Below, in pieces: positions 1 through 64,000 of a stretch of DNA of 64,000 nucleotides. The notes beneath the pieces were generated by a model, which was given only the letters and a program-made list of their open reading frames with translations, was not told where the DNA came from and searched no databases. Source of the DNA: Bacteroides fragilis. Its GTDB lineage: Bacteria; Bacteroidota; Bacteroidia; Bacteroidales; DTGW01. Numbering within the stretch: position 1 is the first letter of the stretch; the number at the start of each line of letters is the position of its first letter. A program made the position numbers and the translations under genes. Where the stretch lies: NCBI GenBank assembly GCA_945889005.1, contig CAMDBI010000016.1:1-64000 (forward strand), given 5' to 3'.

Positions 1-1499
1 GCTTCGGCTTTCAATAATTCGCCAATCTCGGTTTGGAGTGCCTTCATATTTTCGTCAAAGTCGATATTTTCATCGCGGTTTACAAATTCAATGTATTTGC
101 TTGGCACCAGCGAAAAGTCTTTTTTGGCTATTTCGTCAAAGGTTGCTGAATAGCAATATTCTGGAATGTCTCTGTAGTTGTTATTTTCCTGCTGCCAATC
201 GTGATAGGTTTTGCCAATGTTTTTAATATGTTGCTCGCTGAACTGAATAAATTTCTTTTCAAATGGTTCGCCTATTTGCCGCAAGTCCAAAAACAAAACT
301 TCCTTTTCACGGTTGCGATAATGGCGTTGTTCATCGCCAATGATTCGGCTATGGGCTTTTTTGTTTTTATTCAATATCCAAACCGTAACACTTATGTTTG
401 TCGTATAAAACATATCCTGAGGCAGTACCAAAATGGCTTCCACCAAATTATTTTCAATCAGCTTTCTGCGAATTTTATATTCTTCGCCACCACCACTCAA
501 GGCGCCGTTAGCCAGAATAAAACCTGCTACGCCATTTTCGGATAGTTTGGAAACCATGTTGAGAATCCAACCATAGTTGGCATTGCTTTTTGGTGGTACG
601 TCGTAACCTCGCCAACGTGGGTCGTCCAAAAGTTCGTTTTCGGCTCGCCAATCTTTTTGGTTAAAAGGTGGGTTTGCCATTATATAATCGGCTTTGAGGT
701 CTTTGTGTTGGTCGTCACTAAAGGTATTGGCTGCTTTTTCGCCCAAGTTGCCACTAATGCCCCGAATGGCAAGATTCATCTTTGCCAGTTTGTATGTGGT
801 ATTGGTGTATTCCTGACCGTAAATAGAAATTTCCTGTTTGCTACCATGGTGACTTTCGATAAACTTAATGGATTGAACAAACATACCACCCGAACCGCAA
901 GCAGGGTCATAGATAATACCCTTGTAGGGTTCAATCATTTCGGCTATAAGGTTTACAATTGTTTTTGGAGTATAGAATTCACCTTTCCCCTTACCTTCAG
1001 CCAATGCAAATTTGGATAGGAAATATTCGTATACACGACCTACAATGTCTTGTTGTTTGTCTTTAATAGTGTCGATGTTGCTAATTTCGTCTATAAGTGA
1101 AGCCAACTTGGTATAATCGAGCCCCAAACGAGAAAAGTAATTGTCAGGTAATGCTCCTTTTAGTGCTTTGTTATCTTTCTCAATAGTGTGAAGGGCGGTA
1201 TCTATGATTAAAGCTAAATCACTTTGCTTTGCCTTTTTAACAATGTAACTCCAACGTGATATTTCTTCGAGAAAAAACACATTACTCATATTATAGAAAT
1301 CGGGCATTTCTACATACTTTGCTTTGCCATCATCAATGAGCTTTTGACGGTGTTCTTCAAATTTATCGCTGGCAAATTTTAAGAATATTAAGCCCAACAC
1401 AACGTGTTTATATTCGGCTGGCTCTACACTTCCTCGCAGTTTGTTGGCTGCATCCCACAGGCTTATTTCGATAGATTTTTCGTTTACTTGTTTTGCCAT
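1..1499 (-). CDS. hsdM: Type I restriction-modification DNA methyltransferase subunit HsdM (C-terminus off the left edge)
   Basis: This is the modification subunit of a type I restriction-modification system, an S-adenosylmethionine-dependent adenine-N6 methyltransferase that works with a specificity subunit. The start codon is the ATG at 1497-1499 (protein begins MAKQVNEKSIEI) and the frame stays open to the window edge, giving about 499 residues. An N-terminal helical HsdM domain (DAANKLRGSVEPAEYKHVVL) is followed by the SAM motif DPACGSGGMF at roughly residue 200 and the catalytic motif NPPF. Both motifs look intact. hsdS and hsdR are not visible and should lie to the left. The start is 7 bp downstream of an XRE regulator gene, so the two are probably co-transcribed. 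Confidence 0.95.
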   Translation of the reverse strand, partial: MAKQVNEKSIEISLWDAANKLRGSVEPAEYKHVVLGLIFLKFASDKFEEHRQKLIDDGKAKYVEMPDFYNMSNVFFLEEISRWSYIVKKAKQSDLALIIDTALHTIEKDNKALKGALPDNYFSRLGLDYTKLASLIDEISNIDTIKDKQQDIVGRVYEYFLSKFALAEGKGKGEFYTPKTIVNLIAEMIEPYKGIIYDPACGSGGMFVQSIKFIESHHGSKQEISIYGQEYTNTTYKLAKMNLAIRGISGNLGEKAANTFSDDQHKDLKADYIMANPPFNQKDWRAENELLDDPRWRGYDVPPKSNANYGWILNMVSKLSENGVAGFILANGALSGGGEEYKIRRKLIENNLVEAILVLPQDMFYTTNISVTVWILNKNKKAHSRIIGDEQRHYRNREKEVLFLDLRQIGEPFEKKFIQFSEQHIKNIGKTYHDWQQENNNYRDIPEYCYSATFDEIAKKDFSLVPSKYIEFVNRDENIDFDENMKALQTEIGELLKAE

Positions 1500-1506
1500 T
1501 GTATAA

Positions 1507-1791
1507 TTAAGACTTAATACGTTTCTCGGTTAATTTTAATGCTTCTAATGAAAAAGGGTCGTTTTGTAATATTTCTTTAAGCCTATCGGAAAGCCAGAGT
1601 GATATTGATTCTTTTTCTGATACCTCAAAAAATGCTGATAGTTTGGAAGCCTGTTCTCGTGTTGCTTTCTTTTCGCCTTTTTCGAACTTGCTAATAAAAG
1701 CAGTATCGGTTTCTAATAAAGCTGCCAGCTGCCGTTGAAGAATATTCTTTTCTTCACGAAGCTTACGAATGTATTCACCAAAGTGGTTCAT
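1507..1791 (-). CDS. XRE-family HTH regulator, possible controller of the restriction-modification operon
   Basis: A 94-residue protein with an HTH_3/XRE DNA-binding domain at about residues 5-60 (GEYIRKLREEKN, LAALLETDTAFISKFEKGE). The ATG at 1791 is preferred over an in-frame upstream start at 1848, because the domain begins right after it and a TAnnTTTG promoter box lies between the two candidates. The gene ends 7 bp before hsdM. A small XRE protein co-transcribed just ahead of a modification gene is the usual layout of a controller (C) protein, which times methyltransferase and nuclease expression. That role is inferred from position only. Confidence 0.8.
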   Translation of the reverse strand: MNHFGEYIRKLREEKNILQRQLAALLETDTAFISKFEKGEKKATREQASKLSAFFEVSEKESISLWLSDRLKEILQNDPFSLEALKLTEKRIKS

Positions 1792-1821
1792 ATTGTTTTG
1801 TATTGACTTGTCGGATTGGAA

Positions 1822-1829
1822 CAAATATA
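1822..1829 (-). promoter_or_regulatory. Bacteroidetes-type -7 promoter box (TATATTTG) for XRE-hsdM
   Basis: Read on the minus strand this is TATATTTG, a perfect match to the Bacteroidetes primary-sigma -7 element TAnnTTTG. It sits about 31 bp upstream of the ATG at 1791. A TTTG about 16 bp further upstream could be the -33 element, although the spacing is short. This box supports the shorter start of the regulator. Confidence 0.5.
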
Positions 1830-1896
1830 CTAAAAAACTGAAAACCAAAGTGAAAAAGTGGAAAAATAAAACTTTGGTTGGGTAGGTTATAAATAA

Positions 1897-2493
1897 TTAC
1901 AAATCATTGAAATTGATTAGCGTATAGCTAAATGATTTGCCCCAGTATTTCTGAGCTTTTTCGCAAAGCGAAATGAATTCATTAAACTGGTCGGAATAGG
2001 CAAGTGCCTGACAACCAGCTGACCATTGGTTAACAATATTAGACTTGCCAGATAGATTTGCCCTGTGAATATTGATACCAAAGAGACCTGATTCTTCTTT
2101 GCCACTTGAAAAATCGAGATAATTGTCTTTATCAAAATCGCGGATTACTGTTATTGGCATAAACTGAACCAATGCTTTGTATTTGCCCTGATGCAGACCA
2201 AGGCAATGAGAATGAAAATACTGTCCTTCTTTTAAAATTGCTGTACCTAAAGTACTTAAAGGATGATTTAGGTAAAACAAACCAGGGTCAGTGGTTGCTT
2301 CGTATTTATTGAAATTCCAATTGCCTTTGTATTTCCACATAACAACGATGAAATCGTCAAAGGCATTAGGAACACGATTGTTGTTTCTAATGCCGATAAT
2401 GTTGAGGTTGTATGGAAGGTGGTCGGATTCAAATATTTCATATTCTTTTTGTTTGAGGGCTTTATAAACCGCATCGAGGGTTATGTTTTTCAT
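1897..2493 (-). CDS. YkuD-like (L,D-transpeptidase-type) domain protein of the integrated element
   Basis: A 198-residue protein starting at the ATG at 2493 (MKNITLDAVYKALKQKEYEIF). The C-terminal half has GINIHRAN followed 14 residues after the His by SAGCQ. This matches the catalytic signature of YkuD L,D-transpeptidases (H-X14-17-[S/T]-x-G-C), with the nucleophilic Cys present. The stretch HPLSTLGTAILKEGQYFHSH resembles the strand-rich core of the fold. No signal peptide is visible, so it would act in the cytoplasm unless released by lysis. It is the last gene of a replication operon, 10 bp after the AAA+ ATPase gene. The fold assignment is by motif only; it could be a cysteine peptidase or a peptidoglycan-remodelling enzyme. 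Confidence 0.6.
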   Translation of the reverse strand: MKNITLDAVYKALKQKEYEIFESDHLPYNLNIIGIRNNNRVPNAFDDFIVVMWKYKGNWNFNKYEATTDPGLFYLNHPLSTLGTAILKEGQYFHSHCLGLHQGKYKALVQFMPITVIRDFDKDNYLDFSSGKEESGLFGINIHRANLSGKSNIVNQWSAGCQALAYSDQFNEFISLCEKAQKYWGKSFSYTLINFNDL

Positions 2494-2503
2494 GGTTTTT
2501 GTT

Positions 2504-3118
2504 TTAAATGCGTTTGTCTTTTGTATTGGTATCGAATGAAATGAGGTTAAACTGTTCTCGTAACCTGCTGCGTACACGTGTACCATATAAGTTTTCAATC
2601 TCGGAACTGTTGAGATTAGAAGTCATGTGAGTTATTAGTTTTCTAGAAGTATAGAGGTCGTATCGAGAGAGTAATATCTCGGACATAACATTACATTCAT
2701 TTCCATAATATTTGAGGTTGTTCTCGGTGCCCAAGTCATCGAAACAATATATCCGAGGAATATCGTTTTTGAATGATTGCTTGCTGTATTTGTGAATGAC
2801 CGAATAACCGTCCTGGATAAACTCGAAACTAATTTCTCGACAGGTTTTCATTATAAACCTATAATCGGGGTGTTGAAAGTATCGAAGAAGATTCATAAGT
2901 GATGTTTTGCCACATCCAACAGGACCCGTTAATAAAATTCCTTTGCGAAATGAAATGTTGTATTTCTCAGCATTGGCTTTGTCTTGATAGAAATAAACCA
3001 ACAGTTTGAAGATGATTTCATAATCTTCGGCAATGACTTTAAAGTTTGAATGGTAAAGTTTTTTGCCGTTGGCTTCAATGATTGAAAGGCATTGAGTGAA
3101 ATCGAAAGTTTGTGACAT
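2504..3118 (-). CDS. DnaC/IstB-like AAA+ ATPase (putative helicase loader)
   Basis: A 204-residue P-loop ATPase. Walker A is GPVGCGKTSL, Walker B is IYCFDDLG, and a sensor-1-like THMTSNL and an arginine-rich VRSRLREQF follow. This order and size match DnaC/IstB-type AAA+ proteins, which load the replicative helicase DnaB at an origin. It lies 17 bp downstream of a DnaD-like initiator gene, a pairing typical of phage and integrative-element replication modules. The start is the ATG at 3118. Loss or change of the DnaB-binding N-terminus cannot be judged from the sequence. Confidence 0.8.
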   Translation of the reverse strand: MSQTFDFTQCLSIIEANGKKLYHSNFKVIAEDYEIIFKLLVYFYQDKANAEKYNISFRKGILLTGPVGCGKTSLMNLLRYFQHPDYRFIMKTCREISFEFIQDGYSVIHKYSKQSFKNDIPRIYCFDDLGTENNLKYYGNECNVMSEILLSRYDLYTSRKLITHMTSNLNSSEIENLYGTRVRSRLREQFNLISFDTNTKDKRI

Positions 3119-3135
3119 AGCTTTAGATTTAAGGT

Positions 3136-3873
3136 TTATAATGGCTCTGCATAGTTTTTGCCATTTGGTAGAGGTTTTGGAGTTTGCGGTTTTGGAAAAC
3201 CATTAGGGGCAATGAAACGTTTACTGTTCAAAATCCAGTTTCGAGCGGCAGCATTCCAGTTATTCATCGGGGTTTTACCGCCAACCTTCCAGCCATTGCT
3301 TTCGAAGTGATTAAAAAACTTTCGGGCTTCGAGCTCAGGGAAATTTTCTGTTTTGAAAAAAGTAATCACTTCGTTGAGGTCGGGTTGAAGAAATTCTTTT
3401 TTTCTTTTTGGTTTTTCGGATTTCATGTTTTCAGAAATTAAAAATTGATTTTCATTTTTTGGTTGTTCCTTTATATTTGTTTTATTGTTTAATATGTTTA
3501 TAATGTTTAATGAAGGATGCAGTACTTGTTCAGTACTTGTGCCAATATTGCACAAGCTGTTGTGCAGTACTTGTTCAGTACTTGTGTCGAAAATGCACAA
3601 GTAAACTAAACTACCTTTTAATGGATTGTGAGATGGTTCGTACTTAATATAACCAAATGATTGTAAATCATTTAAACATTTTAAGTAAGTATGGGACGAA
3701 CCAATTTTGCTTAGTTTCATGGTCTGATTACGATTGATTGAAATTGGGTTTTTGAAACGGTTAAGATTCCAACATTGAAATAGAGCCATGTATAGACTAA
3801 TATGGCTTGGATTTAAAAGGAAATCGGAAGACGCTTTTTCAAAAAAGGCAGTTAGTTGCTTTATATAGTTCAT
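3136..3873 (-). CDS. DnaD-like replication initiator protein of the element
   Basis: A 245-residue protein with a winged-helix-like N-terminus (about residues 1-95, including SHISLYMALFQCWN and SSHTYLKCLNDLQSFGYIKY). A low-complexity linker follows, then a C-terminal segment around residues 165-215 (FFNHFESNGWKVGGKTPMNN, WNAAARNWIL) like the DnaB2/DnaD tail of phage replisome organisers. The linker contains a duplicated peptide STEQVLH(N/P)SL produced by a perfect 24-bp DNA repeat. The gene precedes the DnaC-like ATPase on the same strand. The role (origin recognition and helicase recruitment) comes from domain pattern and context. Confidence 0.7.
   Translation of the reverse strand: MNYIKQLTAFFEKASSDFLLNPSHISLYMALFQCWNLNRFKNPISINRNQTMKLSKIGSSHTYLKCLNDLQSFGYIKYEPSHNPLKGSLVYLCIFDTSTEQVLHNSLCNIGTSTEQVLHPSLNIINILNNKTNIKEQPKNENQFLISENMKSEKPKRKKEFLQPDLNEVITFFKTENFPELEARKFFNHFESNGWKVGGKTPMNNWNAAARNWILNSKRFIAPNGFPKPQTPKPLPNGKNYAEPL
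3518..3586. repeat. Iteron-like direct repeats inside the initiator gene (candidate replication origin)
   Basis: Two perfect 24-bp direct repeats lie at 3518-3541 and 3563-3586 (45-bp period). Each contains two copies of the 10-mer cagtacttgt spaced 11 bp apart, so four copies occur at 3520-3529, 3531-3540, 3565-3574 and 3576-3585. The word gcacaag follows each unit (3550-3556 and 3595-3601). Clustered direct repeats with helical-turn spacing inside an initiator gene are how the lambda O gene carries its origin. Use as an origin is inferred; the repeats are directly visible. Confidence 0.65.
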
Positions 3874-3886
3874 TCTTATTCATAGC

Positions 3887-4159
3887 TTAGAAGTTGTTTT
3901 TTTTAGAATGAAACATTTTCTGAATATCATCATAATCGTAATAGATTACACCTCCAACTTTAGAAAAAGGCAATGTGCCATTTATACGCATATTTTGCAG
4001 AGTTCCGGGGGAAATGTTTAACAATTTCCTAATCTCCGGGCTTTTAAGCCATTTTTTCACAGGTTGTAATCCATTTTGGCGAAGTAATTTTTTAAATTCG
4101 TCAATTAGTTCAATTTTAAACTCATTTAAATCGTCTGTTGTTAAAATAGTTGCTGGCAT
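3887..4159 (-). CDS. Helix-turn-helix (excisionase/AlpA-like, HTH_17) DNA-binding protein
   Basis: A 90-residue protein. After an acidic N-terminal helix (TTDDLNEFKIELIDEFKKLL) comes a winged HTH of the MerR/excisionase kind at about residues 38-82 (KWLKSPEIRKLLNISPGTLQ, then FSKVGGVIYYDYDDI). Proteins of this size and pattern are very common next to integrases and replication genes in Bacteroidetes conjugative and mobilizable elements, where they act as directionality factors or transcription switches. It is the first gene of the minus-strand replication operon, 13 bp before the DnaD-like gene. Confidence 0.75.
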   Translation of the reverse strand: MPATILTTDDLNEFKIELIDEFKKLLRQNGLQPVKKWLKSPEIRKLLNISPGTLQNMRINGTLPFSKVGGVIYYDYDDIQKMFHSKKNNF

Positions 4160-4162
4160 AAT

Positions 4163-4405
4163 TTGATTGGTTTTGATTATGTCACAAATGAAAATAAAAG
4201 GAACTACAATTTAAGGTACAAACAGTACAAGTACCCCTGTGAATGGTGCTTAAAATATAAGAAGATAGATATTGAAATAATATTTGAGAGTGAAATAGAT
4301 GATAAATATAAAGTAACATTAACCCGAGATTATTCGAATCAAAGAGTTGAAAATAAAAGTGTATACATTAACTTTGGCAATAGAATAAAACATATTATAA
4401 TTTAA
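4163..4405 (+). CDS. Doubtful small ORF (TTG start, Cys-x2-Cys), possibly a gene fragment
   Basis: An 80-residue frame rich in Lys, Asn and Tyr with alternating hydrophilic and hydrophobic residues and one CEWC pair. It has no internal ATG, and its only start (TTG at 4163) abuts the divergent start of the HTH gene with no room for a leader. No family is recognised. It could be a degraded remnant, or chance coding in AT-rich DNA. Confidence 0.2.
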   Translation: MIGFDYVTNENKRNYNLRYKQYKYPCEWCLKYKKIDIEIIFESEIDDKYKVTLTRDYSNQRVENKSVYINFGNRIKHIII

Positions 4406-4440
4406 TAGCGAAAGCTATTTTCAGTGCTTCATAAAACTAC

Positions 4441-4568
4441 CAATTTTTAATCGCACACCGAAAATAAGCTGTCGCTCACGCAAGACGTGGGCTCAGTTTG
4501 TTGTGTGTGAGGGGCATTGGTAGTGCCAATGAAGCATATAAACTTGATGCCCACGTTGTATTTAGGGG
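4441..4568. other. Structured non-coding stretch with nested inverted repeats
   Basis: Between two small ORFs there are nested inverted repeats: acgtgggc (4485-4492) against gcccacgt (4549-4556), ctcacgcaag against ttgtgtgtgag inside it, and attgg/ccaat (4516-4530) at the centre. This large imperfect hairpin is followed by cacgttgtattta and then by a small ORF. The layout recalls the recombination sites of gene cassettes seen in some Bacteroidetes, but canonical attC core sites are not clear. No function is assigned. Confidence 0.35.
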
Positions 4569-4586
4569 CAATGAATAATAGTGAAG

Positions 4587-4814
4587 ATGAATGCAGAGAC
4601 AGACCCAATATTGGAATATTCCATTACTCAAATTGCGCTAAGTAATGAATTTATTGAGATGTGTAAGGTTAATGAATTTAATACTTTAAAAGATATATTA
4701 AAATTTCCAGTAAACGCGCTGCTCAACAAACCCGACTTTAACCACAGGATGTTAATAGAACTTTATTCAATACTTAAAATGTATAACTTAGAAAAGCACT
4801 TAATAGAAAGGTAA
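4587..4814 (+). CDS. Small RpoA C-terminal-domain-like protein
   Basis: A 75-residue protein from the ATG at 4587 (a GTG at 4581 is also possible). The segment LSNEFIEMCKVNEFNTLKDI followed by LKFPVNALLNKPDFNHRMLI resembles the helix-hairpin-helix fold of the RNA polymerase alpha C-terminal domain, which contacts UP-element DNA and activators. It has no N-terminal dimerisation domain. It ends exactly where the convergent RteC-like gene ends. A free-standing alpha-CTD-like protein on an element could bias host transcription, but that is speculative. Confidence 0.55.
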   Translation: MNAETDPILEYSITQIALSNEFIEMCKVNEFNTLKDILKFPVNALLNKPDFNHRMLIELYSILKMYNLEKHLIER

Positions 4815-6008
4815 TTATTGATTTTTTTGAATGTAGTTTAGCATTTTAATTGCAATTTCTTTAATATCATCGCTCAATTGGCAATCAATACTATAAAACT
4901 TGGTTCTTAAACTTTCCGGCGAAATATTATCAGTTCTTTTAGATTTAGTATTTACAGCAAAAAAACGAGTAAATTCCAAATCATTTTGGTTTTTGAATAC
5001 TCCAACTTCAACCAATACTCGCAATAGGTAAGCAAATTGAGCAACTGATAAATCCGTGGAAATTTTAAAATTCTGACCTACTAACGATTTTAGTTCTTGC
5101 TTATTTAAAACTGCCAATTGTATACATTTTTCATTGTAAGCAATTTCTTCTATAAGCCATTCAGAAATATTATCATTGATAGCTTTATGACAAGTATTAA
5201 ATACAAAACGGGTACCAATTGGAGTTTGATTAAATACTTTTAAATACCAATAAAGTTTTTCAATTCTTAATGATATAGATTCAATTATTTCAATACTACT
5301 CAATACTTCAATAGTCAAGTAATGAAAAAAAGCCATTGTATTGAAATTCAAATAGAAGAGTTTTAATTTTAGAAATTCCTCATATTCAACTTCTGAGTCG
5401 GTAGATTTAAAGCAACTTAACTGATTGAATAACTCCAATAAATATCTGAGTTGATGAAATGTTGCTTCTTGTTTGCCTTCAATAAATTCACGAAAAGGGT
5501 CAGTAGCAATTTTAAATAATTCATCTGAGTTGGAGGTTGAGAGTTTCTCTATAGCTTTTAAATTGGCTTTAAGCTTAAGAATTGATTTTTGCTTCAAACA
5601 ATTTGGAATTTTCTCATGTGAATTAAAATACATTTCAAAGTTGCTTTCTATAAATGACAATAATTCCTCAAGAGAGAGTGAGATTGTTTCACAAGTATTT
5701 ATATAAGGAATCTCAATGTTTTTAGATGTATTTATTTGATTTTTTGCTGATTGGATAAAATCAAAAAGTTTATCAGTAAGAAAAACCAGTCTTTTCTGAT
5801 GATTTTGTACATAAAACCCGATTAATTTATCGTCACGTAAATCAAAAACAACCTTAAATAACCTAGACTTTATTTTTGGCACTTCGGTTGAGACAATAAA
5901 CAAACAATCCTTCAAAATAGAATCATCGGATGATTCTAAAATGTTAATGTTTGAAGGGTTAAGTTTATTTAAAATTGTTGATTCTAATATTTCGAATATT
6001 TGATGCAA
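4815..6008 (-). CDS. RteC-like / conserved Bacteroidetes element protein with C-terminal winged-helix module
   Basis: A 397-residue, AT-rich gene with a TTG start at 6008; an in-frame stop lies 12 nt upstream and the next ATG is over 100 codons in. The long N-terminal part is alpha-helical with no recognised motif. The C-terminus (LSVAQFAYLLRVLVEVGVF, then ISPESLRTKFY and DIKEIAIKMLNYI) matches a module recurrent in RteC-type and other proteins of Bacteroidetes conjugative elements. RteC regulates excision in CTnDOT. Here it lies upstream of, and on the same strand as, the integrase. The family link is from memory of the C-terminal pattern. Confidence 0.5.
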   Translation of the reverse strand: MHQIFEILESTILNKLNPSNINILESSDDSILKDCLFIVSTEVPKIKSRLFKVVFDLRDDKLIGFYVQNHQKRLVFLTDKLFDFIQSAKNQINTSKNIEIPYINTCETISLSLEELLSFIESNFEMYFNSHEKIPNCLKQKSILKLKANLKAIEKLSTSNSDELFKIATDPFREFIEGKQEATFHQLRYLLELFNQLSCFKSTDSEVEYEEFLKLKLFYLNFNTMAFFHYLTIEVLSSIEIIESISLRIEKLYWYLKVFNQTPIGTRFVFNTCHKAINDNISEWLIEEIAYNEKCIQLAVLNKQELKSLVGQNFKISTDLSVAQFAYLLRVLVEVGVFKNQNDLEFTRFFAVNTKSKRTDNISPESLRTKFYSIDCQLSDDIKEIAIKMLNYIQKNQ

Positions 6009-6141
6009 AAAAGGTTTTTAGGTTAATTATTTAAGTTGTGATTCAATAGGGTTTGCAATTTTAAAAAACAAATATATAAAGAATCATAAAACAATAAAAT
6101 TTATCGACTAAAAGATTAAATTAATTTGAATTAATCCAATT

Positions 6142-7404
6142 TTAAAGATTTTGAACTCGACTAGCTTCCATAGTTGATGAATTATTCTGCATTTTAATTC
6201 TAAGGTCTTTCATATCATTACTCACTTTTTGCTCAATAACTTTGGCGTAAATCTGAGTCGTTTTTATACTTGTGTGACCTAAGAGCTTTGAAACTGTTTC
6301 TATTGGAACACCATTGGTTAACGTTACTGTTGTAGCAAAAGTATGTCGGGCAATATGGAAAGTAAGAGGCTTTTCAATACTGCAAAAATCGGCAATTTCT
6401 TTGAGGTAATTGTTTAACAACTGATTTGCGTATACTGGCAATAATTTACCCGATTCTAAAACCCTGGGATTATTTTTGTATTTTTCGATTATTTCCATTG
6501 CTTGTGGCAATAAGGGAATTCTGACCGGAATATCTGTTTTATGACGTGTTGTATTAATCCAATAACCACCATCAATACCTAAACATAGATTTTGAGTGGT
6601 TAGTTCGTAAACATCAATATATGCTAAACCAGTATAACAACTGAATACAAACATATCTTTGGCATGTTGTAGTCGTAGAATTTTGAATTCTTTTAGCTCA
6701 ATGGCCAATAGTTCATCTTTTGTTAAGAATTGTCGATTACTTTTGATAAACGATGGTTTGAACTTTAAGAATGGGTCGCGGTCTAGCCAATCGTTCTTAA
6801 TGGCCATATTTACAACCTTGCGCAAACGCTCGATGTGTTTCATAATTGTATTTTGGCCACAGGGTTGTTTTTGGTCCTTCGGAACATACGATTTCATAAA
6901 ACGCTCAAAATCGGCTAGAAACTTATAATCTAATTGAGATAGGTAAACATCAGAAGCTCTAAAATGGGCTTTAATATATTCTACAATATAACGTTTTGTT
7001 GTAAAATAGTTTTTTAGAGTTCCCCACTCTAATGTTGTTTTCATTTCAGTATTATGGTAATCAAAAAGAGAAATGAGAGAATGTTCTTTTTCTTCATTAC
7101 CACAAAACTTATTTTTCACTAAATCAGCAGTGACAAGTTTCTTTTTCAATAATATTTCTTGGTAACATTCGACTAGACGACTTCTAACTTGTTCCAGATA
7201 AGTATTTAATGTTCTAATCTCTTCGCTTTTTCCTTTAGCCATCCCTTTTGCGCCGTTCCAATTGGCTTCTTCAATATTCCTCTTTAATGTAATATCGCTT
7301 CGTTTGCCATCTACTGTAATTCGAGCATAAATTGGAGCTTTGCCATCAGAAATTTTGTATTTACGTAAATAAAATACAATGCCGAAAGTGTTTGTTGATT
7401 TCAT
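6142..7404 (-). CDS. Bacteroides-type tyrosine recombinase (integrase)
   Basis: A 420-residue site-specific recombinase. The ATG at 7404 (MKSTNTFGIVFYLRKYKISD) is chosen because the arm-type DNA-binding domain begins there. A SAM-like core-binding domain (about 100-200) precedes the catalytic domain. In box I the sequence is SCYTGLAYIDVYELT, with Ala where classical recombinases have Arg, a replacement usual in this Bacteroidetes subfamily (compare IntDOT). The others are present: RHKT, HIARHTFATT (H-x-x-R), LGHTSIKTT and the nucleophile Tyr in IYAK near residue 385. It faces away from a tRNA-Pro gene 286 bp upstream, the likely attachment site. Confidence 0.93.
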   Translation of the reverse strand: MKSTNTFGIVFYLRKYKISDGKAPIYARITVDGKRSDITLKRNIEEANWNGAKGMAKGKSEEIRTLNTYLEQVRSRLVECYQEILLKKKLVTADLVKNKFCGNEEKEHSLISLFDYHNTEMKTTLEWGTLKNYFTTKRYIVEYIKAHFRASDVYLSQLDYKFLADFERFMKSYVPKDQKQPCGQNTIMKHIERLRKVVNMAIKNDWLDRDPFLKFKPSFIKSNRQFLTKDELLAIELKEFKILRLQHAKDMFVFSCYTGLAYIDVYELTTQNLCLGIDGGYWINTTRHKTDIPVRIPLLPQAMEIIEKYKNNPRVLESGKLLPVYANQLLNNYLKEIADFCSIEKPLTFHIARHTFATTVTLTNGVPIETVSKLLGHTSIKTTQIYAKVIEQKVSNDMKDLRIKMQNNSSTMEASRVQNL

Positions 7405-7442
7405 ACAATTTTTTTTAAATGTGAATAATCTAATTTGCATTA

Positions 7443-7587
7443 TTGGGCACCTACCCAAGTGAAAAAAGAACTCCAAAAACCTTTAAAAGACACCAAATAA
7501 AATGATATAACAATTTGTATATCTATTTATTACAGCGTCCTAGGTGCCCAAATTTAAAATAAAAAATTAGGGCACCGAATAGGGCAC
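7443..7587. repeat. GGGCAC repeat cluster between integrase and tRNA (candidate att/arm sites)
   Basis: A perfect 10-bp inverted repeat, ttgggcacct (7443-7452) and aggtgcccaa (7542-7551), is followed by two direct copies of agggcac at 7569-7575 and 7581-7587. GGGCAC thus occurs four times in 145 bp of otherwise AT-rich DNA. Repeated short words in both orientations beside an integrase gene and a tRNA 3' end are what arm-type integrase sites look like. A role in autoregulation of int is equally possible. Confidence 0.5.
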
Positions 7588-7630
7588 ATTTAGGTTGAAA
7601 TTGTATGATTTAAATTGACGGAATAAAAAT

Positions 7631-7665
7631 AAAAAAGCCCGTAAATCATAAGATTTACGAGCTTT
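7631..7665 (-). terminator. Intrinsic terminator of the tRNA-Pro transcript
   Basis: On the minus strand a stem of about 14 bp (AAAGCTCGTAAATC with GATTTACGGGCTTT, loop TTAT) is followed by a T-rich tract. It lies 25 bp after the 3' end of the tRNA and fits a rho-independent terminator. Confidence 0.75.
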
Positions 7666-7689
7666 TGATTTCGGATGAAACCCTTTGAG

Positions 7690-7763
7690 TCGGGGTGACA
7701 CGACTCGAACGTGCGACCACTTGCACCCCATGCAAGTACGCTAGCCAACTGCGCCACACCCCG
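7690..7763 (-). tRNA. tRNA-Pro (anticodon GGG)
   Basis: The minus strand folds into a full cloverleaf: acceptor CGGGGTG/CACCCCG with discriminator A at 7690, D-stem GCGC/GCGT, anticodon stem CTTGC/GCAAG with loop ATGGGGT (anticodon GGG), and T-arm GCACG-TTCGAGT-CGTGT. CCA is not encoded. The 3' end faces the integrase, making it the probable integration site of the element to the left. Confidence 0.93.
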
Positions 7764-7823
7764 ATTTTGTTTTTGGGAAGCGCAAAATTAATCAATGAAT
7801 GAGATTATACAAAATTTTATTTA

Positions 7824-7831
7824 TATATTTG
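7824..7831 (+). promoter_or_regulatory. -7 promoter box TATATTTG of the His-rich protein gene
   Basis: A perfect TAnnTTTG match. Transcription should begin only a few bases downstream, which makes the ATG at 7849 (about 11 nt leader) likelier than the in-frame ATG at 7840. Confidence 0.5.
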
Positions 7832-7848
7832 AAAAATAAATGAACGCT

Positions 7849-8331
7849 ATGTCGAAGCACAAACATGACGAAAAACTGGCTCACGTAGAGCCAATTTCAA
7901 CCGAACATACAGTTGCAGCAGATGTACATGCTGGATCTCATCACGAAAAAGGCGAAAAATCTTCTGCTCATGGAGCAAAACATGGTCATGGCGGAGGTCA
8001 TGGGCACGGTGGAGGTCACGGACATGGAGCACCTCGACCTTCGCATGGAATTTACAACGAAGATGTTGCAAAAAAAGTGAAACAGAAAAAATTTCACTTA
8101 CCTGTTATTGGGCACTTTGCTAATAAAAGTGTTGAATTTCCTTCTATTTTCGATGCTTGGAGAGCTACAGGAATTCATTATTCACTCATTTTCGAAGCTT
8201 GTATTGGAAAGATTTTTAAAGCTAAGAATGTTATTTGGGAATTTAAAAAAGGAAACCACTACATTAAATATAAAGCTTTTTACATTAATGCTTCTACCAA
8301 CTACAAGCGTAAAGTCGGTTTCAACGGATAA
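7849..8331 (+). CDS. His/Gly-rich protein with NUMOD1-like DNA-binding C-terminal segment
   Basis: A 160-residue protein in two parts. Residues 1-65 are strongly His-rich and end in three GHGHGGG-type repeats, a metal-binding composition. Residues about 85-150 (KSVEFPSIFDAWRATGIHYS, then LIFEACIGKIFKAKNVIWEF) resemble NUMOD1-type modules, which occur as DNA-binding helices beside homing-endonuclease domains. No nuclease domain is present and no signal peptide is visible. It is a single gene with its own promoter, convergent with the LytTR regulator. The NUMOD assignment is by pattern, so a basic nucleoid- or metal-related role is only a suggestion. Confidence 0.55.
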   Translation: MSKHKHDEKLAHVEPISTEHTVAADVHAGSHHEKGEKSSAHGAKHGHGGGHGHGGGHGHGAPRPSHGIYNEDVAKKVKQKKFHLPVIGHFANKSVEFPSIFDAWRATGIHYSLIFEACIGKIFKAKNVIWEFKKGNHYIKYKAFYINASTNYKRKVGFNG

Positions 8332-8336
8332 TACCT

Positions 8337-9098
8337 TTAGAAGCTCAATCTTTTCTTAAGATTCTTGTATCCTGTATCGCTCACACGAAGTTTTACACCA
8401 TTTTTGAGTATTACTACGTAACTTTCTTTCGAGAAATGTTCTAATTGTGTAATGTAGTTAACGTTAACAATATGCGAGCGATGAACTCTAATGAAAACAT
8501 CGGCATCGAGGTGTGTTTCAAAGTATTTCATCGTTTTTTCTTTCAGGTGTTTACTATCTTCGGCATATATCATTACATAGTCGTCCTGAGCTTCAATGTA
8601 AATTATTTTTTCAATGGGAACTACTTTTATTTTAGTACCAGTTTTCACAACCACACGATCGAGAATCCCGGTATTTTCATCTACGGTATTCAGCAGTTTC
8701 TCAACTTTTTGTGATTCGTTCTGATCAATACTTTGTTGTCCAAGCTTTGATAGTGCTTTATGAACTGCTTGTTCGAATCTTTCCGATGGATAGGGTTTTA
8801 GAATATAATCAACAGCACTCAATTCGAATGCTTTTAAAGCAAATTGATCGTAAGCTGTTGAAAAAATCACAACAGGCTTATGTTCGACTATTTCAAGTAT
8901 TTCGAAGCCTGTTAGCTTAGGTAATTGAATGTCGAGAAACAACAAATCGGGCTTCAATTCATTGATTCCTTTTACGCCCGAGAAACCATCGGCAAATTCG
9001 CCTACTATTTCAATTTGATTGAATTTTGAAAGGTAGGTTTTTATAAGCTCGCGAGCAGGTTGCTCATCCTCAACAATTATAGCACTGTACTTTATCAT
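8337..9098 (-). CDS. LytTR-family response regulator
   Basis: A 253-residue regulator. The receiver domain (1-120) has the acidic pocket VEDEQ, the phospho-acceptor Asp56 in LFLDIQLP, STAYD and Lys101 in DYILKPY. A LytTR DNA-binding domain occupies about residues 150-250 (VVVKTGTKIKVVPIEKIIYI, VHRSHIVNVNYI). It overlaps the kinase gene by 4 bp (ATGA), so the two are translationally coupled as a two-component pair. It is the last gene of a LiaF-like/LytS/LytTR operon. Confidence 0.93.
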   Translation of the reverse strand: MIKYSAIIVEDEQPARELIKTYLSKFNQIEIVGEFADGFSGVKGINELKPDLLFLDIQLPKLTGFEILEIVEHKPVVIFSTAYDQFALKAFELSAVDYILKPYPSERFEQAVHKALSKLGQQSIDQNESQKVEKLLNTVDENTGILDRVVVKTGTKIKVVPIEKIIYIEAQDDYVMIYAEDSKHLKEKTMKYFETHLDADVFIRVHRSHIVNVNYITQLEHFSKESYVVILKNGVKLRVSDTGYKNLKKRLSF

Positions 9099-10138
9099 TG
9101 TGGTATTATTAGTTTAACTTCAAACACATTGTTTTGGTTGCTTGTTGAAAGCAATCCGTCGACCTGATAGGTGAGCAAGAGTCTTTCGCGAATATTACGC
9201 AAACCAATTCCCGCACCTTTTTTTATGATAGCTTCAGGATCGTAGTTGTTTTTTACCTTTATAATTAGGTTGTTGGAGATGCATGTGCATTGTATTTCAA
9301 TTTTAATCTGATCGATACTTTCGTAAACCCCATGTTTAATAGCATTTTCAAACAATGGCTGAAGAATCATTACCGGAACTAAACAGTTGTACGACTCTTC
9401 ATTTATATCGGGTTCAAATACAAAGCGTTCGCCAAATCGAGTTTTCTCAATTTCTAAATATCGTGTAATGTTTTCTATCTCAAGTCGTAGGGTCGACATC
9501 TGCTGTGTGTCCTTTGATATTGAGTATCGAAGAAAGTCCGACAGTTTAATAATCATTTGTTGGGCTTTCGGTGGGTTGCTTATGGTGAGTGAACTTATAG
9601 AATTGAGACTATTGAACAAAAAGTGAGGGTTTATTTGCGATTTGAGCATACTCAATTGTGCTTCCTGCACTTTTCCTTTCAATTCGCTTTCGGTTTTAAT
9701 TCTATCTTTCAAATCGTTGTAATAAATTATAAAATAATAGATTAGAAGCATTAAAATATATAGAAAAACATTACCAAATAATCGGTCTTCAAATGTTTGC
9801 CAATAAAAACGATCCATTAATACAGGACGATGAGTAAGGTTCATCGATAACAAATATCCAAAATAAAAAACGACAAATATAAATGCAGCAAATGTTGAAA
9901 AGTGATTGGTTAATAGTGATTTGACGGGAGTTTGCCCAAATTTTGACAATCGAGCAACATACCATACCGGGAGTATAAGAATTGCAAACAAAATCATATC
10001 TATTACATTGCTCAACAAAACAATGTTTAGGTCATATTCTTTTCCAACTGAAATAAATGTTCCTGCAAAAAGTATTACGAACCAAGCTGAAAGATAAAAG
10101 CTTATAGACTTGTATGAACTTAGAAATGGATGCTGCAT
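9095..10138 (-). CDS. LytS/YehU-type membrane sensor histidine kinase
   Basis: A 347-residue kinase with four predicted membrane segments in the first 135 residues and a short linker. The His_kinase domain follows (LSMLKSQINPHFLFNSLNSI, phospho-acceptor His in NPHFLFN), then a GHKL ATPase part (LQPLFENAIKHGV as N-box, GAGIGLRNIRERL as G-box). There is no extracellular sensor domain beyond the short membrane loops, so the stimulus is probably sensed in the membrane. The preceding LiaF-like gene, 11 bp upstream, points to envelope stress. Confidence 0.92.
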   Translation of the reverse strand: MQHPFLSSYKSISFYLSAWFVILFAGTFISVGKEYDLNIVLLSNVIDMILFAILILPVWYVARLSKFGQTPVKSLLTNHFSTFAAFIFVVFYFGYLLSMNLTHRPVLMDRFYWQTFEDRLFGNVFLYILMLLIYYFIIYYNDLKDRIKTESELKGKVQEAQLSMLKSQINPHFLFNSLNSISSLTISNPPKAQQMIIKLSDFLRYSISKDTQQMSTLRLEIENITRYLEIEKTRFGERFVFEPDINEESYNCLVPVMILQPLFENAIKHGVYESIDQIKIEIQCTCISNNLIIKVKNNYDPEAIIKKGAGIGLRNIRERLLLTYQVDGLLSTSNQNNVFEVKLIIPQ

Positions 10139-10149
10139 AGTAGATAAGC

Positions 10150-10908
10150 TTAGTGACTTTTAATTTCTCCACCCCCGAAAATTGCAACCCCTTTAATAAC
10201 TATGGTTTTATTGGAATCGGCGTTAAATTCGGCAGGAATAAAGCGCTTATCGGCAAAACCACCCATAATCGATACTACGTTAATTTGAACATTCCAGTCC
10301 TGAGGAACAATCATGCTTACTCCTCCAAATAAGCAATTTACTTCTAGCAATTTTGAACCTTCGGCTAGTTTTGCTGGTCTGAAATCGAGCTCTGCTCCTC
10401 CAAAAATTGCTGTTATTTTCCCACCTTTCAGGTTTTTGTTTAATACCTGATGTTTGCTACCACCAAATATGGCTATTTCATTTAAATAATCGAAATCGGA
10501 ACTTTCTGTTGATTCATTTTGCGAACTGGTTTCAATATTTAGCTTAAATTCGTTTTTACTCGTACGTTTCAGAAGTATGGCAATGCCAACAATTATGAGT
10601 ATTATGGGCCAAAATAAATGAGAAAAATCGAAAGGTAAGCTGGGGAATATCCTGGGTAATAAGAAAAAACCTCCGATTGAGATTAAAACAACTCCAGTAA
10701 TGCTGCTATGGTTTCCAACAACAAATATTAAACCTAATCCGATGAGTAAAGTTTGCCAAGAAAAGATGATATTGTACAAATGCCAATGTATTATTCCTGT
10801 ATTCTTGAATAGCAACATTATACCTATGAAAATTATGATTGCTCCAAATAAAAGTTTCACTTTTGGATTGGGTTTCTGACAATTTGGATGATGGTTTGGA
10901 GCTTGCAT
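10150..10908 (-). CDS. LiaF-like membrane protein (LiaI-LiaF transmembrane region plus LiaF C-terminal domain)
   Basis: A 252-residue protein. After a cytoplasmic N-terminus with His/Cys (NHHPNCQKPNPK) come four hydrophobic helices up to about residue 130. A soluble beta-rich domain follows with four copies of an IFGG/FGG/MGG motif (EIAIFGGSKH, AIFGGAELDF, LFGGVSMIVP, SIMGGFADKR) and a final AIFGGGEIK. This is the LiaF/DUF5668-type pattern; LiaF inhibits its cognate kinase in Firmicutes. Being first in an operon with a kinase and regulator suggests it modulates their signalling. Confidence 0.82.
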   Translation of the reverse strand: MQAPNHHPNCQKPNPKVKLLFGAIIIFIGIMLLFKNTGIIHWHLYNIIFSWQTLLIGLGLIFVVGNHSSITGVVLISIGGFFLLPRIFPSLPFDFSHLFWPIILIIVGIAILLKRTSKNEFKLNIETSSQNESTESSDFDYLNEIAIFGGSKHQVLNKNLKGGKITAIFGGAELDFRPAKLAEGSKLLEVNCLFGGVSMIVPQDWNVQINVVSIMGGFADKRFIPAEFNADSNKTIVIKGVAIFGGGEIKSH

Positions 10909-11046
10909 ATTACTTTTTTATTATATTTAATGTTTACAGTGCAAACCTAGCTATTGTAAGCACTTTTTTTTATTATTTATCGGTAAAATAACTTTTTTTT
11001 ACGGTAAATCAATTATTACTGTATATAAAGAACTAAAATAATAACC

Positions 11047-11187
11047 CTAAAGCCATTCTTCACAACCTTGTTTGGTAATAAAGTAATTGACAAAATATTT
11101 GCCCTGCATAACAAAAGTGATAGCAAATAGGTTAAACGATACTAATTTGCCTCGAATATTTGAGGATGCAATTTTTGGTAAAAACAT
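11047..11187 (-). CDS. Possible 46-residue small ORF
   Basis: The minus strand reads from ATG at 11187 to TAG at 11047 (MFLPKIASSNIRGKLVSFNL, ending KQGCEEWL). It lies in the 414-bp gap between two divergent genes. No homology is recognised and no promoter box is placed clearly. The composition is protein-like but the length is too short to be sure. The rest of the gap (10909-11046 and 11188-11245) is AT-rich with nothing recognisable. Confidence 0.2.
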   Translation of the reverse strand: MFLPKIASSNIRGKLVSFNLFAITFVMQGKYFVNYFITKQGCEEWL

Positions 11188-11245
11188 CTTTAAATATTTT
11201 TAAAAACAAACTTAGCGTAAATATTACGTTATTTTTATATAAAAA

Positions 11246-11253
11246 TATATTTG
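11246..11253 (+). promoter_or_regulatory. -7 promoter box TATATTTG of the kelch protein gene
   Basis: A perfect TAnnTTTG about 70 bp before the ATG at 11323, in AT-rich DNA. It would give a leader of roughly 60 nt. Confidence 0.45.
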
Positions 11254-11322
11254 TTTCATTTAAAATGCAATACAAATATTTTTTTTAAATTTTTTTGTTG
11301 TATATTTATTAAAAAAAATCAA

Positions 11323-12279
11323 ATGAAAGCATTTAATATTTTGTTTTCTACTTTAGTTTTTATTTGTACAGTCGACACATTGTTTTGCCAACCTTCAGCC
11401 TATTTGCCTCAGAAAATGGCTTTTGCACATATCCTAAAACAATCAGATAAAGAATTTTTTATAGTTAGCCAATCAGATGCTTACAATTACAGGGATGCAT
11501 CGAGTATCGGAAATGTTGGTAACGAAACAGATTCGAATGTTACTGTAATATACAAATATGAGCCTGAGTTTGGAAAATTTAAAAAAATGACTAGTTTAAA
11601 TACGTGCAAATTTTTTTTTGGAGCTGTGTTGGGAAATAGTAAAATTTATATTCTTGGAGGTTTCAACAGTCAAATGCAAGCAAGTAACGAACTGTTAGAA
11701 TTTGATTTGAAAGTAGGAGAGTGGAAGAAATTAGCTTCTATGAAAAACAAACGTGCAAAATTTGTATGCGAATATCATAATAATAAGATATATGTATTAA
11801 ATGGAATTGGAAATGCTGGAAATTTTGAAGTATTTGATATTGCTACGGGTAAGTGGTCAACTTTAGTTCCAAATATTATTAGCTCGCAAGTTACTCATCT
11901 CGATACTATTGCTGCTTCAGATATTATTGATGCGAGTATTTATTTTATTTCGCCCGATGGAAAAAAGTTTTTTGAATATCATGTTTTAGATAATAAACTC
12001 ATAAATAGAAGTATGCCAAGCTTTAGTAAAACCGATTTTGGTTTTACGGCACATAATAAAAAAGTATATGTTGCCGATGGTTACAATCAAGGCAAAATAG
12101 ATGGACGCATATATGTATACCATGCGCTTACAGATAAGTGGGAACCTGCCGGCTTTAATCCCTTTGCTCGATCGGGCGTGGCTATGTTGTTTTATAATAA
12201 CTCATTATTTTTTATAGGAGGAAACGATTCTGATCAGTATCCAACAGATATAATCTCGCTTTCAAAACCAATGAAGTAA
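11323..12279 (+). CDS. Secreted kelch-repeat protein
   Basis: A 318-residue protein. The ATG at 11323 starts a clear signal peptide (MKAFNILFSTLVFICTVDTL, cleavage near FCQP). Kelch-type blades follow: KIYILGGFNSQ, NNKIYVLNGIGNAG, KKVYVADGYNQG and NSLFFIGGNDSD, each ending in a W-x-x-L-like strand such as GEWKKLASM. The family forms beta-propellers used for binding or, rarely, catalysis. No catalytic residues can be assigned. A second kelch protein, a lipoprotein, lies at 37742-38734. It seems to be a single-gene transcript. Confidence 0.8.
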   Translation: MKAFNILFSTLVFICTVDTLFCQPSAYLPQKMAFAHILKQSDKEFFIVSQSDAYNYRDASSIGNVGNETDSNVTVIYKYEPEFGKFKKMTSLNTCKFFFGAVLGNSKIYILGGFNSQMQASNELLEFDLKVGEWKKLASMKNKRAKFVCEYHNNKIYVLNGIGNAGNFEVFDIATGKWSTLVPNIISSQVTHLDTIAASDIIDASIYFISPDGKKFFEYHVLDNKLINRSMPSFSKTDFGFTAHNKKVYVADGYNQGKIDGRIYVYHALTDKWEPAGFNPFARSGVAMLFYNNSLFFIGGNDSDQYPTDIISLSKPMK

Positions 12280-12438
12280 ATTGAACTTTTCATTGTTATA
12301 TTTGTTTATAAATGAATAATATTACATAATACAAGAGTATTTATAAACTAGTTTTTTAACATTTCACCAATCTCTGTATTGTATTGTTCAATTAGTCTAA
12401 CTATTTAATTTATTGTAGTCTAATGTTTTTCGTTTCAA

Positions 12439-12470
12439 TATCTAACCGTCTAATATCTAATATCTAACAT
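12439..12470 (+). repeat. Short tandem word repeat (tctaat/tctaac) directly before a start codon
   Basis: The word tctaa occurs four times at 7-9 bp spacing ending 2 bp before the ATG at 12472. It is one of several start-proximal short repeats in this window. Confidence 0.5.
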
Positions 12471-12471
12471 T

Positions 12472-13485
12472 ATGACAAATCTATCAACTACTTATTTGGG
12501 AAATCAATTGAAAAACCCAATTATTGTTGGGGCTAGTAATCTGAGCACCGATATTAACAATTTGAAACAACTAGAAGACGCTGGGGCAGCTGCAATAGTC
12601 TACAAATCGTTGTTTGAAGAGCAAATAAATCTCGAGCAAGCACTTATGTACGACGAGCTTACTGAATACAACGAGCGAAATGCTGAAATGACTTCGCTTT
12701 TTCCAAACATTGAACATTCAGGACCACAGGAACACCTCAATAATTTGAGAAAAGCCAAAGAGGCTGTTTCTATTCCATTGTATGCTAGTTTGAATTGCAT
12801 TTACAAAGAAACATGGGTCGAATATGCAAAACTTATTGAACAAACAGGGGTCGATGGTTTGGAATTGAACATATTTACGTCGCCCAAAGATTTCGATACC
12901 GATGCTGCTACTGTAGAGCAACGTAGGCTCGATATTATTAAAGAAATAAAGAAATCGGTAAAGATTCCAATAAGCGTTAAACTAAGCTACTTTTATTCAA
13001 ATCCCTTGAATTTTATTAAAAAAGTTGATGAAACAGGCATAGATGCTCTAGTTTTGTTTAATCGTTTTTATCAACCCGATATCAATATTGCAAACAAAAC
13101 ACATATTTCGTCACATAATCTGAGCAATACTGAAGAAAACAAAATTCCGATGCGTTATGCAGGCTTGCTATTTAATAATATAAAAGCGAGTATTTGCGCC
13201 AATAGTGGCATATACGAAGGAGCCGATGTGGCAAAAATGTTACTTGCTGGTGCCGATTGTACACAAGTAGTTAGCACTGTTTACAAAAACAAGATTTCGC
13301 ATATCTCGAAAATGCTTAAAGAGCTTGAAACATGGATGGATGCCAATAATTTTAAAACCATTGGCGATTTCAAAGGTCTGCTTTCGAAGAAATTCACCAA
13401 AGACCCTTATGTGTACCAACGAGCACAATACATTGACCTTATACTGAAATCGACCGAAATGTTCAATAAATATGTATTGAGATAG
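12472..13485 (+). CDS. Dihydroorotate dehydrogenase-like flavoprotein
   Basis: A 337-residue TIM-barrel flavoprotein of the DHOD/PreA superfamily. The N-terminus LSTTYLGNQLKNPIIVGASN is the usual FMN-barrel opening. GVDGLELNIF, ISVKLSYFYSN (FMN-binding Lys) and the glycine-rich ICANSGIYEGADVAKMLLAG mark later strands. Genes like this are annotated as DHOD-like in many anaerobic Bacteroidetes. True pyrimidine synthesis is unproven, because no pyr genes are adjacent and the typical catalytic loop is not evident. It stands alone and is followed by a hairpin. Confidence 0.82.
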   Translation: MTNLSTTYLGNQLKNPIIVGASNLSTDINNLKQLEDAGAAAIVYKSLFEEQINLEQALMYDELTEYNERNAEMTSLFPNIEHSGPQEHLNNLRKAKEAVSIPLYASLNCIYKETWVEYAKLIEQTGVDGLELNIFTSPKDFDTDAATVEQRRLDIIKEIKKSVKIPISVKLSYFYSNPLNFIKKVDETGIDALVLFNRFYQPDINIANKTHISSHNLSNTEENKIPMRYAGLLFNNIKASICANSGIYEGADVAKMLLAGADCTQVVSTVYKNKISHISKMLKELETWMDANNFKTIGDFKGLLSKKFTKDPYVYQRAQYIDLILKSTEMFNKYVLR

Positions 13486-13499
13486 ATCGTGTTTAATCT

Positions 13500-13570
13500 A
13501 ACACAGAGTCACAGAAACACAGAGAAAAAATATTAAATATTATACTTTGTGTCTTTGTGACAATGTGTTT
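13500..13570. repeat. Long intergenic hairpin (cacaga/tctgtg-type element)
   Basis: A 25-bp imperfect inverted repeat: the left arm from 13500 (aacacagagtcacagaaaca...) pairs with the right arm to 13570 (...gtctttgtgacaatgtgtt), around an AT-only loop. It lies 3' of the DHOD-like gene between convergent transcripts and could serve as a bidirectional terminator. Similar cacagag-type palindromes are scattered in Bacteroidetes genomes. Confidence 0.7.
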
Positions 13571-13608
13571 AACATTGTTTAATACTTATTTCGTATGTTT
13601 AGTTGGTG

Positions 13609-13713
13609 TTATTTTTGCTGAATAAATTGATCTGCTCCAATTGGGCCCGATAATGCCATTGCCAGACACCACCAACCAGCTATTTGGGCGTTTCGTTTGT
13701 TTGTATTTTTCAT
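13609..13713 (-). CDS. Putative 34-residue micro-ORF at the end of the GntR/ABC operon
   Basis: Minus-strand ATG at 13713 to TAA at 13609, beginning MKNTNKRNAQIAGWWCLAMA. A basic N-terminus is followed by a small hydrophobic stretch with two Trp. It lies 37 bp after another micro-ORF on the same strand. It may be a small membrane peptide. Supported only by frame, composition and position. Confidence 0.35.
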   Translation of the reverse strand: MKNTNKRNAQIAGWWCLAMALSGPIGADQFIQQK

Positions 13714-13750
13714 ATCTAAATTTTATTTTAAGTTCAAAAAAATCTTTATG

Positions 13751-13927
13751 TTAAATATAAAACAATAGAAAAGTTGCACAAAATATTACAACTGCCAAAT
13801 CGTGCAATATGTTTCGTATCAAATCTATTGTCAACTGAGCCAAGTCCATTGCGAATTGAAATGTCCAAATAAAACTCCAGTAGAATTCTTTTTTTATAGT
13901 ATTTATATTGTGTTCAAAGACTTTCAT
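13751..13927 (-). CDS. Putative 58-residue small membrane protein of the GntR/ABC operon
   Basis: ATG at 13927 to TAA at 13751, starting MKVFEHNINTIKKEFYWSFI. An amphipathic first half is followed by a strongly hydrophobic C-terminus (LAVVIFCATFLLFYI) consistent with one membrane segment. It starts 21 bp after the GIN-domain gene on the same strand, so it would be the fifth gene of the operon. No family is recognised. Confidence 0.45.
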   Translation of the reverse strand: MKVFEHNINTIKKEFYWSFIWTFQFAMDLAQLTIDLIRNILHDLAVVIFCATFLLFYI

Positions 13928-13948
13928 GGTGTTTGAATAATTTTTTTA

Positions 13949-14476
13949 TTATAGGTCGTTAGTTATATTTAATGAAACCTCTCCATTTGTTATATAACTA
14001 ACTTTCTTGAAAGTGCAGTTTTTACCTTTAAATTCACATCTATCGTTTAGAATAAAAATAATTGAATCTGAGGTAAAATCGAACATGCTAATTTGAGAGC
14101 CTCGCATTGCTTTTATTTCTTGCAACTGTGGCATTGAAATTCGTACAAGTATTCTAATACTGTCGTGCTGCACAACCGATGTGTCACATTTTAGATACAA
14201 TGTTCCATTTATATTTTCGACCATTGGTTTCAACGAAGCGTTGTTAGTCGACGAAACTTCAACTTTACATTCCTTGCCTTGCCTAATTCGTACACTCCAA
14301 TGCGACGAAAGGTCAATTTTATCGAAGCTTTCAACAGTTTGGCTTTTATACTTGTATTTCGATTCGGCGATTAATTGCTTCGTATTGATAATACTATGAA
14401 GAGTTGACGCCAAATATATTAGCAGTCCTATGACAAAAACTGCAATTCCTATTAATATTTTTATGCTTGTTTTCAT
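13949..14476 (-). CDS. Membrane-anchored GIN-domain (DUF2807-like) protein
   Basis: A 175-residue protein with an N-terminal membrane anchor (residues 5-27) and an extracytoplasmic beta-helical part. The opening FDKIDLSSHWSVRIRQGKEC, then VEVSSTNNASLKPMVENING and LYLKCD, is characteristic of the putative auto-transporter adhesin head GIN domain (DUF2807). It is shorter than many family members, so the beta-helix is small. It follows the GntR gene by 1 bp and belongs to the same transcription unit as the ABC transporter. Confidence 0.75.
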   Translation of the reverse strand: MKTSIKILIGIAVFVIGLLIYLASTLHSIINTKQLIAESKYKYKSQTVESFDKIDLSSHWSVRIRQGKECKVEVSSTNNASLKPMVENINGTLYLKCDTSVVQHDSIRILVRISMPQLQEIKAMRGSQISMFDFTSDSIIFILNDRCEFKGKNCTFKKVSYITNGEVSLNITNDL

Positions 14477-14477
14477 T

Positions 14478-14846
14478 TTAATTTTGACTTTTTACAAATT
14501 TTTTGTAATAGGCGTTCAAATCGTCCATAGATAGATTGAGCAAACTCATAGTTTTAAAAATTTTTGGTAATTCGTGGTCTATGAAATCTTCTTTACGAAG
14601 GTCTCTCGTTTTGTCGAATCCATCGTCCGAAACAAAGTAACCAATTCCTCTTTTGTTGAAGATTATTCCTTTGTCCTGCAGGTAATTAAATGTTCTCATA
14701 ACGGTATTGGGGTTTACTTCTATACTAACTGCCATTTCTCTCACAGAAGGAATGCGGTCACCCGGATTCCATTTTTTAAGTAAAATATTGTCGCATAATT
14801 GTTCTGCTATTTGCATATAAATTGCATTACTATCGCTGAATTCCAT
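14478..14846 (-). CDS. GntR-family regulator, YtrA subfamily
   Basis: A 122-residue regulator with the GntR winged helix at about 8-75 (IYMQIAEQLCDNILLKKWNP, GDRIPSVREMAVSIEVNPNT, VMRTFNYLQDKGI) and only a short helical tail (about 45 residues). That is the hallmark of the YtrA subfamily, which lacks a metabolite-binding domain and usually controls ABC transporters. It sits between the permease and GIN-domain genes with 1-bp gaps. A matching palindrome lies upstream of the operon at 16460-16483, so it probably represses its own operon. Confidence 0.9.
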   Translation of the reverse strand: MEFSDSNAIYMQIAEQLCDNILLKKWNPGDRIPSVREMAVSIEVNPNTVMRTFNYLQDKGIIFNKRGIGYFVSDDGFDKTRDLRKEDFIDHELPKIFKTMSLLNLSMDDLNAYYKKFVKSQN

Positions 14847-14847
14847 A

Positions 14848-15603
14848 CTACACCTCCTGTTCTTTTAATCCCAAAAAAGTAACGACCCAGCTTATTGGAG
14901 CTAATACCCACCAAAACAAGTATTTTATAACTTGCCATAACTGATTAAATGATTTATCGTCCATTGGGTTAAAATTGTCTAGTGTATCCATATTGGACGA
15001 AAACAAATCGGCCATAAGAAAATAAAACACAATGCCGCAAACTATTGCAAATACAAGTATGGTAAATAGTGTCTTTATAAATACATAGCCTCTAAAGTGA
15101 ACTGCAGCTGCTAAAAACACACTTTGCAATACAATATAGAATTTTATACCATTAATAGCCTTTGAGCTCAAAGGATCAAATGCATAAAAAGTAACTTTGC
15201 TGAATATTGCAGACCCTATAGCATTGGTTATGAACGAAAAAGCGATGTATGAAAGTGTAAAAATTATAATCCAAGTAATACAAGTCAAAAGCCACATACT
15301 CAATGTTTTTTCAAATGTTGTCGCCGGTAATGTTAAGTAATGAAGCCTTTTAAGAGGGTTGCTCAAGTCGTTAAATGCAAAACTACTAACGATAAAGCCT
15401 CCAATTAACATAAAGAATACAAAGCCCGAATTGTGTGAGCTGTACACTCTTGTATTGCTAAAAATGTTTTCCAGAATAAATCCTGTAAGGTTTAATCCCA
15501 ATAAAACAAAGAGAGTCATAAGCAAACCCTTTTTGTTTCGGCATATTTCCATTTTAAAAAGCAGTCCTAGTCGCGATAATTCAAAATATTTTATCGGTTT
15601 CAT
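14848..15603 (-). CDS. ABC transporter permease protein
   Basis: A 251-residue integral membrane protein with about six hydrophobic helices (for example GLLMTLFVLLGLNLTGFIL, then FVFFMLIGGFIVSSFAF, near the N-terminus). The first extracytoplasmic loop is short, as in ABC-2-type export permeases. It is directly coupled to the ATPase gene (4-bp gap). The substrate is not predictable; YtrA-linked ABC systems in other bacteria respond to cell-wall stress. Confidence 0.85.
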   Translation of the reverse strand: MKPIKYFELSRLGLLFKMEICRNKKGLLMTLFVLLGLNLTGFILENIFSNTRVYSSHNSGFVFFMLIGGFIVSSFAFNDLSNPLKRLHYLTLPATTFEKTLSMWLLTCITWIIIFTLSYIAFSFITNAIGSAIFSKVTFYAFDPLSSKAINGIKFYIVLQSVFLAAAVHFRGYVFIKTLFTILVFAIVCGIVFYFLMADLFSSNMDTLDNFNPMDDKSFNQLWQVIKYLFWWVLAPISWVVTFLGLKEQEV

Positions 15604-15607
15604 GCTT

Positions 15608-16444
15608 TTAGTTTTTGAAAATTTTATTTATTTTTTCTTTATTTCCGATTACTGCATTGAACAATAACTCTAGGTTCATGCGGGTTTCCTCCATGTTGGT
15701 ATTTTCTTTCAACACAGTGTAACTACCTAAGCTCGATTCGAAGTATACAACGCTTTCGTTGTCGGGCAGTTCCTTCAACTTTGTAACAGCGAGTTTTTGC
15801 GAAATATGCTCGCAATCCTGATAAAATACAATTTTACCTTCGTCGAGAATGATGATAGGGTCTATAAGATTCTCCATGTCTCTTACTTGGTGGGTCGAAA
15901 TAATAAAACTACGTTCGTCGTGAATGGCATTGGCAATCAGCTTTCTAAACAGACTCTTCGACGGAATATCGAGCCCATTGGTAGGTTCGTCGAGTATCAA
16001 CAATTTGCAATCGGTAGCCAAACCAAAGGATAGCATAAAGTTCTTCTTTTGCCCATACGACATTGCTGACAATTTCTGTCCCATTGGAATCTTCAATTCT
16101 TGCGAGTAGTCGTCGAATAAGCTTTTGCTAAAACGTGGATAAAACGGACTGTATAGACTTAAATAGCGTTCTATATTCATTTCAGGTAAGCTAAATTCCT
16201 CGGTCACTAAGTATATCTCGCTAAGAAACTGAGGATATCTATTTTTGGGTAAAAACCCATCAACCACTATATGTCCTTCATGAGGAAACAACAGACCCGA
16301 AATGATTTTCAAAAGGGTCGATTTTCCAGCTCCATTTTTGCCCAATAAACCATATATATTTCCCGATGGTAAGTTTAAGTTGAGTTGGTCGAAAAGTTTC
16401 TGTTTTCGATTGTAACTAAATGTGAGATTGTCAATATGTATCAT
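15608..16444 (-). CDS. ABC transporter ATP-binding protein
   Basis: A 278-residue ATPase: Walker A GLLGKNGAGKSTLL near residue 35, Q-loop region, a signature of the degenerate form MSYGQKKNFML instead of LSGGQ, Walker B LLILDEPTNGLD and switch His in ISTHQVRD. The C-terminal 60 residues are an accessory domain. It is the first gene of the operon ATPase-permease-GntR-GIN-small ORFs. Start ATG at 16444, 15 bp downstream of the palindromic operator. Confidence 0.93.
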   Translation of the reverse strand: MIHIDNLTFSYNRKQKLFDQLNLNLPSGNIYGLLGKNGAGKSTLLKIISGLLFPHEGHIVVDGFLPKNRYPQFLSEIYLVTEEFSLPEMNIERYLSLYSPFYPRFSKSLFDDYSQELKIPMGQKLSAMSYGQKKNFMLSFGLATDCKLLILDEPTNGLDIPSKSLFRKLIANAIHDERSFIISTHQVRDMENLIDPIIILDEGKIVFYQDCEHISQKLAVTKLKELPDNESVVYFESSLGSYTVLKENTNMEETRMNLELLFNAVIGNKEKINKIFKN

Positions 16445-16459
16445 GTTTTACTGTTTATT

Positions 16460-16483
16460 AGTGTACTACTAAACTAATACACT
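16460..16483. promoter_or_regulatory. Palindromic YtrA-type operator (AGTGTA-N12-TACACT)
   Basis: A 24-bp palindrome with half-sites AGTGTA (16460-16465) and TACACT (16478-16483). The internal TA steps are also symmetric (9 of 12 half-site positions match). It lies 15 bp upstream of the ABC ATPase start, where the promoter should be. From memory, the Bacillus YtrA operator is AGTGTA-N13-TACACT, nearly the same. The YtrA-like regulator at 14478-14846 is the obvious ligand. Confidence 0.8.
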
Positions 16484-16621
16484 GCAATGGTAGTTCAGTA
16501 ATTTTTAAAATGCAAGTTTTTGATCAAAAAATTCTAAAAAAATTGAAAAAAAATTTAATTCTTTGCACTTTGAAAAGTTTTAGATACTTTTATAAATTAT
16601 GTATATACCAATAAACTATTT

Positions 16622-17458
16622 ATGCTGAATATCTTCAATAAACCTTATCCTTTCAATGATGATTTGAAGCATAATACAAAGATTATTTTTTTTATAAGTA
16701 TAGGAGTTTTTGCTTTTTTATGGCTTTTTCAACCTTACGATATTAGCTCTCTGCCAACAGTCGATAAATACAAACTTATAGTGGGTTTTGGACTTATCAC
16801 ATTTCTGTCGTTGAGCCTCAATCTATTGTTTTTGCCAAGTCAATTTCCAACCAAATTTACATCGGTCGGTTGGAATGTAAAAAAAGAGATTTTTTGGAAT
16901 CTTTGGATTCTGCTAACTATACTGCTTGGACTTTTTTTTTATACCAATGCCCTCGATGTAATGAAATTTAACTTTTACACGGTTATTAAGCTTCTTTTAA
17001 CAGGAACTTTACCCATTTCGATACTAATTATCATTAATCATAATAAAATGTTGCGTTCGAACCTTATGCGTGCCGACGACCTGAACAAAAGACTTAAAGA
17101 AAACAAACAAATTCAGGAAAAAGTTATTCATTTTAATTCAGATTATCAGAAAGATAGCCTTGCTATCAAGGTCAGTAATTTGTTGTTTGTTCGCTCGGCA
17201 AACAACTATATTGAAATTTTTTGGAGAGAAGGAGATAGTATACGAAGCCAAATGGTACGATGCAGCATGACCAATGCAGAAGAAATTGTTAAAGAGCATA
17301 AATTTATATTTAAATGTCATCGCTCATACATGGTTAATATCAATTATATAGAACGTTTCGAAGGTAATTCGCAAGGCTACAAGCTTTTTTTCGAAAATGT
17401 TGCATTTTCTATTCCTGTTTCAAAATCATCGGCAAGCAAATTGCAAGAATTAATTTAA
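16622..17458 (+). CDS. Membrane-bound LytTR-domain transcription regulator
   Basis: A 278-residue protein with four predicted membrane helices (about residues 22-140) and a short coiled linker (ADDLNKRLKENKQIQEKVIH). The C-terminal LytTR DNA-binding domain spans about 175-275 (LLFVRSANNYIEIFWREGDS, FIFKCHRSYMVNINYIERFE). There is no receiver domain, so it should sense directly through its membrane part. It is divergent from the GntR/ABC operon, 177 bp apart, which suggests a shared regulatory region. Confidence 0.88.
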   Translation: MLNIFNKPYPFNDDLKHNTKIIFFISIGVFAFLWLFQPYDISSLPTVDKYKLIVGFGLITFLSLSLNLLFLPSQFPTKFTSVGWNVKKEIFWNLWILLTILLGLFFYTNALDVMKFNFYTVIKLLLTGTLPISILIIINHNKMLRSNLMRADDLNKRLKENKQIQEKVIHFNSDYQKDSLAIKVSNLLFVRSANNYIEIFWREGDSIRSQMVRCSMTNAEEIVKEHKFIFKCHRSYMVNINYIERFEGNSQGYKLFFENVAFSIPVSKSSASKLQELI

Positions 17459-17612
17459 AAAAAGCCTGAATCGTTTACCCCTAAAACTTATTTTTTCGTC
17501 CCTAAATCAGAATTTCAAACCTATAGTTTGACATTAAACCCTTTTTTTTTAACACAGCAATTCGTCGCAATAATTTTATCCGCTTCAAGATAAACTAAAA
17601 AGGAGTTGGGTT

Positions 17613-18749
17613 ATGAATACATTGAAAATTGGAGATATTGAAGTGAAGTTACCAATAATACAGGGTGGTATGGGAGTAGCAATATCGTTGTCGGGTTTGG
17701 CTTCGGCAGTAGCCAACGAAGGGGGAATTGGTGTAATTTCGGCAGCTGGAATAGGAATGCGTGAACCCGATTACAACAAAAATTTTCGCGAAGCAAACAA
17801 ACGTGCATTGCGCAAAGAAATAAACCGAGCACGAAGTTTAACCAATGGGGTATTAGGTGTTAACATAATGATGGCTCTGACCGACCACGATGAGCTTATA
17901 AAGACCGCAATTGAAGAAAAAATTGATATTATTGTAATGGGAGCAGGTTTGCCACTAAAAATACCGGGAATGCTTGCTGAAGCTGGTTTTACAGATTATA
18001 AAACTAAACTGGCGGTAAAAGTATCGTCGGGCAAAGCTGCTAAACTCATTTTTCAATATTGGGCAAGTAAATACCAACGAATACCCGATGCTGTCGTAGT
18101 CGAAGGCCCTCTTGCCGGAGGACATTTGGGTTTTAAGAAAGAAGAATTAAATCAAAATCCTGTCTCTTTGTCGCTGTTAGTAAAGGAAACAATATGCGCA
18201 ATTATGCCATTTGAAGATCAATTTAAAAAAGAAGTGCCTGTTATAGCCGGAGGGGGCGTTTATACTGGTAAAGATATATATGAAATTATGCAAGCCGGAG
18301 CCAAAGGAGTGAAGATGGGAACACGCTTTGTTACTACTCACGAATGCGATGCTTCTCTTGCTTTTAAAGAAAGTTATCTTGCATGTACGAAAGACGACAT
18401 TACTATAATAGATAGCCCCGTAGGATTGCCCGGCCGAGTTATAAAAAATGAGTTTGTTGAACAAATACAGCAAGGCAAAACAAAACCATTTAAATGTACT
18501 TGGCATTGCCTAAGTTCATGCAACTTTAGAGAAGCTCCTTACTGTATTGCACAGGTTTTATCTAATTCGGCCAATGGTAATATGGCTGAAGGCTTTGCAT
18601 TTTCGGGTACCAATGCTTATAAGGCTAACAAAATACAACATGTATCAGAAGTAATAAGCGAATTGGTTGCCGAATTCAACAATGCTGATAACAAAATAGA
18701 ATTAGTACAATCATCTAATGAATTACAGCACAGCGAAATCAAGTTCTAG
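17613..18749 (+). CDS. NAD(P)H-dependent flavin oxidoreductase (nitronate monooxygenase/FabK-like)
   Basis: A 378-residue FMN TIM-barrel enzyme. It has the N-terminal PIIQGGMGVAISLSGLASAV, the VVEGPLAGGHLG loop with the His typical of the nitronate monooxygenase family, and the phosphate site GGGVYTGKDIYEIMQAGAKG with MGTRFV. Beyond the barrel is a Cys-rich tail (KCTWHCLSSCNFREAPYC) with C-x3-C-x3-C-x7-C spacing. A strong Shine-Dalgarno (aaaggag) precedes the ATG, unusual for this phylum. Substrate uncertain: nitronate oxidation, enoyl-ACP reduction or another flavin reaction. Confidence 0.85.
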   Translation: MNTLKIGDIEVKLPIIQGGMGVAISLSGLASAVANEGGIGVISAAGIGMREPDYNKNFREANKRALRKEINRARSLTNGVLGVNIMMALTDHDELIKTAIEEKIDIIVMGAGLPLKIPGMLAEAGFTDYKTKLAVKVSSGKAAKLIFQYWASKYQRIPDAVVVEGPLAGGHLGFKKEELNQNPVSLSLLVKETICAIMPFEDQFKKEVPVIAGGGVYTGKDIYEIMQAGAKGVKMGTRFVTTHECDASLAFKESYLACTKDDITIIDSPVGLPGRVIKNEFVEQIQQGKTKPFKCTWHCLSSCNFREAPYCIAQVLSNSANGNMAEGFAFSGTNAYKANKIQHVSEVISELVAEFNNADNKIELVQSSNELQHSEIKF

Positions 18750-18763
18750 ATTTAAATCAGGAT

Positions 18764-20659
18764 TTACGATTCCAAATACGTATACCCATACAATCCCGAC
18801 CGGTAGTTCGATAGGAATTCTTTACCTTCTTCGGCTGTAATTATACCAGTCTTTACTGATGATGTAACCCATGTTTCGACCGTACGAACCATCTTTTTGG
18901 AGTTGTACTGCACATAATCGAGAACCTCGGCTACTGTTTCGCCATCAATAATTTGGTCTATTACATATTCCTCGTCGTCGACCGTAATGTGAACCGCATT
19001 GGTGTCGCCAAACAGGTTGTGCAAATCGCCCAATATTTCTTGATAAGCTCCAACAAGAAAAGCTGCCATATAATACGATTCTTTGGATGATATTGAGTGA
19101 ACAGGCAAATAATATGAAAAGTTTTTGGTCGAAATAAAATTGTCGATTTTTCCGTCCGAATCGCAGGTAATATCTTGAATGGTAGCCGATCGATCGGGTT
19201 TCTCGTTAAGCCTTTGAATAGGCATAATCGGGAAAATCTGGTCAATAGCCCACGAATCGGGCAATGATTGGAACAATGAAAAATTGCAGAAATATTTGTC
19301 GGACAAAAGCTTTGGCAATTGACGGAGTTCGTCGGGCGAATGCTTTGTTTCAGAAGTCATTTGATTTACTTCACGGGCAATAGTCCAGAACAGACGTTCA
19401 ATTTGAGCTCTTGTACGCAAATCGAGCAATCCGAGGCTAAATCGGTCGAGTGCTTCTTCGCGTATTTGCTGAGCATCGTGCCACGATTCGAGCATACGGG
19501 TTTGGTTGAGGTTGTCCCACAGGTTGTACAACTCACGAACCAATTCATGGTCTTTTTCAGTAAGGTCTTCTTCATCGTCCCAAATGGGCAAACTGGTTGT
19601 TTCGAGTACTTCGAAAATCAATACCGAATGATGCGCTGTTAGTGACCTTCCCGATTCGGTAATAATATTGGGGTGTGGAATGCCGTTTTTGTCGCTAGCA
19701 TCGACTATGGTCGAGATAGAATCGTTGACATATTCCTGAATACTATAGTTTACGCTACTTTCGCTATTTGCCGAACGAGTGCCGTCGTAATCGACGCCCA
19801 AACCACCTCCAATATCGACAAACTCAACATTGAATCCGCTTTTGTACAGTTGTACATAAAATTGTGAAGCCTCTTTTAGGGCTATTTTTATACGTCTAAT
19901 CTTAGTAACCTGACTTCCAATATGAAAGTGTATCAGACGCAAGCAATCTTTCATTTTGTTTTTTTCGAGAAATTCCATGGCTTCGAGCAATTCGCTCGAT
20001 GTTAGACCAAATTTGCTCACATCGCCACCCGAATCTTCCCATTTTCCACTACCCGAGCTTGCCAATTTCACACGAATTCCCAAATTAGGTTTAACCTTGA
20101 GCCTGCGTGCAATTTTGGTAATAAGCTTTAGTTCATTGAGTTTTTCGACTACTAAAAAGATTCGTTTGCCCATTTTTTGAGCCAACAACGCGAGTTCTAT
20201 ATAGTTCTCGTCTTTGTAGCCATTACAAATTATAAGTGAATCGCTATCAGTATTAATAGCAATTACTGCATGCAGTTCGGGTTTCGAACCTGCCTCGAGA
20301 CCAATATTGAACTTTTTGCCGTGGTTTACAATTTCTTCAACTACGGGTCGTATTTGATTGACCTTTATTGGATATATAATAAAATTCTGTGCTTTATAAT
20401 TGTATTCTTCGGCTGCAATTTTGAAGCATTTCGACATTTTTTCAATTCGGTTGTCGAGAATGTCGGGAAACCTTATAAGCATAGGAGCAGATACATCACG
20501 CAGTTGGAGTTCCTCGACAAGTTCCTTTAGATCGACCTTAACACCATTCTTCTTTGGGGTTACCACAACATTGCCTTTGTCGTTGATTGAAAAATAGTTT
20601 ACTCCCCAGCCATTGATGTTGTACAACTCAGCTGAATCTTCGATGCGCCATTTTCTCAT
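18764..20659 (-). CDS. speA: Biosynthetic arginine decarboxylase
   Basis: A 631-residue PLP enzyme of the fold III (alanine racemase-like) SpeA family, at the usual full length. It converts arginine to agmatine for polyamine synthesis. Visible marks are the PLP lysine region QNFIIYPIKVNQ, the FNIGLEAGSKPEL segment, VEFVDIGGGLGVDYDG, and near the C-terminus the decarboxylase segment ISSKESYYMAAFLVGAYQEI. The start codon is ATG at 20659. The next gene in the same direction upstream is the ROK gene, ending 107 bp away. No other polyamine genes are in the window. Confidence 0.95.
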   Translation of the reverse strand: MRKWRIEDSAELYNINGWGVNYFSINDKGNVVVTPKKNGVKVDLKELVEELQLRDVSAPMLIRFPDILDNRIEKMSKCFKIAAEEYNYKAQNFIIYPIKVNQIRPVVEEIVNHGKKFNIGLEAGSKPELHAVIAINTDSDSLIICNGYKDENYIELALLAQKMGKRIFLVVEKLNELKLITKIARRLKVKPNLGIRVKLASSGSGKWEDSGGDVSKFGLTSSELLEAMEFLEKNKMKDCLRLIHFHIGSQVTKIRRIKIALKEASQFYVQLYKSGFNVEFVDIGGGLGVDYDGTRSANSESSVNYSIQEYVNDSISTIVDASDKNGIPHPNIITESGRSLTAHHSVLIFEVLETTSLPIWDDEEDLTEKDHELVRELYNLWDNLNQTRMLESWHDAQQIREEALDRFSLGLLDLRTRAQIERLFWTIAREVNQMTSETKHSPDELRQLPKLLSDKYFCNFSLFQSLPDSWAIDQIFPIMPIQRLNEKPDRSATIQDITCDSDGKIDNFISTKNFSYYLPVHSISSKESYYMAAFLVGAYQEILGDLHNLFGDTNAVHITVDDEEYVIDQIIDGETVAEVLDYVQYNSKKMVRTVETWVTSSVKTGIITAEEGKEFLSNYRSGLYGYTYLES

Positions 20660-20766
20660 GAACCGATTTTATTTATTCTTGAATAATTTGAAAATTAATG
20701 AAAAAAGTGCGAAAATATATATTGTATTTATATTATTTATTAGAAAATCGGAATATATTTTCATAA

Positions 20767-21924
20767 TTAATTTACGCCATATAGTTCACGAAGTACAATG
20801 GCAGTTGCACCAACAGAAACCGAATAAACACCAAAGCGCGAAATTTTGATTTCGGGCATTACAAAGCCGTGACTAATATAGTCGGGCATTTGTTCCGTTA
20901 CTTGCTTGAAAATATACCTATCGATAAGAATTTTGAACTCTGCCAAATCGCCCCCGATTACTATATGTGCAGGGTTCATGAAACCAACCAGAAACGATAC
21001 GATTTTTGAAATACTTTGGCATAAATTCCCAAGAATATTTTCGGCAATTAATGAGTTTTTTTCAATTGCCAATTCGATAAGTTCGTTCAAATGTAATTTG
21101 CTTGAAATGGTATCGTTTGGTGACATTTTTTTTTGATCGATAAATTTTTTGTTTGTTTCGTTTATAAGTTCGCTTAGTATCGGAAGGTTGAGTGTAATTT
21201 CGCCGGCAGTGCCCGAAATTCCTTCATAAATCTGGTTGTTTACAACAATACCGCTTCCAAGGTTTGGAGCATCTTGATTGTACATGAGATATATAATATT
21301 ATTGGCTTTTGCATCCTGATTGTCGGGAAACCATTTTACCCCTAAAACACCGGCATTGGCATCGTTTGCTATAATAATAGGTAATTTAAGTTGGGTTTCG
21401 AGAGTTTCTTTTAATAAGAAATTGTGTAAATTGAGTTTGGTTGAATATAAAACTGCCCCCTTACTACTGCTCACTAAACCCGGTAAGGCTATGCCAATAC
21501 CGAGTATGTTTTTTTTCTTAAGTTCTTTATTTTGCTTTATCGACGATATAAGCTTAACCAACTCGGGAATGATATTAGACTTGTCAATAGGACGTTGGAG
21601 TTCAATTTTGTTTTGAAAAACATGTTCTCCTGCAAAATTGATTACCGACACCCTGAAAGCCTCAAGTAAAACTTCTACACCTATTATGATACCTGTATTG
21701 GGGTTTATTTTTAAAAGAGTGGGTCTTTTGCCGCCTTTGCTTGTAGATATTCCAGTTTTACTTACCTCAATATATTCGAGCGAGCTTAGCGTTTTTACTA
21801 TATATACAATAGTCGATGGCTGAAGTCCTGTATAACGTGCAATATCTGCACCCGACATTTCGCCATTGATCCTAATAAGATTGAGCACTTGCTTCTGACT
21901 GGGGGTTAAACTCTCGAAGCTCAT
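20767..21924 (-). CDS. ROK-family transcriptional regulator (NagC/XylR-like)
   Basis: A 385-residue protein with an N-terminal winged HTH (LTPSQKQVLNLIRINGEMSG, ADIARYTGLQPSTIVYIVKT) and a ROK kinase-like domain (ILGIGIALPGLVSSSKGAVL, NDANAGVLGVKWF, LGSGIVVNNQIYEGISGTAG). The Cys zinc motif CxCGxxGC of sugar-kinase ROK proteins is absent: the region reads GISGTAGEITLNLP. It is therefore a regulator, probably with altered ligand binding. There is no sugar operon beside it, so its targets are unknown. Confidence 0.88.
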   Translation of the reverse strand: MSFESLTPSQKQVLNLIRINGEMSGADIARYTGLQPSTIVYIVKTLSSLEYIEVSKTGISTSKGGKRPTLLKINPNTGIIIGVEVLLEAFRVSVINFAGEHVFQNKIELQRPIDKSNIIPELVKLISSIKQNKELKKKNILGIGIALPGLVSSSKGAVLYSTKLNLHNFLLKETLETQLKLPIIIANDANAGVLGVKWFPDNQDAKANNIIYLMYNQDAPNLGSGIVVNNQIYEGISGTAGEITLNLPILSELINETNKKFIDQKKMSPNDTISSKLHLNELIELAIEKNSLIAENILGNLCQSISKIVSFLVGFMNPAHIVIGGDLAEFKILIDRYIFKQVTEQMPDYISHGFVMPEIKISRFGVYSVSVGATAIVLRELYGVN

Positions 21925-22030
21925 AAAAACAAGTTTGTTAAGTTATTGACTTAACAAATATATACTTTTTTTGAATTAATGATTCCCAAATGCTTTTTTT
22001 TAATAAAAAGAGGCTATATAAAAATTTAAT

Positions 22031-22102
22031 ATTAAACGCTAAGTCGTTAGATTGATAAGTCGTTTTAATTGATTTATAATACTTTGCGACTTAGCGTTTA
22101 AT
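22031..22102. repeat. Intergenic hairpin with perfect 16-bp arms (attaaacgctaagtcg)
   Basis: Left arm attaaacgctaagtcg (22031-22046) and right arm cgacttagcgtttaat (22087-22102) are exact reverse complements around a 40-bp AT-rich spacer. It lies between the ROK and ammonium-transporter genes. The 15-bp word ttaaacgctaagtcg recurs at 48014-48028, so this is a dispersed repeat family. Confidence 0.8.
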
Positions 22103-22146
22103 GTTTAGTAAATTTTTGAAATATTCTTTTGGAAATGAATAAAGAC

Positions 22147-23502
22147 TTAGTCTATTTCTGTATAAGCCTCTTCGCTATGTTCAGATATGTCGAGCCCGGT
22201 GAGCTCATTGTCGACTGTTGCTCTTATTCCTACCAGCTTATCGACAAGTAAAAAAATGAGATATGTCAATACTGCAGTGTATATGGTTGTAACAACTACG
22301 GCTAAAGTCTGTACACCAAACTGATGAGGATTTCCCGAAAAAAGACCAACACAATTTGGCTGAATTAAAGGCGATGCTAACAGACCTACCAATAGCGAAC
22401 CAATAATACCAGCTACACCATGAACCCCAAAAGCATCGAGCGAGTCGTCGTACTTAAAATACGATTTTGCATGGCTGACCATGTAAAAACATGCTACCGA
22501 AGAAATTGCCCCAATTAACATAGCCGAAGGCATCGTTACATAACCCGAAGCTGGGGTAATGGCAGCTAATCCGGCTACCGCACCTGTAGCAAAACCTATT
22601 GTTGTAGGTTTTTTATTGATAATCCATTCGAGCAGTACCCAAATAAATGCTGCTACAGAAGCCGAAATATGAGTAGAAAGAAATGCACTAACTGCCAAGC
22701 CATCGGCAGCCAAACCACTACCTGCATTGAACCCAAACCATCCAAACCACAGCAACGATGCGCCTATTGCAACCATTGGAATATTATGTGGTGGAATAGG
22801 TTTGTCCTCATAGTATTTGCGGCGACCAACCATAATAGCCATAACCAAGGCTGCAATACCAGCTGTAATATGAACGACTATACCACCCGCAAAATCGAGA
22901 ACGCCCATTTTGTAGAGCCAACCGTCTGATGCCCAAATCCAATGTGTAACTGGATTGTATACAAGCAATGACCAAATTACAGAAAAAATGAGAAAACCTT
23001 TAAATTTTACTCTTTCGGCAAATGATCCTATTATAAGAGCCGGGGTAATAATGGCAAACATACATTGGAAAAGTACAAATAATAGGTGTGGAATGGTTCC
23101 GGTTACAGTACCATCGGCCGCAGTGGCACTTTGCGAAATAAAGTAAGGACTAGGATCCGAAATACCAATATTGTTGAGCAATGCCCAATCGAGGTTTCCT
23201 ATAAAACCATTTCCCTCGCTAAACGAAAAACTATAACCAACCAGAACCCACTCAATGCTTATTACAGCAGTAATAACAAAACATTGCATAAGTATATTCA
23301 GTACGTTTTTTTGACGAACCAAACCACCATAAAACAATGCCAAACCTGGAATATTCATAAGAAGTACCATGGCTGTTGCCAATATCAGCCATGCAGTACT
23401 ACCTGTATCGATGGGCGAAGATGTTGCACTTTGCGCAAATAAATTTACACTATTCATTATACCCAAAATGAATAGTGTAACAAATAAAACTACTTTTTTC
23501 AT
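22147..23502 (-). CDS. amt: Ammonium transporter (Amt/MEP/Rh family)
   Basis: A 451-residue membrane protein with a cleavable signal (MKKVVLFVTLFILGIMNSVN) and about 11 membrane helices, the normal Amt topology. Family marks: NIPGLALFYGGLVRQKNVLN, DFAGGIVVHITAGIAALVMA with the first pore His, and DSLDAFGVHGVAGIIGSLLV with the second. Trp and Phe gate residues lie in FQCMFAIITPALI and WSLLVYNPVTHWIW. A PII gene (glnK) is not adjacent. An aggag Shine-Dalgarno lies upstream of the ATG. The 287-bp upstream gap is AT-rich with nothing else clear. Confidence 0.96.
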   Translation of the reverse strand: MKKVVLFVTLFILGIMNSVNLFAQSATSSPIDTGSTAWLILATAMVLLMNIPGLALFYGGLVRQKNVLNILMQCFVITAVISIEWVLVGYSFSFSEGNGFIGNLDWALLNNIGISDPSPYFISQSATAADGTVTGTIPHLLFVLFQCMFAIITPALIIGSFAERVKFKGFLIFSVIWSLLVYNPVTHWIWASDGWLYKMGVLDFAGGIVVHITAGIAALVMAIMVGRRKYYEDKPIPPHNIPMVAIGASLLWFGWFGFNAGSGLAADGLAVSAFLSTHISASVAAFIWVLLEWIINKKPTTIGFATGAVAGLAAITPASGYVTMPSAMLIGAISSVACFYMVSHAKSYFKYDDSLDAFGVHGVAGIIGSLLVGLLASPLIQPNCVGLFSGNPHQFGVQTLAVVVTTIYTAVLTYLIFLLVDKLVGIRATVDNELTGLDISEHSEEAYTEID

Positions 23503-23789
23503 AACCCGCTCCTAATTTTATTATTATACAATATTTCGAATAAATCTTTCTTATTTTATGAATATATTAAGCTAATACATATTTAAAATTGTTAAATGTT
23601 ACTATAATCCTTTTTTATGTGTCAAAATATAAAATGAGATTGCAAATATATTTTAAAAAATTACAATTGAAATATTAGGGGTATAAAAAATATTTTATTC
23701 ATAAATATATTTACTAACTTTAAAAGTATTTAGCAAAATTTGTAGTCTTATCAATAATTTTATAACTTTATCATTAAATAAAAAGTATC

Positions 23790-24911
23790 ATGTCGAAGAA
23801 TGTAGGAATATTGACATCGGGAGGAGACAATCCTGGCTTGAATGCCGCTATACGAGGTTTAGGAAAAGCAGCTATAGGTGTTCACAATATGCAAATTATT
23901 GGGTTTCGAGATGGCTTTCGTGGTTTAATGGAAAACCGTAGTGTTTGTCTCGATGAGAAAATGCTCTCTGGAATTCTTACGCAAGGAGGTACTATATTAG
24001 GTACCAGTCGTGAAAAACCTCACAAAATGCAAGTTGGTGGAAAAGAAATGGACATGACCGATGTGATTATCGAGAACTATCATCGCAACAGGCTCGATGT
24101 ATTGGTTTGTATTGGAGGAAATGGTACTCAAAAAAATGCATTTCATTTAATGAAGCATGGTCTCAATATAATAACACTGCCCAAAACTATCGATAACGAT
24201 GTAGTCCTTACTGACACTACTTTTGGATTCGATACAGCCATGGGTATTGCTGTTGAGGCTATAGACCGCTTGCACAGTACAGCTTCGAGCCACCATCGAA
24301 TAATTGTTGTCGAAATTATGGGCCATAGAGCAGGTTGGCTTGCTCTTGGTGCTGGTATTGCAGGTGGCGCCGATGTTATTCTAATTCCCGAAATACCCTA
24401 TAATATAAATTCTGTTGCCGAATCGATATTGAATAGATACCGTACAGGAAAGTATTTTAGTATAGTAGCAGTTGCCGAAGGAGCTATGTCGAAAGAGGTC
24501 TATAAGAAATATGCATTAATCGACGAGAAAATTAAAAATTGCGTTTCGAAAGAAGAAAAGAAAAAATTTAAATTAGAAATGGCAGAGCTGCAAGAAACGC
24601 GAGTCAATAGTACGTTGCAACTTGCCAATAAACTTAAAGAAGTAACAAACCTCGATTCTAGGGTAACCATTTTGGGTCACTTGCAACGTGGAGGAACACC
24701 ATCGGCAGCCGACCGATTGCTTGCTACACGTTTGGGGACTGCTTGTTCCGATTATATTAAGAAAGGCCGTTATGGAATTATGGTTGCTGCACGTGGTGAA
24801 ATCGAAGAGGCTGTTCCTTTAGAAGAAGTAGCTGGAAAACTCAAAACCATTCCAGCCAATCATCATTGGATCGATAGTGCCAAAAAAGTAGGAACCTGCT
24901 TGGGCGAATGA
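23790..24911 (+). CDS. pfkA: 6-phosphofructokinase with mixed ATP/PPi signature
   Basis: A 373-residue PfkA-family enzyme that phosphorylates fructose 6-phosphate. The glycine-rich start is [17 protein letters not shown]. The phosphate-donor loop is GGNGTQKN (residues 109-116): Asn replaces the usual Asp of GGDG, with Gly at the next position as in ATP enzymes. PKTIDND (131-137) has the Lys typical of PPi-linked forms; the catalytic Asp pair is intact. MGHRAGWLA and [14 protein letters not shown] complete the active site. Donor specificity cannot be settled by eye. It is followed by a hairpin terminator. Confidence 0.92.
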
Positions 24912-24917
24912 TTATTT

Positions 24918-24999
24918 AAAGCTTTATTATCGTGGTGAACATTGCCCAAAAGAACAACGTGGCTTTTGGGTTTAAGACATTGGTAATAAAGCTTTTTCT
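24918..24999 (+). terminator. Nested-hairpin terminator after the phosphofructokinase gene
   Basis: A perfect 12-bp stem, aaagctttatta (24918-24929) with taataaagcttt (24984-24995), runs into a T-tract. Inside it lies a second hairpin, cccaaaag (24945-24952) with cttttggg (24963-24970). It starts 7 bp after the stop codon. Confidence 0.65.
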
Positions 25000-25393
25000 T
25001 AATATCTGAAAATTAGATTTTTTTCTATTTTCGGTCAATTCTATTTTCTTACTTTTCTTAAAAAATTGACAGCATACCTTCGTATATTAGGTAAAGAACC
25101 CCAAAGTATTTTTTAATCGAAAAAGGTAATGGAGAGTTGTAATAATTGATCCGATGACTATGCTACAATATAACATGTGTACCATTTAAGCCGACGAAAT
25201 TCCTATACCAATGTAGATCTCAGTCTTCCTCGAATGCAAAACAAAGTTTCGGGCACAAACAACAAAATCGGACACAGAACAGCTGCAAATGAATTGATAA
25301 CTGTTGCTGAATATATGAGAGAATGGTCTCCCTTTATTTTTTGTGAATAAAAATAAAAAAAACATTGTTAAGAAAAACATGAAGGGTATAAAA

Positions 25394-25422
25394 ACAGAAA
25401 AACCGGATATCTCCGGTTCTGT
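25394..25422. other. Hairpin in the 771-bp gap after phosphofructokinase; rest of gap unassigned
   Basis: The stem aaccgga/tccggtt is extended by acag/ctgt. Read on the minus strand it is followed by TTTTTA, like a terminator; on the plus strand it is followed by repeats of actaact. From 25000 to 25655 I see no convincing gene, RNA or repeat besides this. A 64-codon minus-strand frame at 25186-25380 has no protein-like features. Confidence 0.4.
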
Positions 25423-25655
25423 ACTAACAACTAACTAAAACTAACTACTAATTATGAAATTTTTATATTTTGAATGTCTTACTATCTAACTAACGTAGTT
25501 CAATTTGTTTTATTGTATCGAACGACAATGCAAAGTTAATTCATTTACTGAACTAACCAAATATTTTTTGAAAAAAAAACGAAAAAAAAATTAATAAATT
25601 TTAAAAAGCAGTTATACAGATATTTATATAAATGTTAAAAACAAAAATAAAACAT

Positions 25656-25663
25656 TACTTTTG
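25656..25663 (+). promoter_or_regulatory. -7 promoter box TACTTTTG for the DUF5063/exonuclease/methyltransferase genes
   Basis: A perfect TAnnTTTG in the context cattacttttgcc, 20 bp before the ATG at 25683. This is the classic Bacteroidetes promoter appearance. Confidence 0.6.
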
Positions 25664-25682
25664 CCAATAAATTGAAATTTGA

Positions 25683-26282
25683 ATGAAGATTAAACACGAC
25701 GAATTGGTATACTCCAAAAACGTTATTGAATTTGTGACTGTTGCAAACGAATTTTGTTTGTTTTCGGAAAATGCACTCGAATATGAGAAAACCGATTTTA
25801 TTGATCGAACGCTAAAAATGCTTTCTTTGCTATATCTTAAAACGTCGCTTTTACAACAAACCGATTATATCAATCAAGATGGGAATGAAAAATTTGTAAC
25901 AGAATTTGATTGGTTACTTATCAAAAACAATATAAGTACCTTGCTTGAGGACGATGATTTGTATCTCGACTTTTTTGACTCAAACATGGAAGAAACCGCA
26001 GAGCCTGTAAGTTGTAGTATATCAGAGAATATTGCTGATATTTATCAGGATTTAAAAGACTTTATATCGGTATACCGACTCAATATCCCCGATTTGATGA
26101 ACGATGCGCTTGCAGAATGTATCGATAATTTTGGTCAAATTTGGGGTTATAGGTTGGTAAATACTCTAAAAATATTGCATTTACTCAAAAATAAAAAAAA
26201 TGATGGCAAGAGTAGTTTTTTAACTAACGACACTACCGAGCGCTCGAGCCAACCCGAGAATCTGTTTAAGAAAAGAGGATAG
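25683..26282 (+). CDS. DUF5063-family protein
   Basis: A 199-residue, acidic, mostly helical soluble protein. The pattern NVIEFVTVANEFCLFSENA, then FIDRTLKMLSLLYLKTSLLQ and NIADIYQDLKDFISVYRLNI, fits the DUF5063 family of Bacteroidetes. It is 6 bp upstream of the RNase D-like exonuclease and close to the rRNA methyltransferase, a conserved arrangement in the phylum as far as I recall. Function unknown; context suggests RNA metabolism. Confidence 0.8.
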   Translation: MKIKHDELVYSKNVIEFVTVANEFCLFSENALEYEKTDFIDRTLKMLSLLYLKTSLLQQTDYINQDGNEKFVTEFDWLLIKNNISTLLEDDDLYLDFFDSNMEETAEPVSCSISENIADIYQDLKDFISVYRLNIPDLMNDALAECIDNFGQIWGYRLVNTLKILHLLKNKKNDGKSSFLTNDTTERSSQPENLFKKRG

Positions 26283-26288
26283 AATTTT

Positions 26289-26873
26289 ATGGAGCTTAAA
26301 TTTAAAGAAAGTATAAGCAACGAAGAGCTCGATGTTTTACCATTGTTGAAGTTCGAGGGGCGAATAGAGGTAGTTGATACCTATACTCAAGCACAACATG
26401 CTTGTAATGCATTGAAAAAATATCATTTACTTGGTTTCGACACCGAAACAAAACCAACCTTTAAAAAAGGACGACTCAACGATGTGTGTCTGATACAAAT
26501 ATCGAATCAAAGCGAATCGTATATTTTTCGAATCAACAAAATTGGTATTCCCGATGAACTTATTGAATTGTTTGTCTCAATGGAACATAAGAAAATAGGT
26601 GTTGCTATTAGAGACGATATAAATCAGTTGTCGAAAATTAAGAAATTTCAACCACATGGCTTTATCGATTTGCAATCGATAGCAGGTCAGTATGGAATTG
26701 CCGAAAAAGGGTTAAAAAAAATGGCAGGAATTGTTCTTGGAGGGCGAATATCGAAATCGCAGCGAACATCGAATTGGGAAAGTGTTGAGTTAACTGTTCC
26801 TCAATTGGTTTATGCAGCCACCGACTCATGGGCCTGCCTCAAAATATATGAACAGCTTTTACGAATACAATAA
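26289..26873 (+). CDS. 3'-5' exonuclease, RNase D-like (DEDDy)
   Basis: A 194-residue single-domain exonuclease. Exo I is LLGFDTETKPTF (D-x-E), Exo II includes IGVAIRDDINQLSKI and Exo III is YAATDSWACLKIYE (Y-x3-D), giving the complete DEDDy metal site. No HRDC domain follows, so it is much shorter than RNase D and resembles the exonuclease domain of WRN. RNA or DNA substrate is undetermined. It sits in an operon-like row with DUF5063 and the rRNA methyltransferase. Confidence 0.88.
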   Translation: MELKFKESISNEELDVLPLLKFEGRIEVVDTYTQAQHACNALKKYHLLGFDTETKPTFKKGRLNDVCLIQISNQSESYIFRINKIGIPDELIELFVSMEHKKIGVAIRDDINQLSKIKKFQPHGFIDLQSIAGQYGIAEKGLKKMAGIVLGGRISKSQRTSNWESVELTVPQLVYAATDSWACLKIYEQLLRIQ

Positions 26874-26937
26874 ATAATGCATTACAAATGGTTTTGCAAG
26901 CATTTGTGATGCCATTAATATTAATTATATAAAAAAA

Positions 26938-28131
26938 ATGAAAAAACTAAGCAAGATAATATTGAAATCGGGAAAAGATCAATCGCTTTATCGGATGCAT
27001 CCTTGGGTGTTTTCGGGGGCAATTAAAAAAATTGAAGGGCCGGTCGACGAAGGTGTTTTGGTCGAAGTGTATAACAATCAGGACGAGTTTATGGCCATTG
27101 GTCATTATCAAATAGGTTCAATAGCAGTAAGAGCATTGGCATTTGAGAAAACAGAAATAAACGCTTCTTTTTGGAAAAAACAAATTCAATCGGCATTCAA
27201 TATACGTCAAATGTTGGAACTCATCGACAACGATCAAACCAACGTTTATCGACTTATTAATGGCGAAGGCGACAATATGCCCGGTTTAATTGTCGATTTT
27301 TACAATGGTACAGCTGTTATGCAATTTCACTCTATTGGTATGTATCTCGACAAAGAATATATTGTTGCTGCTTTAAAAGAAGTTATGGGCGATAGATTGA
27401 TTGCTGTTTACGACAAAAGCGAAGCAACCATGCCTTTTAAATCGAGTGTTAAGGCCACAAATGGATATTTAATGGGAGAATCGGATAAGAGTTCAACCAT
27501 TGTAACTGAATATGGCAACCGGTTTTCGGTCGATTGGGTAGAGGGACAAAAAACGGGTTTTTTTATCGACCAACGCGAAAATCGTAAAATGCTTGGCAAA
27601 TACTCTAAAGGCCGAAAAGTACTTAACATGTTTTGTTATACAGGAGGTTTCTCGGTGAGTGCATTACAAGGAGGAGCCGAAATAGTTCACAGTGTCGATA
27701 GCTCGAAAAAGGCCATAGACCTTACGAATATGAATGTACAGAGCAATTTTCCGAACTGCACCAATCACGAAGCCTTTGCAACAGATGCATTCGAATATCT
27801 CGAAAATATTAAAGACCAATACGATGTGATTGTGCTAGATCCTCCGGCATTTGCCAAACATCAGGATGCACTTCACAATGCTTTGCAAGGTTACAAAAGA
27901 ATTAACCAAAAGGCTTTTGAACAAATAAAACCCGGAGGAATTCTTTTTACCTTTTCTTGTTCGCAAGTTGTTTCGAAAGAAAATTTCCGTAAATCGGTAT
28001 TTGCAGCTGCGGCATCGTCGAAACGTAAGGTTAGTATTTTGCATCAGTTAAGCCAACCGTCGGACCATGCCATAAACATGTACCATCCAGAGGGCGAATA
28101 CCTCAAAGGGCTTGTCTGCTATGTCGAATAG
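26938..28131 (+). CDS. RlmI-like class I rRNA methyltransferase (PUA domain)
   Basis: A 397-residue enzyme. The PUA domain at 1-75 (HPWVFSGAIKKIEGPVDEGV) is followed by an EEHEE-type linker with GEGDNMPGLIVDFYNG. The Rossmann methyltransferase part has KTGFFIDQRENR, VLNMFCYTGGFSVSALQGGA (SAM site), YDVIVLDPPAFAKH and FTFSCSQ with the catalytic Cys. This is the layout of RlmI, which makes m5C1962 in 23S rRNA. The exact site in this organism is inferred. Confidence 0.9.
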   Translation: MKKLSKIILKSGKDQSLYRMHPWVFSGAIKKIEGPVDEGVLVEVYNNQDEFMAIGHYQIGSIAVRALAFEKTEINASFWKKQIQSAFNIRQMLELIDNDQTNVYRLINGEGDNMPGLIVDFYNGTAVMQFHSIGMYLDKEYIVAALKEVMGDRLIAVYDKSEATMPFKSSVKATNGYLMGESDKSSTIVTEYGNRFSVDWVEGQKTGFFIDQRENRKMLGKYSKGRKVLNMFCYTGGFSVSALQGGAEIVHSVDSSKKAIDLTNMNVQSNFPNCTNHEAFATDAFEYLENIKDQYDVIVLDPPAFAKHQDALHNALQGYKRINQKAFEQIKPGGILFTFSCSQVVSKENFRKSVFAAAASSKRKVSILHQLSQPSDHAINMYHPEGEYLKGLVCYVE

Positions 28132-28190
28132 CATACTGAAACTTTATGAACTTTTAACATTATAAACTTTTTAACTTTCTACTTATTTAA

Positions 28191-28775
28191 ATGGGCAAAT
28201 CTATTATATTTTCGGCACCTAGTGGAGCGGGCAAAACTACAATTATTGGCGAATTGTTGAAAAAACCAGAGCTAAAGCTCGAATTTTCGATTTCGGCAAC
28301 CAGTCGAAATCCCCGAAATGCCGAAGTGAACGCGAAAGATTATTATTTTTTAAGTAAAGAAGATTTTCTTCAAAAAATTGACAAAAATGAGTTTGTTGAA
28401 TGGGAAGAAGTTTATAATGGTAGTTATTACGGAACATTGAAACAGGAACTCGAACGAATATGGAGCAAAGGAAAGCTAGTTGCCTTCGATGTCGATGTAA
28501 AAGGTGGTTTAAATCTCAAACGAATTTTTAAAAACGATGCATTGCTTGTGTTTGTAATGCCTCCTTCGGTCGAAGAGCTCGAACGCCGTTTGCGTGGTAG
28601 AGGTACCGAATCGGAAGAAACCCTCAAAACCCGTATTGACAAAGCGAAATACGAGATAAGCTATGCAGAGCAATTCGATGTAATTATTACAAACGATGTT
28701 CTTGAACAAAGTGTTGAAAAAGCGAGAGAAACCATAGAAAAGTTTTTAAATTCGGAAAGAAATAATGGATGTTAG
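28191..28775 (+). CDS. gmk: Guanylate kinase
   Basis: A 194-residue P-loop kinase converting GMP to GDP. P-loop IIFSAPSGAGKTTII at 5-19, GMP-binding ISATSRNPRNAE and DYYFLSKEDF, EWEEVYNGSYYGT, and the lid RLRGRGTESEETLKTRI. Length and motifs are canonical. It is followed at 140 bp by nadD in the same direction, separated by a repeat-rich spacer. Confidence 0.96.
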   Translation: MGKSIIFSAPSGAGKTTIIGELLKKPELKLEFSISATSRNPRNAEVNAKDYYFLSKEDFLQKIDKNEFVEWEEVYNGSYYGTLKQELERIWSKGKLVAFDVDVKGGLNLKRIFKNDALLVFVMPPSVEELERRLRGRGTESEETLKTRIDKAKYEISYAEQFDVIITNDVLEQSVEKARETIEKFLNSERNNGC

Positions 28776-28906
28776 TAGAAGTAAATAGAAGTTAGAAGAT
28801 GAAGGTAATTTAGCCTTGTGTAGGTTGATTTATTCCGTTAACTTCATCTAACTTCCAATAATTTCAGTTATTTCCATTAACTTCCAATAACTTCTGTTAT
28901 ATTCAT
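28775..28906. repeat. Inverted and tandem repeats (taacttc/gaagtta) between gmk and nadD
   Basis: The left part has tagaagt, tagaagttagaagatgaa; the right part has four copies of taacttc at irregular 8-20 bp spacing, complementary to the left words. The two halves can pair into an imperfect hairpin with loop around 28807-28835, ending 8 bp before the nadD start. Confidence 0.6.
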
Positions 28907-28914
28907 TTTTTAAT

Positions 28915-29505
28915 ATGAAAACAGGCTTATTTTTTGGATCATTTAACCCCATTCACATTGGGCACTTGGCTATAGCAAACTATATGGTTGAGTATTCCGA
29001 TATGGAGCAGGTTTGGTTTGTAGTAAGCCCTCACAATCCGCTAAAAAAGAAAGAGTCTTTACTTTCCGACATTCATCGCCTTACTATGGTAAGGATAGCA
29101 ATAGAATACGATCGTAGGTTTAAGGCCTCGAATATTGAATTTGACCTTCCTCAGCCATCGTACACTATCGATACCCTGGTATATCTCAAAGAGCAACATC
29201 CCGATCGAGAGTTTGTGATTATAATGGGAGCCGACCAAATCTCGGCTTTTACCAAATGGAAAAATTACGAGGAACTTATAAAATCTACAAAACGATATGT
29301 TTATCCTCGTCCGGGAAATACGATAGACATCAATGATCCATTAATGCAAAATGCTCAATTGATAGACGCTCCACAAATGGATATTTCGTCGAGCTTTATC
29401 AGAAGCGCGATAGCTCAAGGCAAAGACATACGACATTTTCTTCATCAAAAAGTTTGGGAGTTTATCGACGAAATGAATTTTTATAAAAAAACATACAAGT
29501 TATGA
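28915..29505 (+). CDS. nadD: Nicotinate-nucleotide adenylyltransferase
   Basis: A 196-residue nucleotidyltransferase making deamido-NAD. The N-terminal TGLFFGSFNPIHIGHLAIAN holds the HxGH motif (HIGH). QVWFVVSPHNPLKKK is the nicotinate-binding loop, and SSSFIRSAIAQGKD is the C-terminal ISSTxxR-like motif. Normal length and full motif set. Next to gmk, which is common in Bacteroidetes. Confidence 0.95.
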   Translation: MKTGLFFGSFNPIHIGHLAIANYMVEYSDMEQVWFVVSPHNPLKKKESLLSDIHRLTMVRIAIEYDRRFKASNIEFDLPQPSYTIDTLVYLKEQHPDREFVIIMGADQISAFTKWKNYEELIKSTKRYVYPRPGNTIDINDPLMQNAQLIDAPQMDISSSFIRSAIAQGKDIRHFLHQKVWEFIDEMNFYKKTYKL

Positions 29506-29663
29506 GTTTTAGTATTACATTTGCATCAACAGTACTCGCCACGCTACCCATTAGAACAGCGTCCCAGGGCGGGTCTTTTGCTTTTATATACTTACCGGAA
29601 TTCATAGAGGCAATCTTTGCGTATAGATTTTTTTAATCCAAATGGTTTTATTACTTTTTAGAT

Positions 29664-30274
29664 ATGAAATATGCCAAACCCGCAATTGATTTAAATCTTC
29701 AGTTAGCAAAGCTTCGAAGCCGAGGTCTACTTATTGCTGATGAACCGGCAGCAATAAGCATTTTACAAAATATAAGCTATTATCGGCTTGCCGGATATTG
29801 GTGGTCTAAGCAGTTTGATAAGGTGAATCACATGTTCAAGCCAAACAGCACTTTTGAAAATGTTATAGCAATATACAATTTTGACAGAGAGCTTAGAATA
29901 TTAATTTTTGACGTAATTGAGCGTATCGAAATATCATTTCGCACGAAACTTATTTATCATCTATCGCACGAAATTTCACCATGGTGGTTCGAAGATAGCT
30001 CCAATTTTAAAAATGTCGTGGAGCATACAGAAACTCTTTTGGCTATTGACCGAGAGCTTGGACAAACCAAAGAAGTGTTTATTAAAGAGCATTTCAAAAA
30101 ATATCATACTGATTCGCGTAGACCTCCTGCATGAAATACTTGCTCGACAGGGTTATTCCAGTTAAGCAGTTTTCGCAGAAACTTCAAGACTTGTTAAAAC
30201 AATATAAAAATATTGACCCCAATGCATTGGGTCTAAAACCCAACTGGCAAACCGAGCCACTATGGCAGATGTAG
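29664..30274 (+). pseudogene. Abi-family (Abi_2, AbiD/F-like) abortive-infection gene, decayed
   Basis: The first 156 codons (29664-30134) encode the N-terminal half of an Abi_2 protein (LAKLRSRGLLIADEPAAISI, NISYYRLAGYWW, NFDRELRILIFDVIERIEIS). They end abruptly after DSRRPPA, where intact members continue with PPAW. In another frame, 30131-30274 encodes a typical family C-terminus (LQDLLKQYKNIDPNALGLKP, then NWQTEPLW). The middle, including the conserved R-x4-6-H region, is missing. A deletion plus frameshift therefore broke a phage-defence gene inserted between nadD and murF. Confidence 0.8.
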
Positions 30275-30374
30275 TGAAATCCGACATATTTGTTTCTAAT
30301 TGTAGGGTTTTGGCAAAGCTTTGAAATCCAAACAGATCATAGCCGTAAATGGTAACAATAATAATCAACAACTT

Positions 30375-32843
30375 ATGTACCCAATTAAGCTTCAGGAAAT
30401 TGCAGATGCAACACACGGAACAGTTCATGGAAATGGCAACGAACTTGTTTCGCTCGTTGTAACCGATAGTCGAAATTCGGGTAGTTCAACACAAGCAATA
30501 TTTGTTGCAATTAAGGGAGCTCGCCACGATGGACATTTTTTTATCGAAGAACTTATTAAAGAAAAAGGGTTTAGGAATTTTGTTGTAAATCAATTGCCTG
30601 AGAATGCTCAGAAACTCGAAGCAAATTTTATTGTTGTTGCCGATACGCTTATATGTTTGCAACAATTGGCTAAATGGTACAGGAGAAAATTCAACTGCCC
30701 CATAGTAGCAGTAAGCGGAAGTAACGGCAAAACCATTGTTAAAGAATGGCTTTATCAATTGCTGCATGCCGACAGAGTTGTTACCCGTAGTCCTCGAAGC
30801 TACAATTCGCAAATTGGAGTTCCGCTTTCAATCTTGAATCTTTCAGAAGCTACTGAAATTGGCATATTTGAGGCCGGAATATCTGAAGTTGGAGAGATGC
30901 AAAAGCTTGCCGAAATAATTAACCCTGAAATAGGTATTTTTACAAATATTGGGCAAGCGCATCAGGAAAACTTTCAGTCTTTGCTCGAGAAAGCAAAAGA
31001 AAAGCTTAAACTTTTTGCAAACTGCAAGCAATTGATTTATTGTTCGAAATACAATGAAATAAACCAAGCTGTTAACGAATGTTCCGACAAGCAATTTCGA
31101 ACGTATACTTGGTCTGTTGCAGCTAGCCACCAACCCGATTTGCTTATTAAACGAATTGTAAATAACAATCTAAATACCGAGATCGAAGCCGAATTTAATA
31201 AAATGAATGTTAGCATACGCATCTCTTTTACCGACAAGGCTTCTATAGAGAATGCCATTCATTGCTGGTTGTTTATGCTTATTTCGGGTTATAGTAACAA
31301 CAGTATAAAGGAGCGTTTTGCTCAATTGAACCCAGTAGAAATGCGATTGGAACTCAAGAAAGGAATTCGAAACTGTACTATTATCAATGATAGTTATAAT
31401 TCCGATTTGCAATCTGTGTCAATAGCATTAGATTTTTTGAACCAACAGTATCAGCACACCACAAAAACCCTTATTATTTCAGATATTTTTCAAAGTGGAA
31501 AAGACGAGGATGCGCTATATAAAGAGCTTGGAGCATTGATTGGTTCTAAAAATATAACAAAAATAATAGGAGTAGGGAAATCAATAGCCCGTAGTGCCCA
31601 TCATTTCAATATCGAAAAGGAATTTTTTCTTGAAACATCAGATTTGATAGACCAACTGTATAGACTAAACTTTAACAATGAAGCTATATTGATTAAAGGA
31701 TCACGGAAATTTGAATTCGATAAAATAGCTTCGCAACTTGAGCAAAAAGCCCATCGAACGGTAATGGAAATAAACTTAAGTGCAATGGTTCACAATTTAA
31801 ACTACTTTCGGTCGAAGCTCAAACCCAATACAAAACTTATGGTTATGGTAAAGGCATTTTCTTATGGCAGTGGTACATACGAAATAGCCAATATGCTCAA
31901 TTACCAAAAAGTCGATTATTTGGCAGTTGCTTTTGCCGATGAAGGAGTCCTACTGCGTAACTCGGGAATAAAATTGCCTATAGTTGTTATGAATCCCGAA
32001 GAAAATGCATTCAGGCTTATGATTGAACATCAATTAGAGCCCGAAATATATAGTTTTAGGGCTTTTTCGTTGTTTACTTCGATTCTCGAAAAGCTCGAAA
32101 TAGTCGATTATCCCATTCACATCAAATTCGATACAGGCATGCATCGATTGGGCTTTCTGCCACACGAAACCGACGATTTAATTGCTCTGTTGCGTAAAAA
32201 CAATAAGATACGTGTTAAGTCGGTTTTTACACACCTAGCCGGAGCGGACGAAGAAGAGCACGATGCCTATACCGAGCAACAAAATCAAATATTTCAGGAT
32301 ATATGCCAAAAGCTCCAAGAGAATATAGGATATACTTTTATTAAACACCTATTAAACTCGGCAGGAATCGAGCGTTTTAATCATTTCGATTCGGATATGG
32401 CTCGTCTGGGTATTGGTTTATATGGTATTAGTGCTGAAGATCAAAGCAAACTGCGAACAGTAAGTACTCTGAAATCGTATATTTCGCAAATTAAAACAAT
32501 ATTGAAAGGACAAACAGTTGGATATAGCCGTAAAGGCAAAACCAATGAAGATACAACAATAGCAGTTATTCCCATCGGATATGCCGATGGGCTCAGCAGA
32601 AGACTGAGCAATGGCAAAGGTTATATGTATGTAAATGGTCAAAAGGCTCCAATAATTGGCAATGTGTGCATGGATATCTGTATGCTCAACATCAATGGTA
32701 TAAAAGCTCACGAAGGCGACGAAGTAGAAATTTTTGGCAACAATATTCATGTCAATGAGGTTGCACAAGCTATGGATACCATTCCCTACGAAGTGTTAAC
32801 CAGTATTTCGCCTAGAGTAAAACGCATTTATTATCAGGAATGA
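30375..32843 (+). CDS. murF: Bifunctional MurF ligase / alanine racemase
   Basis: An 822-residue fusion. The N-terminal 450 residues are UDP-N-acetylmuramoyl-tripeptide:D-Ala-D-Ala ligase (MurF): ATP loop VAVSGSNGKT (111-120), SPRSYNSQIGVPLSIL, GIFEAGISEVGEM and NDSYNSD. From about 458 an alanine racemase follows (VMEINLSAMVHNLNYFRSKL), with the PLP lysine in VMVKAFSYGSG near residue 490, HIKFDTGMHRLGF and the second catalytic Tyr region VGYSRKG. The two steps supply D-Ala and use it in wall precursor synthesis. The fusion is usual in Bacteroidetes. ATG at 30375 is preferred to 30321, as homology starts there. Confidence 0.94.
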   Translation: MYPIKLQEIADATHGTVHGNGNELVSLVVTDSRNSGSSTQAIFVAIKGARHDGHFFIEELIKEKGFRNFVVNQLPENAQKLEANFIVVADTLICLQQLAKWYRRKFNCPIVAVSGSNGKTIVKEWLYQLLHADRVVTRSPRSYNSQIGVPLSILNLSEATEIGIFEAGISEVGEMQKLAEIINPEIGIFTNIGQAHQENFQSLLEKAKEKLKLFANCKQLIYCSKYNEINQAVNECSDKQFRTYTWSVAASHQPDLLIKRIVNNNLNTEIEAEFNKMNVSIRISFTDKASIENAIHCWLFMLISGYSNNSIKERFAQLNPVEMRLELKKGIRNCTIINDSYNSDLQSVSIALDFLNQQYQHTTKTLIISDIFQSGKDEDALYKELGALIGSKNITKIIGVGKSIARSAHHFNIEKEFFLETSDLIDQLYRLNFNNEAILIKGSRKFEFDKIASQLEQKAHRTVMEINLSAMVHNLNYFRSKLKPNTKLMVMVKAFSYGSGTYEIANMLNYQKVDYLAVAFADEGVLLRNSGIKLPIVVMNPEENAFRLMIEHQLEPEIYSFRAFSLFTSILEKLEIVDYPIHIKFDTGMHRLGFLPHETDDLIALLRKNNKIRVKSVFTHLAGADEEEHDAYTEQQNQIFQDICQKLQENIGYTFIKHLLNSAGIERFNHFDSDMARLGIGLYGISAEDQSKLRTVSTLKSYISQIKTILKGQTVGYSRKGKTNEDTTIAVIPIGYADGLSRRLSNGKGYMYVNGQKAPIIGNVCMDICMLNINGIKAHEGDEVEIFGNNIHVNEVAQAMDTIPYEVLTSISPRVKRIYYQE

Positions 32844-33000
32844 AATGTCCATGATTCGGAAATCACCAAATGGGATGAATAACCAATGGACATTCAATGT
32901 GACCTTATTATGTAAATATGTACACATTAAATATTTTGCACATTTAAAAAAATAAGTGCATATTAGCGAGTACAAAAAAATGAATTTCTAACATTCGGGT

Positions 33001-35337
33001 ATGCCAAAGATTTCAGTCGTTATTATTACTGCAAACGAAGAAAAAAACATTGAACGTTGCTTACTTTCTGTCAAAGACGTAGCCGATGAAATATTGGTGG
33101 TTGACAGTTTCTCGACCGACCGTACACAGGAAATCTGCCTTAAATATAATGCCAGATTTATTCAGCATGCTTTTGAAGGTTATATTGAACAAAAAAACTG
33201 GGCTGCATCGCAAGCTCAATACGATTATGTACTCTCGCTCGATGCCGACGAGGCATTGTCTGAAGAATTAAAAACTTCAATTTTAAAAGTTAAAGAAATC
33301 TGGAATGCCGACGGCTACACATTTAGCCGCCTCAATAACTATTGTGGCAAATGGATTAGACATACCAGTTGGTATCCATCGCGCAAACTTCGTCTGTGGG
33401 ACAGGCGCAAAGGTAAGTGGGACGGTCTGAATCCCCACGACAAATTTGAAATGGAAAAAGGGGCGATCATCAAAAGATTGAAAGGAGATCTATTACATTA
33501 CCCTTATAACAATATTAATGAGCATATTCAGCAAATAAACAAGTTTACCGATATTTTGTCGGATGCTTACTTGCAAAAAGGTATAAAATCGTCGATTGGG
33601 CATATTTTGTTTAGACCATTCTGGCGTTTTTTTCGCGATTATTTTATTGAATTGGGCATTCTCGATGGGCTCTATGGCTTTGTTATTAGCATCAATGGCT
33701 CGTATGAGGTGTATCTAAAGTATTTGAAGCTAAAAGTCAAAATTGAAAATGAAAAAAAGAAAGCTCCTCACCGCATTTGTTTTCTTATTTCAGATAAGCA
33801 CGACAAGCAGAATGGAAATTGGATTCTTGAAAATATTAAGAATTTAGAAATCAGAAATAACAAATCAGTTTTTCTTATTAATGAACATTCGCAACTTATA
33901 GTTGAGTCGAAAATTCCGAAGAACAAGTATATTAATATTCCGAGTAAAATATTTTTACTTCTGTTCCCCGTAAGTTTACTTAAAATAGTCCGGATTATAA
34001 CACAAATGCGAGTTCGATCCATTGTTGTTACAAATATGTTCGATGCTCGAATTGCTGCAATTTGCTCATTATTTACACATAGACCCAATGTGTTTTATTA
34101 TTGTTCCGATGACGAGAATATTAAATCTAATTTCTTAAATCGATTTTTGTTTAAAAACTTGATTGACAAAGTGTTTGTCAAATCGTCGTACGTGAATATA
34201 ACGAACAATATAGTTTACTCAGATAAGATTGAGATACTACATGAAAGCAACAATCTGATTATAGATAAAATACACCATACACAAGAACTTAAAGTACAAG
34301 TTTTGCTCGATAAAATTGTGAACCCCAATTGTGGTCTTGGACGAGTAGCAATAGATTATAGCAAAGCATTGGTAACAAACAATGATTGTCAAGTTTCATT
34401 TACCTATTTATTGTATGGATCCAATGTTTTTGAACATTTCAACAATCAGAAAACAAAATTACTAAAGTATGTTCATCGGTATTTGCCTGCATATTTTGGA
34501 AAATACGATATTATACATATTACACATCAATCTCCTTCGTTTACTATACATGGAGCAGTAAAAACAGTGCTTACGATACACGATTTAAACTTTTTATATA
34601 CCAAAAACCATCAAAAAGCATCGAGATATCTAAAAAAAGTGCAAAAAAATGTTGAAAAGGCCGATGCAATTGTATTCATTTCAAATTTTACTAGAGACAT
34701 ATGCCTGCAACATTTAAACATTGCGCCCAATAAAATTGTAAAAGTGATATACAATGGTGTTGAATTGCCCGATTGTATACCTCAAAAGCCCGATTTTATA
34801 AACAACGATGAATATTTGTTCACTATAGGGCAATTTTTATCGAAGAAAAACTTTCATGTATTATTGCCATTTCTAAAAACATTGCCCGAAAACATTAAAC
34901 TTGTTCTTGCCGGTGAAAATAACACCAGTTATGGGGCTCAGGTTCGAAAACTTGTTTCGAATTTAGACTTAGACAACAGAGTAATACTTGCTGGACCTAT
35001 TTCGGAAGCCGAAAAGCTATATTTGTATCAACATTGTAAGGCATTTGTTTTCCCTTCGTTGTACGAAGGCTTTGGTTTGCCAGTAATTGAAGCTATGCGT
35101 GCCAAGAAGCCGGTTTTTTGTTCGAACAAAACAAGCCTTAAAGAAATTGGCGATAAATACGTATACTTCTGGAATTCATTTGAACCACAAGAAATGAATG
35201 CTATTTATAGTGCTGGCATAGCAGACTATACCGAAGAAAAACAAGCACAAGCTTATGAATATAGTTTGAAATATACTTGGAAAACAAATGCTCAGGAATA
35301 CATGCAATTGTTCAAATCGTTAAATGAAAATGTCTGA
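33001..35337 (+). CDS. Three-part glycosyltransferase: GT2 + GT-B-like half + GT4
   Basis: A 778-residue protein. Residues 1-245 are a GT2 enzyme of the LgtF/WaaE type (SVVIITANEEKNIERCLLSV, DADE at 81-84, WYPSRKLRLWDRRKGKWDG). Residues about 255-425 look like the N-terminal Rossmann half of a GT-B enzyme (NVFYYCSDDEN, KVFVKSSYVN) without its partner half. Residues 430-778 are a GT4 enzyme (LVLAGENN, then VFPSLYEGFGLPVIEAMRAK). The frame is continuous with no frameshift sign. It heads a polysaccharide cluster, so two linkages of one glycan may be made by one chain. Confidence 0.88.
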   Translation: MPKISVVIITANEEKNIERCLLSVKDVADEILVVDSFSTDRTQEICLKYNARFIQHAFEGYIEQKNWAASQAQYDYVLSLDADEALSEELKTSILKVKEIWNADGYTFSRLNNYCGKWIRHTSWYPSRKLRLWDRRKGKWDGLNPHDKFEMEKGAIIKRLKGDLLHYPYNNINEHIQQINKFTDILSDAYLQKGIKSSIGHILFRPFWRFFRDYFIELGILDGLYGFVISINGSYEVYLKYLKLKVKIENEKKKAPHRICFLISDKHDKQNGNWILENIKNLEIRNNKSVFLINEHSQLIVESKIPKNKYINIPSKIFLLLFPVSLLKIVRIITQMRVRSIVVTNMFDARIAAICSLFTHRPNVFYYCSDDENIKSNFLNRFLFKNLIDKVFVKSSYVNITNNIVYSDKIEILHESNNLIIDKIHHTQELKVQVLLDKIVNPNCGLGRVAIDYSKALVTNNDCQVSFTYLLYGSNVFEHFNNQKTKLLKYVHRYLPAYFGKYDIIHITHQSPSFTIHGAVKTVLTIHDLNFLYTKNHQKASRYLKKVQKNVEKADAIVFISNFTRDICLQHLNIAPNKIVKVIYNGVELPDCIPQKPDFINNDEYLFTIGQFLSKKNFHVLLPFLKTLPENIKLVLAGENNTSYGAQVRKLVSNLDLDNRVILAGPISEAEKLYLYQHCKAFVFPSLYEGFGLPVIEAMRAKKPVFCSNKTSLKEIGDKYVYFWNSFEPQEMNAIYSAGIADYTEEKQAQAYEYSLKYTWKTNAQEYMQLFKSLNENV

Positions 35338-35368
35338 TAAATAGTTTGAAACAATTATAACAAATAAA

Positions 35369-36271
35369 ATGCTTGATATTGCCGTAATTCTTATTAATTA
35401 TAATTCCAGTCAATTTACTCAAAATTGTATAGATTCAATTAGGGTTCATACAAGTTTAATACTTTCATACAAAATAATAGTTGTCGATAATAAATCCGAA
35501 TCTGAAGATGTTGCCAAATTGGAACACATATGTAAGGATAGAAATGTTGAGCTAATAAAAAGCCCAATCAATACTGGTTTTGGAGGAGGCAACATGATTG
35601 GAGCAAATGCGGTTGAGGCTCGTTATTTGTTTTTCTTAAACAACGATTGTGAGCTTATTAATGACAATTTATCATTGTTGTTTAACTTTATGGAAAATCA
35701 TTCAGAGGCCGCAATGTGTATTGGACAAATGTTCGATTCTAATCTGAAATACCATACTTCATTCAATTATACACCACATATTGTTAATAAATTGTTAGGC
35801 AATTCATTAGCCCGAATAATTTATCCAAAGTTATATCCTAAAAAGAAACTATACGACACTTCAATTGAAGTACCCCAAATTTACGGTGCTGCAATGTTTA
35901 TTCGTCAGGAATATTTTCAAAAAATTGGAGGATTCGACACTAATATATTTCTTTATTTTGAAGAAGAGGATGTTGCTATTCGATTTCAAAAAAAGGGTTA
36001 TAAAGCGTATCTCGTTCCCGATGCAAAGTTTAAACATCATATTGGTAGTAGTACAAAGGGCCGTAGATTTAGTTATGAAAAAGAGTTCTATTTGTCTATG
36101 ATATATTCTTTACGAAAAAATTATTCATTAATTCATTTCAAATCTTTGCAATTATTATTGTTGTTCAAATTGTTAAGAAGAAGTCTAAGAAAGAAATATT
36201 ATTTCCAAATCTTTCTTTTTGTATTAAAAGGAGCTCCTCGTGAAGAATCTTTGAGATGTAAAAATGGGTAG
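35369..36271 (+). CDS. GT2 family glycosyltransferase (rhamnosyltransferase-like)
   Basis: A 300-residue inverting GT-A enzyme: DIAVILINYNSSQFTQNCID, IVVDNKSESED, SPINTGFGGGNMIGANAV, and the metal-binding site as FLNNDCEL. Further on come VPQIYGAAMFIRQEYFQKIG, then GGFDTNIFLYFEEEDVAIRF. The C-terminus is basic and hydrophobic, suggesting membrane association. It follows the large fusion gene by 31 bp in the same direction. The donor sugar is unknown; the fold is the rhamnosyl/galactosyl type. Confidence 0.88.
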   Translation: MLDIAVILINYNSSQFTQNCIDSIRVHTSLILSYKIIVVDNKSESEDVAKLEHICKDRNVELIKSPINTGFGGGNMIGANAVEARYLFFLNNDCELINDNLSLLFNFMENHSEAAMCIGQMFDSNLKYHTSFNYTPHIVNKLLGNSLARIIYPKLYPKKKLYDTSIEVPQIYGAAMFIRQEYFQKIGGFDTNIFLYFEEEDVAIRFQKKGYKAYLVPDAKFKHHIGSSTKGRRFSYEKEFYLSMIYSLRKNYSLIHFKSLQLLLLFKLLRRSLRKKYYFQIFLFVLKGAPREESLRCKNG

Positions 36272-36275
36272 ATAA

Positions 36276-37730
36276 TTATTTAAAAAAACCGGTATACTTA
36301 ATACCAAGTTGAAAGCCAAATGAATTGCCAAAAAGTTTACCTTGATCGAACCCAATAGCTGACATAATTTGTATTCCGGGATATTTTTTTATTGAAGAAG
36401 ATACCTCGGCATAATAGGAATCGTTAACCATGTAATTGTTAATATTTGTCACATTTACTGGGTTTGAACCATAATTTTTACTGTGTGTTTTTAAAAATTT
36501 ATAAGAAATTTGCTTAAATGCTCCTCTCAGTCCAAAATGGTATGCTTTAACTCTATTATTTTGAATACCAGACGTATTTCCATTATAATTCATTAAAGGA
36601 GAAGTAATGAGTGGTGTGCCAATGGTTCGACCAAAGTAAGTATAACCCTGTGGGTAAAGCCAGTTTTGAAAATAACTGTCATTGCCACCATATATTATAC
36701 CATCTTTGTCGTGATAGGGTCCCGACTGATCTGTAGAGTTAAAATATTCGAATAATATATTTTGAACAAATGGTATTTTGGGGTTTGACAAACTAAAACC
36801 CAACAACATATCGGGTCGGTTAGGGAAATTAAATTTAAATTCTTTGACAAGCAAATTAACCGGAGGATCTTCGTTTATATTTTGCCAATATGTATTAAAA
36901 GTAAAACTGAAAAAACGAATGTCAATACCAAGGTTTTGACTAATAATATGATTCCCTTTTTTGTTTATTTGATCATAAATAGGATCATTTGTTCCACCAC
37001 TTTTTATCAACACAATCTCGTAAAAGTCTTTCAATGAAGTTCCTAGTTTACCGAAGGTAGGACTCTCGCCGCCCCATTGTGCTGCATGGTGTAAGCCAAA
37101 GTTGATACGTATAGGTAATTTTCCTCCAAGTCGAATAAAGGCATTTTTATAATGTAATAAGGTATTCTTTACTTCGGTGCGATCATTATATAAATTTGCA
37201 TATTGAATTGTTCCTTTAATTTCAATTAATCCATAAGTATAAGGAATAGCAGTATAGTTAGGCATATAAAGCATAGCCATTGGGATAGGACGTGTATTGC
37301 CCGAGAAAATAAAACCTCCCGATGAAAGAGGTTCAAATTGATTTCCAAAAGATTGTTCTTTTGCACCAACAAACAGGTTGAAAAAGCCTAATCGTCCTTC
37401 TGTGTAGCATTCGTGAATATAAGCTTTAGAATGGGAGGGGGCTGCTTGATACAACAGGTTTAATCCATATCCAAAACTCAGTTTTTTATGGTTATTAATC
37501 TCTTTGCTTATACCCATGCGAAGTGTATTGCTATAGGGTTGGGCTGCAATAGTTCCTGCTCGGTTAGTCTGAAGCCAATAAGGCGCGAACTTACCATCTG
37601 ACAGTGTACTGGTGTTAGAGATATTGTAAGAAACAGAGTCGGCAATACCTGCAATTGAGGGAAAAGAATACAACATGCAGATCAATAAAAAAGTAAGAAA
37701 TCTCTGCTTAACCATTAATGGAAAACGCAT
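36276..37730 (-). CDS. Wzi-like capsule assembly outer-membrane protein
   Basis: A 484-residue protein with a signal peptide (MVKQRFLTFLLICMLYSFPS in the N-terminal part) and many alternating-residue strands ending in the aromatic terminus GIKYTGFFK, as expected for a beta-barrel. The opening TLSDGKFAPYWLQTNRAGTI is shared with Bacteroidetes capsule assembly Wzi proteins, which anchor capsule at the surface. It is downstream of the kelch lipoprotein on the same strand and converges on the glycosyltransferases, in line with an envelope-polysaccharide role. Confidence 0.75.
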   Translation of the reverse strand: MRFPLMVKQRFLTFLLICMLYSFPSIAGIADSVSYNISNTSTLSDGKFAPYWLQTNRAGTIAAQPYSNTLRMGISKEINNHKKLSFGYGLNLLYQAAPSHSKAYIHECYTEGRLGFFNLFVGAKEQSFGNQFEPLSSGGFIFSGNTRPIPMAMLYMPNYTAIPYTYGLIEIKGTIQYANLYNDRTEVKNTLLHYKNAFIRLGGKLPIRINFGLHHAAQWGGESPTFGKLGTSLKDFYEIVLIKSGGTNDPIYDQINKKGNHIISQNLGIDIRFFSFTFNTYWQNINEDPPVNLLVKEFKFNFPNRPDMLLGFSLSNPKIPFVQNILFEYFNSTDQSGPYHDKDGIIYGGNDSYFQNWLYPQGYTYFGRTIGTPLITSPLMNYNGNTSGIQNNRVKAYHFGLRGAFKQISYKFLKTHSKNYGSNPVNVTNINNYMVNDSYYAEVSSSIKKYPGIQIMSAIGFDQGKLFGNSFGFQLGIKYTGFFK

Positions 37731-37741
37731 TTTGTTTATTA

Positions 37742-38734
37742 TTAATTATTTGTATCGATTGTTATTTGCCAAAAATTATTTACAGCCCCCCAATCGTTTT
37801 CGCCAAACCCAATGAAGGCTTTATTGCCAAAACTAAAAGATACTCCATTTTCAGTGCCATAATCGGGTAAATCTCCGGCTTTAACCCAAGAGTCATTTTC
37901 GGGTTCATATAGAAAAATTGTTTTTAGTGTTTGTCTGGCATCGCCATCGCCACCCCAATGACGACCACCAGCAATAAACATTTTTTCGTTTATTACAAAT
38001 CCCAATGATTTTATTCGACCCTTATCTGGCATCGAAGTGTGTTTCTTCCATTTAAAAGTAATAGTATCGAATTCGTGCCAATCGTTACGATTGAATGGAA
38101 ACCCTGTTCCAGCAAAAATACGGCCATTGTCGATACACATAGCTTCTGTTATTGGTCCTCCCGAGAAGTTGCCAACAGATGTCCATGTATTTGTTATTGG
38201 GTCAAACATCCAGGTTTGTTTTGAAAACGAAACTCCATCGAATCCAGTAGAAATAAATACTTTATTGTTGCACGAGAATGCAAAACATGCATCGGTAAAT
38301 GAGTTAGGATAATCTGTTAAGCGTTTCCAGCTATTGCTATCTGGGGTGTAGACATAAAAATCTTTTAGGTAACTTTGAGGTTGAAGGTTACCTAATTCGA
38401 TAGAGTAACCAAGTCCGGCATATATTTTGCCATTGCAAGCAACTGCAACTGCTTTTACACGACTAATTCCTGAAAAATCAGCTTTTCGCTCCCATTGTAA
38501 ATTCTGCAAATCAAAAGCCCAAAAATCTTTGAGTTGAGTATTATATGTGTTTCTCCCCGTTCCTACATATCCTTTTGAACCTAACACACAGTAAAATGAG
38601 CTTGAACGAGCTAATTCATTAGACGAATGGATTACAGAAAAATTTAAAATTTCAATGTTATTATTGTTTGGTTCGCATGATGTGGCGAACATGTAAAAAG
38701 ATAGTATTAAAAAAAAGTGTATAATATTTTTCAT
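37742..38734 (-). CDS. Kelch-repeat lipoprotein
   Basis: A 330-residue protein with a lipoprotein signal (MKNIIHFFLILSFYMFATSC, lipid Cys at 20). Five to six kelch blades follow (GSKGYVGTGRNTYNTQLKDF, GKIYAGLGYSIELG, NKVFISTGFDGV, GRIFAGTGFP, EKMFIAGGRHWGG, NKAFIGFGENDWG), each closed by WxR/WxK strands. It should be a beta-propeller tethered in the periplasm or at the outer membrane. It is 11 bp upstream of the Wzi-like gene and shares its promoter, suggesting a joint surface function. Confidence 0.87.
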   Translation of the reverse strand: MKNIIHFFLILSFYMFATSCEPNNNNIEILNFSVIHSSNELARSSSFYCVLGSKGYVGTGRNTYNTQLKDFWAFDLQNLQWERKADFSGISRVKAVAVACNGKIYAGLGYSIELGNLQPQSYLKDFYVYTPDSNSWKRLTDYPNSFTDACFAFSCNNKVFISTGFDGVSFSKQTWMFDPITNTWTSVGNFSGGPITEAMCIDNGRIFAGTGFPFNRNDWHEFDTITFKWKKHTSMPDKGRIKSLGFVINEKMFIAGGRHWGGDGDARQTLKTIFLYEPENDSWVKAGDLPDYGTENGVSFSFGNKAFIGFGENDWGAVNNFWQITIDTNN

Positions 38735-38760
38735 TTATTACATTTGCAGTTTTTATGCAA

Positions 38761-38768
38761 CAAAGCTA
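38761..38768 (-). promoter_or_regulatory. -7 promoter box TAGCTTTG for the kelch-wzi operon
   Basis: Minus-strand TAGCTTTG fits TAnnTTTG and lies 26 bp before the kelch start at 38734, leaving a leader of about 20 nt. Confidence 0.5.
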
Positions 38769-38785
38769 AATAAAATATTATACTA

Positions 38786-39631
38786 ATGAAAACCGCAATT
38801 GTATTTAGTCATTACGATTCAAATAATATTGTTAAAGATTATGTTGTATTTTATTTAAGAGAGTTAAGTAAGTTTTCTGAAAATATTATATTTGTTTCAA
38901 CTTCAAAACTGTCAGAAAATGAAACTAATAAAGTTAAGCAATTTTGTAAACAAACAATTGTTAGAGAAAATGTTGGATATGATTTTTATAGTTATAAAAT
39001 TGGTCTCGAATATTTAATACCATACCAACAATGGGATGAGATTATTTTATGTAATGACAGTATCTTTGCACCCATTTTTCCTTTTGACGACTTGTTTAGT
39101 AAAATGCGAAAATCAAATTGTGATTTTTGGGGTCCCACTATTTCATACGATATAACTCCTCATATTCAAAGTTTTTTTATAGTGTTCAATAAGCGTTGTA
39201 TAGAAAGTGAAGTCTTTGTAAACTTTTGGAATAACCTAAAGATTATTAATGAACGAGACAATGTAATTACAATGTATGAACTAGGTTTTTCGAAACTATT
39301 ATTATCGCATGGTTTTATTTGTGATTCTTTTTTTAAAGTTAAAAAATGGGAGTTTTATATTAAAACTTTAAAAGCTTTAAATAGATTATTATGGAAAAAA
39401 TTACACATGCGAAAAGTGAGTAATTTGCTTATTTTCTTTTTTACGGCAAATCATAAATATCTTAGAAAATCAAATCCAACTTTTTTGCTTTGGGATGTTC
39501 TTGTGCAATCAAAAGTTCCTATTTTAAAAAAGAGCTTATTGAAGATGTATGATGAAAAAAATCAAAGAAATGAAATTATTAACGTTATAAAAAAACATTC
39601 AAATTATAATGTTGATATGTTGCAATATTGA
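38786..39631 (+). CDS. RgpF-like rhamnan synthesis / glycosyltransferase family protein
   Basis: A 281-residue protein: KTAIVFSHYDSNNIVKDYVV at the start, NVGYDFYSYKIGLEYLIPYQ (a G-x-D-F/Y-x-x-Y signature of the rhamnan synthesis F family), IILCNDSIFAPIFPFDDLF and CDFWGPTISYD. RgpF-type proteins add side sugars to cell-wall rhamnan. The gene is very AT-rich and poor in TCGA words compared with its neighbours. It begins a segment (38.8-42.2 kb) of similar composition. Confidence 0.8.
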   Translation: MKTAIVFSHYDSNNIVKDYVVFYLRELSKFSENIIFVSTSKLSENETNKVKQFCKQTIVRENVGYDFYSYKIGLEYLIPYQQWDEIILCNDSIFAPIFPFDDLFSKMRKSNCDFWGPTISYDITPHIQSFFIVFNKRCIESEVFVNFWNNLKIINERDNVITMYELGFSKLLLSHGFICDSFFKVKKWEFYIKTLKALNRLLWKKLHMRKVSNLLIFFFTANHKYLRKSNPTFLLWDVLVQSKVPILKKSLLKMYDEKNQRNEIINVIKKHSNYNVDMLQY

Positions 39632-39717
39632 TATTAATACTTAAACTATACAGTTAGTTTTGGCTTATATTAAAAAGATATAAATATATATAAACTATTA
39701 AAGGATAGACAAGAGAA

Positions 39718-41163
39718 ATGCTATTTAACTCAATCGACTTTGCGATTTTTCTACCAATTGTTTTTCTACTGTATTGGTTTGTTACAAATAAAAAATTGAA
39801 GCTACAAAATCTTTTAATCGTTGCATCTAGTTATTTGTTTTATGGTTGGTGGGATTGGAGATTTCTTTCCTTATTACTTTTCAGTACTCTTGTTGATTTC
39901 TTAGTTGGTTTTGGATTACATAAACAGGAAAATTTGACAAAAAGAAAAATACTTCTTTGGACAAGTATTTTAGTTAATCTTGGATTTCTAGGGGTTTTTA
40001 AATACTATAATTTTTTCCTTGACAACTTTATAACGGCCTTTTCATTTTTCGGCACAGAAATAAAAGCAAATTCTTTGAATATCATTTTACCTGTTGGCAT
40101 TAGCTTTTATACGTTTCAAACTATGAGTTATTGTATTGATGTATACAAAAGGAAGCTTGAACCAACAAAAGATTTTATTGCTTTTTCTGCTTTTGTCAGT
40201 TTCTTTCCTCAATTAGTTGCTGGTCCGATTGAACGAGCTACTAATTTATTGCCACAATTTTACATAAAGCGGACTTTTGATTATTCAAAAGCAGTTGACG
40301 GCATGAGGCAAATACTTTGGGGATTATTCAAAAAGATTGTTATTGCAGACAACTGTGCTGAATATGCAAATTTGATTTTCAATAATTCGGCAGATTATTC
40401 TGGGAGTACCTTAGTTCTTGGTGCTTTATTCTTTACATTTCAAATTTATTGTGACTTTTCAGGTTATTCAGACATTGCAATTGGAACATCTAGACTGTTC
40501 GGCTTTAACCTTATGCAGAACTTCAACTTTCCATATTTTTCAAGAGATATTGCAGAATTTTGGCGACGTTGGCATATTTCACTTTCAACTTGGTTTAGAG
40601 ATTATCTTTATATCCCTTTAGGAGGAAGTCATGGGGGTTCTTGGATGAAAATTAGAAATACTTTTATCATTTTTGTTGCTAGCGGTTTTTGGCACGGAGC
40701 AAATTGGACTTTTATAGTTTGGGGTTTATTAAATGCCATTTATTTCTTACCACTTCTTTTAACAAATAAAAATCGAAGTAATATTGATACCATAGCCAAT
40801 GGGAAAATTCTGCCTAATATTTGGGAGCTGTTATCAATACTTTTAACATTTGGTTTAACAGTTTTTGCTTGGATTTTCTTTAGGGCTGAAAATATTGAAC
40901 ACGCATTTCAATATATTTCAGATATTTTTAAAGACCCAGGCTCTTTTATTTTATTGAGCGTTTATTGGAAATACAAGACAATAATTTTACTTATTTTAAT
41001 ATTTATCATAATTGAATGGGTGGGCAGAGATGGTCAATATGCAATTTACAAATTAGGTTTAAAATGGAAGCGCCCCATCAGATATGCAATGTACTTTGTA
41101 ATAATTATTGCAATATTTTGGTTTGGAGGTAAAGAACAGCAATTTATTTATTTTCAATTTTGA
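39718..41163 (+). CDS. MBOAT-family membrane O-acyltransferase (AlgI/DltB-like)
   Basis: A 481-residue polytopic protein with about 11 helices. The MBOAT core is present: FPQLVAGPIERATNLLPQF, EFWRRWHISLSTWFRDYLYI (Asn/His site region) and the active His in SGFWHGANWTFIVWGLLNAI. The hallmark N-terminus MLFNSIDFAIFLPIVFLLYW is that of AlgI-type transferases, which pass acetyl groups across the membrane to a partner SGNH enzyme. That partner follows 2 bp downstream, so the pair probably O-acetylates an exported polysaccharide. Confidence 0.93.
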   Translation: MLFNSIDFAIFLPIVFLLYWFVTNKKLKLQNLLIVASSYLFYGWWDWRFLSLLLFSTLVDFLVGFGLHKQENLTKRKILLWTSILVNLGFLGVFKYYNFFLDNFITAFSFFGTEIKANSLNIILPVGISFYTFQTMSYCIDVYKRKLEPTKDFIAFSAFVSFFPQLVAGPIERATNLLPQFYIKRTFDYSKAVDGMRQILWGLFKKIVIADNCAEYANLIFNNSADYSGSTLVLGALFFTFQIYCDFSGYSDIAIGTSRLFGFNLMQNFNFPYFSRDIAEFWRRWHISLSTWFRDYLYIPLGGSHGGSWMKIRNTFIIFVASGFWHGANWTFIVWGLLNAIYFLPLLLTNKNRSNIDTIANGKILPNIWELLSILLTFGLTVFAWIFFRAENIEHAFQYISDIFKDPGSFILLSVYWKYKTIILLILIFIIIEWVGRDGQYAIYKLGLKWKRPIRYAMYFVIIIAIFWFGGKEQQFIYFQF

Positions 41164-41165
41164 GT

Positions 41166-42194
41166 ATGAAGAAGTTTATTTTCAAAGTATTGTTATTCAC
41201 TACACCTTTTTTGTTTTTATTCACAATTACAAAATTGTTATATAGCGAAACAGAAGAACCAGATCTTTTACGTTTAGGTTATATTCCTAATATTTACATA
41301 AATTATCGAGATGTTTTTACACAAAGTGAATCTGAAAACTTTAGCAAGCTATCTCAGGCTAAGATGAAGAAATATAAAATCATGAATATTGGAGATTCTT
41401 TTTCTGAAAAAGGAGGGAAAGGTTATAAAAATTTTATAGCAAAAAAGTATTCTGTTTTGCATATTGATCGCTTTATATCTAAAAATCAAATTCAGACATT
41501 AATTGATATGTGTAATGGAGATTTTTTTGACCATTATACAATTGAATATATTGTGCTTCAAAGTGTTGTTCGCCAATTAATTGATGATATTGAGAATGTT
41601 GATATGAACGGTAAAATAACAATAAGTGATTTGGATTCAATAATTGTAGCTCATAAAACAGAAAAGAAATCGTACAAGTATGATTTCTTTTCAAGGCAAA
41701 CAATTGAATTTCCTTTATATTATATTCCTAAGTTCTTCTTTCTAAATGATTATCTTTCTAACGGTCAAGTTTATAACTATGATTTAAATACAAATAAATT
41801 ATTTAGTATTTATTCTGACAGACTTTTATTTTATCACAAAGATATTACAAGTGTCAGTAAAAACAACGATGATAATAATTGTGAGAGACTTAATACAGTA
41901 CTAAATACAATTTCAAAAAAGCTTAAGGATAAAAATATAAAATTAATTTTCTTGCCTTCTGCCGATAAATATGACTTGTACTATAATTTTATTATTGATA
42001 GAAAAGAGTTGCCAAAACCATTGTTTTTTGATAAATTCAAGAAATTAAAAAAAGAATATATCTATATAGATTCAAAAGCAATTTTATCTAATTATCTTAA
42101 CAAGCAGAAAGACTTATATTATTATGATGACACGCATTGGTCTCCTATTGCTTCAAATATTATTGCAAATAATATAATAAACCAAATTGAATAA
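41166..42194 (+). CDS. SGNH/AlgX-like periplasmic O-acetyltransferase partner
   Basis: A 342-residue protein from the ATG at 41166 (a TTG at 41160 is less likely). An N-terminal anchor (FKVLLFTTPFLFLFTITKLL) is followed by an SGNH-like domain: block I is IMNIGDSFSEKGG (Ser nucleophile) and the C-terminal block is YYDDTHWSPIASN (D-x-x-H). This is the AlgJ/AlgX/WssI pattern. Pairing with the MBOAT gene immediately upstream supports transfer of acetyl groups to a glycan outside the membrane. Overall similarity to named families is weak. Confidence 0.75.
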   Translation: MKKFIFKVLLFTTPFLFLFTITKLLYSETEEPDLLRLGYIPNIYINYRDVFTQSESENFSKLSQAKMKKYKIMNIGDSFSEKGGKGYKNFIAKKYSVLHIDRFISKNQIQTLIDMCNGDFFDHYTIEYIVLQSVVRQLIDDIENVDMNGKITISDLDSIIVAHKTEKKSYKYDFFSRQTIEFPLYYIPKFFFLNDYLSNGQVYNYDLNTNKLFSIYSDRLLFYHKDITSVSKNNDDNNCERLNTVLNTISKKLKDKNIKLIFLPSADKYDLYYNFIIDRKELPKPLFFDKFKKLKKEYIYIDSKAILSNYLNKQKDLYYYDDTHWSPIASNIIANNIINQIE

Positions 42195-42442
42195 TGAATT
42201 ACATAACAAGTGAATTTTAAGAAAATTGAAGTTTTCATCTCTCAAGTACTAAGTTGGATTAGTTCTTGAGTATTTCCCAATTCCAGATTTCCCAACTTAA
42301 TATTGTTTTTTCCTAAAAAAATAATAGGCATTTTCATGAGTTAATAAAACTTACTGTTTAAAATAATGGAGTGGTTTTTATTAAATATAAAAACTAAACA
42401 CCTGTTGTTATATTTATCTCAAAACTAAACTCCTACTTTTCC

Positions 42443-42901
42443 CTACGAATTCTTCATTACCCGATCCATTTCTCTTTTGGCATCTTTGAGTTTTAGGTCT
42501 TCGCGTTTGTCGTATTGTTTCTTGCCTCTTGCTAGTGCCAAGTCTAACTTTGCCAAACCCTTGTCGTTTATAAATATTCGATAGGCTACTATCGTATTGC
42601 CTTTATCTTCGGCCTTACGATGCAGTTTTGTGAGCTCTTTCTTTGTAAGTAGCAATTTGCGGTCGCGTCGGGGGTCGTGGTTGAGGTACGAACCCCAATC
42701 GTATTCCGAAACATGCATGCCTCGCACAAAAAGCTCGTTGTCGTTGAACAAACAATAAGCATCGACCAAGCTTGCCTTACCAAGCCGTATCGATTTTATT
42801 TCGGTACCGGTAAGCTTTATACCGGCTACATATCGCTCTATAAACTCGTAGTCGAACGAAGCCTTTTTATTTTTTATTTCTATGGTGGATCTTCCGTGCA
42901 T
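42443..42901 (-). CDS. smpB: SsrA-binding protein SmpB
   Basis: A 152-residue protein that delivers tmRNA to stalled ribosomes. Family marks: [53 protein letters not shown] and the basic tail [20 protein letters not shown]. Full length. It is 6 bp downstream of the Yip1-like gene on the same strand. The tmRNA gene itself is not in this window. The 248-bp gap downstream holds no recognisable gene. Confidence 0.96.
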
Positions 42902-42907
42902 AATCGT

Positions 42908-43501
42908 TTAAAAAGAGAAATTTTTAATCAAATCGGGAACAAACCCCAATGCCCAAAACACTATAATATGAACTCCAATTGCAATAGCCAATGAAAACAG
43001 GGTGAAAATTACTTTATCTTCTTTTTTTATATTCAATACCAAATCGACCCCTTTGAAATAAACAAATGTTCCGAATAGCCCAAGAAATTCAATAAAGTTT
43101 TGCATAGAACCATAATTGGCCATTATGCCCGAAACAACCAATGTTGCCCAGTACACCGAAAGCGAATAGATGGTTATGCGCTCTACGGCAAGCATATTGG
43201 AATTTCCTTCGTATTTGATACTAAGTTCTTTTATCAGTATAAAAATGATAAACATACTTACCAAAAGCGATAGCATTAAAAATGTTGCAGATACCAAAAT
43301 GTACACTATCGAGTATTCTGTGCTTGCAATGGCAAATATATTACCAACTAACGCTGACAATCCGGTAAATAATATGAGTGGATAAGCAAATCCCTTGAGT
43401 ATGCTATTACGGTTTTCGGAAACTGCTTGTGTATTTTCCCAAAAACCTTTTGGGTCGCTTATTATTGTTTTTAACAAATTATATATATCCTTGTATTTCA
43501 T
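42908..43501 (-). CDS. Yip1-family integral membrane protein
   Basis: A 197-residue protein from the ATG at 43501 (MKYKDIYNLLKTIISDPKGF). After a cytoplasmic N-terminal helix there are about five membrane segments (LILFTGLSALVGNIFAIA, VYILVSATFLMLSLLVSMFI and others). The opening IISDPKGFWE and overall topology are those of Yip1/DUF1282 proteins. A -7-like TATTTTTG lies only 7 bp upstream (43508-43515), which would give an almost leaderless message. Function unknown. Confidence 0.75.
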   Translation of the reverse strand: MKYKDIYNLLKTIISDPKGFWENTQAVSENRNSILKGFAYPLILFTGLSALVGNIFAIASTEYSIVYILVSATFLMLSLLVSMFIIFILIKELSIKYEGNSNMLAVERITIYSLSVYWATLVVSGIMANYGSMQNFIEFLGLFGTFVYFKGVDLVLNIKKEDKVIFTLFSLAIAIGVHIIVFWALGFVPDLIKNFSF

Positions 43502-43566
43502 TATTTGCAAAAATAAAACAAAATGAATACAAAAATTCTCATTTTTGTAATTCAAAAATATAATAC

Positions 43567-44481
43567 TTGAATAATTATAATTTAATAACCATTCTTGGTC
43601 CTACTGCTTGTGGCAAAACACACTTGGCCACACAGTTGGCGTATCAATTAAAATCTCCTATAATAAGTGCCGATTCTAGGCAAGTGTACAGAGGCATGGA
43701 TATTGGTACCGGCAAAGATCTTTCGGAATTCATAGTCGATAATTTTTCCATACCTTATTACCTTATCGATATTGCCAATGCAGGCGAGAAATATAACCTT
43801 TTTGAATATCAACGCGATTTTGTAAAGGTATTTCAGAGTCTTTCAGGAAACACTATTCCAATATTGTGTGGAGGTACAGGCTTGTATATTGAAGCAGTTC
43901 TGAAAAACTATCAATTGCAAGAAACTCCAATTAATAAAGAGCTTCGAAAGGACTTGGAAACAATGACCGATCAACAATTGGTCGAAAAACTTGTTTCTCT
44001 CAAAAAACTTCACAATACTTCGGACTCCGATACTCGAAAAAGGCTTGTTAGAGCTATTGAAATTGAGATGTATCAACAACAGCATCCACACATAGAATGG
44101 AATACTCCAATAATAAACAGTCTTATTGTAGGGGTTGAAATAGATAGAGACTTTAGGCGTGAGCTCATTACTAAACGCTTGCACCAAAGGCTCGAAGATG
44201 GTATGGTTGATGAAGTACGTCAGTTGCTCGAATCTGGAATTGAAGCCGATGATCTGATATATTATGGTTTAGAGTACAAGTTTATTACTCAATTTCTTAC
44301 AGGTCAAATTTCGTACGATTATATGTGTGAACATTTGAATATTGCTATACATCAGTTTGCAAAAAGGCAAATGACTTGGTTTCGAAAAATGGAGCGCGAT
44401 GGTTTTGAAATAAACTGGTTACGCTGGGGAATGTCTCTTGAAGAGAAACTGGATAAAATACGCTATTTGCTCACTAAATAG
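43567..44481 (+). CDS. miaA: tRNA dimethylallyltransferase (TTG start)
   Basis: A 304-residue MiaA, which prenylates A37 of tRNAs reading UNN codons. ILGPTACGKTHLATQLA is the P-loop, SADSRQVYRGMDIGTGKDL the substrate loop (catalytic Asp), LCGGTGLYIEAVL and RKRLVRAIEIEMYQ later motifs. No ATG lies before the P-loop; the only start is the TTG at 43567, 12 codons ahead of it. Its 3' end overlaps the convergent membrane-protein gene by 19 bp. Confidence 0.94.
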   Translation: MNNYNLITILGPTACGKTHLATQLAYQLKSPIISADSRQVYRGMDIGTGKDLSEFIVDNFSIPYYLIDIANAGEKYNLFEYQRDFVKVFQSLSGNTIPILCGGTGLYIEAVLKNYQLQETPINKELRKDLETMTDQQLVEKLVSLKKLHNTSDSDTRKRLVRAIEIEMYQQQHPHIEWNTPIINSLIVGVEIDRDFRRELITKRLHQRLEDGMVDEVRQLLESGIEADDLIYYGLEYKFITQFLTGQISYDYMCEHLNIAIHQFAKRQMTWFRKMERDGFEINWLRWGMSLEEKLDKIRYLLTK

Positions 44482-44927
44482 TAAATTAGGTAAGTCGACA
44501 TGAAAAAATTAACTATGGTAAAAATGATATTAAACCAAATTCTTTTTTTTATTTTACGCCTTATCAAGATTGCCAGTACAGGCAATGCTAGTAAAATATC
44601 TATAATTATTAGTATATAATATACCCACCTGTTTTCTTGTTGAAATACTAGACTCGACGAGCTTTTGCTAAACACATTCATTAAATGACTTACCGTATTT
44701 TCGTTAAAAGCGCTAAATGTCAATGTTTTGGAAACGAAAATGTACCAAAACACAAATACCATAAAAACCGCTATATAAATAAGAAACGAAAATTTTAACA
44801 TCATGGTCGACCATTTTCTATTTCTGTGATACCTAAAGGGTTTCAATAGCCTATAGGTAATTATTACAATAATGATTATTGAAACAATAAAAAGAATTTG
44901 TCCAATAATAGACCCTATACCATTCAT
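44463..44927 (-). CDS. Uncharacterised four-helix membrane protein
   Basis: A 154-residue protein with four strongly hydrophobic segments (about 5-25, 43-65, 103-122 and 130-150) separated by basic loops (RYHRNRKW, IRRKIKKR). No family is recognised. It overlaps the end of miaA by 19 bp in convergent orientation and precedes no other gene, so it is probably a single transcript. Confidence 0.6.
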   Translation of the reverse strand: MNGIGSIIGQILFIVSIIIIVIITYRLLKPFRYHRNRKWSTMMLKFSFLIYIAVFMVFVFWYIFVSKTLTFSAFNENTVSHLMNVFSKSSSSLVFQQENRWVYYILIIIDILLALPVLAILIRRKIKKRIWFNIIFTIVNFFMSTYLIYYLVSK

Positions 44928-44963
44928 ATTCTGATGTTTTTTTAGATCAGGTAAATATAATTA

Positions 44964-46781
44964 TTATTTCAATTTGAACCATTTTTTTACAGCAATATCG
45001 AAACCTACACCATGCATGTAGTTGTATAGCGCTATTCGTAAGCCTTCGGCGTATTTGTCGTGATCACAACCTGTATTGTCGATGTGTTCAATATCATTAT
45101 TTGCAAAATCAAACTCTTTATTTTCTAAAGCCTTTACTCCAAAGTTTTTGGGGTTACAACCAATTGGACTGTGAGCAGTCATGGTAAACCTATGCCAAAA
45201 GGCAGATTGCAACAAACCTTTTTCGAAAAAATCGCGAACTACCTCAAGCGAATCGATGGTTTCCAGTGCTGTTTGTGTTGGGAAACCGTACATAAGATAA
45301 GCATGAACCATTATTCCATTGTTGGTCATGTTTGTAGCTACATCGCGGGCTTGTTCAATGGTAACGCCTTTATTTATGAGTTTCAGTATTCTGTCCGATG
45401 CTACTTCGAGCCCTCCCGATACAGCTATACACCCCGATTGTGCCATTAATAAACACAGTTCATTGTTAAAAGCCTTTTCGAACCTTATGTTGGTCCACCA
45501 CGAAATTTGAAGTTTACGTTTTATAAGTTCTTCTGAAATTTCGCGAAGCAATTTGGGAGGAGCGGCTTCGTCGGTAAAGTGAAAACCATATTTCCCTGTT
45601 TGAGCAATAATTCGCTCAATTTTATCGACGATGTTGATTGCTGTATCTGGTTCGTAACGAGCAATATAGTCGAGACTAGTATCACAAAACGTACACTTGT
45701 GCCAATAGCAACCGTGAGCCAATACTAGCTTATTCCAGAAACCATCGCTCCAAAGCTTGTGCATGGGGTTGGTTACTTCAATTACCGAGATGTATTTGTT
45801 TATTGGCAGCCCGGTGTAATCGGGTGCAGGCAATTCTGAAAATAAAACAGATTGATCGTTAGTGCCATCGTAGTATTTAACTTGCTTGTCTTCCAAACAA
45901 TAAGTTCTAACCAATTTTTCTTTTGGCAAATCGTTTAAAACATGCTCCAGTATTTGAATTAATGGCATTTCGCCATCGTCGAGACTTATAAAATCAACAT
46001 ATTTAAAAACTTCAGTGGTTTTTATTGTTCGTAATTCTGTGTTTACATAACCACCGCCCCATACAAGTTTTATATCGGGATATTTTGATTTTAAATATTT
46101 GCATGCTTTCAAAGTCGACAAAAGGTTTCCGGGAAATGGAATGCTAAAACCTATAATTTTTGGAGAAAATTTTTCTAAATTCTCATTCAATAGTTTAAAA
46201 AACTGATCGTCGAGTATTTTCTCATGTGTATTAATAGCTTTTTCGAGTTCTTCGAAATGGTGAGCCGAATGTCGGATAGATTCGGCATAACGATTGAATC
46301 CAAAACTTGGCGAAAAAAGCTCACTAATATATTCTCCTAAATCCTCGATATACAAAGTAGCCATATATCGAGCCTTTTCGGTAATACCGATAGTCCCAAA
46401 TGCCCAGTCAATATCATCATCGGTCATTTTTTGGTTTGTATCGGGCAAAAACGAATCGCTCACAATTCGATAAGCCATCGTTTGGTCGTTGGTTTGCAAA
46501 AATCGTATAACAAAATCGATGGTGTCGATATATTTTTGTCTGTTATTGAAAATTGAATAGATTTTCTTAGAATATTTAGAATCTTTCAAGTTTTCGTCAA
46601 ATAATTGAATTAATGATGATTTTGAAAACAGCCTGATAATAAGTTCAATACTCAAATCGACCTGACTGACACTATACTTTTTTTTCTTCAAAAAACCTGT
46701 CAAGACAGGGCTTGCAGGATATGGGCAATTCCATTGAACAAATGGAGGAGTAACTAATAAAATATCAACTTTTTGACACAT
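44964..46781 (-). CDS. B12-binding-domain radical SAM protein
   Basis: A 605-residue protein from the ATG at 46781 (MCQKVDILLVTPPFVQWNCP). The cobalamin-binding fold occupies about 1-290 (VDILLVTPPF, IIGFSIPFPGNLLSTLKACK, LVWGGGYVNTE, DFISLDDGEMPLIQIL). The radical SAM domain follows with AHGCYWHKCTFCD near 345: the first gap is four residues (C-x4-C-x2-C) instead of the classical three. Next come FHFTDEAAPP and SGGLEVASDRIL. It is not linked to a pathway by its neighbours. Likely a radical methyltransferase or related enzyme. Confidence 0.85.
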   Translation of the reverse strand: MCQKVDILLVTPPFVQWNCPYPASPVLTGFLKKKKYSVSQVDLSIELIIRLFSKSSLIQLFDENLKDSKYSKKIYSIFNNRQKYIDTIDFVIRFLQTNDQTMAYRIVSDSFLPDTNQKMTDDDIDWAFGTIGITEKARYMATLYIEDLGEYISELFSPSFGFNRYAESIRHSAHHFEELEKAINTHEKILDDQFFKLLNENLEKFSPKIIGFSIPFPGNLLSTLKACKYLKSKYPDIKLVWGGGYVNTELRTIKTTEVFKYVDFISLDDGEMPLIQILEHVLNDLPKEKLVRTYCLEDKQVKYYDGTNDQSVLFSELPAPDYTGLPINKYISVIEVTNPMHKLWSDGFWNKLVLAHGCYWHKCTFCDTSLDYIARYEPDTAINIVDKIERIIAQTGKYGFHFTDEAAPPKLLREISEELIKRKLQISWWTNIRFEKAFNNELCLLMAQSGCIAVSGGLEVASDRILKLINKGVTIEQARDVATNMTNNGIMVHAYLMYGFPTQTALETIDSLEVVRDFFEKGLLQSAFWHRFTMTAHSPIGCNPKNFGVKALENKEFDFANNDIEHIDNTGCDHDKYAEGLRIALYNYMHGVGFDIAVKKWFKLK

Positions 46782-46871
46782 AAGTGGCGTATCCAAATTA
46801 TTTGTATTAATTTGTAAAAATAAGAGATAAAAACTCATGCACACATATTCACACAGTTAAACATCAAAAAA

Positions 46872-47996
46872 ATGAAAATTATTGCTGATGATAAAATTCC
46901 TTTCTTAAAGGGTGTTTTCGAACCATATGCAGATATAGTTTATTTGCCTGGCGAAAAAATTGACAGTCAATCGGTTTCAGATGCCGATGCATTAATCGTT
47001 AGAACCCGAACACATTGTAACCAAAAACTTTTAGAAGGAAGCAAGGTTAAGTTTATAGTTACAGCTACCATAGGCTACGATCATATCGATACAAAATGGT
47101 GTGAACAAAATGGAATTATTTGGAAAAATGCCGAAGGTTGCAATTCTGGTTCTGTAAAACAATATATTGCTTCAAGTTTGGCTTGGTTGTCGGTAAAGCA
47201 CAATTTCAAATTTGAAGATAAAACCCTTGGTATTATTGGCGTTGGCAATGTAGGAAAAAGAGTTATGAAGGTTGGCGAAGCCTTGGGTATGCGAATTGTT
47301 CTTAACGATCCACCATTGGTGCGAAAATCTGGACAATGTGGCTTTATTTCGCTCGATGGTGTGATGCGCGAAGCAGACATTATATCGCTTCATGTCCCGC
47401 TCAATATCGATGGACAAGATAAAACATACCATTTGTTTGATGAGAAAAATATTGGCAAACTCATGAAAAATGCAATACTTATTAACGCATCGCGAGGAGA
47501 GGTGGTCGACAACCAGGCGTTGAAAGAAGCATTGAAGAGTTATAAGATAGAAGCAGCTGTTCTCGACGTATGGGAAAATGAACCTGCAATTGACACTGAG
47601 TTGCTTTCACTTGTCGATTTAGCAACACCACACATTGCCGGCTATTCGGCCGATGGTAAAGCAAATGGAACAACCATGAGTGTTCATGCGCTTAGTAACT
47701 TTTTTAGACTCCCACTATCCGAATGGAAACCTAACGAGATACCAGTAAATGGTAATTTAGAAATCGAAATTGATTGCTCTGGTAAGTCGAACGACGATGT
47801 GTTGAGAGAGGCAATATTGAAAACCTATAATATTGAAGAAGATAGCAAGTATCTGAAGTCAAATATTGCCCTTTTCGAACAATATCGTGGACAATACCCG
47901 ATTAGACGCGAATTTGCAAATTATAAATTAAAACTGTTTAGTGCCAACAAAGAATTAACCGACAAATTACACTGGTTGGGTTTCAAAATATATTAG
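46872..47996 (+). CDS. pdxB: Erythronate-4-phosphate dehydrogenase
   Basis: A 374-residue D-2-hydroxyacid dehydrogenase of the pyridoxal-phosphate route. NAD site LGIIGVGNVGKRVMKVGEAL, catalytic INASRGEVVDNQ (Arg), VLDVWENEPAI (Glu) and ATPHIAGYSADGK (His). The C-terminal 100 residues, ending KLHWLGFKIY, are the PdxB dimerisation domain (DUF3410), which separates it from SerA. Start ATG at 46872. It converges with the korC-like gene across a hairpin. Confidence 0.93.
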   Translation: MKIIADDKIPFLKGVFEPYADIVYLPGEKIDSQSVSDADALIVRTRTHCNQKLLEGSKVKFIVTATIGYDHIDTKWCEQNGIIWKNAEGCNSGSVKQYIASSLAWLSVKHNFKFEDKTLGIIGVGNVGKRVMKVGEALGMRIVLNDPPLVRKSGQCGFISLDGVMREADIISLHVPLNIDGQDKTYHLFDEKNIGKLMKNAILINASRGEVVDNQALKEALKSYKIEAAVLDVWENEPAIDTELLSLVDLATPHIAGYSADGKANGTTMSVHALSNFFRLPLSEWKPNEIPVNGNLEIEIDCSGKSNDDVLREAILKTYNIEEDSKYLKSNIALFEQYRGQYPIRREFANYKLKLFSANKELTDKLHWLGFKIY

Positions 47997-48005
47997 GTAG
48001 TTTTT

Positions 48006-48104
48006 AAAGAATCTTAAACGCTAAGTCGCCAAGACGCTAAGAATAAACAAAAAACATTTCGCGCTTTTCCGTCTTTGCGTTTATATATTTAAGAAAGATT
48101 CTTT
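48006..48104. terminator. Imperfect hairpin between convergent pdxB and korC (shared repeat word)
   Basis: Outer arms aaagaatctt (48006-48015) and aagattcttt (48095-48104) are perfect. Inside, aaacgc and aagacg pair with gcgttt and cgtctt (48070-48082). The left arm includes ttaaacgctaagtcg (48014-48028), identical to part of the hairpin at 22031. A T-rich run follows on the plus strand. Position between convergent stops suggests a bidirectional terminator. Confidence 0.6.
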
Positions 48105-48105
48105 T

Positions 48106-48648
48106 TTATTTTTCCAAAACAATTTCCATGCCCCTTTTAATAGCGTCTTCGTTTTCAGTCATAAGGTGTTGATGGCGCGATGGTAAAGACTTTTTCAGCC
48201 CTTTGATAACATTTTCGAGTTTAACAATTGGTTTTACTTTGAGAAATGCACCAAGAACAATCATATTGAATGTTCGAGGGGCTGCCATACGTGAGGCTTC
48301 GGCTGCGGCTTCTACGCAATATATTTTAATATCTGTTCTCGATGGCAGACGAGTTATACCATTGTTGTCGTAAATGAGAACCCCTCCAGGTTTAACTGTT
48401 GATTCAAATTTATCGAGCGACTGTTGGTTGAGGATAATAGCTGTATCGAATCTGTTGAGAATGGGCGAGCTAACTTCTTCGTCGCTCAATATAACAGTAA
48501 CATTGGCTGTTCCGCCACGCATTTCAGGGCCATAAGATGGCATCCAGCTAACATGTTGATCTTGCATAATACCCGAGTAAGCAAGTATTTTGCCCATCGA
48601 CAATACTCCCTGACCACCAAAACCGGCTATGATTATTTCTTCTGTCAT
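48106..48648 (-). CDS. korC: 2-oxoacid:ferredoxin oxidoreductase, gamma subunit (KorC-type)
   Basis: A 180-residue subunit starting at the ATG at 48648 (MTEEIIIAGFGGQGVLSMGK), the standard opening of gamma subunits. SWMPSYGPEMRGGTANVTVI and AIILNQQSLDKFE are further family marks. It supports the CoA/acceptor-binding part of the enzyme. It is the last gene of korD-korA-korB-korC on the minus strand, 39 bp after korB. Confidence 0.9.
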   Translation of the reverse strand: MTEEIIIAGFGGQGVLSMGKILAYSGIMQDQHVSWMPSYGPEMRGGTANVTVILSDEEVSSPILNRFDTAIILNQQSLDKFESTVKPGGVLIYDNNGITRLPSRTDIKIYCVEAAAEASRMAAPRTFNMIVLGAFLKVKPIVKLENVIKGLKKSLPSRHQHLMTENEDAIKRGMEIVLEK

Positions 48649-48687
48649 GATATTTATTTCTATCTGTTGACCTTGAACAGTCAAATA

Positions 48688-49464
48688 CTAATTAACTAAT
48701 TTTCCGTCAATTTTTATATCGCCAAGTGGATAATGAGGAAACATGTTTTCTTCCATCCATTTGTTGGCTTTTACAGGAGTTAGCTTCCATCCAGAGTTGC
48801 AATTCGACATTATTTCAACAAAACAAGTTCCTTTATTTTCTTTCTGAAGCTCAAATGCTTTTCTAATTGCTTTTTTGGTTTTTCGAACATTGGCGGGAGT
48901 ATGAACCGACTGACGGGTTACGTAATATGTGCCATCGAGGGTAGAAACAATATCGGTAAAGTTCAAAGGAGGCCCAACCGATTTAATATTGCGCCCATAA
49001 GGCGATGTAGATGTTTTCATTCCGGGAATTGACGTTGGAGACATTTGCCCACCCGTCATTCCATATATACCATTATTGATTAAGAATATTACAATGTTTT
49101 CGCCTCTGTTGCAGGTGTGAAGTGATTCTCCGGTACCAATAGCAGCCAAATCGCCATCGCCTTGGTATGAGAATACGTATTTCTCGGGATTGACTCGTTT
49201 AATGCCGGTTGCTATGGCAGCAGCTCTTCCATGTGCTCCGTTTACAAAATCGATGTTCAAAAATTCGTACATCAATACCGAACATCCTACCGGAGCCACA
49301 CCAATAGTATCTTTTACAATATCCATTTCTTCAATAACTTCCATTATGAGTCTTATAGCCGTTCCGTGTCCGCAACCCGGACAAAACGAGAGGGGCTTGT
49401 CGTTCATTAAAGGCGTTTTCTTGTAAATGAGATTCTCGGGTTTGATTATATCTTTTACATCCAT
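48688..49464 (-). CDS. korB: 2-oxoacid:ferredoxin oxidoreductase, beta subunit (thiamine diphosphate)
   Basis: A 258-residue TPP-binding subunit. FCPGCGHGTAIRLIMEVIEE, then the TPP/Mg motif YQGDGDLAAIGTGESLHTCN ending with INNGIYGMTGGQ. There is no extra cysteine cluster, so electrons pass through the separate KorD ferredoxin. The four-subunit form with short beta and gamma chains is typical of 2-oxoglutarate (Kor) or 2-oxoisovalerate (Vor) enzymes; which one cannot be settled here. Confidence 0.93.
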   Translation of the reverse strand: MDVKDIIKPENLIYKKTPLMNDKPLSFCPGCGHGTAIRLIMEVIEEMDIVKDTIGVAPVGCSVLMYEFLNIDFVNGAHGRAAAIATGIKRVNPEKYVFSYQGDGDLAAIGTGESLHTCNRGENIVIFLINNGIYGMTGGQMSPTSIPGMKTSTSPYGRNIKSVGPPLNFTDIVSTLDGTYYVTRQSVHTPANVRKTKKAIRKAFELQKENKGTCFVEIMSNCNSGWKLTPVKANKWMEENMFPHYPLGDIKIDGKLVN

Positions 49465-49472
49465 TGTATTTG

Positions 49473-50543
49473 TTATTTTTCAATAATTTTCGAAAGAAAA
49501 GCGGCAAAAACTTCTTCGGGGCTGTGAACAACTCCTCCAAACCGTCCAAAGTGTTCAACTTTAGTGGCATTACCAACGGCAAGTCTTATGTCTTCGACCA
49601 TTTGTCCGGCACTCATTTCGACCGAAAGTATTCCTTTCATTTTTTTTGCAAGATCGGCTATGCGTATAGTTGGGAATGGGAACAATGTAATAGGGCGCAA
49701 CAAACCGAGTTTATAACCTTTTTCTCGTGCCAATTGAATAGTTTTTTTTGTTACCCTGGCACTTGATCCATAAGCTACTATTAAATATTCGGCATCGCTG
49801 GTCAGGTATTCTTCGTATCTAACTTCTTTCTCTTTAATGAGTTTGTATTTTTCTTGCAATTTAATGTTGTGAATTTCATTGTCGTATGGGTCTATAACGA
49901 GCGAGGTAACAACATTAGGTTTTCTATCGGCTTTTTTGCCGTTGGCTACCCAAGTTTGGTCAAATTCGGTAGCTCGTGGCATGTGGTCGAATAGTTCAAC
50001 CTTTTCCATCATTTGTCCAATAGCTCCGTCCGATAGAATTAGCACTGGTATTCGGTATTTGAAAGCAAGATTAAATCCGGTTTTTACAAAATCAGACATT
50101 TCTTGTACCGATGCCGGTGCCAATACAATAAGATGATAGTCGCCATGCCCACCTCCTCGAGTACTCTGAAAATAATCGCACTGTGATGGCTGTATGGTTC
50201 CTACTCCCGGACCTGCCCTTACAACATTTACTACTAAACATGGCAATTCGGCTCCTGCCATATACGACAAGGTTTCTTGCATAAGGCTTATACCAGGGCT
50301 CGACGACGATGTCATAGATTTTTTGCCGGTTGCAGCAGCTCCAAAAACCATATTGATAGATGCTAATTCGCTTTCAGCCTGTAGTACAACCATTCCGGTA
50401 CGTTCTTCAGGTTTTTCGAGAGTAAGGTATTCCATTACTTCGCTCTGAGGGGTTATAGGATAGCCGAAGTATGCATCGCAACCTGCACGAATTGCAGCTT
50501 CTGCAACAGCTTCGTTTCCCTTCATTAATCGTATTTCTCCCAT
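49473..50543 (-). CDS. korA: 2-oxoacid:ferredoxin oxidoreductase, alpha subunit (KorA/VorB-type)
   Basis: A 356-residue subunit: LMKGNEAVAEAAIRAGCDAY, GYPITPQSEVMEYL (substrate-binding YPITP), SPGISLMQETLSYMAGAELP and GGGHGDYHLIVLAP. The C-terminal domain II (LLRPITLFPFPTIRIADLAK) is present, giving the fused alpha form. Close relatives are usually annotated VorB. The enzyme would oxidise a 2-oxoacid to an acyl-CoA while reducing ferredoxin. Heptamer repeats lie immediately upstream (50554-50581). Confidence 0.93.
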   Translation of the reverse strand: MGEIRLMKGNEAVAEAAIRAGCDAYFGYPITPQSEVMEYLTLEKPEERTGMVVLQAESELASINMVFGAAATGKKSMTSSSSPGISLMQETLSYMAGAELPCLVVNVVRAGPGVGTIQPSQCDYFQSTRGGGHGDYHLIVLAPASVQEMSDFVKTGFNLAFKYRIPVLILSDGAIGQMMEKVELFDHMPRATEFDQTWVANGKKADRKPNVVTSLVIDPYDNEIHNIKLQEKYKLIKEKEVRYEEYLTSDAEYLIVAYGSSARVTKKTIQLAREKGYKLGLLRPITLFPFPTIRIADLAKKMKGILSVEMSAGQMVEDIRLAVGNATKVEHFGRFGGVVHSPEEVFAAFLSKIIEK

Positions 50544-50553
50544 TTCAAAAATT

Positions 50554-50581
50554 AGTTGACAGTTGATGGTTCATAGTTGAC
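50554..50581 (-). repeat. Heptamer repeats just before the korA start
   Basis: Four in-phase 7-bp units on the plus strand: agttgac, agttgat, ggttcat, agttgac, ending 10 bp upstream of the korA start codon. Confidence 0.55.
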
Positions 50582-50608
50582 GCTATTCAACGCCAACCAA
50601 TCATATTT

Positions 50609-50839
50609 TTAATTTTCGGACTTAACTCTATAAACAGATATTACTCCATCGGGGCATACAATAGCACAGTTCGAACAACCGGTGCAGTCTTCTGGATGTT
50701 CCATATAAGCAAAATGGTATCCTTTTATATTTACTTCGGGCGACATCAATATTACATTTGATGGACAAGCGCTAATGCACACTTCGCACCCTTTGCATTT
50801 TTCGTTATCAACAACTATTGCTCCTCTGACTTTTGCCAT
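50609..50839 (-). CDS. korD: 2x[4Fe-4S] ferredoxin-type delta subunit (KorD)
   Basis: A 76-residue ferredoxin subunit with two cluster motifs: CKGCEVCISACPSNVI and CTGCSNCAIVCPDGVI. The start is ATG at 50839. It is first in the korDABC operon and passes electrons from the beta subunit to free ferredoxin. Confidence 0.92.
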   Translation of the reverse strand: MAKVRGAIVVDNEKCKGCEVCISACPSNVILMSPEVNIKGYHFAYMEHPEDCTGCSNCAIVCPDGVISVYRVKSEN

Positions 50840-50918
50840 GGTTTAAAAATTTAGTATTCATTTTTAAAGTCTTTAAAATTTAAGAAATTAAACAAATACG
50901 TATTTATATATTAGTTAT

Positions 50919-51140
50919 GCGAATTGAGGGTTAAAATTGCCGTTGATTCGGTTGCTGAGCAAAGCCAAAGTATTAGTCAACGGATTTAAATGATAGAATA
51001 TTAAGGCTTTAGCTATAGTTTTTTTTATAAATTATGGCTAAAGCCCAATACTAATCAACATTTTTCCCGTCCGCTAATACTCCGTTATAGCTCAGTAACC
51101 AAGCAGACGGCAATTGAAAAAAATTCTACCCTTAATTCGC
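50919..51140. mobile_element. MITE-like palindromic element with 9-bp target duplication
   Basis: A 222-bp imperfect palindrome. Ends are gcgaattgaggg and its partner cccttaattcgc. Internal arms also match (attgccgt, ggttgctgagc against gctcagtaacc, agtattag, and ggctttagc/gctaaagcc at the centre). The 9-bp sequence attagttat lies directly at its left (50910-50918) and again at 51316-51324 on the right, split from it only by a second element. This is a target-site duplication. No coding capacity. Confidence 0.8.
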
Positions 51141-51144
51141 ATTA

Positions 51145-51315
51145 GGGCATCTCTAAAAACTGCTTTTTAGCTACGCTGAGCCCTTCGGGGTTCTTTGTTG
51201 GACTTCATTTTTAAACTCCTCACTTCGGCTGTCGCTCTGTGTAACACATTTACAGTAGTAAACTCCGGGTTTAAAAATTCGTCCGCCTCAAAAAATCGAG
51301 TTTTTAGAGACGCCC
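51145..51315. mobile_element. Second MITE-like element, nested in the first one's target duplication
   Basis: A 171-bp element with 17-bp terminal inverted repeats (gggcatctctaaaaact and the complement of gggcgtctctaaaaact, one mismatch) flanked by the 4-bp duplication atta (51141-51144 and 51316-51319). No ORF of note. It inserted into the right copy of the 9-bp duplication of the neighbouring element, so it is the younger insertion. From 51325 to 51493 I see no further features. Confidence 0.85.
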
Positions 51316-51493
51316 ATTAGTTATTAAAATAGATTTGCAAAAATAACTGTTTTTTTAAATTAGGAATGTTTTCTTTAAATTATGAATGATTTTGTTGAAA
51401 AATACTTAATAGACTTTTCAGGCTGGAGTATGTTTGTTTGTCGAACTGACAACAATGACAATTGATTGTAAAATTCTAAGTTATTTTAAAATG

Positions 51494-52348
51494 TTAAGAT
51501 ATAATACATTTTAAGGCCTCTTTGACCGTCATTTTTTCTTTAATGTTTTTTGACTTTGCCAATTTATTACAGACTGAAATAATTCCATTATTAAGCGTAT
51601 CTTGTCCGTTAAAAATCTCTGCACTCATACAGTTTACTGTGCAAGCCAGTATTCCTGCATCATTCAATAGGTCTAAACTTTTTATACCTGCATTGTTTTT
51701 GCCAATTCCTGCATCATTAAAGAACACCGCTTTTAAAGCATGTTTCTGTGCATAATGTCCGGCACTTAATCCTCCATGTGAACCACATACTACTATATCG
51801 CCAGCGTTTTTATCATTCAAAAAAGTGATGCTATCGGTTACGGTGATATTTACACCATCAATTTGACTTTGGCTTTGTTTTTTAAGATCAATCTTGCCAG
51901 GGGTTTCTTTCTCTTCATTAATAAATGAGACAGAATTTTTATTATCTTGTTTAGAAGAAGTAAGATTTATAATATTAAGTATTTTGTTAACTGCTTCTTT
52001 CACAGTATCACCAATTTTTATTCCATGTTTTTCTGTCTGAAAAGTTGTATGGCTTATAATGCCACTATTCCAGGTGTCGAGAGCAATGCCAATCTCGGCA
52101 CTGTAGTGGTCAACAGCACATGCTATGATATTCTCAGCTTCGTAATGTTTGAGTCCACTAATACCTGCTTGGTTTTTACCTATACCGGCATTGTTGAGAA
52201 ATACAGCTTTAACATGACAGTTTTTTACCTTTCGGGCAAAAGTCCCATTGTCGCCGCAATGCGATGCACATACAAGAATTGGACTTGTATTGTTGAGCTG
52301 CAAATCGCCTAAACTATCTAGCAATATTACACCTTCAGGTAATTCCAT
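51494..52348 (-). CDS. Two-copy repeat-domain protein co-transcribed with iorAB (function unknown)
   Basis: A 284-residue protein made of two homologous halves (about 5-118 and 168-284) joined by a Lys/Ser/Gln-rich linker. Each half has C-x-SH-x-G (CASHCG and CGSHGG), KAVFLNNAGIGKNQAGI or KAVFFNDAGIGKNNAGI, AVDHYSAEIG or TVNCMSAEIF, a DT-x-N-x-GIIS block and VKEA. The invariant His, Asn/Asp, Lys and SAE residues look like an active or ligand site. There is no signal peptide. The gene follows iorB by 16 bp on the same strand, which ties it to aryl-keto-acid metabolism. I do not recognise a characterised family. Confidence 0.75.
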   Translation of the reverse strand: MELPEGVILLDSLGDLQLNNTSPILVCASHCGDNGTFARKVKNCHVKAVFLNNAGIGKNQAGISGLKHYEAENIIACAVDHYSAEIGIALDTWNSGIISHTTFQTEKHGIKIGDTVKEAVNKILNIINLTSSKQDNKNSVSFINEEKETPGKIDLKKQSQSQIDGVNITVTDSITFLNDKNAGDIVVCGSHGGLSAGHYAQKHALKAVFFNDAGIGKNNAGIKSLDLLNDAGILACTVNCMSAEIFNGQDTLNNGIISVCNKLAKSKNIKEKMTVKEALKCIIS

Positions 52349-52364
52349 AATTGTTATTGATGAA

Positions 52365-52973
52365 TTATATTAACAATTTAGCTTGAGCAATTTGTATTCC
52401 CTTTTTATATGCTAAAATATTTTCTTCAATAAATTTTTCAGGTACACTTTCTCTTACTAGTTGCATCATTTCATCATGCGAATAACCCCTATACTGAGCA
52501 TAGATGGCAAGCATAACGATATTCATCATTTTGCTGATATCAAACTCCGAACTTTTGTTTTCATCAGGGTCTATAATATAAGTTTTCTTACCCGAATTCT
52601 TTATTAACTCTGTTTTTGATTCGGGCATATCTTTTTCAAGCCTAGTATTTACGCTCGAAGTAGATAATTCGAAGGTGCTTGAAAAAACTATACCATCATC
52701 TTTAATGCAATGTAAATAACGGAGTGTTTCTATTTGTTCGAACGATAAAAGGTAATCAACGTCGCCTGCTTTGATAAATGGTGATAATATTGGCTTGTCT
52801 GAATAACGGAAATGGCTTTCGACACCTCCTCCACGTTGACCTAAACCTATTACATCAGATATTTTTAGCTCGTAACCAAGTTTCATATAATATTTGCTTA
52901 GGAGTTGACTGAAAAGCAAAATTCCTTGTCCGCCAACACCAGCTATAACAATATTTTTTCCTGTATCCTGCAT
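52365..52973 (-). CDS. iorB: Indolepyruvate:ferredoxin oxidoreductase beta subunit
   Basis: A 202-residue subunit of the gamma-type fold: NIVIAGVGGQGILLFSQLLS at the start, VIGLGQRGGGVESHFRYSD and the C-terminal SVPEKFIEENILAYKKGIQI. It pairs with IorA to oxidise aryl pyruvates (indolepyruvate, phenylpyruvate) to aryl-acetyl-CoA. It starts 3 bp after iorA ends. Confidence 0.93.
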   Translation of the reverse strand: MQDTGKNIVIAGVGGQGILLFSQLLSKYYMKLGYELKISDVIGLGQRGGGVESHFRYSDKPILSPFIKAGDVDYLLSFEQIETLRYLHCIKDDGIVFSSTFELSTSSVNTRLEKDMPESKTELIKNSGKKTYIIDPDENKSSEFDISKMMNIVMLAIYAQYRGYSHDEMMQLVRESVPEKFIEENILAYKKGIQIAQAKLLI

Positions 52974-52975
52974 GT

Positions 52976-54781
52976 TTATGATTTTATGGCATTAAACTTA
53001 CATGTAGTAGGACATAATCCACAGCCTACACATAGATCTTCATTTATCACTATTTTAACCTTTCCGTCCTTTGTTTTTTTACTTTCAATGGCCAAACAAC
53101 CGATATTGATACATTTACGACATTGAGTACAAAGATCCTGATCAATATGGTGAATTGGGCCCTTTGGTAATTTAAATTTAGTTACACAAGGTTTTTTTAC
53201 AATAACTACCGAATTTGCATTTGCATTTACTGCATCGAGTATGGCTTTTTCAAGGTTTTCATATTCGTAAGCATCAACAGTAACTATATCTTTTACTCCA
53301 ATTGCTTCACAAATTTTGTCAATCTCAAGTTTGTTTTCGGGTTTGTAATTGAATCCAAAATCGCTTGATGCTATATGCTGTCCACCTGTCATAGCAAGGC
53401 AGCTATTGTCTACAATTATTGTGGTTGACTGGCTATCGTTGAATATCAAATTCATTAGGCCATTGATACCAGTAGCCCAAAAACCACCATCGCCAATCAT
53501 TGCCACAAAATTTTCTTTATGATCGGTAGCCACATTATAACCATGAGCAAGTGCTATACTTGAACCCATACATTTTTGAAGCGAATACGATTCCATGTGA
53601 GGGAAGCAACCTATTAAACCACAGGTAACGTCGGCAGCAGCCTTAATTTTGTGTTTCTTTAGAATTTGCGATATAAATAGGTGAGAACAGCCAGCACAAC
53701 TAACAGGTAGTCTGAATGGAATGCCTCCCATAATACTTCTTTTAGGAGCATCGGGAACAAGTTTTTCCTCAATTACATCTGGAGTAAAACGCATCATTTC
53801 CGGAAATTTTGGGAATAGTTCTTTTCCTATAACCGATATGCCCAAATCCTTGATGTTTTTTTCCATAATATCATGACCATCTTCAATTACATAGAGTCGA
53901 TCTACATGTTCGGCCAATTGCTGAATTAATTTTACTGGAAGCGGTATAACCATACCCACTTTTAAAATAGAAGCATCGGGTAAAACTTCTTTTGTATAAT
54001 AGTAAGGAGTTCCTGCAGTAATAATTCCAATCTTTTTACCTTTCAGCTCTAGTCGGTTTATGTCGAAGTCATTGCTATCGTTAGCCAGACGCTTCATGTG
54101 TGCCGGAAAATCGCTAAAACATTTTGTTAGCTTTGGATGCTCAGAGCCTTTTGCATTCATCATCATGGTCGTCATGATAACCTTGCTGAAGCTTACCGGA
54201 TACTGATTTCTGCATGTTGCTTTGTATGTGTAACTTTCATCAACTGCTACAGCGCTACTTGTTTTGCATATAACAGAAGTTATTTTTAGTATAACCGGAG
54301 TGCTATATTCTTCGCTAATCTCGAATGCTTTAATCATTAAATCCTTAGCTTCCTGGCTGTCACTAGGTTCTAATACAGGAATATTAAACATATTGCCATA
54401 ATGTCGAACATCATTATAGTCATCGCCCGCAATACGACCAACATCATCGCCAACAACCAATACCAGCCCTCCGTTTATTTGGCTTCCGGCGGCTCCGCCT
54501 AATGCATCGGCTGCTACGTGTAAACCTACGGTTTTCATTACTGCAAAGCTACGGTAACCTGCAAATGAAGAGCCAATGGCTACTTCTAAACCAACTTTCT
54601 CATTAGTTGACCATTCGCAATAAATATCTGGGTATCTATGTTGGGTGTATTCCATTACCTCTGTTGAAGGGGTACCTGGGAAACCTGAAGCAACTTTTGC
54701 ACCAGCCTCAAATGCTCCTCTGGCAACTGCTTCGTTGCCATTCATCATTTTCTTTCTAATTATCTTATTTTCTGTACTCAT
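52976..54781 (-). CDS. iorA: Indolepyruvate:ferredoxin oxidoreductase alpha subunit
   Basis: A 601-residue subunit combining all catalytic parts: GNEAVARGAFEAGAKVASGF with PGTPSTEVMEY, a middle domain, VSCAGCSHLFI, the TPP motif MIGDGGFWATGINGLMNLIF with VDNSCLAMTGGQ, and a C-terminal ferredoxin domain. The clusters are CTQCRKCINIGC (four residues before the last Cys) and CVGCGLCPTTC. Full length for IorA. It heads iorA-iorB-repeat protein; a gaggag sequence lies upstream of the ATG. The 345-bp gap to 55126 holds no recognisable gene. Confidence 0.95.
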   Translation of the reverse strand: MSTENKIIRKKMMNGNEAVARGAFEAGAKVASGFPGTPSTEVMEYTQHRYPDIYCEWSTNEKVGLEVAIGSSFAGYRSFAVMKTVGLHVAADALGGAAGSQINGGLVLVVGDDVGRIAGDDYNDVRHYGNMFNIPVLEPSDSQEAKDLMIKAFEISEEYSTPVILKITSVICKTSSAVAVDESYTYKATCRNQYPVSFSKVIMTTMMMNAKGSEHPKLTKCFSDFPAHMKRLANDSNDFDINRLELKGKKIGIITAGTPYYYTKEVLPDASILKVGMVIPLPVKLIQQLAEHVDRLYVIEDGHDIMEKNIKDLGISVIGKELFPKFPEMMRFTPDVIEEKLVPDAPKRSIMGGIPFRLPVSCAGCSHLFISQILKKHKIKAAADVTCGLIGCFPHMESYSLQKCMGSSIALAHGYNVATDHKENFVAMIGDGGFWATGINGLMNLIFNDSQSTTIIVDNSCLAMTGGQHIASSDFGFNYKPENKLEIDKICEAIGVKDIVTVDAYEYENLEKAILDAVNANANSVVIVKKPCVTKFKLPKGPIHHIDQDLCTQCRKCINIGCLAIESKKTKDGKVKIVINEDLCVGCGLCPTTCKFNAIKS

Positions 54782-55126
54782 ACTAAAAAGGACTCCTCAT
54801 TATTGTAGTATAATCTTTGCGCTTTCCTGAAAAATTTGGCAAAAATAAGTTAATAAATATTGCCAACCAAATTTAAATTACTCGCCAACTAGTCTACGAT
54901 AATATTTAACGCTATCTCCATTTATAAAGGCAATACTTCTCAAAGCCAAGATAATTGTACGGCGTGAAGAGTTTAAACACATTTTTTTCAATTGCTTGTA
55001 TAAGTCGTTTTTTTATCAACCTCAGAATTTAAAATGCACAAAATACTTTATGTTTTTTACGCAAAGCTTTTCTTTTGATTTGGGCTTGTTCAAAAAAGTC
55101 TTTTGGGATAATAGAAACAAAATAAA

Positions 55127-55525
55127 TTACATCTGTTTATTAAAAACATCCTGAATGGTTTCAAAAAGAAGTTTTTTATTAACTGGTTTGGTGAGGTAGT
55201 AGTTGCAGCCAGCGGAAAGGCATTTTTCTTTATCTTCTGTTAAGGCATGTGCGGTATTGGCAATAACTGTCAAATTGGGCAAAAACTCTTTAATTTTTTT
55301 TGTTGCCTGGTATCCATCAAGTTCGGGTAAACGCATATCCATAAGTACAACATCAAATGTATTTTCTTTTCGGCAAAATCTCACAGCTTCAAGACCTGTT
55401 GTTGCATGTGTAATTTTAATCATATTTTCAGATAGCAATTCTTTAATTAATTCAAAATTAAGTATATCGTCCTCGACGATTAATACATGTTTTGAAGACC
55501 AATCATATATTTTTTTTTCTTCCAC
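55127..55525 (-). CDS. Stand-alone response-regulator receiver protein
   Basis: A 132-residue CheY-like protein: HVLIVEDDILN acidic pair, phospho-acceptor Asp63 in LMDMRLPELDG, NTAHAL and Lys113 in YLTKPV. No output domain follows. The style (VIANTAHALTEDKEKCLSAG) is that of receivers attached to hybrid kinases. It is divergent from the hydrogenase sensor cluster, 192 bp away, so it could act in the same circuit, but no kinase with a His acceptor is encoded there. Confidence 0.9.
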   Translation of the reverse strand: MEEKKIYDWSSKHVLIVEDDILNFELIKELLSENMIKITHATTGLEAVRFCRKENTFDVVLMDMRLPELDGYQATKKIKEFLPNLTVIANTAHALTEDKEKCLSAGCNYYLTKPVNKKLLFETIQDVFNKQM

Positions 55526-55673
55526 GTTTTTATATACTTAATATTTGAAAAAAAGTTTTTCAAGGAGTTAAATTATATCAAAAATAAATAGTAACCTAAT
55601 TTTTTTAATGAGGATAATTATTTAGAACTATTCTATATTCAATGCCATATTTTTAAGTGAAATGCATTCGGCA

Positions 55674-55681
55674 TATATTTG
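55674..55681 (+). promoter_or_regulatory. -7 promoter box TATATTTG of the hydrogenase sensor/HydABC cluster
   Basis: A perfect TAnnTTTG 36 bp before the ATG at 55718, giving a leader of about 30 nt. It is the clearest promoter upstream of the co-directional genes from 55718 onward. Confidence 0.6.
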
Positions 55682-55717
55682 TAATTCAAATTAATCGTTT
55701 ATTAATTCTATTAAAGC

Positions 55718-56062
55718 ATGACCATTGGTAAAATTGCGGAATTGTTAGGTGCAAACGTTATTTGTGGCGAAAAGTGGCTTGAAAAAGATATTGAATATGC
55801 CTTTGCATCGGATCTCATGAGCGATGTACTGACTATCAATACCAATAAACTTTTGCTCATAACTGGGCTCGTTAATATTCAAACCATTCGAACAGCCGAA
55901 ATGTCGTTTGCTCCGGCTATTTTATTTGTGAGAAACAAAAAAACTACAAATGAAATGCAAAAATTGGCAAATGAAAATGAAATGGTTCTTCTAGAGTTTC
56001 AAGGCTCAATGTTCAGAGCATCGGGAATATTATTCAATTCAGGTATAAAACCGGTATACTAA
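55718..56062 (+). CDS. DRTGG-domain protein 1
   Basis: A 114-residue protein made of one DRTGG domain: MTIGKIAELLGANVICGEKW, then YAFASDLMSDVLTINTNKLL and ATPase-free strand-rich remainder. DRTGG domains occur beside CBS and phosphotransacetylase domains and in stand-alone form near [FeFe]-hydrogenases; their ligand is uncertain. It is paralogous to the protein at 58004-58339 (SDLMSDV against SDLLSDV). First gene of the cluster, 11 bp before the ATPase gene. Confidence 0.82.
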   Translation: MTIGKIAELLGANVICGEKWLEKDIEYAFASDLMSDVLTINTNKLLLITGLVNIQTIRTAEMSFAPAILFVRNKKTTNEMQKLANENEMVLLEFQGSMFRASGILFNSGIKPVY

Positions 56063-56073
56063 AACTTTGAAAC

Positions 56074-56490
56074 ATGCACTTTGAATATAAGATAGAAGGA
56101 GGGAATTTTACAAATGCAGGTTTTGCTTCGAGTGAAATAAAAAAAGTACTTAAACAGTTAAATATCGATTTTAATATTTTGAAAAAGATCGTTATTGCAA
56201 TGTATGAGGCAGAGGTAAATATTGTAGCCCATGCATACAGAGGTATTGTTAAAGTCGATATTGATCCCTACGATATTAAAGTGAGGTTTGAAGACGAAGG
56301 GCCAGGTATACCCGACATTAAACAAGCCATGCAAGAAGGGTTTTCGACTGCCAGCAACGAAGTTCGACAAATGGGCTTTGGAGCCGGAATGGGGCTTTCA
56401 AATATAAATAAAAATACCGATTCGCTTTATATTACCAGCGAAGTGGGAAAAGGTACTGTAGTAGAATTTTTAAAAAAACTGAGAGTTTAA
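56074..56490 (+). CDS. RsbT/RsbW-like GHKL ATP-binding protein
   Basis: A 138-residue single-domain GHKL ATPase with N-box MYEAEVNIVAHAYRG, G1-box VRFEDEGPGIPD and G2-box MGFGAGMGLSNINK. There is no dimerisation/His domain, so it resembles the anti-sigma/serine kinases RsbT and RsbW rather than a histidine kinase. It would phosphorylate a Ser/Thr partner, perhaps the DRTGG proteins encoded beside it. No STAS partner gene is visible. Confidence 0.87.
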   Translation: MHFEYKIEGGNFTNAGFASSEIKKVLKQLNIDFNILKKIVIAMYEAEVNIVAHAYRGIVKVDIDPYDIKVRFEDEGPGIPDIKQAMQEGFSTASNEVRQMGFGAGMGLSNINKNTDSLYITSEVGKGTVVEFLKKLRV

Positions 56491-56565
56491 TTACTAATTA
56501 CAAATGACTAATTACTAATAAAATAAAACAATGCTTTAATATTAGATACTTTAGACAACAAGATC

Positions 56566-56628
56566 CACAGTTCACGGTCCACGGTCCACAGTCCACGATC
56601 AACGGTCCACGGTCTACGATAAACGATT
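56566..56628 (+). repeat. Nine in-phase heptamer repeats (consensus cacggtc) ending at a start codon
   Basis: Units: cacagtt, cacggtc, cacggtc, cacagtc, cacgatc, aacggtc, cacggtc, tacgata, aacgatt. They run without a gap and end 3 bp before the ATG at 56632. Transcribed, they would occupy the translation-initiation region. Confidence 0.85.
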
Positions 56629-56631
56629 ATT

Positions 56632-58017
56632 ATGGAAGACAAACATTTTCATCATGCACTTAAATTTATGGAAGAAACCTGCTATGGTTGCTCCCATTGC
56701 ATGCGTGTTTGTCCGACCGAAGCTATTCGTATTTGCAATGGTAAAGCAACTTTGCTCGAAAACCGTTGTATCGACTGTGGCGAATGCTATCGAGTTTGTC
56801 CAGTTTCGGCTATTTATGTCGAACAAGACGATTTTAACAAAATATTTAATTTTAAACACCGCGTAGCTATTGTTCCAAGTGTATTGGTGGGGCAATTTAA
56901 AAGCGCTATTGCTACCGAAGATATATATGCCACGCTTATAGATATCGGATTTACTCATATATACGAGATCGACAATAGTGTAGAAATTGTAATCGATCAG
57001 TTTCACGAATACATGAAATTGAAGCCCGAGCCTCGTCCGCTTATATCTTGTTTTTGCCCTGCAATTGTACGTCTTATACAAGTTCGATTTCCATCTCTTA
57101 CCGAGAACATTATTCCTATTAAGCCCCCTATCGACATTGCCTCTCATTACTATAAAAAACAACTTATCGACAAAGGTGCAGCCCCCGAAGATATTGGTCT
57201 TTTTTACCTTACACCTTGTGCCGCTAAGATTGCAGCCGTCAAAAGCCCTGTTGGAGAAGATGTGTCTGTAATTGATGGAGTTATCAATATGGATTTAATA
57301 TACAATCGCATATTGCGACACATCAATACTCATAAAGAATCGGCACAAAGGTTTATTGAACGCGACCATGTTTCGTCAAATGGTGTTCAATGGAGTTTGA
57401 CAAAAGGCGAAGCAAACAATATGCCTGGTCGTTGCATGGCAATTGACGGTATGCACAATGCTATCGAATTTCTTGAAAAAATTGAGAACGATGAAATTAC
57501 AGGAATAGATTTTCTCGAAATCCGTGCTTGCGACGAAAGCTGTGCCGGAGGTATTTTACTATCTGCCAATCGTTTTACAACAGTCGAACGTATTCGAAAA
57601 AGAGCGCAAAACTATCATACCGACGAGATCAAACAAGCCAAACATAAGGGTATTAACGATTATATTGAATATCTTAAACAGCATATTTTTGTCGAAAAAA
57701 TTAGACCTCGACCTATAATGAAACTCGACGAGGATACTCAGAAAGCCCTCGAAAAGGTTCAGAAGGTAAGAAAGCTTATGTGCTTTTTACCCGGGTTCGA
57801 CTGCACAGCGTGTGGCTCTCCATCGTGTCAGGCACTTGCACAGGATATAGTTCAAGGCAATGCTCAGTTGACCCATTGTGTTTTTATGCAAAAGAAAATG
57901 GAACGCAATGGCAAATTGAGCAACGATACTGCATACAACATTATTGAAAAAGTTTGGGGCAAAAATCGCCTCGAAAAAAACTGCAACAAAAAAGGAGCTG
58001 AAAATGAAAGTTTATGA
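56632..58017 (+). CDS. [FeFe]-hydrogenase-like H-cluster sensor protein (no proton-shuttle Cys)
   Basis: A 461-residue iron-sulfur protein. Residues 10-65 hold two [4Fe-4S] motifs (CYGCSHCMRVCP, CIDCGECYRVCP). Residues about 75-330 are an H-cluster domain. Its ligand cysteines are kept (C142 in SCFCPA, C196 in TPCAAK, C300 and C304 in RACDESCAGG), but the catalytic Cys next to the first ligand is Phe141 and the Glu after PC-x2-K is Ala. A C-terminal 4Fe-4S module (LPGFDCTACGSPSCQ, near 390) follows. Such group C-like proteins sense H2 or redox state rather than turn it over. Start: ATG at 56632, behind the heptamer repeats. Confidence 0.88.
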   Translation: MEDKHFHHALKFMEETCYGCSHCMRVCPTEAIRICNGKATLLENRCIDCGECYRVCPVSAIYVEQDDFNKIFNFKHRVAIVPSVLVGQFKSAIATEDIYATLIDIGFTHIYEIDNSVEIVIDQFHEYMKLKPEPRPLISCFCPAIVRLIQVRFPSLTENIIPIKPPIDIASHYYKKQLIDKGAAPEDIGLFYLTPCAAKIAAVKSPVGEDVSVIDGVINMDLIYNRILRHINTHKESAQRFIERDHVSSNGVQWSLTKGEANNMPGRCMAIDGMHNAIEFLEKIENDEITGIDFLEIRACDESCAGGILLSANRFTTVERIRKRAQNYHTDEIKQAKHKGINDYIEYLKQHIFVEKIRPRPIMKLDEDTQKALEKVQKVRKLMCFLPGFDCTACGSPSCQALAQDIVQGNAQLTHCVFMQKKMERNGKLSNDTAYNIIEKVWGKNRLEKNCNKKGAENESL

Positions 58018-58339
58018 AATAGCCGAAACAATTGGTCTTCAACTTGTTTCAGGAAATGGAGGGGTCAATAATACTGTTCGAGACGGATATGTGTCTGATC
58101 TACTAAGCGATGTTATGGGCAATGCCCAACAAGGAGATATTTGGGTGACACTTCAAACTCACAAAAATATTGTAGCCGTAGCTTCACTTAAAGAACTTGC
58201 TGCAATTGTTATTATTGGCGGAAACAAACCCAATCCCGATGCTATAGAGCAAAGCAACAACGAAAATATACCTATGTTTATTACTTCAAAATCGAATTTT
58301 GAAATTTCCGGATTGCTTTTTCAAGCGCTCAGAAAATGA
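58004..58339 (+). CDS. DRTGG-domain protein 2
   Basis: A 111-residue DRTGG protein from the ATG at 58004, overlapping the sensor gene by 14 bp and preceded by the Shine-Dalgarno aaaggag. Sequence: MKVYEIAETIGLQLVSGNGG, then RDGYVSDLLSDVMGNAQQGD and LAAIVIIGGNKPNPD. Paralogue of the first DRTGG protein. The tight overlap implies translational coupling with the sensor and physical partnership. Confidence 0.85.
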   Translation: MKVYEIAETIGLQLVSGNGGVNNTVRDGYVSDLLSDVMGNAQQGDIWVTLQTHKNIVAVASLKELAAIVIIGGNKPNPDAIEQSNNENIPMFITSKSNFEISGLLFQALRK

Positions 58340-59076
58340 AGTTTTATAAAGGAGATATACATATTCACTCTGTACTCTCACCCTGTGCTGAATTAGAAAT
58401 GAGTCCTTCTAATATTATTTTGACTGCTAAAGAAAAAGGGCTCGATTTTATTGCAGTTACCGACCACAACTGTACCAAACAAACACAAGTAACTTGCGAA
58501 ATTGGTCTTAAACATGGAATTTTTGTGCTTCGTGGAGTCGAAGTAACATCTAAAGAAGAAGTTCACTGTCTTTGCTTTTTTGAGAATCAAGAAACAACTA
58601 ATATGTTTCAAGTATATATTGAAGAGCATCAACAAAAAATTCCATATAATCCAAAATTGTTGGGCTATCAAGTTTGTGTCGACGAATCGGAAAACATTAT
58701 TGAAGAAATTGACTATTATTTAGGAATGGCATTAAATGTCGGAATTGACGAATTAAGTAAAACTGTTCATGCCTTGAATGGAATCTTTATCCCGGCACAC
58801 ATCAATCGTAGCCGTTATTCATTGAAATCGCAATTGGGTTTTGTCCCCCCCGATATCGATGCCGATGCTTTTGAAATTTTTAACCGGAGCAATTTAGGCG
58901 ATTTTATAAAAGAAAATACATATTTGTCGGGTCGTTCATTTATTAAAAATTCCGACTCGCACCAATTGCAACAGATTGGCAATAGTTTTTCATCATATTA
59001 CATCGAGGAGCCTTCGTTTCAAGAGTTTCGAATGGCACTTGCCCGAAAAAATCAAAGATTTGTCGAAATTCAATGA
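58336..59076 (+). CDS. PHP-domain phosphoesterase
   Basis: A 246-residue metal-dependent phosphoesterase. The PHP motifs are complete: FYKGDIHIHSVLSPCAELEM (H-x-H), FIAVTDHNCTKQ (DH), LRGVEVTSKEEVHCLCFF (E and H), IPAHINRSRYS and FIKNSDSHQLQQIG (SDSH). ATGA overlap with both neighbours. In this cluster it could remove a phosphate placed by the GHKL ATPases or degrade a nucleotide messenger. Family identity is firm, substrate is not. Confidence 0.9.
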   Translation: MKFYKGDIHIHSVLSPCAELEMSPSNIILTAKEKGLDFIAVTDHNCTKQTQVTCEIGLKHGIFVLRGVEVTSKEEVHCLCFFENQETTNMFQVYIEEHQQKIPYNPKLLGYQVCVDESENIIEEIDYYLGMALNVGIDELSKTVHALNGIFIPAHINRSRYSLKSQLGFVPPDIDADAFEIFNRSNLGDFIKENTYLSGRSFIKNSDSHQLQQIGNSFSSYYIEEPSFQEFRMALARKNQRFVEIQ

Positions 59077-59621
59077 AAGAACTATCATTACATATTATGG
59101 ACATTGCACAAAATTCAATTCGTGCAGAAGCAACATTTATCGAAATTTCGATCGAAGAAAATCTTGTTTTAAATATATTATTTATCTGTATAAAGGATAA
59201 TGGCAAAGGAATGGATAGCGATACCCTTGCCCGATCTATCGATCCGTTTTATACATCAAGAAATACCCGTAAAGTGGGTCTTGGGCTTTCGTTGCTCAAA
59301 CAAAATGCAGAGATGGCTGGAGGCTCGTTTACTATTGAATCATTAGAAAAGATTGGAACTACTGTAAAGGCTAACTTTCAACTAAACCATATCGATAGAG
59401 CCGAAATGGGAGACCTGCCCGGAGTTATTACCCTGCTTGTCGGCGCAAATCCAAATTTGGAATTTGTTTATACACACAATGTTAACCATCAAATTTATAT
59501 TTTTGATACTAGAGAAATAAAAGAAGCACTCGACAATTTGCCCTTAAACCTGCCAGAAGTGCTTGCCAATCTAAAAGAGATGATTACAGAAAATTTAAAA
59601 GACATCCAAGCTTCAACCTAA
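59073..59621 (+). CDS. GHKL ATPase (histidine-kinase-like) of the hydrogenase sensor cluster
   Basis: A 182-residue protein: ELSLHIMDIAQNSIRAEATF (N-box), CIKDNGKGMDSDTLARSIDP (G1), FYTSRNTRKVGLGLSLLKQN (F and G2 boxes). The C-terminal 60 residues are an extra helical segment. There is no His phospho-acceptor domain. It overlaps the PHP gene by 4 bp. Second GHKL ATPase in the cassette, closer to histidine-kinase CA domains than the first. Confidence 0.88.
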   Translation: MKELSLHIMDIAQNSIRAEATFIEISIEENLVLNILFICIKDNGKGMDSDTLARSIDPFYTSRNTRKVGLGLSLLKQNAEMAGGSFTIESLEKIGTTVKANFQLNHIDRAEMGDLPGVITLLVGANPNLEFVYTHNVNHQIYIFDTREIKEALDNLPLNLPEVLANLKEMITENLKDIQAST

Positions 59622-59755
59622 AAAACCTTAATTAGATTTAGTCTACTGATAAATAAAGTATAAATTTTTATAATCGAAATTTGATTCTTAAATTTAATGA
59701 ACAATTGAAAAAAACTTTGCTTATTTGCAAAAAATTAACATAAAGGAGAACTCAC

Positions 59756-60145
59756 ATGACAAAAGTTAAATCTCTTGACGACCTTCGAATGATGAAAGAT
59801 CAGCTCAAATCGCGATTAGATCTTCGAGAAAAAAGCAGTAATGCCGATAGACTGGTTCAAATAAAAGTTGCGATGGCAACCTGCGGAATAGCATCAGGTG
59901 CAAAAAAAATAATGGACTTTTTTATAGAAGAGCTCAATAAACGAAACATCGATGCCATTGTTACACAAACTGGCTGCATGGGATATTGCTATGCCGAACC
60001 AACGGTCGAAATACTATTGCCTGGTAAAGAACCAGTTGTATATGGCCATGTTAGTATTGAAAAAGCCGACGAAATCATTGAGAAATATATTAAAAATGGT
60101 GAATTGATAGACGGTATCATTCCTATTACTTACAAAACAATATAA
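59756..60145 (+). CDS. Thioredoxin-like [2Fe-2S] ferredoxin of the hydrogenase operon (HndB-like)
   Basis: A 129-residue protein with a thioredoxin-like [2Fe-2S] fold: MATCGIASGAKKIMDFFIEE and TQTGCMGYCYAEPTVEILLP carry the cluster cysteines. It corresponds to HndB of NADP-reducing hydrogenases and to the HydC/HydB-linked small ferredoxins. A coiled N-terminus (KSLDDLRMMKDQLKSRL) is typical. Preceded by the Shine-Dalgarno aaaggag, 21 bp before the HydB gene. Confidence 0.9.
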   Translation: MTKVKSLDDLRMMKDQLKSRLDLREKSSNADRLVQIKVAMATCGIASGAKKIMDFFIEELNKRNIDAIVTQTGCMGYCYAEPTVEILLPGKEPVVYGHVSIEKADEIIEKYIKNGELIDGIIPITYKTI

Positions 60146-60165
60146 TTTACCGGGAGGATAAAAAT

Positions 60166-61959
60166 ATGTCGAATTATAAAATGCACCTTATGGTTTGTGG
60201 CGGTACTGGTTGCAAATCGTCTCAAAGCAGCATCATTGCCGAAAACCTCAAAAAGTCTCTCGAAGATACCAGCCTCGACAACGATGTACAAGTAGTTGTT
60301 ACCGGTTGTTTTGGTTTTTGCGAAAAAGGTCCAGTTGTTAAGGTTTTGCCCGACAACACGTTTTACACACAGGTTAAACCCGAAGATGCAGCGGAAATTG
60401 TACGCGAACACATTGTTAAAGGTCGTAAAATTGAACGTTTGCTGTATGTCGACCCCAAAACCGATAAAGCAGTAAGTGAATCGAAAGATATGGGGTTTTA
60501 CCAAAAACAACTTCGTATAGCCCTTCGCAACTGTGGCTTTATTGACCCCGAAAATATTGAAGAAGCAATTGCGCGCGATGCTTATGCAGCTCTTGGTAAA
60601 GCACTTACAGAATATACTCCTCAACAAACTATTGATATTGTCAAAAATTCTGGTCTTCGTGGTAGGGGAGGTGCTGGCTTTCCTACAGGATTGAAATGGG
60701 AAATAACCAGCAAAGTTGATGGTTCCGAAAAATACATTGTTTGTAATGCCGACGAAGGCGATCCCGGAGCATTTATGGATCGCTCTATTCTTGAAGGCGA
60801 CCCTCATTCTGTAATTGAAGCAATGGCAATTGGCGGCTATTGCATTGGTGCATCAAACGGTTTGGTATACATCAGAGCCGAGTACCCGTTGGCAATCGAT
60901 AGACTCAAAATAGCTATTAGTCAAGCTCGAGAATACGGTTTGTTGGGTAAAAACATTATGGGTACTGGTTTCGATTTCGATATTGAACTTAAATATGGTG
61001 CCGGAGCATTCGTTTGTGGCGAAGAAACTGCTCTTATTCACTCTATGGAAGGCGAACGTGGCGAACCTACTTTCAAACCCCCATTTCCTTCAGAAGCTGG
61101 TTATAATGGGAAGCCTACAAATGTCAACAATGTTGAGACATACGCCAATATACCTCCCATTATTCTCAAAGGTGCCGAATGGTTTTCTTCAATCGGTACC
61201 GAGAAATCTAAAGGTACAAAGGTTTTTGCACTTGCCGGGAAAATAAATAATGTTGGACTTATCGAAGTTCCTATGGGTACAACTTTACGCGAAGTTATAT
61301 TCGACATTGGTGGCGGTATTAAAGACGGTAAGAAATTTAAATCGGTTCAAACTGGCGGACCTTCAGGTGGTTGCCTCACCGAAAAACATTTAGACATTCC
61401 GATCGATTACGACAACCTGTTGGCCAATGGCTCAATGATGGGTTCGGGAGGTATGATCGTTATGGACGAAGGCAATTGTGCTGTGGCAATGGCCAAGTTT
61501 TATCTCGAATTTACTGTCGAAGAATCATGCGGAAAGTGCGCTCCATGCCGCATTGGAAACAAACGTCTTATGGAAATTCTCGAACGCATTATATCAGGCA
61601 AAGGATCGATGGACGATCTCGACTTACTTCGCAACCTAAGTCATGTAATACAAGACACATCGCTGTGTATGCTTGGTGGTTCATCGCCTAACCCCGTACT
61701 TTCGACTCTCAACAATTTCTACGACGAATATGTGGCTCATGTCAAAGACCACAAATGCCCTGCCGGCGAATGTAAAGCATTGCTGCAATATTTCATCGAA
61801 GCCGAACACTGTGTTGGTTGTACCGCTTGTGCTCGAAACTGCCCTGTTAACGCTATTTCCGGAGAACGCAAGCAACTTCATGTTATAAACCAACAAATTT
61901 GTATAAAATGTGGTGCCTGTGTCGAAAAATGTAAGTTCAATGCTGTTGTTGTTCAATAA
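60166..61959 (+). CDS. hydB: HydB/NuoF-type NADH-binding subunit of the electron-bifurcating-type hydrogenase
   Basis: A 597-residue subunit. The N-terminal thioredoxin-like [2Fe-2S] domain (VCGGTGCKSSQSS, GCFGFCEKG) is followed by the NuoF core: FMN/NADH site GLRGRGGAGFPTGLKWE, CNADEGDPGAFMDRS, FVCGEETALI, an SLBB domain and the [4Fe-4S] motif ESCGKCAPCRIGNKRL. Two C-terminal ferredoxin clusters follow (CVGCTACARNCPVNAI, CIKCGACVEKCKFNAV). It oxidises NADH or reduces NAD and feeds HydA. Shine-Dalgarno gggagg. Bifurcation itself is inferred from the HydABC family. Confidence 0.95.
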   Translation: MSNYKMHLMVCGGTGCKSSQSSIIAENLKKSLEDTSLDNDVQVVVTGCFGFCEKGPVVKVLPDNTFYTQVKPEDAAEIVREHIVKGRKIERLLYVDPKTDKAVSESKDMGFYQKQLRIALRNCGFIDPENIEEAIARDAYAALGKALTEYTPQQTIDIVKNSGLRGRGGAGFPTGLKWEITSKVDGSEKYIVCNADEGDPGAFMDRSILEGDPHSVIEAMAIGGYCIGASNGLVYIRAEYPLAIDRLKIAISQAREYGLLGKNIMGTGFDFDIELKYGAGAFVCGEETALIHSMEGERGEPTFKPPFPSEAGYNGKPTNVNNVETYANIPPIILKGAEWFSSIGTEKSKGTKVFALAGKINNVGLIEVPMGTTLREVIFDIGGGIKDGKKFKSVQTGGPSGGCLTEKHLDIPIDYDNLLANGSMMGSGGMIVMDEGNCAVAMAKFYLEFTVEESCGKCAPCRIGNKRLMEILERIISGKGSMDDLDLLRNLSHVIQDTSLCMLGGSSPNPVLSTLNNFYDEYVAHVKDHKCPAGECKALLQYFIEAEHCVGCTACARNCPVNAISGERKQLHVINQQICIKCGACVEKCKFNAVVVQ

Positions 61960-61983
61960 TTTATACTGAAAAGGATTTAAATC

Positions 61984-63750
61984 ATGATAAAAGTAATCAT
62001 AGACAATAAGGAAATAGAAGTCGAGAAAGGCACATCTATTTTAAATGCTGCAAAAAAAGTAGGAATTAAAATACCCTCACTCTGCTATCTCAATCTCGAA
62101 GATCTGAAAATTGAGAATAAACCTGGGGGGTGTCGAATTTGTGTTGTTGAAGTAAAAGGACGACGCAACTTGGCTCCGGCATGTGCTACCGAATGTGCCG
62201 AAGGAATGACTATAAACACTCATACCGTAAGAGTGCTCAATGCTCGTAAGACCGTAATGGAACTCATTTTGTCGAACCATCCATTCGAATGTCTTGTTTG
62301 TGCTAAGTCGGGTATATGCGACCTTCAGAAACTGGCCCATGACCTAGGTATTCGAAAGATACATTACCAAGGCGAAAAATCGTCGTTCCGAGAAGATACT
62401 TCACCATCTATTATTCGCGAAATGGACAAATGTATACTCTGTCGTCGTTGTCAGACTATGTGCAACGACTTTCAGACTGTTGGCGTTTTGTCTGCCATAA
62501 ATCGCGGATTCCATTCGGTAATTGCTCCAGCCTTTGAAATGAACCTCGACCATTCGACCTGTACCTATTGTGGACAGTGTGTTGCCGTGTGTCCTACAGG
62601 TGCATTAACAGAAGTAGATCACACCAATGCTGTAATTCGTGCTTTGGCAAATCCGAAGAAAAAGGTAATTGTCCAAACTGCACCGGCCGTTCGTGCAGCT
62701 CTTGGCGAAGAATTTGGTATGGAACCAGGCACATTGGTTACAGGGAAATTGGTTTCTGCATTGCGCCAGCTTGGTTTCGATTATGTGTTTGATACCGATT
62801 TTGCTGCCGATCTTACGATTATGGAAGAAGGTACAGAATTTTTAAGTCGCCTCGAGCGTTTTCTCAATGGCGACAAAACTGTAGCCATGCCAATGCTTAC
62901 ATCGTGCTGTCCGGCTTGGGTTAAGTTTATCGAACACCAGTTCCCCGATATGCTCGATATTCCTTCGACTGCCAAATCGCCTCAACAAATGTTTGGTGCG
63001 ATTGCAAAAACATATTTTGCCGAAAAACTTGCTATTAGCCGCGAAGAAATGGTGGTTGTTTCCATAATGCCTTGTTTGGCCAAAAAATACGAATGTTCGC
63101 GCGAAGAATTTAGTCACAATGGCAATCCCGATGTCGATCTAGCCATCTCGACTCGCGAATTGGCAAATTTGATCAAACAATCAAACATCGACTTCAATTC
63201 ATTGCCCGACGACGATTTCGACCGTCCTTTGGGCGAATCGACAGGTGCAAGTGTTATATTCGGCACAACTGGTGGAGTAATCGAAGCTGCTGTTCGTACA
63301 GCTTACGAAGTACATACCGGCAAAAAACTACCAAAGTTAGATTTTGAGGAATTGCGTGGCCTCGAAGGTATTAGACGTGCAACGATCGATTTCAATGGAT
63401 TGCCTCTTAATATAGGTATTGCTCATGGTTTGGGAAATGCTCGTAAACTACTCGAAGAAGTAAAAACCGGCAAAACAAATTTCCATGCTATTGAAATAAT
63501 GGCTTGTCCCGGAGGCTGTATTGGTGGTGGTGGGCAACCTCTGCACCATGGCGATTCAAAAATACTCAAGGCTCGACAAGCTGCTATTTACCGAGAAGAC
63601 AAAGATAAGCCAATACGCAAATCGCACGAAAACGAATCGGTAATGAAGCTATACGAAGAGTTTCTTGGTAAGCCAAATAGCGAAATGGCGCATCACTTGC
63701 TACATACCGAGTATTTCGACCGAAGCAAAAAAACAATTATTATAGAATAA
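61984..63750 (+). CDS. hydA: Catalytic [FeFe]-hydrogenase subunit HydA
   Basis: A 588-residue group A hydrogenase. A [2Fe-2S] domain (C34, C50, C53, C67), a His-Cys [4Fe-4S] site (NHPFECLVCAKSGICDLQ), two [4Fe-4S] clusters (CILCRRCQTMC, CTYCGQCVAVCPTGAL) and the H-cluster domain: P1 TSCCPAWVKFIE with the proton-shuttle Cys, P2 IMPCLAKKYE, P3 IMACPGGCIGGGGQP. The small-subunit-like tail ends in LLHTEYFDRS. All catalytic residues are present, in contrast to the sensor at 56632. Maturases HydEFG are not in the window. Confidence 0.97.
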   Translation: MIKVIIDNKEIEVEKGTSILNAAKKVGIKIPSLCYLNLEDLKIENKPGGCRICVVEVKGRRNLAPACATECAEGMTINTHTVRVLNARKTVMELILSNHPFECLVCAKSGICDLQKLAHDLGIRKIHYQGEKSSFREDTSPSIIREMDKCILCRRCQTMCNDFQTVGVLSAINRGFHSVIAPAFEMNLDHSTCTYCGQCVAVCPTGALTEVDHTNAVIRALANPKKKVIVQTAPAVRAALGEEFGMEPGTLVTGKLVSALRQLGFDYVFDTDFAADLTIMEEGTEFLSRLERFLNGDKTVAMPMLTSCCPAWVKFIEHQFPDMLDIPSTAKSPQQMFGAIAKTYFAEKLAISREEMVVVSIMPCLAKKYECSREEFSHNGNPDVDLAISTRELANLIKQSNIDFNSLPDDDFDRPLGESTGASVIFGTTGGVIEAAVRTAYEVHTGKKLPKLDFEELRGLEGIRRATIDFNGLPLNIGIAHGLGNARKLLEEVKTGKTNFHAIEIMACPGGCIGGGGQPLHHGDSKILKARQAAIYREDKDKPIRKSHENESVMKLYEEFLGKPNSEMAHHLLHTEYFDRSKKTIIIE

Positions 63751-63754
63751 AAAA

Positions 63755-63815
63755 ACGAGGAAATTTGAAAATGTCAAATGTGAGTATTTGCAAATGACAA
63801 AAAATATTTCCTCGT
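63755..63815 (+). repeat. Hairpin inside the hydrogenase operon plus cattttca repeats
   Basis: acgaggaaat (63755-63764) pairs exactly with atttcctcgt (63806-63815), 5 bp after the hydA stop. Downstream, cattttca occurs three times (63826-63833, 63842-63849, 63850-63857) before the next start at 63871. The stem could limit read-through and set a hydA to hydC ratio. Confidence 0.65.
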
Positions 63816-63870
63816 AGAATTTATACATTTTCAAATTTGCACATTTTCACATTTTCAAATTTAAAAAATT

Positions 63871-64000
63871 ATGTCATCCATCAAAATAGACTTAAAACCC
63901 AATCAGGTAGAGCAACTAAAAGCTGTTTGCAAAGAGTTTGACAACAAATCGGGCGAACTTATTAATGTATTGCATAAAACACAGCATTTATTTGGCTACT
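63871..64000 (+). CDS. hydC: HydC/NuoE-type [2Fe-2S] subunit (start only)
   Basis: The ATG at 63871 opens a frame reading MSSIKIDLKPNQVEQLKAVC, then KEFDNKSGELINVLHKTQHL FGY up to the window edge (43 codons). The helical pattern ending LHKTQHLFGY (compare LQ-x-x-x-GY in NuoE) is the N-terminus of the NuoE/HydC subunit, which completes the HydABC trimer. The cluster cysteines lie beyond the window. Confidence 0.85.
   Translation, partial: MSSIKIDLKPNQVEQLKAVCKEFDNKSGELINVLHKTQHLFGY

Follow-up and report, generated by a model that had tools for sequence, protein, structure and literature searches.

What the six genes that precede an NADH-linked hydrogenase operon in a Bacteroidales genome do for the enzyme encoded beside them is the question raised by this locus. 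In the window, which is the whole 64-kb stretch of DNA analysed, six open reading frames lie on the forward strand in the order D1-K1-HydS-D2-PHP-K2 and are followed by hydCBA. The original prediction had read them as a phosphorylation circuit around the H-cluster protein HydS that responds to hydrogen or electron pressure and acts on hydABC or flux. Coordinates and profile matches confirm the six genes, the overlap of the last four (14 bp between HydS and D2, 4 bp each between D2 and PHP and between PHP and K2) and their position beside a hydrogenase. Profile matches identify the downstream forward-strand genes as HydC (59756-60145), a thioredoxin-like [2Fe-2S] subunit, and HydB (60166-61959), a NuoF-like FMN/NADH subunit, and HydA (61984-63750, forward) is an NADH-dependent [FeFe]-hydrogenase of NCBIfam group A6 (NF040763, 910 bits against a cut-off of 765). 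The grouping of the six genes is not due to chance, since it is syntenic in dozens of genomes. K1 and HydS are separated by a 141-bp gap with a 7-bp tandem repeat inside, and because of this gap a single transcript for the six genes is considered likely and no firmer.

One promoter had been proposed ahead of D1. A possible Bacteroidota -7 element, TATATTTG (55674-55681, forward strand), fits the motif at this position, but it is a weak candidate, as the motif occurs in the window at the chance rate (101 seen, 101 expected). A search of the window for Rex-like sites found none, its best candidate having 4 mismatches. Among the relatives, a Rex-like operator is present ahead of D1 in 16 of 78 (1 expected), which would give them a separate route to transcriptional control by NADH/NAD+. 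The divergent response regulator gene at 55127-55525 was also weighed as part of the module and rejected because no response regulator recurs there at other loci.

D1 (55718-56062, forward strand, 114 aa) and D2 (58004-58339, forward strand, 111 aa) are both DRTGG-like proteins. D1, aligned with 81 orthologues, carries FASDLMSDVL ... TGLxNxQTIRTAEM, and D2 carries YxSDLLSDVMG ... WxTLQTHKN. Their PF07085 scores of 17.7 bits (D1, E=0.003) and 23.9 bits (D2, E=4e-5) are below the Pfam gathering score of 25.2, that of D2 just so, and a PDB sequence search with D1 alone as the query gave no match. In two relatives (L135 and L136), D1 and K1 are fused into one protein. The model of the L136 fusion (pTM 0.67, the placement of the domains relative to each other being uncertain) matches SpoIIAB in its K1 part (1til, TMt 0.85) and DRTGG domains in its D1 part (3l31, 2ioj). 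This fold match supports the DRTGG label of D1 despite the sub-threshold score, and with this caveat the domain labels given originally hold. An invariant serine, Ser35, is located at a helix start in D1 and in D2.

K1 (56074-56490, forward strand, 138 aa) is a GHKL ATPase of the SpoIIAB/RsbW type, SpoIIAB-like by sequence and by fold. It matches the spIIAB family TIGR01925 with E=1e-19, and since its 70.7 bits are below the equivalog cut-off of 135, it is related to SpoIIAB and is not SpoIIAB itself. The boxes E45xxxN49, DxGPGI and GFGAGMGL, which hold the catalytic Glu, N, G1 and G2, are intact. K2 (59073-59621, forward strand, 182 aa) is seen by Pfam and alignment to be a stand-alone GHKL ATPase with a C-terminal region containing HIDRxxxGD. 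In the Pfam search both K1 and K2 consist of the ATPase domain only, with no DHp/HisKA domain, and therefore do not have the make-up of two-component histidine kinases. A search of the module for STAS or SpoIIE/PP2C phosphatase domains gave no match.

PHP (58336-59076, forward strand, 246 aa) is a PHP-family metal-dependent phosphoesterase (PF02811, 30.6 bits against a gathering score of 26.4) whose metal-site residues D7, H9, H11, D43, H44, E69, H77, H155, D207 and H209 are all invariant in 28 diverse sequences. The closest folds to its model are EndoQ, RNase AM and a nucleotide phosphoesterase with bound AMP (2yb1), and the TrlF family is closest by sequence. By sequence and model, PHP is thus closer to the EndoQ/TrlF phosphoesterases of nucleic acids and nucleotides than to protein phosphatases, and its earlier description as phosphatase-like is doubtful. 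This resemblance, together with the DRTGG-CBS region of the Clostridium perfringens pyrophosphatase as the nearest solved DRTGG structure and the tandem CBS domains carried by K1 at two loci that lack HydS (L180 and L181), raises the possibility that the module handles a nucleotide signal in which protein phosphorylation plays no part: an adenine nucleotide or dinucleotide would be bound by the DRTGG and CBS domains and hydrolysed by PHP, and K1 and K2 would be conformational switches driven by ATP. We regard this as unlikely, as the intact catalytic Glu and ATP boxes of K1 fit a kinase and a nucleotide-making enzyme is absent from the module.

HydS (56632-58017, forward strand, 461 aa) is, as judged by profile matches and alignment, a putative sensory [FeFe]-hydrogenase of group D (M2e), a group defined in part by a C-terminal Cx2Cx4Cx16C and the lack of a PAS domain (PMC8163306). 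The C-terminal motif is present with exact spacing in CTACGSPSCQALAQDIVQGNAQLTHC, and the Pfam search gave a PF04060 match and no PAS domain. F141 occupies the C299 proton-relay position and T194 the M353 position, in line with a group in which that Cys is not conserved and Ser or Thr stands in for M353. The H-cluster ligands C142, C196, C300 and C304 are present in 81 of 81 HydS sequences, also in divergent relatives, and this invariance in every HydS examined suggests that the H-cluster is important wherever HydS is present. No HydS relatives were found in viral contigs.

Is the module bound to the hydrogenase? At all 80 loci fetched, D1-K1-HydS is contiguous, and D2-PHP is present at 66 of these, with HydCBA as the usual next genes. 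The order of the two blocks is sometimes reversed, but they remain together. Parabacteroides distasonis is among the species with an annotated copy of the module. Across 149 genomes, D1 and PHP co-occur almost perfectly (46 with both, 2 with D1 only, 1 with PHP only, 100 with neither), and both are present in all 42 HydS genomes. HydS is associated with HydA of group A6 in the same genomes (41 with both, 1 with HydS only, 54 with HydA only, 53 with neither; p=4e-9). The single genome with HydS and no HydA (G001) was dropped as a counter-example, as its HydB is cut by a contig end. HydS is absent from 54 of the 95 HydA-A6 genomes, and HydA copies of the same clade (65-76% identity) are also found without the module, so that by its genomic distribution the module is accessory to HydA-A6 and not essential. 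The presence of HydCBA of the same clade without the module in many genomes also indicates that a working complex does not need it. A role in assembly, repair or maturation of HydBC-containing Fe-S flavoprotein complexes, using the two ATPases, is therefore rather improbable, although the HydCB neighbourhood is constant whatever the catalytic subunit and GHKL proteins can act in a chaperone-like manner; in addition, K1 is SpoIIAB-like and not Hsp90-like.

HydS is missing from the module in at least three separate Bacteroidales clades, including the closest sampled relative of the window. At L130, L131, L132 and L133 the core residues of such modules are largely kept; the K1 of L131, with 13 of 40 conserved positions changed, could reflect decay following HydS loss. 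Five-gene modules adjoin hydCBA in three genomes that have no HydS elsewhere (G032, G037 and G146), and the H-cluster protein is therefore not the necessary core it had been taken for. HydS is optional, and we infer that it is one replaceable input. The catalytic partner is equally variable, as the module adjoins hydCB and formate dehydrogenase genes in some relatives (formate dehydrogenase at L132, a molybdopterin protein at L136) and hydCB and [NiFe]/Hdr genes in others (L180-L184). The gene neighbourhoods show the HydBC electron-transfer core as the constant companion of the module, and a description as an H2 reader for hydABC alone would be too narrow. Since close relatives have the module without HydS, and by a formate or nickel enzyme, it probably governs the shared NADH-linked core and does more than read H2.

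The circuit idea itself partly survives: the module is conserved and co-inherited, both of its GHKL proteins are ATP-competent, the metal site of PHP is intact, and the set is tied to an NADH-linked hydrogenase. The part that centres it on HydS has become improbable, even with all H-cluster ligands in place and PMC3561251 counted in its support. Apart from the HydS-less genomes, two genomes (G340 and G504) have HydS within a [NiFe] cluster as the sole PF02906 protein. HydG was sought in both and not found, an absence that we do not take as proof of a HydS without H-cluster, because in 14 of 95 HydA genomes a comparable search likewise gave no HydF match. Moreover, no DNA-binding protein is found among the module genes, and H2 did not reduce the C-terminal cluster of TamHydS (PMC13104023). 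We found no published demonstration of phosphorylation among the module proteins.

Our preferred reading, to which we assign a probability of roughly 0.45, is an accessory regulatory module with a SpoIIAB-type switch and DRTGG in place of STAS, modulating HydBC-containing NADH-linked complexes. K1 would be an ATP-binding switch or kinase acting physically with D1, which would take the place of the STAS protein SpoIIAA/RsbV in classical partner switching, and the likeliest acceptor would be Ser35 of D1 (and D2). A second arm, through which the signal is reset or relayed, may consist of D2, PHP and K2, and the state of the switch would tune the neighbouring cytoplasmic HydBC (NuoF/NuoE-like) enzyme. 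Direct binding or modification of this enzyme, suggested by gene neighbourhood, is favoured over a dedicated transcription factor because the module encodes none. HydS, where present, would feed in H2 or electron pressure via its H-cluster; CBS domains fused to K1 may replace it in some lineages, and others do without. The sequences establish the gene content, synteny and co-inheritance, the intact catalytic residues, the fusion of D1 with K1, the loss of HydS and the exchange of catalytic partners; that K1 acts as a kinase, on which residue, on which target and in which direction it exerts control is what we infer. Counting against this reading are the lack of a STAS partner and of a PP2C phosphatase in the module, the altered K1 of L131 and the invariance of the H-cluster cysteines. 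A bolder version, tentative and somewhat doubtful, would make this a post-translational partner switch of a new class, with a SpoIIAB-type kinase acting on DRTGG, reset by PHP, controlling HydBC complexes with [FeFe], formate dehydrogenase or [NiFe] partners, and with HydS as a plug-in sensor, in some lineages maybe without a complete H-cluster.

In Firmicutes (TamHydS of Thermoanaerobacter mathranii, Cthe_0335, TTE0887), group D HydS has been described next to a kinase gene and a bifurcating hydABC, although no mechanism has been worked out (PMC8163306, PMC3561251, PMC3608648). Common to those clusters and ours are a HydS of this subclass upstream of a trimeric NADH-linked hydABC, a kinase-like ATPase between, replaced C299 and M353 and the C-terminal motif with no PAS domain; our module differs in having Phe/Tyr at the C299 position and Arg at that of M497. 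The published group D accounts that we found name a kinase or histidine kinase-like ATPase, and in them we found no D1/D2/PHP unit and no HydS-less, formate dehydrogenase or [NiFe] versions. Group C (M2f) systems (Ruminococcus albus, TmHydS of Thermotoga) likewise couple an H-cluster protein, which bears a C-terminal Fe-S cluster, to another hydrogenase and to kinase/phosphatase-like genes (PMC6776011, PMC10055695), but they have PAS and a Ser/Thr phosphatase, whereas here PAS is lacking, PHP stands for the SpoIIE-type phosphatase and the other partner proteins differ. With SpoIIAB-SpoIIAA and RsbW-RsbV, K1 shares the fold, the ATP boxes and a small alpha/beta partner, always adjoining and sometimes fused, with a conserved Ser at a helix start; however, D1 is DRTGG and not STAS, and the module encodes neither a sigma factor nor a PP2C phosphatase. 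The CBS-DRTGG region of the C. perfringens pyrophosphatase (3l31) and AF1212 (2ioj) share the DRTGG fold of D1, and CBS recurs on the K1 of L180 and L181, but the module has no pyrophosphatase domain, and SDLxSDV is found throughout its DRTGG proteins in a survey covering the module's own.

It is still debated how anaerobes control bifurcating and NADH-linked hydrogenases as H2 accumulates. Spectroscopic studies have dealt with group D "sensory" hydrogenases, for which to our knowledge no signalling partner is known. The likely partners can now be named as D1 and the K1 to which it is fused in relatives. The focus would move from the effect of H2 on HydS to the effect of D1/K1 on HydBC, for which the natural HydS-less strains may serve as controls.

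The six open reading frames of the module, D1-K1-HydS-D2-PHP-K2, are located at 55718-59621 on the forward strand and are followed on the same strand by HydC, HydB and HydA, which extend up to 63750. The six-gene set beside a hydrogenase could therefore be confirmed as originally predicted, and so could the overlap of its last four genes (HydS/D2 by 14 bp, D2/PHP and PHP/K2 by 4 bp each). Pfam and NCBIfam searches identify D1 and D2 as DRTGG proteins, both below threshold, and K1 as a HATPase whose top family match, anti-sigma F factor SpoIIAB (E=1e-19), lies under the family cut-off. HydS contains an [FeFe]-hydrogenase H-domain, a ferredoxin domain and a C-terminal FeS domain, the PHP gene belongs to the PHP family, K2 is a GHKL ATPase alone, and HydA clears the NCBIfam cut-off for the group A6 NADH-dependent hydrogenase. 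The draft genome from which the window derives (3.26 Mb, completeness 99.4%) has its relatives among the Bacteroidales.

The K1-HydS gap is unusually long and contains a 7-bp tandem repeat, TCCACGG, in about 8 copies (56564-56625), preceded by TAATTAC repeats (56488-56519); this may be a recent insertion that splits the operon. An orphan response-regulator receiver protein (55127-55525, reverse strand) is divergent from D1, and its place is not kept in the other loci. Just beyond the window end, 3' of hydA, lies a NuoE-like gene of 161 aa (L169 872-1357, G000:C16), present after hydA likewise in L132, L133 and L134, whose product is possibly a fourth subunit of the hydrogenase complex.

D1-K1-HydS is contiguous in all 80 Bacteroidales loci; 66 of them also have D2-PHP and 58 have K2, with HydCBA next in most. 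Five loci have D2-PHP-K2 ahead of D1-K1-HydS, and the two blocks therefore move as units. In the Firmicute Subdoligranulum, D1-K1-HydS-D2-PHP is divergent from K2-HydCBA. Of the 20 genomes in which HydABC does not adjoin the module, 16 encode it elsewhere. Four draft, possibly incomplete genomes (loci L078, L081, L091, L095) carry the module without an A6 HydA over cut-off. A second HydB-HydA pair, about 50% identical, is frequently encoded a few kb ahead of the module (L031, L033, L036, L044 and others). Among 149 genomes of the order, D1 and PHP accompany HydS in 42/42 cases and HydA-A6 in 41/42, the sole exception having HydB truncated at a contig end. HydS is missing from 54 HydA-A6 genomes, and HydA with and without the module falls in one group of 65-76% identity. 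The module is thus accessory, and therefore a role in regulation is more likely than a requirement for assembly.

K1 retains E45xxxN49, DxGPGI and GFGAGMGL, K2 retains N14, DxGxG and GxG, and all metal ligands of PHP are retained. D1 and D2 share the invariant motif SDL[ML]SDV, of which Ser35 is the only serine retained in divergent copies, Ser31 being replaced there by Ala or Cys. D1 and K1 form a single protein in two genomes (G069, G145); the model of this fusion matches SpoIIAB and DRTGG structures and places Ser35 in a short helix after the Ser31-bearing loop.

HydS shows the features described for group D (M2e), the putative sensory [FeFe]-hydrogenases: PAS is lacking, the C-terminal Cx2Cx4Cx16C is present, C299 is lost and M353 is replaced by Thr. 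The four H-cluster ligands are invariant across 81 sequences. A trait of its own, seen in nearly all copies from Bacteroidales, is Phe/Tyr in place of C299 and Arg at the position of M497. Reports going back to at least 2012 place group D enzymes next to a kinase and 5' of a bifurcating hydABC (PMC3561251; PMC3608648; PMC8163306), so that this setting was already known. The C-terminal cluster of the Thermoanaerobacter mathranii member, TamHydS, is not reduced by H2 (2026 study, PMC13104023). HydS is the sole H-domain protein in G340 and G504, where HydG was not found, which hints at HydS without a full H-cluster; this stays a lead, because the same search also finds no maturase in some HydA-bearing genomes. 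G003, G072, G105 and 11 further Bacteroidales genomes have group A6 HydA without a HydF match, and the three named, which were tested, have no HydG match either; either the search has a gap here, or these hydrogenases lack a complete maturation set.

The original prediction had put a sensory H-cluster protein at the centre of the circuit. This does not hold for four genomes (G032, G037, G089, G146) in which HydS is cleanly missing between K1 and D2 of D1-K1-D2-PHP-K2, and a genome search found none elsewhere. In the K1+D2+PHP tree the losses fall in three separate clades, and the HydS-less L131 is the window's sister (support 0.98). Conserved residues are nearly all unchanged in L130 and L133; K1 of L131 has drifted at 13 of 40 conserved positions and retains its ATP-site residues. 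HydS is thus an optional part of the module. In G089, whose HydS-less module is FDH-linked, a 622-aa sensory-type H-domain protein is encoded a short way downstream of the module, adjoining a likely SpoIIE-type phosphatase (L170 8-3076, G089:C98).

The catalytic partner of the module varies as well, which speaks against hydABC as its specific target. HydC-HydB of G089 is followed by a 900-aa molybdopterin subunit of formate-dehydrogenase type, with FdhD- and MobA-like genes (named from sequence) upstream. A divergent module version lies beside NuoE and a HydB relative in G069 and G145; in the latter, the neighbouring gene encodes a molybdopterin protein of 766 aa. Five other Bacteroidota (G340, G504, G348, G215, G396) have the module by NuoE/HydC/HydB, a [NiFe] hydrogenase and Hdr-like genes, the NiFe subunits being Pfam-confirmed in G340 and the Hdr and other NiFe genes named from sequence. 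Two CBS domains are present on K1 in G215 and G396, both without HydS; sensors and partners of the module are seen to fuse.

Of 78 loci, 16 have a site of the type TTGTTA-N6-TAACAA (≤2 mismatches) 5' of D1, where 0.98 would be expected and 200 shuffles gave at most 5; none was found in the window itself. In L130, D1 has a rex-like gene as its neighbour. Judged from these sites, transcription of the operon looks to be under Rex in many relatives.

The simplest account would be a switch of the SpoIIAB type that is partnered by a DRTGG protein and acts on a HydBC-containing complex, with input coming from HydS or CBS domains where either is present. In this account we infer the chemistry of K1 (kinase versus binding switch), the PHP substrate and the target of the signal. 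The structures nearest to PHP are EndoQ, RNase AM and nucleotide phosphoesterases, and therefore protein dephosphorylation should not be assumed. The prediction is partly supported: the module, conserved, co-inherited and accessory, is very likely regulatory; to read it as an H2-sensing phospho-switch specifically for hydABC goes further than the evidence and is too narrow.
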